Positions 1 through 36,129 of a DNA stretch of 36,129 nucleotides are shown piece by piece. The position numbers and the translations under genes were made by a program. Within the stretch, counting starts at the first letter, position 1. Every line of letters starts with the position of its first letter. The notes under the pieces were generated by a model. The model did not search any database, was not told the origin of the DNA, and saw only the letters and a program-made list of their open reading frames with translations. This DNA is from an uncultured Eggerthellaceae bacterium (GTDB lineage Bacteria > Actinomycetota > Coriobacteriia > Coriobacteriales > Eggerthellaceae): contig CAIFEG010000022.1 in NCBI GenBank assembly GCA_903789415.1, positions 1 through 36,129 of the forward strand. The letters run 5' to 3'.

Positions 1-886
1 TTTTGACGGTCACCGGTTCGGTTGGACGAATGACAAATATTTCTCCTGCTTCAGCCTTTCTTTTAATGCGACGATACGCAAGATTGTATTCGAAATAGCG
101 ATGTTCCATACGTTCAATAAACAGGGGATAATCACGATATCGAGAGTGCGCAAGACCCATCAATCGATACGGTTTTTTGACATATCCGTCTTCACGAGTC
201 AGCACGATCACGATTTTTTTATAGCCGGCAAGCTGCGCAAATATATAGGGCACTGAATCGCATATTCCACCGTCGAGCAGCGTCTTCCCATCGACATGAA
301 CCAACTTGCTTACAAAGGGCATGGCGGATGAAGCTTTTAAATATGTTTCTTCATGCTTGTCGTATGTCTTCCAGCAATGATAGTCTGCATCGCCTTTTTC
401 GAGATCGCTCGAAACGCTAACAAACTGCATGGGTGATTTTCTGAGAGCATCAAATGAAAACGGTTCAATTGAGCTTCCAATCTGGTCAAACATCATGGAT
501 CCGACGACGTTTCCTGTGGCAACATAGTTGCTCATGGAAAGCCAATGCCAATCCGTGCAGTATTTACAATTGAGATATGCGGTTCTCCCGGTCGCTCCCG
601 CGACGTAATTTACCCCTGCAAGGGCTCCGGCAGAAGTTCCCACTACCAGATCTGCGCACAGCCCCTTATCGAGAAAGAAATCTGTCACGCCAGCAGTGAA
701 AAGTCCGCGCATTGACCCGCCTTCAAGGACGAGCGCAAAATCTTCGGTTCGGTGTCCTGTCCATGCCGGACGTGTCCCGTCGAGGGGATTTGGACCATCG
801 GTGTGTATGGGCGTAATAGGGGATTGAGAATTCTTTACTGTGTTGGAATTTAATGTATCGGCATTTGTCTGTGCTGGTGATGTCAT
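1..886 (-). CDS. Patatin-like phospholipase, 3' end cut by window edge
   Basis: Reading the - strand from ATG at 884-886 gives 295 codons with no stop before the window ends. The protein is therefore truncated at its C-terminus, though the family (YjjU-like) is usually about 280-300 residues and little should be missing. Seen: a glycine-rich oxyanion-hole segment LEGGSMRG near residues 54-61, the nucleophile elbow GTSAG with Ser85, and a DGG motif with Asp203, which together make the Ser-Asp dyad of patatin lipases. The first 45 residues are polar, rich in Thr/Asn/Pro, and carry no signal peptide, so a cytosolic lipid acyl hydrolase is inferred. The substrate is unknown. The gene is divergent from trxA and does not look functionally linked to it. 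Confidence 0.88.
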   Translation of the reverse strand, partial: MTSPAQTNADTLNSNTVKNSQSPITPIHTDGPNPLDGTRPAWTGHRTEDFALVLEGGSMRGLFTAGVTDFFLDKGLCADLVVGTSAGALAGVNYVAGATGRTAYLNCKYCTDWHWLSMSNYVATGNVVGSMMFDQIGSSIEPFSFDALRKSPMQFVSVSSDLEKGDADYHCWKTYDKHEETYLKASSAMPFVSKLVHVDGKTLLDGGICDSVPYIFAQLAGYKKIVIVLTREDGYVKKPYRLMGLAHSRYRDYPLFIERMEHRYFEYNLAYRRIKRKAEAGEIFVIRPTEPVTVK

Positions 887-929
887 CTATCAACTCCGGT
901 TATCTCCATACCAATGCTCTTTTTATGTG

Positions 930-940
930 CGTATTATACG
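930..940 (-). promoter_or_regulatory. Candidate -10 box for the patatin gene inside a small palindrome
   Basis: On the - strand a perfect TATAAT occupies 933-938, about 47 bases upstream of the patatin ATG. It sits in the odd-centred palindrome CGTAT-T-ATACG (930-940). No convincing -35 box is present at 16-18 bases. Confidence 0.35.
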
Positions 941-997
941 TCGGTTCATTACGATTGCGTAGCAGACTGCACGGAAGGAAAAAGATCGATCTGGTAA

Positions 998-1006
998 TGA
1001 TATAGT
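998..1006 (+). promoter_or_regulatory. Candidate extended -10 promoter for trxAB
   Basis: TGA followed directly by TATAGT (1001-1006) fits an extended -10 element. No good -35 box is seen. Transcription would begin near 1013, leaving a leader of about 40 bases before the trxA start with its SD GAAGGAG at 1043-1049. Confidence 0.35.
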
Positions 1007-1054
1007 CGTAGTGTCAAATAGAAAAAGGAATGAATATACGCTGAAGGAGTCAAT

Positions 1055-1363
1055 ATGACAGAGGAATTGAACTCAAAAGATTTTCAGCAGAAGGTGTTGA
1101 ATGCTGATCGTCCGGTGCTTGTTGATTTTTATGCAACGTGGTGCGGACCATGCAAGATGCTTTCTCCAACGGTAGACGAAGTGGCAAAAGAAGTGTCCGA
1201 TCGTGCCGATGTCTATCGTCTCGACGTTGATAAGGCACCCGATGTTGCAGGTCAGTACGGGGTAATGAGCGTTCCGACGCTTATTGTGTTTAAAAATGGT
1301 CAACCGGCAAAAACATCTGTTGGTGCTGTTCCAAAGCAAAACGTTCTTGATCTTCTCGATTAG
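1055..1363 (+). CDS. trxA: Thioredoxin
   Basis: Small cytosolic dithiol protein that reduces protein disulfides and is itself reduced by the reductase encoded next. The 102 residues carry the classic active site WCGPCK (Cys30, Cys33) and the cis-proline Pro74 in SVPT, with no signal peptide. The length is normal for a single-domain thioredoxin. The start is set by the SD GAAGGAG five bases upstream of the ATG. The stop is followed after nine bases by trxB, so the two genes are read as one operon. No odd features. Confidence 0.97.
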   Translation: MTEELNSKDFQQKVLNADRPVLVDFYATWCGPCKMLSPTVDEVAKEVSDRADVYRLDVDKAPDVAGQYGVMSVPTLIVFKNGQPAKTSVGAVPKQNVLDLLD

Positions 1364-1372
1364 GAGTTTGTC

Positions 1373-2290
1373 ATGATCTATGACGTCTGCGTAATAGGAG
1401 CAGGTCCTGCGGGTATGACGAGCGCGTTATATGCAGTTCGCTCTGGACTGAGTTGCGTCATGGTAGAAAAACTTGGATATGGTGGCCAGATGGCGCAAAC
1501 CCCTGAGTTGCAGAATTATCCAGGTTTTCCCGAAGGCGTTAGTGGCTTTGATCTTGCTCAGGATATGGGCAAACAGGCCGAAGAATTTGGCGCAAAGTTA
1601 ATCAGAGCTGAAGTAACAAATATTGATTTTTCTGCTTCGCCAAAAGTAATCTCAACGCCAAGCGGCGATATTAAGGCTCGTTCGGTTATCGTAGCATCAG
1701 GCGTAGAGAGCAGAAAACTCGGATGCCCCGGTGAAGCAGAATATGCTGGTCATGGTGTTTCATACTGCGCCACCTGCGACGGAAACTTTTTCCGTGGTAA
1801 AGATGTTGCGGTTATCGGAGGCGGCAATTCCGCTGCGGTAGAAGCCCAATATCTTGCCGGTATTTGCAAAACAGTGTATTTAGTACATCGACGCGATACG
1901 CTTCGTGCTGCCGAAATTGACGTGAAGCATTTTGCGTCGCTTGATAATGTGAAATTTGTTTTTAATTCAATCGTTGATCGTATCGAAGGAGCTGATGGCA
2001 AAGTGTCTGGTGTGTGCATTTCTAATGTATCCACAGGTGAAAAGCGCACTATTCCCGTATCTGCAGTGTTTGTTGCCATCGGCAAAACACCTGCAACCGA
2101 ATTTCTCCAAGGCAACGTTGACCTCGATTCCACAGGTGCGATTCTTGCGAATGATTCGATGGCTACGTCGGTGCCAGGGGTGTTTGCTGCGGGTGATGTT
2201 CGCCAGAAGAATCTTCGCCAAGTTGTGACCGCAACGAGTGACGGAGCAATTGCTGCCAAATCTGCACTTCAGTGGTGCACTCATCATTAG
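1373..2290 (+). CDS. trxB: Thioredoxin-disulfide reductase
   Basis: NADPH-dependent FAD enzyme that reduces thioredoxin. The 305 residues show the FAD-binding GAGPAG (residues 9-14), the redox-active CATC (132-135) placed between the two nucleotide-binding parts, the NADPH-binding VIGGGNSA (147-154), the HRRDTLRA segment that reads the NADPH 2'-phosphate, and the C-terminal FAD motif GVFAAGDVR. This is the low-molecular-weight bacterial type and is full length. The SD TAGGAG lies in the stop-codon region of trxA, which supports co-transcription. A hairpin about 40 bases past the stop may end the transcript. Confidence 0.97.
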   Translation: MIYDVCVIGAGPAGMTSALYAVRSGLSCVMVEKLGYGGQMAQTPELQNYPGFPEGVSGFDLAQDMGKQAEEFGAKLIRAEVTNIDFSASPKVISTPSGDIKARSVIVASGVESRKLGCPGEAEYAGHGVSYCATCDGNFFRGKDVAVIGGGNSAAVEAQYLAGICKTVYLVHRRDTLRAAEIDVKHFASLDNVKFVFNSIVDRIEGADGKVSGVCISNVSTGEKRTIPVSAVFVAIGKTPATEFLQGNVDLDSTGAILANDSMATSVPGVFAAGDVRQKNLRQVVTATSDGAIAAKSALQWCTHH

Positions 2291-2329
2291 CTACTCTTAC
2301 ATGTAAATATATGCGTATGGAACTGAATG

Positions 2330-2363
2330 CGCGCACCGTTGTTCTTTTATGGTGCGCGTGTTT
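2330..2363 (+). terminator. Probable terminator after trxAB
   Basis: CGCGCACC (2330-2337) pairs with GGTGCGCG (2351-2358) across a 13-base loop, extended by wobble pairs. Only a short T run (2361-2363) follows, so this is a moderate rho-independent candidate. Confidence 0.5.
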
Positions 2364-2474
2364 AGTTGTGTATGCTTCGGCAAGCTTATGCAGTATGCAT
2401 GCTAAAATGATCGAAGATTGCGCTATTTACCGCTTTGTTCGGTTCTGTTAAACAATAACCATTCGCATATACCA

Positions 2475-2500
2475 TTGATTCACTTTTTGGAAGTGGTCAA
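2475..2500 (+). other. Leader hairpin upstream of prfA
   Basis: TTGA and CACTT (2475-2478, 2481-2485) pair with AAGTG and TCAA (2491-2495, 2497-2500), with a small asymmetric internal loop and a five-base apical loop. It lies 36 bases before the chosen prfA ATG and has no T tail, so it is a leader structure rather than a terminator, or chance. Confidence 0.3.
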
Positions 2501-2536
2501 TGTCTGATGCGCTGTTTTATATGTAAGGAAACATTG

Positions 2537-3616
2537 ATGTTGGAAAAGGCAAAACTTCAGAAAATCCTCGATGCCTACGATGATGTGCAGAAGCGCATGA
2601 TGGACCCCGAGGTGTTGCACGATCGCAACGAGTATAACAAACTCGCAAAAGAGTATTCTGACCAGGGACCTTTGGTAAAGGACGTAAAGGCATATATCAA
2701 AGATCTCGATGATCTGTCAGATGCGAAGGTTATGCGCGGCGACCCAGAGATGAAAGAATTCGCGATTGCCGAGGTCAGCCGTCTTGAAGAAGAACTTTCC
2801 AAGCTTGAAAACGACATTAAGCTCAAGCTCATCCCGTCTGATCCCAATGATGATAAAAATACGATTGTTGAGATTCGTGCAGGTGCAGGAGGAGACGAAG
2901 GTGCCATTTTTGCTGGCGATTTGTACAAGATGTACATGCGTCTGGCAGAAGAGCGCGGCTGGAAAGTTGAAGTCTTGAACTCTTCACCTTCCGAAATGGG
3001 AGGATTTAAACTTATTCAGTTTAAACTGTCGGGCAATAAGGTTTATTCCGAGATGAAATACGAATCTGGTGTTCATCGCGTTCAGCGTGTTCCGAAAACT
3101 GAAAGCCAGGGTCGTATTCAGACTTCCACCGCTACGGTTGCCGTACTCCCTGAAGCTGATGAAGTACAGGTCAAAATTAAGCCGGAAGACCTGCGTATTG
3201 ATGTCTATCGTGCAGGTGGTCCTGGTGGTCAGTGCGTGAACACCACCGATTCTGCGGTCCGCATTACCCATCTGCCAACGGGACTTGTGGTTCAATCGCA
3301 AGATCAAAAGAGTCAGCTGCAAAATAAACAGGCTGCCATGCAGGTTTTATGCGCTCGTTTGTATGAAAAAATGCAGGAAGAGCAGCGCGAAAAAGAGGGT
3401 GCAGCCCGTCGTGCACAAATTGGTACCGGAGATCGTTCCGAAAAGATTCGTACCTATAATGCCCCTCAAGATCGCGTGACCGATCATCGTATCGGATACA
3501 ACGGAACATATAACGGGGTGCTTTTGGGTACCGGCGGAGCAGGCTTGAGTGAGCTTATCACCGCACTTCAAGCTGCCGATCGTGCAAAGAAACTCGAAGA
3601 CTCTCTTGCTGAATAA
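2537..3616 (+). CDS. prfA: Peptide chain release factor 1
   Basis: Class I release factor that recognises UAA/UAG in the ribosomal A site and triggers peptidyl-tRNA hydrolysis. From the ATG at 2537 the protein has 359 residues, against about 360 in E. coli. An earlier in-frame ATG at 2507 would add ten unrelated residues and has no ribosome site, while TAAGGAA lies seven bases before 2537. Seen: the PxT stop-codon reading motif as PKT (186-188), followed by ESQGRIQTS, and the catalytic GGQ (230-232) in a GGPGGQCVN context. The PxT tripeptide marks RF1 rather than RF2. The next gene encodes the methyltransferase that modifies the GGQ glutamine. Confidence 0.96.
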
Positions 3617-3698
3617 TTCAGCTATTCAATGGAGATAGCTTGATCATTAAATGAGCTTGTTTCGAGAAGACAATTTGTTGCGATAAGGAGTGTTTTTA

Positions 3699-4670
3699 GT
3701 GCCCCAGACCTGGACGGTACGTTCGATTCTTCAATGGATCGAGGGATATCTTGCCCGACATAATGACAAAAATCCCCGTTTGTCTGCACAATGGCTTGTA
3801 GCCGATGTTCTCGGTTGTGAGCGGCTTGATCTTTATTTAGATATGGACAGGCCGCTTCAACCCGATGAGCTTTCCCGCCTGCATGATTACACGGTACGTC
3901 GTGCAAAAGGCGAGCCGCTGCAATACATTGTGGGTGCCACGACATTCCGCAAGATTAGCGTTCGTGTGGCAAAGGGGGTCCTTATTCCTCGTCCGGAAAC
4001 GGAAGTCTTAGTAAGCGCTGCGCTTGAGGAAGTTACTCCAAAACGGGCACTTGATCTATGTACCGGCTCGGGATGTATTGCATGTTCTCTTGCATATGAG
4101 GTGCCGGACTGTCATGTTGTTGCAACCGATATCAGTGATAAGGCTATTGAGCTCGCCAAAACCAATGTAGAAGCGCTTAAGCTTAATGATCGCGTCGAGG
4201 TTTATCAGGGTGATCTGGGCGAGGCGGTGCCCAAAGATTATTTTGGTACCTTTGATCTTGTCATTTCAAATCCACCCTATGTACCTACGAGCGTGCTGGG
4301 AACCTTAGACCACGAAGTTTCAGACTTTGAGCCACGTTTGGCCCTCGATGGCGGCACTGATGGGCTTGACTTATTTCGCCGCATTGTGCCGTTTGCCTAC
4401 AAGGCGCTAAACGAAAACGGAGTATTTGCCTGCGAATTGTTTGAAACAGCTCTTGAGTCTGCGCGAAGGATTGCCCAAAACGCGGGTTTTCCGTTTACTC
4501 GTATGGTAAAAGATCTTGCTGGTCATCCTCGTATTCTCATTGCCCGTAAGACAAAGAAAGATCTTGATGATCTCCCCGCTCAGGCAAGCGATTCCGAAAA
4601 TACTTTCCAAACCAACAATGCCACCGCTGCTCATACTGCAGTAAAAGATGCGTCAGAAGCTGATGTGTAA
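3699..4670 (+). CDS. prmC: Release factor glutamine methyltransferase PrmC
   Basis: SAM-dependent N5-methyltransferase for the Gln of the GGQ motif in release factors. From the GTG at 3699 it has 323 residues. A nominal start at 3690 would overlap the AAGGAG site (3685-3690), so 3699 is chosen. Seen: an N-terminal helical domain, IPRPETE (96-102), the SAM-binding CTGSGC (121-126) and the glutamine-methylation signature NPPY (191-194). After the core fold there is an extra tail of about 40 residues, polar and low in complexity (rich in Ser, Asp, Asn, Ala), not usual for PrmC. It follows prfA by 82 bases. Its end overlaps the first possible start of the next gene. Confidence 0.95.
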   Translation: MPQTWTVRSILQWIEGYLARHNDKNPRLSAQWLVADVLGCERLDLYLDMDRPLQPDELSRLHDYTVRRAKGEPLQYIVGATTFRKISVRVAKGVLIPRPETEVLVSAALEEVTPKRALDLCTGSGCIACSLAYEVPDCHVVATDISDKAIELAKTNVEALKLNDRVEVYQGDLGEAVPKDYFGTFDLVISNPPYVPTSVLGTLDHEVSDFEPRLALDGGTDGLDLFRRIVPFAYKALNENGVFACELFETALESARRIAQNAGFPFTRMVKDLAGHPRILIARKTKKDLDDLPAQASDSENTFQTNNATAAHTAVKDASEADV

Positions 4671-5544
4671 GATGGCTTGGTTGGTGGATAATTCTGCGCA
4701 AACCCATTTGCAATTGAAAAAGTCGTCTGAGACGGTGCCTGTGAGACCGACTCATCCCATTGAACTTGATGTTATTGCAAGTGGATCGAAGGGAAATGCA
4801 TCGCTTGTCCAATGTGATGAGGACGTGTTCATGATTGATTGCGGTGTCACCCGAAAGGCATTCTTGCAAGGGTGCGCTGATGCAGATGTTGATCCGAAAG
4901 ATATCCATTCGATTTTGATTACCCATGAGCATTCCGACCACACGAAGGGTTTAGGTGTGGTTCTTCGCGAGATGTCGAAACGGGGTGCCCATCCCGCGCT
5001 TTTTACTCTTGATGGAGTGCGTGAACAAATTCCCCATATCGAAAAGATTGACGGCCTGTATACCCCTGAGGTAATGGATATCAATTCCGAATTTTCTCTT
5101 GGTGCTTTGCGGGTTTCAGTTTTTCCCACAAGTCATGATGCGATGTGTCCCGTGGGGTTTCGCATCACGAGTGCCGATGATGCGCTTGGCTTTATGACTG
5201 ATTCGGGATGCGTGCTCGAACAGGCAGAAGAGAAGCTGCAGAACTGTCGCATATTGGCGATTGAAGCGAATTACGATGTTGAAATGCTTAAAAATGGGCC
5301 GTATCCACAGCACCTCAAGCAGCGTATCAAATCTGATTCGGGACATCTTTCAAATGACCAATGTGCCCAAGAAGTGGCAAAATTGGCAACGCCACGCCTC
5401 GAGCACGTCATCGCCATGCACATCTCAGAACACAATAATACCTACGGACAGCCGGTTCGCGCTATTGAAGCGGCGCTGCAGCAAACAGATTTTGATGTGC
5501 AGGTGCACGCAAGTTCACAACGTCATAGTGTCATCGTGAAGTAA
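4648..5544 (+). CDS. WalJ/YycJ-type metallo-beta-lactamase-fold hydrolase
   Basis: A member of the metallo-beta-lactamase superfamily. The metal signature HEHSDH is at residues 93-98, with a later Asp in MTDSG, a His in TSHDA and a C-terminal His in MHISEHNN. The opening LDVIASGSKGNASLV matches the YycJ/WalJ group, thought to act on nucleic acid in replication or cell-wall coordination. Exact function is not settled. The start is uncertain. ATG 4648 overlaps prmC by 23 bases, ATG 4663 and ATG 4672 are also in frame, none has a good SD, and homologs begin near residue 37. The gene converges with ade, ten bases apart. Confidence 0.85.
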   Translation: MRQKLMCKMAWLVDNSAQTHLQLKKSSETVPVRPTHPIELDVIASGSKGNASLVQCDEDVFMIDCGVTRKAFLQGCADADVDPKDIHSILITHEHSDHTKGLGVVLREMSKRGAHPALFTLDGVREQIPHIEKIDGLYTPEVMDINSEFSLGALRVSVFPTSHDAMCPVGFRITSADDALGFMTDSGCVLEQAEEKLQNCRILAIEANYDVEMLKNGPYPQHLKQRIKSDSGHLSNDQCAQEVAKLATPRLEHVIAMHISEHNNTYGQPVRAIEAALQQTDFDVQVHASSQRHSVIVK

Positions 5545-5554
5545 CGTTCGTCAT

Positions 5555-7369
5555 TTATTTCACGAGCAAGTCTACAAATTCGAATGTATTGCAATCAACA
5601 AGACCGCGATCGGTTAGGCGTAAATCGGGAATGCAGGCAAGGGAAAGCGATGCCATGGTCATAAATGGGGAAGCGATGGTACATCCGAGTTGCTTCCAGG
5701 CTTTCTCCATTTCAGCTACGCGGGCAGACATTTCTTCAGCAGGTCGGGCATCCATGAGACCTGCGATTGGAAGAGGCAACTTTGCGATTACCTGCCCGTT
5801 TTGCACTACTGCTTGGCCACCTTCGCAATCGATGAGCGTATTCGCCGCAAGCGCCATGTCAGCATCGTTTGTGCCTATCACGAGCAGATTGTGTGCATCA
5901 TGAGCCACTGTCGATGCAATTGCCCCATTTTTAATACCAAAACCCTTGGTGAATCCTGCCCCAAATTTTCCCGTGTTGTGATGGCGCTCGAACACAAATG
6001 TCTTAAGAACATCTTGAGATGTGTCGCTTTCAAGGCAACCGTCGATAACAGGAATTGATATATGACGTTCAATATTGTTCGCACGAACGGGAATGACTTC
6101 CATCACGCGCACCGTCGCCTCTGTTGCACCAGGGGTAAGACCTTCGGGCGCAACACGAAATGTCCTAGGCGTAATGGTGGTGCCCACATGCATTGAATGG
6201 GTAGCCCAATCAGGATAGTCAAATGGTTTCGGATCGAATAAGGCTTTTCCGTTTTCGGCAACGAGTTCACCATCGATGAATACACGCTTGACGTCGATGT
6301 GTTGAAGGTCATCGAATAAAACAATATCAGCGCATTTACCGGGTGCGATTTGACCCAGATCGGTTTGCATATAAAAAGCCGTTGCGGTGTTAATCGTCAC
6401 CATCTGGATGGCGGTGACAGGGTCGATTCCTTCTTCAATAGCCCGGCGGATGAGGTGATCGACATGTCCATGTTTTACCAACGTATGCGGATGGTTGTCG
6501 TCGGAGACAAGCAAGGCAAATCGTGTATCAACCTTTCCATCGGCGATTACTGGTGCGAGATCATGCAAATCTTGCCATGCGCTTCCTTCTCGGAGCATTC
6601 CGTACATACCAAGACGCATCTTTGCTAAAAGTTGTTCGGGACGAGTGGATTCATGACAGCTGGAAACACCTGATGCTATATAGGCGTTCAGTCCGCGATC
6701 GATATCTGTTGTCGAATAGTGTCCAGTGACGGGAAGTCCTGCTTTAAGCGTGGCATCCACTTCGCCATGGGCGTGAGGATCGGACGCTAAGATTCCAGGA
6801 AAATTCATCATCTCGCCCAAGCCCACCACGCTGTCCCAGTTCATCGTTTCAGCAATCTCGTTTGGACCAAGTGGTGCGGATCCCGTATCTTCGAACCCGG
6901 GAACGGCCGGAACGCACGAAGGAGTGGTGATCATGGCTTTTAAGGGTGCCCGTTGTGCATCTTTAACCATTAACTTCACGCCGCGCAATCCAAGCACATT
7001 ACAAATTTCATGGGGATCCATATATATGCCGATAGTTCCATGGGGAACAACTGCGCGCGCATATTCGGATACTCCCATCATGGACGATTCTACGTGCATA
7101 TGCCCATCGAGAAAACCAGGTGCGGCATATAATCCGTCTCCATCGAAAACCTTCGTTTCACTTCCAATGGTAAAACGTGCATCTTTTCCCACGTAGGCAA
7201 TGCGTCCACAGGAGATGGCAATTTGGCAATCAGGCAAGATTTCTGCGGTGCAAACGTTGATGAGTTTGATGTTGGTGATCACCGTGTCGGCAGGCTTGCG
7301 GCCTTGGTCAACATCGGCGAGCGTTCTCGTAACTTCCCAAACTGGCTTTTTCCAAAAGCGCTTATTCAT
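5555..7369 (-). CDS. ade: Adenine deaminase
   Basis: Amidohydrolase-superfamily enzyme converting adenine to hypoxanthine and ammonia in purine salvage, cytosolic. The 604 residues from ATG at 7367-7369 are preceded by a strong AAGGAG. An in-frame ATG 24 bases earlier lacks one. Seen: the metal-binding GHMHVESS (89-96), the DPHE segment (118-121) followed by ICNVLG, and a C-terminal domain with AHDAHNLLVIG, all typical of AdeC/COG1001 proteins rather than adenosine deaminases. The length is slightly above the roughly 580 of B. subtilis AdeC. It stands alone between a convergent hydrolase gene and the tetR gene, which lies upstream in the same direction 164 bases away. Confidence 0.94.
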   Translation of the reverse strand: MNKRFWKKPVWEVTRTLADVDQGRKPADTVITNIKLINVCTAEILPDCQIAISCGRIAYVGKDARFTIGSETKVFDGDGLYAAPGFLDGHMHVESSMMGVSEYARAVVPHGTIGIYMDPHEICNVLGLRGVKLMVKDAQRAPLKAMITTPSCVPAVPGFEDTGSAPLGPNEIAETMNWDSVVGLGEMMNFPGILASDPHAHGEVDATLKAGLPVTGHYSTTDIDRGLNAYIASGVSSCHESTRPEQLLAKMRLGMYGMLREGSAWQDLHDLAPVIADGKVDTRFALLVSDDNHPHTLVKHGHVDHLIRRAIEEGIDPVTAIQMVTINTATAFYMQTDLGQIAPGKCADIVLFDDLQHIDVKRVFIDGELVAENGKALFDPKPFDYPDWATHSMHVGTTITPRTFRVAPEGLTPGATEATVRVMEVIPVRANNIERHISIPVIDGCLESDTSQDVLKTFVFERHHNTGKFGAGFTKGFGIKNGAIASTVAHDAHNLLVIGTNDADMALAANTLIDCEGGQAVVQNGQVIAKLPLPIAGLMDARPAEEMSARVAEMEKAWKQLGCTIASPFMTMASLSLACIPDLRLTDRGLVDCNTFEFVDLLVK

Positions 7370-7434
7370 GAAGACTCCTTGGTGCGTGTGCACAGCATTA
7401 CAGAAAAGATTTCTGCTTGATTACTATCAGAATG

Positions 7435-7464
7435 ATTGTAGGTTACTTATTCGATTCATGCGAA
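7435..7464 (-). promoter_or_regulatory. Candidate promoter for ade
   Basis: On the - strand TTCGCA (7459-7464, four of six matches to the -35 consensus) and TACAAT (7435-7440, five of six to -10) are separated by 18 bases. The -10 is about 66 bases upstream of the ade ATG. Confidence 0.35.
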
Positions 7465-7533
7465 TATGCTTGTTGCAAATTCATTGAAGCCAGTCTGCAG
7501 CACGAAAGAAGCTATGAATTTCTGGAATTCTAG

Positions 7534-8184
7534 CTAAAACGTACGAGACCGTTGCTGTTTTGCTATTTCTTGGATTATGGAATCTTCAATGATGTTCTTA
7601 AATGGTCCAATTTCACCAAAGTCTTCTTTGTTTGATGCACGAACCTTGCGAGAATAGTAAGAAAGAATAGCTCCGGTATAAAAGACGGACAAAAACTTTA
7701 TATTCTCTTTTGGGAGGTATCTATTTGATAAGGTAAATTCAATATCATGCTGTATTGCAGGTGTATAAAGCTTGTACAAATACGACATGAGTCCCGAAGG
7801 GGAAGAATCGGAAAGAGCTTGACTATAAAAATTTTGTTGTTTTAAAAACACCGTATCAAGTGTCTTCATAAATCCCGACCCATCGAGTTGCCGAACACCT
7901 TCTTTTATAAAGGTGTAATAGGGCATACCAAAAAATGGATCATTTTCATCCTTCGGAAACACAAGTTCTTTTTCACTAAAATTACGACGTAATTCATCAG
8001 AGATATTATTTCGAAAAATCCAAATTATGAGAGAATTTTTATCGCGAAAATGATAGTAGAACGTTTTGCGATTTTTCTTTGATGCTTGAACAATATCAGA
8101 TACCGATATTTTAGACATGGGTTTCTGCTCAACTAAGTTGATAAAAGCGTTTGCGATAAGCTTTTCAGTTTTTTCAGATGACAT
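7534..8184 (-). CDS. TetR/AcrR-family transcriptional regulator
   Basis: A 216-residue DNA-binding regulator. The N-terminal helix-turn-helix is clear: MSKISVSDIVQASKKNRKTF (about residues 23-42) followed by YYHFRDKNSLIIWIF. This FYYHFxDK ending is typical of the TetR group with a DhaS-like C-terminal domain. The remainder is a helical ligand or dimer domain that I cannot match to a ligand. The ATG is preceded by AGAGGTG. The gene is divergent from fixA, so control of the fixABCX block is the simplest inference. A second possibility is control of ade, which follows in the same direction. The gene is much richer in A+T than ade next to it. Confidence 0.88.
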   Translation of the reverse strand: MSSEKTEKLIANAFINLVEQKPMSKISVSDIVQASKKNRKTFYYHFRDKNSLIIWIFRNNISDELRRNFSEKELVFPKDENDPFFGMPYYTFIKEGVRQLDGSGFMKTLDTVFLKQQNFYSQALSDSSPSGLMSYLYKLYTPAIQHDIEFTLSNRYLPKENIKFLSVFYTGAILSYYSRKVRASNKEDFGEIGPFKNIIEDSIIQEIAKQQRSRTF

Positions 8185-8286
8185 GTCACACCTCTAATTA
8201 CTTGTGAACTATGGCTAAGCACGATCACTTTGGTACGAGTCTTTTTGGTACTTCTGACTATAAATAAACGAATTTTGTAATCTGTC

Positions 8287-8309
8287 CTAAATATTTATCC
8301 AAATTTTAG
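8287..8309. promoter_or_regulatory. Imperfect palindrome, candidate TetR operator
   Basis: CTAAATATTT (8287-8296) is the inverted complement of AAATTTTAG (8301-8309) apart from one bulged T, around a four-base centre ATCC. It lies about 100 bases upstream of the tetR start. The size suits a TetR-family site, but the region is so AT-rich that chance is possible. Confidence 0.3.
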
Positions 8310-8393
8310 TTCTTTAAATAAAAAATATCAGTATTTAAATCAAAATGATAAAGATATAATGGACAAAAATATTGATTGTGTTGCACATATTTC

Positions 8394-8434
8394 AATTTTG
8401 CATGGATCATTTTTAAATTTTGCATAGTTCATTT
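8394..8434 (+). repeat. 19-base direct repeat, 22-base period
   Basis: Two copies of AATTTTGCATnGnTCATTT at 8394-8412 and 8416-8434, identical except at two positions. The spacing of 22 bases is about two helical turns, so both copies would face the same side of the DNA. A weak third match (ATTTTG) begins near 8439. Placement upstream of fixA suggests tandem binding of a regulator. Confidence 0.6.
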
Positions 8435-8578
8435 ACACATTTTGTTTGATATGACCGTTTAAGAGTCGAAGTCAGTTTTTTACACTTAAAACGTATTAAG
8501 AATCTGCCAGGGTATATAAATACTTAACTCTTTGGGACTGATTTTTAATCACAGTAAGGTAGCTTGTCTGACTGAAAG

Positions 8579-8600
8579 GCGCGGGTGTGCAACCTAGCGC
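8579..8600 (+). other. GC-rich hairpin in the fixA leader
   Basis: GCGC and GGT (8579-8582, 8584-8586) pair with ACC and GCGC (8592-8594, 8597-8600) around the loop GTGCA. It lies just upstream of the fixA ribosome site (AGGAAAGGA, about 8612-8621) and stands out against the AT-rich surroundings. Confidence 0.35.
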
Positions 8601-8626
8601 AACAATAACGGCAGGAAAGGACATTC

Positions 8627-9385
8627 ATGAATATTCTCGTAGCATGCAAAATCGTTCCTGATGATCAGGACATCACAGTTGCGAGTGATGGCTCTCTCGA
8701 TAGCTCTCGCGCTCATGAGATTGTTTCTCAGTACGACTTAAATGCTATTGAAGCAGCAGCTCAGCTCAAAGAGGCAAATGAGGGTTCCACACTCAAGGCC
8801 ATCAGTGTTGGTCCCAAGAAGGCAGATGACTCAAAGACAAAGAAGGACATCTTGTCTCGTGGGGTCGATGAGCTATATCTCATGGCTGACGATTCTTTAG
8901 CAGATCTCGATTCTCGTGCAACTGCAACAGAGCTTGCAAAACTTGTGAACAAAGCGGGTGATTGGGACGTAATCATCGTTGGTGATGGCTCAGCTGATGA
9001 TTATGCGAAACAAACTGGTGTTCAATTAGCATGTGCACTTGATGTTCCGTACGTTGCTGGCGCTACCAATCTTTCTTTCCAAGAAGGAAATCTTGAAATT
9101 CAGCGCAACTTAGAATCCGAATCTGAAGATATTGAACTTGCGGTTCCCGCAGTTGTTTCTGTCTCTCCTGAAATCGCGGAGCCACGTATTGCAGGTATGC
9201 GTGACATTTTGAAGGCTGGAAAGAAACCTCAAAATGTCGAAGCAGCTGAAGAGAAACCAGAAGAATCTATCGAAACTGTTTCTATTAAGGCTCCAAAACA
9301 AGCAGATCGCAAACAAGAAGTGTTTGACGCGTCCGATGGTGAAGGCCTGGACAAGTTTGTCTCTGCCGTTAAAGAAGTTCTCTAG
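8627..9385 (+). CDS. fixA: FixA, electron transfer flavoprotein beta-type subunit
   Basis: ETF beta-type subunit, partner of the next protein. The 252 residues begin MNILVACKIVPDDQDI and contain SQYDLNAIEAAAQLKE and KKDILSRGVDEL, which resemble remembered E. coli FixA closely rather than the housekeeping EtfB. The C-terminus (KKPQNV, then a Glu-rich stretch, then APKQADRKQEV) is also FixA-like. With FixB, FixC and FixX it should form the complex that splits electron pairs between quinone and a low-potential acceptor. That role is known for FixABCX of diazotrophs and proposed for carnitine metabolism in E. coli. A clear AGGAAAGGA ribosome site precedes the ATG. It is the first gene of its operon, 14 bases before fixB. 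Confidence 0.92.
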   Translation: MNILVACKIVPDDQDITVASDGSLDSSRAHEIVSQYDLNAIEAAAQLKEANEGSTLKAISVGPKKADDSKTKKDILSRGVDELYLMADDSLADLDSRATATELAKLVNKAGDWDVIIVGDGSADDYAKQTGVQLACALDVPYVAGATNLSFQEGNLEIQRNLESESEDIELAVPAVVSVSPEIAEPRIAGMRDILKAGKKPQNVEAAEEKPEESIETVSIKAPKQADRKQEVFDASDGEGLDKFVSAVKEVL

Positions 9386-9399
9386 AAAGGACGTCAAGC

Positions 9400-10284
9400 A
9401 TGAATGCATTTGTACTTGCAGAAACTGAAAATGGTGCGCGTGAACTTTGTGCTGGCGCTCGCCAAATCGCAGATGAGGTTACACTTTTTACTTTTGGTAA
9501 TGCAGTGACAGGCGTTGCTGATAAATGCCTCCATTTACAGATCCCTGAAGATGCCATTGCTGATGATGCATATCCATCAGTAAATGAAAGCTTCGATGCA
9601 TCTGGAGCAAAGGTTGTTTTGGCTGAGCCAACGGTTCGAGTAACAAGTCTGGCTGGTCGTTTGGCTGCTCACGCAAACACTGCGGCGGTCCCTGGTGTTA
9701 ATGCTCTCAAAGACGGGGTAGCCACAAGTGTTTACTTCGGTGGTACTGGAGTAAAAGAGTCAAAGCCTGAAACGGATGTCTCTGTCTATTTGATTTCTGC
9801 GGGAACGTTTGACGGAACGCAGGCAACGGGTACGGACACGGTTGAAGAAGTCGAATTTAAGGCTCCTGAAAAATTAGCAGTTAAAAAAGGTACCGCGGCT
9901 CTTCCTAAGTCTGATATCGATCTTGCAAGCGCTGACAAAATTGTTGCTTGCGGTCGTGGTTTCGCAAAAGAAGAAGACCTTCAGCTTGCACGTGATTTTG
10001 CTTCAAAAATTGGTGCTGAGGTTGCATGCTCACGTCCTCTTTCTGAAGGAGTGAATTGGTTCCCTCGCGAAGCATATGTAGGTGTTTCTGGAGCGGTTGT
10101 AAAACCTGATGTTTATTTTGCTGTAGGAATTTCTGGTCAGATGCAGCATATGGTTGGCTGCAATGATTCAGGCACGGTTATTGCCATTAATTCTGATAAG
10201 AATGCACCAATATTTAAACAATGCGATGTAGGCATTGTCGGTGATCTGAAAGACGTTCTTCCCGCACTTACGAAGGCACTTTAA
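9400..10284 (+). CDS. fixB: FixB, electron transfer flavoprotein alpha-type subunit
   Basis: ETF alpha-type subunit carrying the FAD-binding domain. The C-terminal half has the family features in order: ACGRGFAKEEDL (183-194), VACSRPLSEGVNW (208-220), YVGVSGAVVKPDVYFAVGIS (226-245), GQMQHMVG (246-253) and the FAD contact INSDKNAPIF (263-272). Length is 294, somewhat shorter than E. coli FixB (about 313) because the N-terminal domain is trimmed. The ATG has an AAAGGA site upstream and follows fixA by 14 bases. It acts as a heterodimer with FixA, in the cytosol or loosely at the membrane through FixC. Confidence 0.93.
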   Translation: MNAFVLAETENGARELCAGARQIADEVTLFTFGNAVTGVADKCLHLQIPEDAIADDAYPSVNESFDASGAKVVLAEPTVRVTSLAGRLAAHANTAAVPGVNALKDGVATSVYFGGTGVKESKPETDVSVYLISAGTFDGTQATGTDTVEEVEFKAPEKLAVKKGTAALPKSDIDLASADKIVACGRGFAKEEDLQLARDFASKIGAEVACSRPLSEGVNWFPREAYVGVSGAVVKPDVYFAVGISGQMQHMVGCNDSGTVIAINSDKNAPIFKQCDVGIVGDLKDVLPALTKAL

Positions 10285-10316
10285 ACCATATAAGCGAATT
10301 GATGTGAGGGGGAAAA

Positions 10317-11624
10317 ATGGCAGACCAAGAGCCTGATTTCGATATTATTGTTGTTGGATGCGGATGTGCAGGGGCTGTTGCTGCGTACACTGCAGCTCAG
10401 GCAGGAAAATCTGTTTTAGTTGTTGAACGTGGAGAGTATTCCGGGGCGAAAAATATGACCGGCGGTCGTATTTATTCGCATGCTCTTAAGAAGGTTTTCC
10501 CTGATTTCGAAAAAGAAGCTCCTGTTGAACGTAAAGTTACTCATGAGCGTATCGCTATGATGGATCCAACGGCAAATATGACCGTAGACTTTACCAGCGA
10601 CAAGCTTTCCCAAGAGGGAAAAGATTCATATACCGTTCTTCGCGCGCCATTTGATCAGTGGCTTTCGAGTAAAGCTGAGGATGCGGGTGCCGAAATAATC
10701 AACGGCATCGCAGTAGAACAGCTCATAAAAGATGACGCTGGTCGTGTGGTGGGCATTAAAGCTGGCGAAGATGAGATTACAGCTTCTGTAGTGATTGTTG
10801 CTGAAGGCGCAAACAATTTACTTACCGAGCGTTGCTTGGGAGCAAAGCGCCCAACTCCTGATGAAATGGCCGTGGGTATCAAAGAGGTCTTCCAACTTCC
10901 CTCCGATCAAATTGAACAGCGTTTCTTGTGCCCTAAAGGTGAAGGTGCTGCAATGCTGTTTGTTGGTGATTGCACACACGGAAGAACTGGTGGTGGCTTT
11001 TTGTACACCAACAAGGACTCCATCTCGCTTGGACTGGTTGCTACCATTTCTCAGATTGAAAAAGCCGATAACCCAACTCCAATCTATCAGATGCTTGATG
11101 ATTTTAAACATCATCCTGCCGTTGCCCCCATTATCGATGGCGCTAAGCTCGTAGAACATTCTGGCCATTTAGTTCCAGAGGGCGGATACAATATGGTTCC
11201 GCAGCTTGTCTATGATGGTTGCCTTGTGGCAGGTGACGCAGGTATGCTTTGCATGAACCTTGGTTATCAGGTTCGTGGCATGGATTTTGCCGTTGAATCT
11301 GGTCGCATAGCAGGAGAAGTTGCATGCAAGGCCATCGATGCTAAAGATACAAGTGCCACAGGCCTAGCGTCGTATAAGACGCAGCTTGAGCAGGGATTTG
11401 TTCTTTCTGACCTTAAGACATTTAGCGCTTGGCCCGAGACGATGCTTGACTGGAAACGCATGTTTACCGAATATCCCAAGGCTGTTGAGGGCATCTTTAA
11501 CGCCATGTTTGTAGTTGACGGCCAAAATCAAAAGCATCTGAAAGAACGCATTAAACCAATCATTAAAGAAATGGGTACCTGGAAGACATTAAAAGAAGTG
11601 AGAGGAGCTCTGAAGGCACTATGA
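10317..11624 (+). CDS. fixC: FixC, ETF:quinone oxidoreductase-like flavoprotein
   Basis: FAD flavoprotein that takes electrons from FixAB and passes them on with FixX to quinone or another carrier. The 435 residues start with a Rossmann motif GCGCAG (14-19) ending in the acidic Glu37. The GAKNMTGGRIYSHAL segment (43-57) is diagnostic of FixC and related geranylgeranyl-reductase-like flavoproteins. GDAGMLCMNLGYQVRGMDFA near the C-terminus closes the FAD site. Unlike animal ETF-QO it has no Fe-S domain of its own, which is supplied by fixX. The SD is GAGGGGG, six bases before the ATG. The stop overlaps the fixX start as ATGA. Confidence 0.94.
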   Translation: MADQEPDFDIIVVGCGCAGAVAAYTAAQAGKSVLVVERGEYSGAKNMTGGRIYSHALKKVFPDFEKEAPVERKVTHERIAMMDPTANMTVDFTSDKLSQEGKDSYTVLRAPFDQWLSSKAEDAGAEIINGIAVEQLIKDDAGRVVGIKAGEDEITASVVIVAEGANNLLTERCLGAKRPTPDEMAVGIKEVFQLPSDQIEQRFLCPKGEGAAMLFVGDCTHGRTGGGFLYTNKDSISLGLVATISQIEKADNPTPIYQMLDDFKHHPAVAPIIDGAKLVEHSGHLVPEGGYNMVPQLVYDGCLVAGDAGMLCMNLGYQVRGMDFAVESGRIAGEVACKAIDAKDTSATGLASYKTQLEQGFVLSDLKTFSAWPETMLDWKRMFTEYPKAVEGIFNAMFVVDGQNQKHLKERIKPIIKEMGTWKTLKEVRGALKAL

Positions 11625-11920
11625 GCGATATAAATCCGATCACCGTAAATGTCGATGCGGCTATTGCACTCAATAAATACAATGTCGATGAGGAAAATGC
11701 TCATATTGAACTTGTAGACAATCCCGATGATGAAGAGTTTAAAAAACTTGTTCGTTTATGCCCAGCGGGTTTGTACAAGATTGATAAAGATGGCAATAAA
11801 ACGTTTGATTATGCAGGCTGTCTAGAGTGTGGCACATGCCGAATTGCGTGCGAATCTACTATTTTGAAAAAGTGGGATAATCCTCAACCAGGCATGGGCG
11901 TTGAATATCGTTTTGGTTAG
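11621..11920 (+). CDS. fixX: FixX, ferredoxin-like protein
   Basis: Small Fe-S partner of FixC. The 99 residues contain CPAGLY (Cys47) and the cluster motif GCLECGTCRIAC (Cys67, 70, 73, 77). These match the FixX/ETF-QO ferredoxin domain, where one [4Fe-4S] cluster is expected. It overlaps fixC by four bases, so translational coupling is likely. The gene is followed after about 30 bases by a strong terminator, making it the last gene of the fixABCX transcript. Confidence 0.94.
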   Translation: MSDINPITVNVDAAIALNKYNVDEENAHIELVDNPDDEEFKKLVRLCPAGLYKIDKDGNKTFDYAGCLECGTCRIACESTILKKWDNPQPGMGVEYRFG

Positions 11921-11951
11921 ATGAAAGTAGAATTAAGTTAAACTGTCTTAC

Positions 11952-11988
11952 GGTCGTTTGGCGCATACTATGCCCAAACGACCTTTTT
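11952..11988 (+). terminator. Strong rho-independent terminator after fixX
   Basis: GGTCGTTTGG (11952-11961) pairs perfectly with CCAAACGACC (11974-11983). Inside, GCAT and ATGC form four further pairs around ACT. A run of five T (11984-11988) follows at once. Confidence 0.92.
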
Positions 11989-12014
11989 GCTTTAGGGTGT
12001 TTACATCGATTTAG

Positions 12015-12042
12015 CAGACAAATTTTGCGGCATGTATATAAA
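12015..12042 (+). promoter_or_regulatory. Candidate promoter for the acyl-CoA dehydrogenase gene
   Basis: CAGACA (12015-12020, four of six to -35) and TATAAA (12037-12042, five of six to -10) are 16 bases apart, just after the fixX terminator. They would start an mRNA near 12050, about 27 bases before the ATG and in front of its TAAGGGAG ribosome site. Confidence 0.4.
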
Positions 12043-12076
12043 GAAGGCGCAACGTTTTAATAAGGGAGACATTGCG

Positions 12077-13255
12077 ATGGATTTCGATCTTACTGAGGAA
12101 CAAAATAACATCATTGAATCTTTTACCAATTTTTCAAGAAAGTGGTTTGATAAAAACAATTTAGCTCAATGGCAGAATGACCAAGGTTTACCTGACGATG
12201 TTTGCCAAGCCTTTGTAAATTTGTACTGTAAGTTTATACCGCTTGATATTTCACACGCTCATTCTGAAATCACGTTGTCTCAAGTGCTTATCCTTGAAAC
12301 ACTTGCGCGATGCTCTGGGACAACATTGCCCTTCTATTCTGATATGCTTAGTTTGCGGATTATCCAGCAGTTTAGCAACCAACAGCAGTTCATGCCGATT
12401 CTCTCAAATTATAGAAAAACAGGGCGACTTCCTTTTGCTTTAGCTATTACTGAGCCATCTGCGGGAAGCGATACGATGGGCATGAAATGTTGTGTACAAA
12501 CTGTTGATGGTCAACTTACGCTCAACGGTCAGAAAACATTTGTAGTAAATGGTGAATATGCCCCGCATCTAATGGTAGTTGCTATAGATAAAGATTCACG
12601 TTCTAAAGATAAGTATCCTGCCCTTTCATTCTGGCTCTTACCCCGAAATTTACCTGGGATCAGGGCATATCCTGTTGCTAAAATCGGTCAGAATATGCTT
12701 CCTTTTGCAAACTTAGTTTTCGAAGATGTCCCGCTAAAAGAAGAATATCGGCTTCATTCTGAAGTGCGCGCCGGTTTCCCGCAACTTTTCCACCTTTTTG
12801 AAATCGGTCGCATTATGGTGTGCGCCGAATCACTGGGACTTGCAAATGCTGCAATGGATGATGCAGTACGCTATGCAAAGAAGCGTAAGGAATTTGGCCA
12901 CTACATTTCGGAGTTTCAGCAAATTGATCAGATGATTGTCGATATGCAAGTGAAAATTGATAATATGCGTTCTATGACATACAAAGCTGCTTGGGATATT
13001 GATAAGCGCAGTCCAAGACGACGTCTTTCTACTGCATTGGCTAAACGGTATGTTCCAAGGGCTGCGACGGAAGTTGCAAGCGATGCGCTACAAATTTTAG
13101 GTGGTCGTGGATATACCGAAGATGAACGGGTAAGTTGGATTTGGCGTGATTGCCGTGGTAATCAAATCTCTTTAGGGACTGATCAAATAATGGTACGTAT
13201 CGCTACGCCTCTTATTTTGGACTCATATAATGATGAAGATTCTTATACAGAATAA
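12077..13255 (+). CDS. CaiA-like acyl-CoA dehydrogenase / enoyl-CoA reductase
   Basis: FAD enzyme of the acyl-CoA dehydrogenase fold. From ATG 12077, preceded by TAAGGGAG, it has 392 residues. A start 45 bases earlier has no ribosome site. Seen: the family signature AITEPSAGSDT (123-133), GQKTFVVNG (151-159) in the flavin/substrate domain, KKRKEFGHYISEFQ (268-281), QILGGRGYTED (339-349) and WRDCRGNQ (356-363). The general look, MDFxLxxEQ start included, is like E. coli CaiA. Residue 366 is Leu in SLGT where medium-chain dehydrogenases have the base Glu (YEGT). The helix position used by isovaleryl-CoA dehydrogenase and CaiA (xxER) is EIGR here, Gly244. Reduction of an unsaturated acyl-CoA with FixABCX electrons is inferred. 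Substrate unknown. Confidence 0.88.
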   Translation: MDFDLTEEQNNIIESFTNFSRKWFDKNNLAQWQNDQGLPDDVCQAFVNLYCKFIPLDISHAHSEITLSQVLILETLARCSGTTLPFYSDMLSLRIIQQFSNQQQFMPILSNYRKTGRLPFALAITEPSAGSDTMGMKCCVQTVDGQLTLNGQKTFVVNGEYAPHLMVVAIDKDSRSKDKYPALSFWLLPRNLPGIRAYPVAKIGQNMLPFANLVFEDVPLKEEYRLHSEVRAGFPQLFHLFEIGRIMVCAESLGLANAAMDDAVRYAKKRKEFGHYISEFQQIDQMIVDMQVKIDNMRSMTYKAAWDIDKRSPRRRLSTALAKRYVPRAATEVASDALQILGGRGYTEDERVSWIWRDCRGNQISLGTDQIMVRIATPLILDSYNDEDSYTE

Positions 13256-13263
13256 TTTGACTT

Positions 13264-14361
13264 ATGCAGACATTAGCTACAAATAGGGATGTGAATGTAT
13301 TTACGCCAGGTTGCGTCGTATCTGTTGATATGGGCGCGAGTAAAATAGCGGCGGCACTCGTAAGTTACTCCGAAGCGGGTGTTGCTCCTACGGTTGCTCA
13401 CCGCGTGGTGTTGCCCACCCGTTGTGCAGAAGGTGGACAGGCGGTAATGAAATCTATAGAACATGCTGTTCAGACGGTAATTGACCATTCGGGCACTGTG
13501 ACTGTAGCGGAAGGTGAGAGCGCGCAAATCACCAGTCAAGAAGTCACCAGCCAAGATAACAATTATGTGCCTCTTGAGGGCATAAGCGTATGTGCCGCTA
13601 CGTCAATCAATGCGTTTGATGGTTCGGTTCTTAATTCCAATGGGGTTATCGAGCACTGGACGGGCATGCCGATACGTGCAAACCTTGAGGATCGGTTCCA
13701 TCTTCCGGCAAATGTCTTAGGCGATGTGCAGGCACACGCCTTGGGCGAAGCACGTTGGGGCGCATCAAAAAATGCATCACTCAGTCTTTGCGTTGCACCT
13801 GGTACGGGCGTGGGTGGAGGCATCGTGATTGATGGGCGTCTGCTTAAGGGCTCGCATGGTATCGCTGGTCACGTGGGGCATGTGTTATCGCCTTTTGCCA
13901 AAGACCTACGATGTGCATGTGGGTGCATGGGGCACATCGAACCGCTTACAAGCGGTCCGGGAATCGGGGCATTATACCAAGGAGTTACCCTTGATGATCC
14001 CCATTTTGATCCCACCATTGACGGGGCGGAAGTTTCTCGGCGCGCGAACCATGGGGATACGCATGCTCAACAAATCATAAAAGAAGCTGGGTTTGCGCTC
14101 GGTCAAACTTCTGCTTCATGTGCAAATATCCTCGATCCTGATGTGGTGGTACTCTCAGGTTCGGTATGCAAGGCAGGACAGGCATGGTTTGATGCTTTTT
14201 GTGAGGGATATCACACTGAAGCATTAGCTCCGGTACAAGATATCCCTATTGTTCATGCACAATTAGGCGATGATGCACCCTTGATTGGTGCTGCCGAAGA
14301 TTTATTAGATGCTCTTGCTACGAATAACTTACAAGGAAAGGCAAGCGTACATAACAGATGA
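13264..14361 (+). CDS. ROK-family sugar kinase (glucokinase-like)
   Basis: ATP-dependent sugar kinase fold of the ROK (repressor, ORF, kinase) family. No helix-turn-helix precedes it, so this is an enzyme rather than an NagC/XylR-type repressor. Seen in 365 residues: phosphate-1 motif DMGASK (22-27), a candidate catalytic Asp154 in [10 protein letters not shown], the ROK signature [13 protein letters not shown] (179-191) through GHVGH (202-206), and the zinc motif [10 protein letters not shown] (217-226), with His in place of the last Cys as in many actinobacterial members. About 25 extra polar residues (80-105) include a repeated TSQ. The start has no clear SD nine bases after the previous stop. 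The end overlaps the ABC-F start by four bases. Glucose as substrate is plausible but unproven. Confidence 0.85.
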
Positions 14362-16478
14362 TCATGCAAGTAGAACACCTGGGGAAATCCTTTGGTGATC
14401 GCGTTTTATTTTCAGATGTGACGTTCAAACTCGAATCGCATGACCGCCTAGGGCTTGTTGGACCGAATGGTGCGGGTAAAACGACCATGATGAATATTAT
14501 TTCAGGTCGTGAAACGCCTGATGAAGGACGTGTCTTGTTTGCAAAGGGAGCCACCGTTGGATATTTGGAACAAGAAGCGATCGAAATGGAAGATCGCTCC
14601 ATTTTCGACGAGGTGCTTTCAAGTCAAACAGAAGTATTAAAAGCTTCGAAACGGTTGCATGAACTTGAGAATAGCTTGGGCTCGAACCCGTCTGAGCAAG
14701 ACCTTGCTGCATATGGACGCGCTCGTGAAGTATATGAGCGTCTTGGTGGATATTCAATTGACGCGAAAGTTCGCGCCGTTCTTTTTGGCCTTGGGTTTAA
14801 AGAAGAAGATTTATCAAGATCTACAAAAGAGTTCTCCGGTGGTTGGGAGATGCGTATTGCCTTAGCGAAGCTTCTAACCAGAAATCCTGATGTACTTCTG
14901 CTGGACGAGCCCACCAACCATCTTGACCTCGAAAGTGTCGAATGGCTAGAAACTTTTTTGCGCAGTTATACGGGAACTGTGATGCTGATCAGTCATGATC
15001 GTGACTTTATGGATCATGTGGTCACGCGCATAGCAGATCTCGACAACAAGCATGTCACCATATATGAGGGCAATTATTCAAAATATCTACAGCTCCGCAA
15101 GGCCCGTATTGAACATCTTCGTGTGCTTGCGAAAAAGCAACAAGCGGATATTGCACATATGGAAGCGTTCATAGAAAAATTCCGCTACAAGCCAACGAAG
15201 GCACGCCAGGTTCAAGATCGCATTAAAAAGCTCGAAAAGATTGATCGCATTGTGGTGCCTGAGGAAAAGAAATCGGTACATTTCAACTTTCAGCAACCCC
15301 CTCGTACCGGGGATTTGGTTGTAAAAGCTGATCACCTTCAGAAAAGGTACGGCGACAAAGTGGTGTATCAGGATGCATCGGTGCGCATCTATCGCGGCGA
15401 TAAGATCGCGCTTGTGGGGCCCAACGGTGCAGGTAAATCGACGCTCTTAAAGATGCTTGCGGGAGTTACAAAACCTGACAAAGGCATGATTTCTTATGGT
15501 GCCCATGTCACGAAAACCTATTATGCGCAGCATCAACTTGAAGAGCTCAATGCGGGAAATACCGTCTATGAAGAGCTTGCTTCTGTTGCGCCTGGATGGA
15601 CCATGTCTCAGGTTCGTACCTTGTTAGGTTCTTTCTTGTTCCATGGTGAAGATGTCGATAAAAAGGTGTCGGTGCTCTCTGGTGGAGAGAAATCTCGGTT
15701 AGCATTGGCAAAAATGCTCGTAGCCCCGCGTCCGCTGCTTTGTCTTGATGAACCGACAAACCACTTGGACATCGCCAGCTGCGACATCTTGGAGCAGGCA
15801 CTCAAACATTTTGAAGGCACCATCTTACTTATCACGCATGATCGCCACCTCATTCGAGCAATTGCAAATCGTGTGATTGAAGTGCGTCCAGGGGGTGCAC
15901 TTATCAATTTTGATGGTGGATGGGATTACTACGAATACAAGAGCCAGAAGATGGCTGAAGAGGCTCAGCGTCAAAGTGCCGAAAAGGTTTCCTTACCCTC
16001 GAATAGTGCGGCTTCCGCAGGAAGCTCAAATAAGAATATTCGTGTGAGTTCTCATGAGACCCCGACTGCAAAAAATGCTTCGGCTTCTGCAGCTCGCACG
16101 CAAAATAGTTCCGCTGACATACATGGAAGCGACCAGCCCAAATCTAAGGGACTTACAAAAGTACGGGGAAGTGCTCCAAAAACCAAGGAACAGAAACGTC
16201 GCGAGGCGCAGGCGCGCAATCGTGCCTATGCGAAAAGCAAGACACAACGAGCGCGCTTGAGGCAACTCGATGCCGAGATGAAAAGAGATAACGCACGCAT
16301 GAAAGAGATTTTGGCACAGCTTGCCGATCCTGACTTTTATACCCATGAAGATCAAGCAAGCGATGTCATTGCAGAACATGCAAAGCTCAAGGCGCGCATC
16401 GAAAAAGATGAAGATGAATGGCTTGAGCTTGAAACACAAATCGAAGATGAAGTTGCACGTCAGAAGGCAGCAGAATAA
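14358..16478 (+). CDS. ABC-F family ribosome-associated ATPase
   Basis: Soluble protein with two ABC ATPase domains in one chain and no membrane segments, the layout of ABC-F translation factors (Uup, EttA, YdiF). Seen in 706 residues: Walker A GPNGAGKT (35-42), a degenerate signature FSGGW (159-163), Walker B with [11 protein letters not shown] (180-190), a basic linker (about 245-300) that in this family reaches toward the P-site tRNA, second Walker A GPNGAGKS (354-361), LSGGE (440-444) and [11 protein letters not shown] (461-471). A Ser/Ala-rich stretch (about 530-610) leads to a charged coiled-coil tail to the end, as in Uup/YdiF types. It overlaps the ROK gene by four bases (ATGA) and trmL by one. 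Confidence 0.93.
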
Positions 16479-16945
16479 TGGCGCTCAATATCGTGTTATT
16501 TGAACCCGAAATTCCCCAAAACACCGGCAATATTGCACGTACGTGTGCCTGTACTAATGCGCATCTCCACCTGGTTGAACCTATGGGATTTCATCTCACG
16601 GAACGCCGGCTTGCGCGTGCAGCGATGTCGTATTGGAATGACATCGAAATCACCCAATGGTCCTGCACGCAAGAGTTTTTAGATGCCCATAAAGGTGCAG
16701 ATCTTCACTTTTTTACCGGTCGCACACACAATATTTATTCCGATGCGGTATATAAGGACGAGACGTTTTTGATCTTCGGTCGTGAAAGTCGGGGAATTGA
16801 TCCTGAAATTCTCAAAGCACATGCAGATCAGTGTGTGAGAATTCCGATGGCTGAAGGAGAAGATAGTCTTAATGTATCAAACACCGTTGCGATTGCGGCA
16901 TATGAGATAATGCGTCGTAATGGTTTTCGAAATCTCGTTTCATAA
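16478..16945 (+). CDS. trmL: tRNA (cytidine/uridine-34-2'-O)-methyltransferase TrmL
   Basis: SPOUT-class methyltransferase for the wobble nucleotide of certain tRNALeu species. The 155 residues are the family length and show its marks: VLFEPEIPQNTGNIARTC (6-23), the LIFGRESRGI loop and the C-terminal knot IPMAEGEDSLNVSNTVAIAA. The ATG shares one base with the ABC-F stop codon (TAATG), so translation is probably coupled. Homologs occur as dimers in the cytosol. A related subfamily acts on rRNA, but the motifs here are closest to TrmL/YibK. Confidence 0.93.
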   Translation: MALNIVLFEPEIPQNTGNIARTCACTNAHLHLVEPMGFHLTERRLARAAMSYWNDIEITQWSCTQEFLDAHKGADLHFFTGRTHNIYSDAVYKDETFLIFGRESRGIDPEILKAHADQCVRIPMAEGEDSLNVSNTVAIAAYEIMRRNGFRNLVS

Positions 16946-16965
16946 GGGAATGGTTTACTTTTTAT

Positions 16966-17661
16966 ATGTCTAATTCACAGGTAATTGCATATTATATTTG
17001 CGCAATCATCAGCTTTATTCCGGCTATCGTTTTTCACGAAATTGCGCATGGATATGCGGCATACAAAATGGGGGATCCGACGGCAAAGCAGGCGGGACGT
17101 CTCTCGGTCAATCCACTTCGCCATATCGATCCATTTGGAACCGTAATTCTGCCGTTGCTCCTGATGGTGCTCAATGCTCCTATTTTTGGATATGCAAAAC
17201 CAGTTCCATACAATCCTGCATACTTTAAAGATAAGCGTAAAGGGGATTTGATTGTGGGATTTGCAGGCCCTGCGGCAAATCTCGCCATGACGGTCATTGC
17301 AGCTCTTATTTGTTGGGCTCTGCTTCCGGTGGCAAATACCCTTGCCTCTTCGAGCATTATTTTTGCTTATTTCTATTACATGTTTTTGCCGTTGTTTGCA
17401 TTTACCAATATGTGCTTGCTGTTCTTTAATATCTTGCCGATCCCACCGCTCGATGGTTCAAGCATCTATATCTATCTGATTCCAAAAAACAAAATACATG
17501 TGTATTACCAGATAGAGCGCTATGCGATGCCTATCTTTATGCTGCTGCTTTTGGTAATTCCGTATATTTTACCAATCAACCCCATTGGCGCATATATGAA
17601 TTTCTTTGCAGGAAATCTGACAAGATTGATGTTCCCACCTGCGATTGCTTCACCGATTTAA
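16966..17661 (+). CDS. M50-family intramembrane metalloprotease (site-2 protease type)
   Basis: Multi-pass membrane zinc protease of 231 residues. The zinc site HEIAH (24-28) lies in the first membrane helix. The second half-site is [10 protein letters not shown] (155-164), with Asp163 as third ligand. Hydrophobic stretches at about 7-28, 55-70, 95-120, 132-155 and 178-200 are membrane segments. There is no PDZ or CBS domain, so it is the compact form common in Gram-positives. The substrate is unknown. An AAGGGAA lies about 15 bases before the ATG. It is 20 bases after trmL and 58 before trpS. Confidence 0.9.
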
Positions 17662-17719
17662 CCAAATCTTTATAAAGTGTTCCTATACTTGCGTATATAT
17701 GAGAATAGAAAGGGTAACC

Positions 17720-18886
17720 ATGGATTCAAAGACGACCGAAGGTCAGTCTACACGTGTCGATGAAGATGCTATAAATGCCGCAAAAGCTCATGTCACCCCC
17801 AAAGAAAAAATAATTTTGACGGGTGATCGTCCTACGGGAAGGCTTCATCTGGGACATTATGTAGGCTCGCTACGCGAGCGTGTGCAGATGCAAAATTCTG
17901 GCGACTATGACCGTGTTTTCGTCATGATCGCCGATGCACAAGCGTTAACTGACAATGCTCACAATCCTGAAAAGGTTCGTCAAAACGTCTTAGAGGTAAC
18001 CCTGGACTATTTAAGTGTGGGAATCGATCCTGAGAAAACCTGTATCTTTATCCAGTCTCAGATTCCCGAACTTTTCGAACTGACCAGCTATTATATGGAT
18101 CTGGTTACCGTTGCGCGCGTGCAGCGCAACCCGACGGTCAAAAATGAAATTCGCCAGAAGAATTTCAACGCGGATGTGCCGCTGGGCTTTTTCTGTTATC
18201 CCGTTTCACAAGCGGCTGACATCACTGCCTTTAAAGCGACGACGGTCCCCGTAGGTGAAGATCAACTGCCGATGCTTGAGCAGGCACGTGAAATCGTGCA
18301 CTCCTTTAATACAACGTATGCGCCGGTGCTTATTGACCCCGTGGCTGTTGTGCCCACCGATGCGGCAGCCAAGCGTCTTCCAGGTATTGATGGTAAGGCA
18401 AAAATGTCGAAGAGCCTTGGCAACTGCATCTTTTTATCAGATGATGCAGAAACCGTTTCGAAAAAGATAAAGATGATGTATACCGACCCCGATCATCTGC
18501 GTGTATCTGATCCGGGTAAAGTTGAGGGAAATACCGTCTTTAGCTATCTTGAAGCGTTTGCGACCGACGAGGATTTCGAAGAGTTTTGGCCTGAATACCA
18601 AAACTTGCAAGAGCTCGAGGACCACTATAAGCGCGGTGGCTTAGGTGATATGCCCTGTAAGCGTTTTTTGGACAAGGTACTTCAGAAAAATCTCGATCCA
18701 ATTCGCAATCGTCGAAAAGAGCTCGAACAGGATATCCCTGCTATCTATGACATGCTTCAGGCGGGAAGTAGGAAGGCGGAAGCAGTTGCTGCGCAAACAC
18801 TTTCTGAAGTGAAGGATGCAATGCGCATCAATTATTTCAACGATTCTGAATTAGTTTCCGATCAGTCAAAACGCTATCAGAAGTAG
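17720..18886 (+). CDS. trpS: Tryptophanyl-tRNA synthetase
   Basis: Class I aminoacyl-tRNA synthetase charging tRNATrp. From ATG 17720, with AAAGGG just upstream, it has 388 residues. The open frame continues upstream into the M50 gene but has no ribosome site there. Seen: the ATP-binding HIGH-type motif HLGH (43-46) in [13 protein letters not shown] and the loop KMSKS (228-232), with AQALTDNA and QSQIPE between them. The first 28 residues are a polar extension before the usual start of the fold ([11 protein letters not shown]). Located between a membrane protease and scpA with short gaps, probably part of a long transcript. Confidence 0.95.
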
Positions 18887-18898
18887 GCCTGGCACACA

Positions 18899-19660
18899 TT
18901 GTCATATCGAGTTCGAACAGGGAATTTTGAAGGGCCGTTTGACTTACTGTTGTACCTGGTAAGCCGTCAACGGGTCGATATTGGTTCGGTTTCTATTTCG
19001 GAAATTGCCGACCAATATGTCGACGAAGTCTCCCGCATGAAAAAGCTCGATTTAAATGTTGCGAGTGATTTTTTGTTGGTGGCCTCGACCCTGCTCGAAA
19101 TCAAGGCGCATAGTCTTTTGCCTGATGAAAAAAGCGATACCGATGATGAAATTCGTGAAATGGAGCCCGAGCAGGCCCGTCGCGCACTCATTGAAAAACT
19201 TTTGGTGTATAAGCAATTTAAGAATGTTTCTGCAGCGTTTGAAGAGCGGCTTGAAAACGAGAGCCATGTTTTTACGCGTCCGTTTGGCCCCAATCAATCC
19301 CTTCTGCATGTGATGCCCGATTATTTGGAGAATGTTTCCCTAGATCAATTGGCAAAAACATGTGCTCAGGCTCTTGCGCGCCGCGATCGTTTCTTGCTTG
19401 AAAGTGACCATATTGCCCGAAAGCCTATCCCTGTTGAGACGCATGTGCAATCGATCTACCATCGCCTCACGCGTGATAAAACTGTTCATTTTCAATCGTT
19501 GGTCAATAACCAGACACCCACCCCAATTGTGGTTGTTACTTTTTTGGCAATCTTGGAACTCTATAAACGCAACCTTGCAGATGTTCGGCAAGATACGGCG
19601 TTTGGTGACATTGTTATTACCTATAAAAATGCGCCATCGCCAAAGGAGGAGTCTCACTAA
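18899..19660 (+). CDS. scpA: Segregation and condensation protein A
   Basis: Kleisin subunit of the bacterial SMC condensin, bridging SMC heads with ScpB. The 253 residues open with SYRVRTGNFEGPFDLLLYLV, the hallmark of ScpA. ISEIADQYVDEV and a helical N-terminal domain follow, then an acidic middle and a C-terminal winged-helix. The start must be the TTG at 18899, because a stop lies in frame 15 bases upstream and MSYRV is the normal beginning of homologs. The SD is weak. The stop is immediately followed by the ATG of scpB, with AAAGGAGGAG serving as its ribosome site. SMC itself is not in the window. Confidence 0.94.
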   Translation: MSYRVRTGNFEGPFDLLLYLVSRQRVDIGSVSISEIADQYVDEVSRMKKLDLNVASDFLLVASTLLEIKAHSLLPDEKSDTDDEIREMEPEQARRALIEKLLVYKQFKNVSAAFEERLENESHVFTRPFGPNQSLLHVMPDYLENVSLDQLAKTCAQALARRDRFLLESDHIARKPIPVETHVQSIYHRLTRDKTVHFQSLVNNQTPTPIVVVTFLAILELYKRNLADVRQDTAFGDIVITYKNAPSPKEESH

Positions 19661-20527
19661 ATGTTTGGAGATCTAGAAAAAGATCAACTTCAATGTGCGA
19701 TTGAAGCAATGCTTTTCGTAAGTGATCAGCCAACATCAACGACTGCTTTAGCCGAGGCGCTCGATTGTGATGATGAACTGGTACAGACTGCATGTATGCA
19801 CCTACAAGCGCATCTGCAAGAGGAGAACGCGGGCATTCAACTTCGCGCGGTTGCGGGTGGATGGCAGTTGTGTACGCATCCGGCGATGCATGAGCTGCTC
19901 GAACATTATGTGTTGTCATGGGAGCGACATACTCTCTCTCAAGCAGCGCTCGAAACGCTTTCTATCATTGCCTATACCCAACCCGTTACGCGTGCAGGGG
20001 TGGCAAGTATTCGTGGGGTGAATTCCGATAGCTCCATAAGTTCTCTTATTGAAAAAGGGTATGTGCGCGAAGCAGGTGTGCAGGATAGCCCAGGAAATCC
20101 GGTGCTCTATCGCACCACACAAACGTTCCTCGAGCGCTTTGGGCTGAATTCTTTAAAGGATTTGCCTGATCTGCAGGCATATGCGCCCGATGAAAAGACG
20201 CGTGCGTATATCGAAAAGCGGCTTTCGACGCCTCAATCTTCAATGGAGTTTGATTCTGAGATCGATGATAGCGAAGATGAGGAATCCGACGAAGAATATC
20301 AAGACCAGAAGCCAGACGAGGGACCTGGCGGTTCTGAAAATCCTGCGCCTTTACAATCTGAGGAAACTATTGATACAAGCCATGAAACAGAGGACGAATC
20401 AGTGAAGTCGAGCGAACTTCAGCAGCGCTTACGCAAGGCAGCTACGGATGCATTTGCCAAGGCAAGCGGTATAACAGATAAGGTTGATTTTGATGAACTC
20501 AGATTTGATGAAGGTGACGATGAATGA
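19661..20527 (+). CDS. scpB: Segregation and condensation protein B with acidic tail
   Basis: Winged-helix partner of ScpA in the SMC complex. The family core covers residues 1-190: CAIEAMLFVSDQP, the ETLSIIAYTQPVTRAGVASIRGVNSD segment (98-123) and LYRTTQTFLERFGL. Beyond it lies a strongly acidic, low-complexity region (196-250, mainly Glu, Asp, Ser, Gln) and a short helical end, making 288 residues against about 190-200 for typical ScpB. The tail is probably disordered. No gap separates it from scpA, and the end overlaps the next gene as ATGA. The core assignment is secure. The tail's function is unknown. Confidence 0.93.
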   Translation: MFGDLEKDQLQCAIEAMLFVSDQPTSTTALAEALDCDDELVQTACMHLQAHLQEENAGIQLRAVAGGWQLCTHPAMHELLEHYVLSWERHTLSQAALETLSIIAYTQPVTRAGVASIRGVNSDSSISSLIEKGYVREAGVQDSPGNPVLYRTTQTFLERFGLNSLKDLPDLQAYAPDEKTRAYIEKRLSTPQSSMEFDSEIDDSEDEESDEEYQDQKPDEGPGGSENPAPLQSEETIDTSHETEDESVKSSELQQRLRKAATDAFAKASGITDKVDFDELRFDEGDDE

Positions 20528-21435
20528 GACCTCAACAGGCTACCGCTGCAGATCATGAGTCGGCTCAAACTGCAGCAGACAGTCACCCAGATCAAATGCG
20601 CCTTCAGCGGTTTATTGCTCGTTCAGGAGGCCCGGGCCGTCGTGCAGCCGAACGCCTCATTTTGCAAGGACGTGTCAAAGTAAATGGCAAAGTCATTGAC
20701 CAGATGGGCGTAAAAGTTACTCCGGGGGTCGACCAAGTTACCTTAGATGGAACCGTTCTTGAACTTCCTGATTCAAAAGTTGTGTTTGCTCTCAACAAAC
20801 CCGTTGGGTATGAATGCTCGATGCGCCCCGAAACGACGCACCCTTCGGCCGCAGAGCTCATTCCTCGCGATCAATACAAGGGACTTGTCCATGTTGGGCG
20901 TCTCGATGTGGCTACGACAGGGATTATTCTGTTCACCAATGATGGTGATCTCTGTGCTCGTTTGCTTATGCCAAAATATGGCGTGGTGAAAAGTTATCGT
21001 GCGATTGTGCGTGGTTGGTTTGAAGGTGATGAGCTTTCAAAACTTCGCGCGGGTGTGAAATGGCACAATGTGCAATACAGCCCGCCGCATGTTGATGTTG
21101 TTGAACAAAACGACATCGCAAAAGCTTCAAAGCGATTCCATCGCAACATTATCGTTTTGCCGCATGGAGCAAAAACCGAAATGACGACGATAAAATCCTT
21201 GCAGAGATTTGATCATGTGCGTCTCCCTCGAAAGACAACCGTCCTGCGCATCAGTGTTCACGAAGGTCATAACCATGAAGTTCGTAACATGTGTGCCGCT
21301 GTGGGTCATCCTGTCATAGAGCTTCAGCGACTTTCGTTTGGACCAATTAATGTCAACGATATTCCCGTGGGAACATATAGGCAAATTGTTGGATCCGAGC
21401 TCCAACAGCTTTACCAAGTTGTAGGGCTTCAATGA
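20524..21435 (+). CDS. rluB: rRNA pseudouridine synthase, RsuA/RluB family
   Basis: Enzyme that isomerises a specific uridine of ribosomal RNA. Seen in 303 residues: an N-terminal S4 RNA-binding domain (about 25-72, MRLQRFIARSGGPGRRAAER then GRVKVNGKVI), the catalytic GRLDVATTG (125-133) with Asp128, and the C-terminal EGHNHEVRNMCAAVGHPV. The first 24 residues are a polar extension. Position right after scpAB is the usual actinobacterial place for RluB, which favours 23S rRNA as target, but RsuA-type enzymes look alike. It overlaps scpB by four bases. A 60-base gap then leads to aroA. Confidence 0.88.
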   Translation: MRPQQATAADHESAQTAADSHPDQMRLQRFIARSGGPGRRAAERLILQGRVKVNGKVIDQMGVKVTPGVDQVTLDGTVLELPDSKVVFALNKPVGYECSMRPETTHPSAAELIPRDQYKGLVHVGRLDVATTGIILFTNDGDLCARLLMPKYGVVKSYRAIVRGWFEGDELSKLRAGVKWHNVQYSPPHVDVVEQNDIAKASKRFHRNIIVLPHGAKTEMTTIKSLQRFDHVRLPRKTTVLRISVHEGHNHEVRNMCAAVGHPVIELQRLSFGPINVNDIPVGTYRQIVGSELQQLYQVVGLQ

Positions 21436-21495
21436 TAGAATGCTTTTGTAGAGTGAATTGATCTTAGAAATCCATTACGCCGAGAGGAGTAAATT

Positions 21496-22830
21496 GTGTC
21501 TCAGTCAACTGATGAAAATGTTGTTAAAGTGTCTCCTTATGAGGGAACTTTAAGAGGATCGGTTCAAGTTCCTGGAGATAAATCTATCTCGCATCGCAGT
21601 ATTTTATTCTCGGCTATGGCTGAAGGAACGTCTCGTCTCACCGGCGTCTTAGACTCTGAAGATGTACGGTCCTCGATCCGTGTTGTCCAAGCCTTGGGCG
21701 CTGAAGTATCACTTGAAAAGCAAATTGATGGATCACTTTCAGGAGGTATCACCGGCTGGGGGAGCAAAGGTCCTGAGCGTCCTGAGGTTGAGCTGTATTG
21801 TAAAAATTCAGGAACCACGGCACGTCTGCTCATGGGGGTCTTAGCACCCTGGGATATTACCGCTACAATTTCTGGCGATGCGTCCTTATCAAGGCGGCCG
21901 ATGCGTCGCATTACCGCACCATTGATGATGATGGGTGTGCATTTTTCCCCTGAAGAAGCATCCAAACTTCCGATCAAGGAAACAGGAACCCGTTCGCTTA
22001 AAGCAATTTCTTATAATTCTCCTATGGCATCTGCTCAACTTAAGAGCGCCATTTTGCTTGCGGGACTCGGTGCTGATGGCGAAACGACAGTCATTGAGCC
22101 ATATCCTTCCAGAAATCATACCGAATTGATGCTTCCAGAATTTGGCGCACGCACCACGGCAGGCGAACGAACCGCTTCTGTTTTTGGCCCGGTAACCTTG
22201 CACGCCGCCGAAGTGGATGTACCCGGAGATCCATCTTCTGCCGCATTTTTGGTTTGCGCAGCCATGCTTATCCCTGGTAGTTCGATTCAAATCGAAAATG
22301 TTGACCTGAATACGGCACGAGTGGGATTCGTGCGTACCCTTGAGCGTATGGGCGGCGAGGTTTCTGTTCGAAGTGTGGGGCTCGCTGGCAAAGAACCGTA
22401 TGGAGTTATTTCTGCTAGTTATACCGAAGGTCTTCATGGATGTGAGATTCCTGCCGATAAGATTCCGTCTGAAATTGATGAGGTGCCAATTCTCTCGCTT
22501 GTTGCGGCCCGTGCACGCGGCATTACCGTGTTCCGTGGCATCAGTGAGCTTCGCGTGAAAGAAACAAATCGCGTTAAAGCCGTTATGGATGGCTTAGGTC
22601 AGATGGGCGTCGACAGTTGGGTTGAGGGTGAAGATCTGTTCATTGAAGGTCAGCCGAACTTAAAGATGCCAAAAGGCCTTGTCTTTGAATCAAACAAAGA
22701 TCATCGACTTGCTATGACGTGGGCTATTGCGGGTCTCACGGGCGATCAGCCTGTTTCAATCCGTGATTTTGACTCGGTGAAGGTAAGCTTCCCTCAATTC
22801 ATGAAAAAGCTGGAGGAACTCGAGCGATGA
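21496..22830 (+). CDS. aroA: 3-phosphoshikimate 1-carboxyvinyltransferase (EPSP synthase)
   Basis: Sixth step of the shikimate pathway, joining shikimate 3-phosphate and phosphoenolpyruvate. The GTG start follows GAGAGGAG by six bases. In 444 residues the key segments are PGDKSISHRS (26-35) with active-site Lys29, NSGTTARLLMG for PEP binding, GDASLSRRPMRR, SSAAFLVCAAM, the substrate-contacting ELRVKETNR and the C-terminal SNKDHRLAM. Length and motifs are normal for the bacterial enzyme. The stop overlaps the cmk start by four bases. Together with cmk and plsC it forms a tightly overlapping trio. Confidence 0.96.
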   Translation: MSQSTDENVVKVSPYEGTLRGSVQVPGDKSISHRSILFSAMAEGTSRLTGVLDSEDVRSSIRVVQALGAEVSLEKQIDGSLSGGITGWGSKGPERPEVELYCKNSGTTARLLMGVLAPWDITATISGDASLSRRPMRRITAPLMMMGVHFSPEEASKLPIKETGTRSLKAISYNSPMASAQLKSAILLAGLGADGETTVIEPYPSRNHTELMLPEFGARTTAGERTASVFGPVTLHAAEVDVPGDPSSAAFLVCAAMLIPGSSIQIENVDLNTARVGFVRTLERMGGEVSVRSVGLAGKEPYGVISASYTEGLHGCEIPADKIPSEIDEVPILSLVAARARGITVFRGISELRVKETNRVKAVMDGLGQMGVDSWVEGEDLFIEGQPNLKMPKGLVFESNKDHRLAMTWAIAGLTGDQPVSIRDFDSVKVSFPQFMKKLEELER

Positions 22831-23522
22831 TTATTGCTATCGATGGTCCTTCAGGTGCAGGTAAGTCTACGGTAGCAAAAACCGTTGCGAAAAAGCTTCA
22901 TTTTAGTTGTCTAGATACGGGGGCAATGTATCGTTGTGTGGCGTGGCAAGCGCTTACCAACGGTGTTGCTCTCGATGATGAGCAGGGTTTAACCAAAATC
23001 GCCCAAACATATCCAATCTCATTTTCTTCCGAGGCTACTTCTTCAGGTGAAGGTGTAGCCCCACAGAAAAAAGTGTTTATGGGAGATGTTGACGTTACCG
23101 ATGCGATTCGAACTTCCGCCGTTGATCGTGCGGTGAGCCCCGTATCGGCGGTTCCTGGGGTTCGTAAAGCTCTCATTGAACAACAACGTCGCATTGGAAA
23201 AACAGGCAATTTCGTCGTCGAGGGTCGCGACATCGGAACCACGGTATTCCCCGATGCCCAGGTAAAAGTATTCCTCACGGCAAGCGATGAGGTGCGTGCG
23301 CATCGTCGTGTTCGCCAGAATATTGATCGCGGAATTGGATCAATAGATTTTGAAGAGGTCCTCAAAAATCTTCAGAGTCGCGATGATGTGGATTCCCATC
23401 GTGCGGCCTCTCCGTTGCGTGCAGCAAAAGATGCGGTGGTCATAGATTCGACGCATAAGTTTATTGAGCAAGTAATCGATGAAATATGTGATTTAGCGCG
23501 TAAGGCGGCGGCTCAAAAGTGA
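22827..23522 (+). CDS. cmk: Cytidylate kinase
   Basis: Phosphorylates CMP and dCMP with ATP. The 231 residues begin with the P-loop IDGPSGAGKST (5-15), followed by CLDTGAMYRCVAW, the CMP-binding segment VVEGRDIGTTVFPDA and the RRVRQ/SRDDVDSHRAASPLRAA region that binds nucleotide and closes the lid. Full length for the short bacterial type. It overlaps aroA and the acyltransferase gene by four bases each. The aroA-cmk or scpB-rluB-cmk order is common in Gram-positive genomes, so no special link to the shikimate pathway is implied. Confidence 0.96.
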   Translation: MIIAIDGPSGAGKSTVAKTVAKKLHFSCLDTGAMYRCVAWQALTNGVALDDEQGLTKIAQTYPISFSSEATSSGEGVAPQKKVFMGDVDVTDAIRTSAVDRAVSPVSAVPGVRKALIEQQRRIGKTGNFVVEGRDIGTTVFPDAQVKVFLTASDEVRAHRRVRQNIDRGIGSIDFEEVLKNLQSRDDVDSHRAASPLRAAKDAVVIDSTHKFIEQVIDEICDLARKAAAQK

Positions 23523-24388
23523 GCTATGATGAGCAACTTTGGGATAGGAACTTATACGGAAAAGATCGGACAAACGAAGCTCCTCACTGGTTTGGAAACA
23601 TCGCTTATGTGATTGTGGCGTTGATCTGCAAAATTGTTTGCCGCTATCGGGTACGAAATCGGCAGGTCTTGCGTTCGATGAAGGGGAAAACGGGCGCGGT
23701 TGTCGTCGCGAACCATAAATCATTTTTAGACCTTGCATTTCTTTTCTGTGCGGCACGTCCTTCTCAATGGATCCGTTTTATGGGTCGCGATAATCTTTTC
23801 CACGGATTTGGTGGCCGCATATTAACCCTTCTAGGAGCGTTTCCCGTCAAGAGGGATTCCGCGGATACCAGTTCTATCAAACGCGCAGTTCGCATGCTCA
23901 AAAATCAGGAACTCGTCGGTATATTTCCCGAGGGAACACGCAGGAATCGTGGAAGTGAAGAACCAAAGGTTCATGCAGGTGCTGCGCTTATCGCGCGGAT
24001 GGCGAAAGTTCCCATGATCCCGTGTGCTATTCGCAATGATGAAAAGGTCAAGCAAAAGGGTCAGCCGTTTATCCATTGGCCCACGGTCTATGTGGTTTTT
24101 GGCAAGCCGCTGTATGTACACTGGTTTAATTTTCTTCCTCATCGCAAACGCCTAAAGGCAATGACGTGGTATGCCCTCAGGGAATGCTATGCACTTGACC
24201 GAGATGTCGCCCCTGAGACGGTAGATATGAAGGAGCTCTTTCCCGACGAAGAAGACTTCAGCGATGTTTTTGCGGATAAAGTACTTACCGAAGATGGGTT
24301 TAAGGATTTGCATCCTCAGCCTGCGGGCGATCCCTCTCAAACGTCGAAACCCACAAATTCTGATACAATAGCTCATTCAATTTCATAA
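23519..24388 (+). CDS. plsC: 1-acyl-sn-glycerol-3-phosphate acyltransferase family protein
   Basis: Membrane-associated acyltransferase that probably makes phosphatidic acid from lysophosphatidic acid. Of 289 residues, the core carries the catalytic NHKSFLD (65-71, His66 and Asp71) and the substrate motif FPEGTR (136-141). A hydrophobic stretch at 26-42 may anchor it. The C-terminal 50 residues are acidic and Pro/Ser-rich, without a known domain. The GTG start overlaps the cmk stop (GTGA). plsY and gpsA lie about 4-5 kb downstream, so early phospholipid synthesis is well represented here. Specificity for lysophosphatidate is inferred from the family. Confidence 0.9.
   Translation: MSYDEQLWDRNLYGKDRTNEAPHWFGNIAYVIVALICKIVCRYRVRNRQVLRSMKGKTGAVVVANHKSFLDLAFLFCAARPSQWIRFMGRDNLFHGFGGRILTLLGAFPVKRDSADTSSIKRAVRMLKNQELVGIFPEGTRRNRGSEEPKVHAGAALIARMAKVPMIPCAIRNDEKVKQKGQPFIHWPTVYVVFGKPLYVHWFNFLPHRKRLKAMTWYALRECYALDRDVAPETVDMKELFPDEEDFSDVFADKVLTEDGFKDLHPQPAGDPSQTSKPTNSDTIAHSIS
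24361..24369 (+). promoter_or_regulatory. Candidate extended -10 upstream of ispH
   Basis: TGA followed by TACAAT (24364-24369) lies at the very end of the plsC gene, about 85 bases before ispH. There is no matching -35 box. Two TTCCCTTTA copies (24408-24416, 24424-24432) lie between it and the gene. Confidence 0.22.
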
Positions 24389-24453
24389 AATTGTATTTGA
24401 TGAGAAATTCCCTTTAGTAGAAGTTCCCTTTATGACTTTATGAGGTGGACATC

Positions 24454-25290
24454 GTGAAAATTATTATGGCCGCATATGCAGGTGCTTGCTATGGCGTAAA
24501 ACGTGCCTTAGATCTCACGAACGAAGCTGCAGAAAAAGCTCATTCGGTACAAACTTTAGGGCCACTTATTCATAATCCGCAGGTGGTCGCCGGGCTTGAA
24601 CGAAAAGGTGTTTCAGTTGCGGACACCCCTAAAGATATTTCATCCGATTGCATTGTCATCAGGAGCCATGGCGTAACTCCTGATGTGATGAAACAAGTCA
24701 AAGAATCTGGGGCAACCATCGTTGATGCCACATGCCCGCATGTTATGCGTGCCCAAAAAGCCGCTGCGCGCATGGGGTCTGAAGGCAGAACGGTCGTGGT
24801 TGTAGGGGAGGCTCATCACCCCGAAGTTCAAGGTCTAGTTGCATGGGCGCGCCAAGCGGGTCATAGAGTTGTTGTCGCGTCTCGCGCAAAAGATTTACCG
24901 CAAGATTTAAGCGATCCTATCGGAGTCGTCGTTCAGACAACGCAAATGCAGCAAAAATTAGACGAAGTTGTCGACGAACTTCAGCGCCGTGGGCTCCATC
25001 CAGAAGTGAAAGATACGATATGTGCGGCCACGTCGCAACGGCAAAATGCAGCTCGTAAGGTTGCACATGAAGTCGATGCCATGGTGATTATTGGTGGTCA
25101 TAACTCTTCGAATACCACCAGGCTTTTTGAGATCTGCAAACAGATTGTTCCGAAGTCTTTTCAAATTGAAACCGCATCTGAACTCAATCCGAAAGATTTT
25201 GAAGGCTGTCAGACAGTGGGTGTCACCGCAGGTGCTTCAACACCGGATAATGAAATTGAAGAAGTTGTTGATGTTCTTAAAACGTATTAG
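24454..25290 (+). CDS. ispH: 4-hydroxy-3-methylbut-2-enyl diphosphate reductase
   Basis: Last enzyme of the MEP isoprenoid pathway, a [4Fe-4S] protein making IPP and DMAPP. The GTG at 24454 is chosen because GAGGTGG lies five bases before it. An in-frame GTG three codons earlier overlaps that site. In 278 residues the three cluster cysteines are Cys12 (ACYGV), Cys94 (DATCPHV) and Cys190 (DTICAATSQRQ). The substrate-contacting RSHG (70-73), EAHHPEVQG (119-127, including the proton-relay Glu124) and GGHNSSNT are also present. Normal length. A 155-base gap with short repeats follows. Confidence 0.96.
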   Translation: MKIIMAAYAGACYGVKRALDLTNEAAEKAHSVQTLGPLIHNPQVVAGLERKGVSVADTPKDISSDCIVIRSHGVTPDVMKQVKESGATIVDATCPHVMRAQKAAARMGSEGRTVVVVGEAHHPEVQGLVAWARQAGHRVVVASRAKDLPQDLSDPIGVVVQTTQMQQKLDEVVDELQRRGLHPEVKDTICAATSQRQNAARKVAHEVDAMVIIGGHNSSNTTRLFEICKQIVPKSFQIETASELNPKDFEGCQTVGVTAGASTPDNEIEEVVDVLKTY

Positions 25291-25316
25291 ATAATGCGGC
25301 TTCAAGGTTAAGGAGG

Positions 25317-25358
25317 ATCAGAGAACATTAAAATCAGAGAGCATTAAAGAGCATGAAA
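25317..25358 (+). repeat. 16-base tandem repeat, about 2.6 copies
   Basis: ATCAGAGAACATTAAA (25317-25332) and ATCAGAGAGCATTAAA (25333-25348) differ at one base. A 10-base partial copy GAGCATGAAA (25349-25358) follows. An SD-like AAGGAGGA (25310-25317) precedes the array and CAGGAGGAA (25366-25374) follows it, but neither is placed in front of a start codon of a gene I can support. Confidence 0.75.
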
Positions 25359-25445
25359 GCGTGTACAGGAGGAATCTTGCCTGCAAATTGTTGATGACTC
25401 AAAGTTGACGATTTTACGGCTGAAAATCTATATTTATCAGGTGAT

Positions 25446-27044
25446 ATGAGCAACAATCAAAAACATACGGAAAACTTCGACAATCGATGCGGTCAACGAG
25501 CATCAATTGATCGTAATAATCACATGAATCGTCAAGAAAAAAATGATCGCGCGGTTTCTGATGCTGTTCAAGTTCCGCCGAATTCTTCTGATGCTGGTCA
25601 GGCTCTACCGAATTCTTCTGATGCTGGTCAGGTGCTCCCAAACTCATATGAAGACTCAGTCCGTTTCAATCACCCTTCTCGCTCTCAACATCCATGTGCG
25701 CTCATTGCTTCTGTTGATAAGGATTCACCCGCATGGGATGCGGGTTTTGAGGCCGGCTATGCAATAAGTGAAATTGATGGTCATCCAATTCATGACATCA
25801 TTGACTGGCGTTGGTATAGCGCCGATGACGAAATGGAGGTCACCTACATAACTCCCGATGGTCAAAAGGGTACAGCCGTTCTTGATCGGTACCCTGGAGA
25901 GGGCTGGGGTTTCCACTTCGATCAAATCATTTTTGATGATGTCTACCAGTGCAGAAATGCATGCATTTTTTGCTTTATGAGGCAACTTCCGAAAGATTCG
26001 CGTAAAAGTTTGCGGCTTCGCGATGACGATTTTCGCCTAAGCTTTTTGGAAGGCACATATGTAACCTTTACGAATTTAAATGATGAGCAGGTTCAACGTA
26101 TTATTGAACAGCATATCTCGCCGCTGCGTTTTTCTCTTCATGCCATTAACCCTGATCTCCGCCAGAAAATAATCGGAAAGCATGCGGCGCGTGGCATTGA
26201 GGTTGCTGAAACATTGCTCTCAGCGGGAATTCAACTGCATGTTCAAATTGTTTTGATGCCAGGGATCAACGATGGGGAAGAACTGCGCCGAACGATTGAG
26301 TGGTGTTGGAAGCATCCAGGCATTGTTTCAATTGGCATCGTTCCTTTGGGCTATACCTCATATCAAGAAGAATTCCATAAGAGTTTTCAGGATCCAAAAG
26401 ATTCCCTTCGAGTCATTGAAGAGGTTTTACCTTTCCAGGCACGAGCGCAAAAGGAACGTGGACGCACGTGGGTGTATCTCGCTGATGAATTCTACCGCAA
26501 TGCGTATGGCAACCATCTGATAGAACATCTTCCCTCTGCGGATTCATATGATGGATATCCGCTTTTTGAAGATGGAATTGGCATGCTTCGAAGCACCTAT
26601 GATGAGTGGACAAATTCCGCGTACGGCCAAGCAGATCTGGCGCATTTGTTGGATGATACGCATGTGGAGCTGTTTTTCGTCTGCGGAGAAGCGCTTCGCG
26701 ATTTTGTACCTCAGCTGTTATCTGCCGCGCCATTTGCTCAAGCAGCACATCCGCTTTTTGTGAAAAACAACCACTTTGGTGGGAATGTTAATGTGACGGG
26801 TTTGTTGTGCGCCGATGACATTATTCCGGCGGCCAAACAGGTGCTTGAACATCAGAGTACAAGCCCGCAGACTCATGCAATTGTGGTCATTCCTGATGTT
26901 ATTTTTAATGCGGATGCGGTTACGCTTGATGGATGCTCTATTTTAGAAATTCAGCAGGCGCTTAATAATCAAGTGTGTGTGGTATCCTGCGAAGCACCAA
27001 AAATGTTTTATCAAATTCAGAAATTTATTAAAGGGAGGTTCTGA
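25446..27044 (+). CDS. DUF512 radical-SAM protein with PDZ-like domain
   Basis: A 532-residue protein of the DUF512 family, conserved in Gram-positive anaerobes, with no established reaction. Order: a polar N-terminal tail (1-80) holding three 10-residue repeats of the type SDAGQVLPNS (38-67). Then a PDZ-like domain (about 82-145, ALIASVDKDSPAWDAGFEAGYAISEIDG is its core). Then a radical-SAM-type centre CRNACIFC with Cys169, Cys173 and Cys176 in CxxxCxxC spacing, followed by FMRQLPK. Then FSLHAINPDLR and a C-terminal DUF512 region. The ATG has AGGTGAT close upstream, and an in-frame stop at 25395 excludes earlier starts. The stop shares a base with the der start, suggesting coupling to that ribosome-assembly GTPase. 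Confidence 0.88.
   Translation: MSNNQKHTENFDNRCGQRASIDRNNHMNRQEKNDRAVSDAVQVPPNSSDAGQALPNSSDAGQVLPNSYEDSVRFNHPSRSQHPCALIASVDKDSPAWDAGFEAGYAISEIDGHPIHDIIDWRWYSADDEMEVTYITPDGQKGTAVLDRYPGEGWGFHFDQIIFDDVYQCRNACIFCFMRQLPKDSRKSLRLRDDDFRLSFLEGTYVTFTNLNDEQVQRIIEQHISPLRFSLHAINPDLRQKIIGKHAARGIEVAETLLSAGIQLHVQIVLMPGINDGEELRRTIEWCWKHPGIVSIGIVPLGYTSYQEEFHKSFQDPKDSLRVIEEVLPFQARAQKERGRTWVYLADEFYRNAYGNHLIEHLPSADSYDGYPLFEDGIGMLRSTYDEWTNSAYGQADLAHLLDDTHVELFFVCGEALRDFVPQLLSAAPFAQAAHPLFVKNNHFGGNVNVTGLLCADDIIPAAKQVLEHQSTSPQTHAIVVIPDVIFNADAVTLDGCSILEIQQALNNQVCVVSCEAPKMFYQIQKFIKGRF
25557..25646 (+). repeat. 30-base in-frame tandem repeat within the DUF512 gene
   Basis: Three direct copies of 30 bases (25557-25586, 25587-25616, 25617-25646) encode SDAVQVPPNS, SDAGQALPNS and SDAGQVLPNS. 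Copies two and three are nearly identical in DNA, so copy number may vary between strains. Confidence 0.85.
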
Positions 27045-28360
27045 TGGCCAGATATATTGTTGCGGTCGTTGGACGCCCAAATGTGGGAAAATCAACACTT
27101 GTGAATCGGATTACCCAGACCCAAGATGCCATTGTGCACCAGATGCGCGGGGTCACACGAGATCGTTCATACCACCAAGCTGATTGGAATGGGTTTGATT
27201 TTACCCTTGTTGATACGGGTGGTATTGAAGCGGGAAATGATGACAAGTTTCAGCAATCAATTCGCTCACAGGCGCTCGAGGCTGCTCATGAATCCGACGT
27301 TGTCATTTTTGTTGTGGACGAAACCACCGGAGTAACCTCCGATGATGAAGATGCGGCGCGAATTATTAAACGTGCAGGTGTTCCGGTAATTTTAGCGGTA
27401 AATAAAGTAGACAACCCGCAACGTAGCGATGCAATCTATGAATTCTACCAGTTAGGACTCGGCGATCCGCTTCCTATAAGTGCGCTCCACGGCACCGGTA
27501 CGGGTGACCTTTTGGATCTTGTCGTTGACAAGCTTAAACAGGTTCCGAAAGACGAAACCGAAGAAGATACGAATGCTATCAACATTGCGGTAATCGGACG
27601 TCCAAATGCGGGAAAATCTTCACTCGTGAATAAGTTATCGGGTCAGACGCGCTCGATTGTCTCAGATGTTGCCGGTACCACGCGCGACGCCATCGATACG
27701 CTTGTAACCCATGGAGAAACTACGTATCGTCTTGTTGATACTGCGGGTCTTCGCCGTAAAAGCCAAATTGATCAGTCGGTTGAATACTATGGTTTTGTGC
27801 GCGCCCTTCGTGCTATCGATCGCGCTCAGGTGGCCGTATTGGTGATAGACGGTACCGTTGGTGTGACAAGCGAGGACCAACGTGTTGCAGGCTATGCAAA
27901 AGATCGCGGATGTGCGTTGGTCCTTGTGCTTAATAAATGGGATGTCGTGGAAGGTGCGGAGAAAAAAGGCGAAGTTCGTGATCAAGTTGAAGATCGCCTG
28001 GGCTTTGTAAAATATGCTCCTGTGGTGGCAATTTCTGCTTTGACAGGGAAAAATGTTGAACGTCTTTGGGACCAAATCGATGTTGTGTTTGCAAGCTATA
28101 ATCGTCGTGTTACCACGAACAAACTGAATACCTGGTTAAGCGATATTCGTGATTTTGGTCACAGCGTCTCAAAGGGAAAACGCATACTCAAGCTTCGCTA
28201 TGCGACCCAGACGGGAACGTGCCCTCCTCAAATTACGTTTTTTGCAAATCATCCCGAACTTGTAAATGATAATTACAAGCGCTATTTGGAGAACAGTTTG
28301 CGCGAGAATTTTGATTTCACCGGTACGCCTTTACGGATGAAGTTTAAACAGGAGGCGTAA
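27044..28360 (+). CDS. der: Ribosome biogenesis GTPase Der (EngA)
   Basis: Tandem-GTPase factor for 50S subunit assembly. In 438 residues the first G domain has GRPNVGKST (10-18), DTGG (57-60) and NKVD (120-123). The second has GRPNAGKSS (185-193), DTAG and NKWD. The C-terminal KH-like domain ends the protein (KLRYATQTGTCPPQITFFAN). Two G domains in one chain are unique to Der. AAGGGAGG is a strong ribosome site seven bases before the ATG. It overlaps the DUF512 stop by one base and is followed by plsY after four bases. Confidence 0.96.
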   Translation: MARYIVAVVGRPNVGKSTLVNRITQTQDAIVHQMRGVTRDRSYHQADWNGFDFTLVDTGGIEAGNDDKFQQSIRSQALEAAHESDVVIFVVDETTGVTSDDEDAARIIKRAGVPVILAVNKVDNPQRSDAIYEFYQLGLGDPLPISALHGTGTGDLLDLVVDKLKQVPKDETEEDTNAINIAVIGRPNAGKSSLVNKLSGQTRSIVSDVAGTTRDAIDTLVTHGETTYRLVDTAGLRRKSQIDQSVEYYGFVRALRAIDRAQVAVLVIDGTVGVTSEDQRVAGYAKDRGCALVLVLNKWDVVEGAEKKGEVRDQVEDRLGFVKYAPVVAISALTGKNVERLWDQIDVVFASYNRRVTTNKLNTWLSDIRDFGHSVSKGKRILKLRYATQTGTCPPQITFFANHPELVNDNYKRYLENSLRENFDFTGTPLRMKFKQEA

Positions 28361-28364
28361 CCAC

Positions 28365-29024
28365 GTGGAAGCAACATCGACATTCGTTTTCATTCTGATA
28401 ATCTCTTTTTTTCTTGGCTCTATCCCCAACGGGGAGCTCATTGGTCGAATTTTCTTTTCTAAAGATATTCGTGCGACGGGGTCGGGGAATATCGGTACAA
28501 CGAATGCCATTCGGGCTCTTGGCAAAAAAGCAGGCTATGCCGTGTTTGTGCTTGACTTTAGCAAGGGTCTCATCGCAAGTTTAATCGCCCTTTGGCTATG
28601 CAATGTTCAGATGCTCCCTGCATCTTCGGCTTCGGCAGTATTTACCGTAAACGACTGCCTTGCCGCTTCTTTTTTGGGAGCTGCATATGGGCATATTTTC
28701 TGTCCATGGCTTAAGTTCCGTGGAGGAAAAGGAATTGCTGTTTCCGTTGGTTGTTTGTTTGTCGTTTACGGCCCCATTCCCGCGATTATTGAAGTTCTCG
28801 GGTTCTTCATCGTAGCGGCAACGACAAAATATATTTCTGCAGGGTCTCTCACGGCTGCCATAATGTGCCCGTTTTTAGGCTTTTTCATTTTCTGGGGCGA
28901 TTGGCTTGCGGCAATTCTGTGCGCGGTCGTTGGCATCACGGTCATCTGGGCGCATCGTTCAAATATCCAGCGTTTAAGAAATGGCACAGAAAGGCGCATT
29001 GGGCATTCCAGCCCAGAACAATAA
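28365..29024 (+). CDS. plsY: Acyl-phosphate:glycerol-3-phosphate acyltransferase PlsY
   Basis: Integral membrane enzyme that transfers an acyl group from acyl-phosphate to glycerol 3-phosphate, the first step of phosphatidic acid synthesis. The 219 residues contain the three signature loops in order: GSIPNGELIGR, then DIRATGSGNIGTTNAIRALGKKAG, and FRGGKGIAVSVG, between five or so hydrophobic helices. The GTG start follows CAGGAGG that lies in the end of der. Its substrate glycerol 3-phosphate is made by the next gene product, GpsA. The family usually has GNIGATN, and the Thr here is a minor change. Confidence 0.94.
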   Translation: MEATSTFVFILIISFFLGSIPNGELIGRIFFSKDIRATGSGNIGTTNAIRALGKKAGYAVFVLDFSKGLIASLIALWLCNVQMLPASSASAVFTVNDCLAASFLGAAYGHIFCPWLKFRGGKGIAVSVGCLFVVYGPIPAIIEVLGFFIVAATTKYISAGSLTAAIMCPFLGFFIFWGDWLAAILCAVVGITVIWAHRSNIQRLRNGTERRIGHSSPEQ

Positions 29025-29068
29025 AAAACTTTGATGAGATACATCGAGATGCGCATGAAAGGCATGGT

Positions 29069-30082
29069 ATGAGTGAAGAGGCAGAAATAAAAAAGGCAGC
29101 TATCATTGGCGCCGGATCGTGGGGTACCGCGATTGCGCAAATCCTCGGTTCAAAAGGAATTCCAACGTGTATTCTGGCTCGACGCACGGAAGTTTCTGAT
29201 TCAATCAATTCACGCCACATAAACCCCCGATATCTTTCCGATGTCACACTGTCTTCGAATATTTCGTCTACCTGCGATATTACAGAATGCGTTTCTGATG
29301 CATCAATGATTTGCATCGTTACGCCTTCTTTGATTTTGCGAAAAACCGCACAGAGGCTCACCGGTCTTGTTTCCAACGACATCCCCTTGATTTTGTGCTC
29401 GAAAGGCATTGAGGCAGAAACAGGTAATCTTGGTTCCGAGATTTTTTCGCAAGTGTTGGGCAACCGTGATCGTATTGCCGTGTTGTCTGGTCCTACGCAT
29501 GCTGAAGAGGTCATAAAATTTATTCCATCTGCCGCCGTGATTGCCTCGACATCCGACCATGTTGCCCGTCGCGCCCAAGAGCTCTTCGCAAGTCCTACCT
29601 TTCGTACGTATACCTCAGACGATGTCGTAGGCGTTGAACTTTGTGGTGCGTGCAAAAATATTATGGCAATCGCAACGGGAATGGCGTACGGCATGGGGTT
29701 TGGCGATAATACCGCTGCAATGATCATCACACGTGGCTTGGCTGAAATGAGTCGTCTTGTTATGGCACTTGGAGGAAAGCGTATTACGTGCATGGGACTT
29801 GCGGGCTTGGGTGACTTGGTGGTCACATGTCAAAGTGAGCATTCGCGCAACCGTCGGCTGGGATTCGAAATTGCTCAAGGTAAAACTCTTGATGATTTCC
29901 ATCGTGAAACGCATATGGTTGCCGAAGGTGCGCTTGCGTGCAAAACAATCCAAACCCTCGCGAGAAAAGGAAATGTCGAGATTCCTATCGCCGATATGGT
30001 TCGCGCGGTGCTTTGGGAACACGCCGATCCTCATGCGGCAGAAAAGGCACTTCTTGCTCGTCCTCTCAAACCTGAGTTCTAA
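29069..30082 (+). CDS. gpsA: Glycerol-3-phosphate dehydrogenase [NAD(P)+]
   Basis: Reduces dihydroxyacetone phosphate to glycerol 3-phosphate for phospholipid synthesis. The frame is open far upstream through plsY, but the ATG at 29069 with AAAGG six bases before it begins the fold: 337 residues, the family length. Seen: NAD-binding IGAGSWGTAIA (13-23), CSKGIE, LSGPTHAEEV (most relatives have GPSFA, here GPTHA), the catalytic-lysine segment GVELCGACKNIMAIA and FGDNTAAMIITRGLAEM. plsY lies 44 bases upstream, a functionally sensible pair. A structured 81-base gap follows. Confidence 0.95.
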   Translation: MSEEAEIKKAAIIGAGSWGTAIAQILGSKGIPTCILARRTEVSDSINSRHINPRYLSDVTLSSNISSTCDITECVSDASMICIVTPSLILRKTAQRLTGLVSNDIPLILCSKGIEAETGNLGSEIFSQVLGNRDRIAVLSGPTHAEEVIKFIPSAAVIASTSDHVARRAQELFASPTFRTYTSDDVVGVELCGACKNIMAIATGMAYGMGFGDNTAAMIITRGLAEMSRLVMALGGKRITCMGLAGLGDLVVTCQSEHSRNRRLGFEIAQGKTLDDFHRETHMVAEGALACKTIQTLARKGNVEIPIADMVRAVLWEHADPHAAEKALLARPLKPEF

Positions 30083-30088
30083 TACATG

Positions 30089-30135
30089 TTCATATATGGT
30101 TGATATTTTTGCTCAACGGGCGTTGAATATATGAA
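30089..30135 (+). other. Nested inverted repeats between gpsA and ogt
   Basis: TTCATATAT (30089-30097) is the exact inverted complement of ATATATGAA (30127-30135). Inside, GTTGA (30099-30103), TCAAC (30113-30117) and GTTGA (30122-30126) allow two exclusive hairpins, first with second or second with third, the latter with loop GGGC. There is no T tail after it, so it is not a standard terminator. Confidence 0.55.
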
Positions 30136-30163
30136 GAGCTCGTCATACGAATAGGAGACGTGC

Positions 30164-30640
30164 ATGAAAACTGCGAACGATGTTTCATATTTTACCTATG
30201 AAACTCCTATTGGGCCTCTCACGATTGTTTGTGAAAAGGATGCAATCATAAAAATTGATTTTGGCGAAGTCACGGAACTGGGAATACATAAACCTTCAGT
30301 TCTAAGCAACCAAACCGCGAACGAACTTCTTCAATATCTCTCGGGGAAATCCCATATTTTTACCGTTCCCGTTCGAATCCAGGGTTCTGACTTCCAGCAA
30401 CTGGTTTTGCAAGCGATTCAGGATATTCCATATGGGCAAACACGTACGTACTCTGCGATAGCGAAAACTATCGGTCATCCAAACGCTTCTCGAGCCGTGG
30501 GAACGGCTCTTGCGAAAAATCCCATCCCCATTATTCTTCCTTGTCATAGGGTCATTCCGGCATCAGGGGGAGTGGGGTCGTACAAAGGTGGTACGAAGAT
30601 CAAAAAATGGCTGTTGAATTTAGAACATACCAATTCGTAA
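30164..30640 (+). CDS. ogt: Methylated-DNA-protein-cysteine methyltransferase
   Basis: Suicide repair protein that takes the alkyl group from O6-alkylguanine onto its own cysteine. The 158 residues show the helix-turn-helix region IPYGQTRTYSAIAKTIGHPNASRAVGTALAKNP (88-120) and the active site PCHRV (126-130, Cys127), then GVGSYKGG. Size and lack of an Ada-type regulatory domain place it with Ogt/MGMT. GAATAGGAG lies upstream of the ATG. It may be read from its own promoter after the structured gap at 30089-30135, or by read-through from gpsA. Confidence 0.94.
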   Translation: MKTANDVSYFTYETPIGPLTIVCEKDAIIKIDFGEVTELGIHKPSVLSNQTANELLQYLSGKSHIFTVPVRIQGSDFQQLVLQAIQDIPYGQTRTYSAIAKTIGHPNASRAVGTALAKNPIPIILPCHRVIPASGGVGSYKGGTKIKKWLLNLEHTNS

Positions 30641-30688
30641 ACAGGATACAAACTTCACTCAAATAGATCATTCGAGCAAGGACATGTT

Positions 30689-31438
30689 GTGTTTCAAAAA
30701 GTAAAAATTGCCCCATCAATTCTTTCTGCAGATTTTAACAATCTTGGAAATGCCTTGCAGGACATAAAACAGGCCGGTGCTGATTGGGCACACGTCGATG
30801 TTATGGATGGCCATTTTGTTCCGAATCTCACCCTTGGTGTTCCTTTTGTTGCGTCAGCTTCAAAACGAGGGGTGTTGCCACTCGACGTTCATCTGATGAT
30901 CGATAATCCTCTGGTCGAACTTCCGTGGTTTTTGGCGTACAAACCGCATATGGTTTCCGTCCATATTGAGGCACTACAAAATGCCGCAGAAGCACAAAAA
31001 GCGGCTCAGTTAATCCATGATGCAGGTTCTCTTGCGAGCATTGCCGTCAATCCAGAAACTCCTATTGAGCAGATTTACCCTACGCTTGATTGCTGGGATA
31101 TGGTGTTGGTCATGAGCGTCCATCCGGGCTTTTCGGGGCAGTCATACATTGACGGTTCTGACAAAAAGGTTGCGGCGTTGGTGAAACATATCAACAGCGT
31201 TCGTTGCGAACAGCGTGCTTCGTCGCAAACGCAAACAAATAAAGCCGCATTTCTTGGCAGGACCCCGAGCACACCGCTTATCGAAGTTGACGGAGGAATG
31301 AATACTGAAACGGAAGCACTCGTTTGTACTGCGGGCGCTGATGTCATCGTTTCAGGGAGCACGATTTTCAAAGCAAATAATATGACACAGGTTATTTCAG
31401 ATTTGCGCCAGATTGGGAATCAATCGCATGCAGACTAA
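30689..31438 (+). CDS. rpe: Ribulose-phosphate 3-epimerase
   Basis: Interconverts ribulose 5-phosphate and xylulose 5-phosphate in the pentose phosphate pathway. TIM barrel with the metal ligands His35 and Asp37 (HVDVMDGHFVPN), His68 (DVHLMI) and Asp201 (EVDGG), plus the phosphate loop GSTIF. Asp37 and Asp201 are the acid-base pair. The GTG at 30689 is supported by AAGGA seven bases upstream and by the normal N-terminus (KIAPSILSADF). At 249 residues it is longer than the usual 215-230, mostly from a polar insertion at about 173-195 before the strand carrying Asp201. Confidence 0.94.
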   Translation: MFQKVKIAPSILSADFNNLGNALQDIKQAGADWAHVDVMDGHFVPNLTLGVPFVASASKRGVLPLDVHLMIDNPLVELPWFLAYKPHMVSVHIEALQNAAEAQKAAQLIHDAGSLASIAVNPETPIEQIYPTLDCWDMVLVMSVHPGFSGQSYIDGSDKKVAALVKHINSVRCEQRASSQTQTNKAAFLGRTPSTPLIEVDGGMNTETEALVCTAGADVIVSGSTIFKANNMTQVISDLRQIGNQSHAD

Positions 31439-31565
31439 GTGGTTTCGAATCCGCTGATATTCTTTTCTACTAAACTTTGAAGAAAACGTTGAATAAAAAC
31501 TTGGACCAAACGTTATGCAGAGAAATTTCTGGGAAAATTCCTTGGGTCCTAAAAAGGAGAAATTG

Positions 31566-32801
31566 GTGAGCAATTCACTTGAACATACGGCACCTGCAAA
31601 AAGAAGAATTTACCTTGATTGGGCGGCAACCGCGCCTCTTTGTGAAGAAGCTGCAGAGGCCATGGCTCCCTATGATGTCGGTGGTCTTTCAAATATCGAA
31701 TGCAATGCGAATGGGGATTCGCTCCATAGTGAAGGTCGGAGAGCATTTTCGGCAATTGAAAAGTCTCGGCGAGAAATCGCTTCATGCATTGGCGCGCGTC
31801 CCGATGAAATCATTTTTACCAGCGGTGCGACAGAGGCTAATAATGCCGCTATCTATGGACTTGCGGAAGCGGCACGATTCGCGCATATTGCTCGGGGTGA
31901 AAAAGATTTTACCCCTCACGTGATCACCAGCTGCATCGAACACGATGCGGTAGAACTTCCTGTTCAAGTATTGAAAAAGCACGGATACGACGTAACCTTT
32001 CTGCCGGTTGATAAAAGAGGCATGGTCTCTCCTGACGATTTGAAAAAAGCAATGCGTCCAGAAACAGTGCTTGTTTCGATCATGGCGGCAAATAACGAAA
32101 TGGGTGCCATTCAACCCGTTAAAAAACTTGCTGAAATCGCTCATGACGGTGGGGCCGTATTTCATACCGATGCGGTTCAGGCTTTAGGAAAAATGCCTAT
32201 CGAGGTAAACGACTGGAATGTTGACGCTATGACAATTTCAAGCCACAAGATATGTGGACCTGAGGGGATTGGTGCACTATATCTGCGCTCTCATACGCCG
32301 TTTGAACCATTGATTGTCGGTGGTGGTCAAGAATCAGGTATGCGTTCGGGAACCCAAAATGTGCAAGGCATTGTTGGCTTTGCCGCTGCCTGCAAGGCAC
32401 TTTGCGGATCGAAGGAACAACTTGTGAAAGAGTGCGATCGCGAGCGGGATATTCGAGACTTTCTCTATGCTGGTCTGCTGAAACATCCCGAAGTACATCA
32501 GAGTGTTCCCTGCACGCCTGGAAGTACCGATTATCTCCCAACCGTTGTTGACGTGGTTGTCGATGGTCTTGAAAGCAATACGCTTATATTGCGTGCAGAT
32601 ATGCTCGGATTTGCAATTTCGGGTGGTTCTGCATGCTCGTCCGACTCGCTTGGGCCAAGCCGTGTGCTCGAGGCTGTCGGATTTGACTCAAATCTCGCGC
32701 AAAATGGTATGCGACTTTCCATTGGGCGTCTCACCACGAAAGAAGATGCGCAGGCGTTTCTTACCGCCTTTGATCAAATTCTTCATTGGCGACAATACTA
32801 G
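31566..32801 (+). CDS. Cysteine desulfurase, NifS/IscS family
   Basis: PLP enzyme that removes sulfur from cysteine for Fe-S clusters or tRNA thiolation. An ATG at 31515 is in frame, but the GTG at 31566 has AAGGAG six bases before it, giving 411 residues. Seen: His126 stacking on PLP, HTDAVQ (200-205), the Schiff-base Lys228 in SSHKICGPEG, GGGQESGMRSGTQN and the sulfur-accepting Cys357 in SGGSACSSDSLGPS. The short loop around the cysteine and ACSS are like the NifS/IscS class rather than SufS. No scaffold (IscU/NifU), mnmA or thiI is next to it, so its sulfur acceptor cannot be read from context. Confidence 0.93.
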   Translation: MSNSLEHTAPAKRRIYLDWAATAPLCEEAAEAMAPYDVGGLSNIECNANGDSLHSEGRRAFSAIEKSRREIASCIGARPDEIIFTSGATEANNAAIYGLAEAARFAHIARGEKDFTPHVITSCIEHDAVELPVQVLKKHGYDVTFLPVDKRGMVSPDDLKKAMRPETVLVSIMAANNEMGAIQPVKKLAEIAHDGGAVFHTDAVQALGKMPIEVNDWNVDAMTISSHKICGPEGIGALYLRSHTPFEPLIVGGGQESGMRSGTQNVQGIVGFAAACKALCGSKEQLVKECDRERDIRDFLYAGLLKHPEVHQSVPCTPGSTDYLPTVVDVVVDGLESNTLILRADMLGFAISGGSACSSDSLGPSRVLEAVGFDSNLAQNGMRLSIGRLTTKEDAQAFLTAFDQILHWRQY

Positions 32802-32846
32802 GTAAACTTTGTGTAGAGCAGCCGTTTTAACTTTTGATTGGCTCGA

Positions 32847-32852
32847 TATAAT
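32847..32852 (+). promoter_or_regulatory. Candidate -10 box upstream of the Nif3 gene
   Basis: A perfect TATAAT lies 72 bases before the Nif3 ATG, but with no good -35 (best TTTTAA). A 7-base-pair hairpin, TCTCATA/TATGAGA (32870-32876 with 32887-32893), would lie in the leader. Confidence 0.35.
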
Positions 32853-32923
32853 ATGCATTTGACGTAGCTTCTCATATATCTTTGGGTATGAGATTCAGCG
32901 GATGAACAAACGGATAAGAGGCA

Positions 32924-33826
32924 ATGATGGATTCGCAAAATAAGCAAGATATCGCAGGCACCTTGGCTCTTCTTTCGACCAGGCAATTATGCACAAAACC
33001 GAACGTACAAATGAGTATCGCTGAATTGGAACATGAACTTTTTCGTATGTTTCCGGCGGATACGGCAGAGGATTGGGACTTGAATGGTCTTCGCGTAGGC
33101 AATCCTGCTGAACAGGTAAAAGGTATTGCGATTGCCCTTGATCCAACGGTGGAAGCGATTAAAACTGCACACAAATCTGGCGCAAATGTTTTATTGACTC
33201 ACCATCCTGCTTTTTTGGAAGCCCCTACAAAAATTGTCCCCGAATCGGCAATTGGGGCAATGGGTGCACAGACGGTTGTTTGGCAAGCAGTTCACGACGA
33301 CGTTTCGCTGATTAATTTCCACACTCCTCTTGATGTCTCAGAAAAAGCATCAGAGGTGCTACCAGGCATGTTGCACCTTAATTTCCAAAATGTTGTTGAA
33401 CCTATCAATTCAGATGGTCTTGGATATGGTCAGCTTTGCACGCTTCGTAAGATGGATGAACCCATGAATCTCGGGCAACTGGCAGCTCGCTGTGTTTCGG
33501 TATTTGAAAAGCAACCGCGGGTTTGGGGTGATATGTCGGCGCCGATTACCAATGTAGTTACGGCAACGGGGTCTGCAGGAGATTTGCTGGAAAAGAGCGT
33601 CGAACGTGGCTATGACTGCATCATATGTGGGGAAGTGCACTACCATGACGCGCTTGCTGCTTCCAATGCTGGTCTATCAATTATTGAGATCGGCCATGAC
33701 ACGAGTGAGATTCCTCTTTGTGCAGTTTTAGTTGCTGCGGTAGAATCTCTAGGGTTTAAAGAAAATTCGCTGAGATATGTAAATCAGGCTTTCAATTGGA
33801 CTGTCCCTGAAACAGTGCGAAGATAA
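32924..33826 (+). CDS. Nif3-like dinuclear metal centre protein (DUF34)
   Basis: Widely conserved NIF3/DUF34 protein whose reaction is debated. Some members are annotated as GTP cyclohydrolase I type 2, and metal-handling roles have been proposed. The 300 residues carry the dimetal ligands THHPAF (92-97), NFHTPLDV (about 135-142) and the C-terminal EIGHDTSE. The normal fold begins at about residue 30 (MSIAELEHELF), so there is a 29-residue polar N-terminal extension. The upstream start is kept because AAGAG precedes it, and none precedes the internal ATG at 33011. ATG 32927 is an equal alternative by spacing. The next gene encodes its usual actinobacterial neighbour. Confidence 0.9.
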   Translation: MMDSQNKQDIAGTLALLSTRQLCTKPNVQMSIAELEHELFRMFPADTAEDWDLNGLRVGNPAEQVKGIAIALDPTVEAIKTAHKSGANVLLTHHPAFLEAPTKIVPESAIGAMGAQTVVWQAVHDDVSLINFHTPLDVSEKASEVLPGMLHLNFQNVVEPINSDGLGYGQLCTLRKMDEPMNLGQLAARCVSVFEKQPRVWGDMSAPITNVVTATGSAGDLLEKSVERGYDCIICGEVHYHDALAASNAGLSIIEIGHDTSEIPLCAVLVAAVESLGFKENSLRYVNQAFNWTVPETVRR

Positions 33827-33832
33827 TGTGGT

Positions 33833-33838
33833 TATAAT
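33833..33838 (+). promoter_or_regulatory. Candidate -10 box upstream of the zinc-ribbon gene
   Basis: A perfect TATAAT seven bases after the Nif3 stop codon, 47 bases before the next ATG. No -35 match at 16-18 bases, so confidence is low. Confidence 0.25.
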
Positions 33839-33884
33839 TTCATTGTTGCAAATATGACATGGATAAAAATAAGAAAGAGGAAAG

Positions 33885-34610
33885 ATGCAAGCAACTCCAG
33901 AACAGCTGAAGACGCTTAATAAATTGCAAGAAGCCGATCGTGAAGCTCTCTTAGCCCAACATGAATTAGATGCGCTTCCTCAAAAGGGCGAAATTGAACG
34001 CAATAAGAAAAGACTGGCAAAAGTTACCGAAGATGCTTCAAAGGTTGAAGAAATGTATCAATCTGCTAAGCATTCTTTGCAACTTTTACAGGATGAAGAT
34101 CAACAACTTGCTGATCGTCAGGACAGCTCAAAAGATCGTGTCGATAATGCTCAGGGTGATTTTCGCAGTGTTACATCGCTTACACGCGATCTCGAGGGCA
34201 TTGCAAAACGCCGCGAAACCCTTGAATTTGAAATGGGCAAAGCTAATGACCGTTTAGCTGAAATCAGCAAGGTGCGTCAACAGGCGATGGACGCAAAGCA
34301 GCAGCTTGAAGATCGTCAGCAGAAACTGCAAGCAACCTACGACGAGCAGTCTTCAAAGTTGAAGCAACAATATGATGAGCAGAAGGCAATTGTTGACAAG
34401 CTTGAACCCGAAGTACCAGCTGACTTGCTGAAGGTATATCATCGCGCATATCGTCATTGCGGTGGGGTAGCAATTTCCTACCTTGTTGACGGCAATCATT
34501 GCAGCGCATGTCGCAGCGCCATTCCTGAGAATCGTTTGATTGAAATTAAGCGACAAGCTCCTATTTCTGTATGTCCTTCATGTCATCGTTTGCTCATTGT
34601 TGATGAGTAA
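33885..34610 (+). CDS. Coiled-coil protein with C-terminal C4 zinc ribbon
   Basis: The 241 residues form a long charged helical hairpin (about 5-175, rich in Gln, Lys, Glu, Asp with heptad spacing). A zinc ribbon follows, with two CxxC pairs: CSAC (about 205-208) and CPSC (about 230-233). This is the layout of the zf-RING_7/DUF164 family (CT398-like). Its function is unknown; nucleic acid binding or a scaffold role has been suggested. It regularly follows Nif3 in actinobacteria, as here with a 58-base gap. AGAGGAAAG precedes the ATG. A strong terminator follows, so this gene closes the transcript. Confidence 0.88.
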   Translation: MQATPEQLKTLNKLQEADREALLAQHELDALPQKGEIERNKKRLAKVTEDASKVEEMYQSAKHSLQLLQDEDQQLADRQDSSKDRVDNAQGDFRSVTSLTRDLEGIAKRRETLEFEMGKANDRLAEISKVRQQAMDAKQQLEDRQQKLQATYDEQSSKLKQQYDEQKAIVDKLEPEVPADLLKVYHRAYRHCGGVAISYLVDGNHCSACRSAIPENRLIEIKRQAPISVCPSCHRLLIVDE

Positions 34611-34643
34611 TTTCGCTTATTGAGTAATAAGAATTTCAGAATG

Positions 34644-34682
34644 CAAGCAGATGTTTCTTTGTGAAATGTCTGCTTGTTTTTT
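34644..34682 (+). terminator. Strong rho-independent terminator after the zinc-ribbon gene
   Basis: CAAGCAGA (34644-34651) pairs with TCTGCTTG (34669-34676). TTTC/GAAA (34654-34657, 34663-34666) extends the stem after a symmetric TG/TG internal loop. Six T (34677-34682) follow. Confidence 0.93.
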
Positions 34683-34704
34683 ATTGTGAGAATATATGTT
34701 CTCT

Positions 34705-34726
34705 GCTGCGAAAGTGTTCACGCAGC
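34705..34726 (+). other. Hairpin in the azlC upstream region
   Basis: GCTGCG (34705-34710) and CGCAGC (34721-34726) form a perfect six-pair stem around a 10-base loop. A second short hairpin, TGGTC/GACCA (34781-34785, 34796-34800), also with a 10-base loop, lies closer to azlC. Neither has a T tail. Confidence 0.45.
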
Positions 34727-34797
34727 CTTTGAATTTATATAGCTTGGTAGCAGGGGAATAAAGGAGCAGGAGTAAAACACTGGTCATTTTTTGAAGA

Positions 34798-34826
34798 CCA
34801 AGCGTATAGTTAAAGGCCAAACGTAT
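34798..34826 (+). repeat. Two-copy CCAARCGTAT repeat before azlC
   Basis: CCAAGCGTAT (34798-34807) and CCAAACGTAT (34817-34826) are spaced by 19 bases, ending 20 bases before the azlC start. They may be a regulator site or remnant duplication. Confidence 0.4.
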
Positions 34827-34846
34827 GAGATAAGGAAATCAGGTTT

Positions 34847-35626
34847 TTGGCTTCGACGAGTTTCCATAATGAAGAAAAACATCCCAAGAGTGCCGCAATC
34901 CAGGCATTTTCTGCGGGACTTCCCATCATGCTTGGGTATATTGCGACAGGTATTCCGTGTGGCTTACTTGAACAGGCTATTGGCCTGAATATGTGGATGG
35001 CGTTTGTGGTGAGTGCCACATTTTATTCAGGCGTGGGCCAGTTCATGATTTGTAACATGGTTCTTGCCGGGTTCCCTCCCGTTTCTGTCATTACCTCGAC
35101 AGCATTCGCAAGTTCCAGGCAAATGCTTTATTCGGCGGCTTTAAGTAAATACTTTGCACATACTCCGAAGCTCTTTACGTTCTTTTATTCCGCAACTGTC
35201 ACCGATGAGTCTTTTGGATTGAGCGTTCAGCGTTTCGAACAGAAACGTTGGGATCCAACGCGCGCGCTGTACCTCAATTTGTTCTGCATGGCTTCATGGA
35301 CGCTCGCTACCGTTTTAGGAGTTGCAGTCGGAAATCTTATAACGTTCCCTCAGGCTGTTGCCTCTTTTGCCATGACCTGTATTTTCATATTTATGTTGTG
35401 CATGCAGCGTCGTACGCGGGCAAATTTTGCTGCTATTGCCAGTGCTGCCGTAACGATGATTGTTCTCAAGTCATTCGGTATTACGGCACCTGCCGTTTTG
35501 GTTTCAACGTGTGTTGGAGTTGCGGTAGGTCTGCTTGTTTTTAAAAAAGCCAATAAAACTTCTCTGAATAATTCGCATAAGGATGAGTCTCATACGCATT
35601 CATCTTCGGGTGATGAAAAATGTTGA
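34847..35626 (+). CDS. azlC: AzlC-family branched-chain amino acid exporter subunit
   Basis: Large membrane subunit of the AzlCD exporter for branched-chain amino acids or analogues. The 259 residues carry a short cytosolic N-terminus, then the family opening FSAGLPIMLGYIATGIPCGLL (about 21-41), FYSGVGQFM and ASSRQMLYSAALS, and several further hydrophobic helices, ending in a His/Ser-rich polar tail. The start is TTG 34847, with AAGGA ten bases upstream. The ATG at 34869 is out of frame. The end overlaps azlD by seven bases. Substrate choice is inferred from the family. Confidence 0.9.
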   Translation: MASTSFHNEEKHPKSAAIQAFSAGLPIMLGYIATGIPCGLLEQAIGLNMWMAFVVSATFYSGVGQFMICNMVLAGFPPVSVITSTAFASSRQMLYSAALSKYFAHTPKLFTFFYSATVTDESFGLSVQRFEQKRWDPTRALYLNLFCMASWTLATVLGVAVGNLITFPQAVASFAMTCIFIFMLCMQRRTRANFAAIASAAVTMIVLKSFGITAPAVLVSTCVGVAVGLLVFKKANKTSLNNSHKDESHTHSSSGDEKC

Positions 35627-35958
35627 GTACCGAAGAGTTTCTTCTTATCTATGGCATTTCATTTGGCATCATCCTTCTGTTTCGCTGCGTGCCCTTATTC
35701 GTTTTGAAGGGGAGAAAGCTTTCACAAGCGACTGAAGAGGCACTATCACTTATTCCACCTGCGATTTTTGCTTCGTTGATTGCCAATGATTTATTTTCCT
35801 CGTCTTTTATTGCAAATGCCCAAGCGGGAAATATTTGGGAGATGCTTTTCCCATTTATTGCCGCTTTTATTGCCTTGATTGTAGCCAGCAAAACAAAGTC
35901 GATGGTTCTTTCTATTATCGTGGGAACGGCTGCATTTGCTCTATTTGCATTCATCTGA
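35620..35958 (+). CDS. azlD: AzlD-family branched-chain amino acid exporter subunit
   Basis: Small membrane partner of AzlC. The 112 residues are almost entirely hydrophobic, with four predicted membrane segments (about 5-25, 42-60, 68-85, 90-110). The family-typical LIYGISFGIILLFRCVPLFVLKGRKLS comes near the N-terminus and LSLIPPAIFASLI in the second helix. The ATG lies inside the end of azlC (seven-base overlap), so translation should be coupled. It is the last gene I can support in the window. Confidence 0.9.
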   Translation: MLSTEEFLLIYGISFGIILLFRCVPLFVLKGRKLSQATEEALSLIPPAIFASLIANDLFSSSFIANAQAGNIWEMLFPFIAAFIALIVASKTKSMVLSIIVGTAAFALFAFI

Positions 35959-36129
35959 TTTCTCAGATCGTGTTTTCGCGTGCCTTGTCATCCCAAGTCA
36001 CAGAGCATACACATCTGAGCCTTAGAACGATTTTCCTGTATTGTTGAGGTTGGGAATCAAATCATTTGGACGTTGGGTTGATTCCCAAAGCCAAATAGAC
36101 AGCTAAGAGGATTTTCGCATTCTTGCACC
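35959..36129. other. Terminal intergenic stretch with a long inverted repeat
   Basis: After azlD no gene is clear. TTGGGAATCAA (36050-36060) and TTGATTCCCAA (36078-36088) make a perfect 11-pair inverted repeat around 17 bases, without a T tail on either strand. On the - strand, 36062-36129 is open for 22 codons before the window ends and could be the tail of a convergent gene, but it is too short to judge. Confidence 0.55.

Follow-up and report, generated by a model that had tools for sequence, protein, structure and literature searches.

The window, by which we mean the whole analysed stretch of 36,129 nucleotides from an uncultured Eggerthellaceae bacterium, contains a divergent tetR gene and a fixABCX-ACAD cassette whose last gene encodes an acyl-CoA dehydrogenase (ACAD; Table 1). 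The curated families PRK12342, PRK03363/PRK11916, PRK10015 and PRK12341 are taken here to represent the fix/ydi set of E. coli, with PRK12341 presumably standing for YdiO. Downstream of the ACAD gene lie housekeeping genes, among them those for ScpAB, a ROK kinase, a class I W/Y tRNA synthetase, TrmL and ABC-F. The tetR gene and the adjoining intergenic region (7534-8627) are AT-rich, with 35% GC in tetR and 37% in the stretch at 8-9 kb, against about 46% in the window. The ACAD open reading frame extends over 12032-13255 on the forward strand, with an alternative in-frame ATG at 12032; the AGGGAG just 5' of the ATG at 12077 is a good ribosome-binding sequence, and the numbering of E242, G244 and L366 follows from this start. 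It was also considered whether the terminator-like hairpin between fixX and the ACAD gene is unique to this genome and uncouples the two, which was ruled out by the occurrence of similar hairpins at the loci L067, L061 and L133.

Table 1. Genes, codons and other features of the fixABCX-ACAD locus, in coordinates of the window.
Feature	Position	Strand	Basis
TetR-family regulator, divergent	7534-8184	-	Pfam; same place in relatives
FixA/YdiQ-like ETF beta	8627-9385	+	Pfam ETF; PRK12342
FixB/YdiR-like ETF alpha, with no other ETF alpha found in the genome	9400-10284	+	Pfam; PRK03363/PRK11916
FixC/YdiS-like ETF-quinone-oxidoreductase-like flavoprotein	10317-11624	+	Pfam; PRK10015
FixX-like ferredoxin	11621-11920	+	By eye, Cys-rich motif and place; 63-78% identity matches beside fixC in relatives
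Terminator-like hairpin with T5 between fixX and the ACAD gene	11952-11988	+	Strong; missed by a simple terminator scanner
ACAD of YdiO/CaiA (PRK12341) type, 392 aa, without both known base glutamates	12077-13255	+	ORF call; Pfam Acyl-CoA_dh_1 and _M; NCBIfam; model
Glu242 codon GAA, conserved helix-G acid on the face opposite 244	12800-12802	+	Alignments; ideal-helix arithmetic
Gly244 codon GGT, position of the IVD/LCAD/CaiA-type Glu	12806-12808	+	Class A paralogues Glu in 25/25
Leu366 codon TTA, position of the MCAD-type Glu	13172-13174	+	Family orthologues acidic in 48/48

The catalytic Glu of ACADs is located either in the J-K loop, as in MCAD, or in helix G, as in IVD and LCAD, and the window ACAD has it in neither place. 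Its motifs read FEIGR at 241-245 and ISLGTDQ at 364-370, and in HMMER pairwise alignments that are gap-free around the motif the catalytic Glu of YEGT in A. fermentans butyryl-CoA dehydrogenase (4l1f), in the T. thermophilus protein (1ukw) and in the caffeyl-CoA reductase CarC (6fah) aligns on L366. These alignments, together with the comparison of orthologues given below, confirm what the initial annotation, whose interval begins at 12809, one codon past Gly244, had read by eye, namely that the protein has no acid at either known base position. The accompanying claim that the flavin and fold signatures are intact is borne out as well. The middle and C-terminal ACAD domains of Pfam are present and place the protein in the superfamily, the AlphaFold model has a mean pLDDT of 92.7 and matches 4rm7 with Z 51.8 and rmsd 1.6 over 371 residues, and TEP-x-x-GSD, R270, F273, Q281, Q339, G343 and G345 are all kept. 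The role of these residues as FAD contacts is assumed from their correspondence to MCAD, in which R270, F273, Q281, Q339 and G345 would answer to residues with which the adjacent subunit contacts FAD.

Among solved structures the nearest is 4rm7, an ACAD of Slackia heliotrinireducens, which shares the fold and Gly at 244 but has Asp at 366; our literature search found no paper on 4RM7 as an ACAD. Among curated families the best are PRK12341 and PRK03354 (crotonobetainyl-CoA dehydrogenase CaiA), with scores far below the cut-offs (330.6 against 537 bits, which falls short of equivalog assignment, and 206.6 against 540 bits). YdiO and CaiA both go with ETF genes of the FixABCX/YdiQRST type, and the Glu of CaiA sits at position 244, where the window ACAD has Gly. 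At the J-K motif, the CaiA ('Carn') branch has SGG according to the accessible part of PMC8360864.

To survey orthologues, 138 genomes of the family were searched at E<=1e-90; besides the window genome, 48 carry an orthologue, all 48 of which were read, and 89 have no match. The window's own protein (L112) resurfaced in the count and was excluded from the recount of 48. Position 366 is acidic in every one of them, with Glu in 46 and Asp in two (G018 and G129, the latter matching 4rm7 at the motif), and at position 244, 47 of them have Gly and one has Ser. A degenerate DNA search for L/F-G-T-D-E/Q-I-M over 396 genomes of the class returned three matches, among which that of the window is the sole ACAD. 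Leu at 366 is private to the window genome.

For the evolutionary background we aligned 72 distinct proteins from 60 relatives, 40 genome-contig loci and the window genome. The labels A, B and C were assigned from residues 244 and 366, so that independent support for the grouping comes from the tree; class A (25 rows) has Glu244 and mostly Gly366, class B (31 rows) has Gly or Ser at 244 and Glu or Asp at 366, and class C (10 rows) has Gly244 with Gln (7) or Trp (3) at 366, with five outlying rows (X) excluded from these counts. L029 and L030 gave no match in the extraction, and L040.3, L026, L078 and L023 were excluded from the tree. The query joins 30 class B rows in a clade of 31 (100/100); class C, with its 10 rows, likewise forms a clade (100/100), and L016 lies outside both. 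The supported clade and the position beside fixABCX make the window ACAD an orthologue within the Eggerthellaceae class B clade as defined here, and its Leu departs from the acid that characterizes this clade at 366. Since the orthologues are acidic at 366 with Gly or Ser at 244, the base was already at the MCAD position in this lineage, and it looks as if in class B Glu366 of the J-K loop had taken over as base from Glu244 of helix G before the loss seen here. Class B loci with the moved base include L130, L131, L040 and L067, and two members use Asp; the titles of 1ege/1egd describe the T255E/E376G swap made in human MCAD, to which this natural shift corresponds.

Apart from this residue, the gene is not generally degraded and has been under constraint for most of its history, as can be concluded from the intact reading frame and ribosome-binding site, few deviations and an ordinary end branch. 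The 48 orthologues share 61 invariant positions, 59 of which are kept in the window ACAD and two changed (E75T and E291Q). At positions conserved to at least 95%, five deviations were counted in the window ACAD and five in two comparably diverged orthologues, with a worst case of 10 and a median of one; its terminal branch in the tree measures 0.53, within the 0.39-0.55 seen for neighbours that are single genes, and the nearest relative is 58% identical.

In 12 of the 19 relatives' loci that were read, the order is ACAD_A (with Glu244), fixABCX, ACAD_B; in five of these 12 the class B gene lies more than 1 kb past fixX, and tetR was seen in eight. In the remaining seven loci the fix genes are elsewhere or inverted, or the locus ends. 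The same order holds for four of the five rows nearest to the query in the tree, and that of the fifth (L039, L132) is cut off by the end of the contig. The window locus corresponds to the order of the relatives minus ACAD_A. No remnant of ACAD_A was found in the gap between tetR and fixA, where the best tblastn matches have E of at least 0.15, and the operon ACAD_A is absent from the window genome, in which its best match belongs to a different clade (60%); the nearby ACAD_X is absent too (best 25-29%). The genome of 1.88 Mb encodes four ACADs, of which L001 and L002 are intact with Glu244, and four family III CoA-transferases are found elsewhere in it. The three ACADs besides that of the window are at C1:8209-9381, C3:58250-59404 and C3:54721-55842. 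A PF00766 search of the genome found one ETF alpha, that of the window, and FixABCX would thus have to serve all four ACADs. Because this FixB is the only ETF alpha of the genome, the retention of fixABCX is uninformative on the window ACAD itself.

We consider it about an even chance (roughly 0.5), and more likely than any other reading, that the window ACAD has recently been disabled or strongly impaired while retaining its fold and its binding of FAD. With Leu facing the substrate, no proton would be taken from or given to C-alpha; because there is no carboxylate at either site, the usual C-alpha proton transfer would be impossible, and canonical dehydrogenase or enoyl-CoA reductase activity would be disabled or strongly impaired. 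The Glu291Gln variant of LCAD is described as catalytically inactive in the accessible part of PMC11153573. The protein would still fold, bind FAD and probably dock CoA esters and ETF, and it is most likely a recent pseudo-enzyme, a leftover of an ancestral pathway that used two or three ACADs and was taken apart in this genome, FixABCX being kept as the only ETF system to serve the other ACADs. Against this reading stands the state of the gene described above, which shows no general decay. A mainly reductive role, as proposed in the initial annotation, agrees with the FixABCX/YdiO neighbourhood; it leaves the loss unexplained, however, since position 366 stays acidic in orthologues with the same gene neighbours.

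The main rival, though an unlikely one, is base-free chemistry, in which the enzyme would still turn over with the C-alpha step taking place without a protein base, either by departure of an alpha-carboxylate as CO2 or by transfer of a hydride from FADH- to C-beta with water protonating C-alpha. There are precedents on the same fold, as far as the available part of PMC8360864 goes: the benzylmalonyl-CoA dehydrogenase IaaF, which like the window ACAD lacks the Glu of YEG, has GGG instead and decarboxylation is proposed in place of proton abstraction, and the 3-sulfinopropionyl-CoA desulfinase (Acd), with AGG, is likewise without Glu. The intact FAD-binding residues and ETF genes and the constraint on the rest of the protein are also in keeping with continued turnover. 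However, the likeness to these enzymes is limited. Leu is bulky and apolar, unlike the small glycine cavity argued for IaaF, and the GGG motif (SLG here), the oxygen acceptor and the alpha-decarboxylation of IaaF have no sign in the window ACAD; moreover, IaaF does not use ETF and the desulfinase is not a redox enzyme, both again from what could be consulted of PMC8360864. Against the desulfinase family the window ACAD scores 145.4 bits, well below the cut-off of 600, and no gene for carboxylation or decarboxylation was seen beside it. Pocket-focused adaptation found no support, as the pocket is not enriched in private substitutions (4/41 against 35/351 at other positions, p 0.60, with the pocket set chosen by us). 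It is unlikely that selection swapped the acid for Leu and so produced an ETF-linked, base-free flavin enoyl-CoA reductase or decarboxylating dehydrogenase. Leu in place of Glu is not among the motifs listed in the accessible part of PMC8360864, and among the papers listed by a literature search none contained the phrase 'replaced by leucine'.

That another acid took over the role of the base is improbable. Glu242, the nearest acid pointed to in the initial annotation, was ruled out as replacement, being conserved where another base is present (E in 24/25 class A paralogues, which already have Glu244, and E or D in 47/48 orthologues, which are already acidic at 366) and facing away; residues 234-269 form one modelled helix, on which ideal-helix arithmetic puts 242 about 160 degrees from 244. 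The candidates would rather be Asp89, present throughout the clade, or Glu251, which follows two turns further on helix G on the side of 244. In the set of 49 orthologues Glu251 is private; it lies near the face of 244 (340 degrees), towards the pocket, and in LCAD Val298, seven past its base, touches bulky substrate according to the part of PMC11153573 at hand; but Glu251 also occurs in 6/25 class A proteins together with Glu244, so that it is no base marker, and ideal geometry places it about 10 angstroms along the helix. Asp89, being D or E in 48/48 orthologues, is already present where the acid at 366 is kept, and for this reason cannot mark a replacement base. An error of sequencing or assembly at codon 366 is very improbable. 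One genome of the genus was examined, which leaves some room for it, but TTA is two base changes from GAA, and a single base-call error is insufficient because the change from either Glu or Asp to TTA needs two; the frame and the flanking motif are intact, and the neighbouring residue is also off the common type (Ala365Ser, shared with two other orthologues).

It is as improbable as a takeover by another acid that the window ACAD is a non-catalytic subunit paired with another ACAD, as in the alpha2beta2 steroid ACADs, in which only one subunit has the Glu. Such pairs are established (ChsE4-ChsE5 and kin, in the available part of PMC8399759), the genome holds intact Glu244 ACADs (L001 and L002), and the sister clade C, without Glu, co-occurs with an intact ACAD. 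In the same source, Scd1A and Scd1B of these paired enzymes are encoded by adjacent genes, whereas no ACAD gene is adjacent in the window, where the operon partner is lost; the full FAD-contact set is kept in the window ACAD, unlike in class C. In class C, R270 is changed in 8/10 and both F273 and Q281 in 10/10. Its members are G000:C3:54721-55842 (-) in the window genome (locus L004), L079:10689-11852 and kin at L068-L076. For seven of the 10, a class A gene lies within a few kb; the other three have a close class A protein, 68-72% identical to that of the window genome, elsewhere in the genome, and in 5/5 genomes searched for it an intact ACAD, always from one clade, accompanies class C. Genes near the class A and C ACADs encode an AMP-dependent ligase-like protein and, named by eye, 2-hydroxyacyl-CoA dehydratase activator-like and subunit-like proteins, for example L079:13448-14251 and 18262-19392, which suggests a reductive 2-hydroxyacid pathway. 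Class C thus looks like a candidate for a non-catalytic partner subunit as in alpha2beta2 ACADs, although its loss of adenosine-side FAD residues as well is a departure from the simple complementation pattern.

The case bears on how the family is annotated, in that an ACAD gets its name from its fold and an automatic pipeline would label this protein as active. The clean loss of one essential residue, set against 48 orthologues with the acid, forms a natural pair, and this pair makes useful base-free chemistry on the ACAD scaffold directly testable. It also draws attention to class C, another clade of ACADs that lacks the base and is tied to an intact partner.
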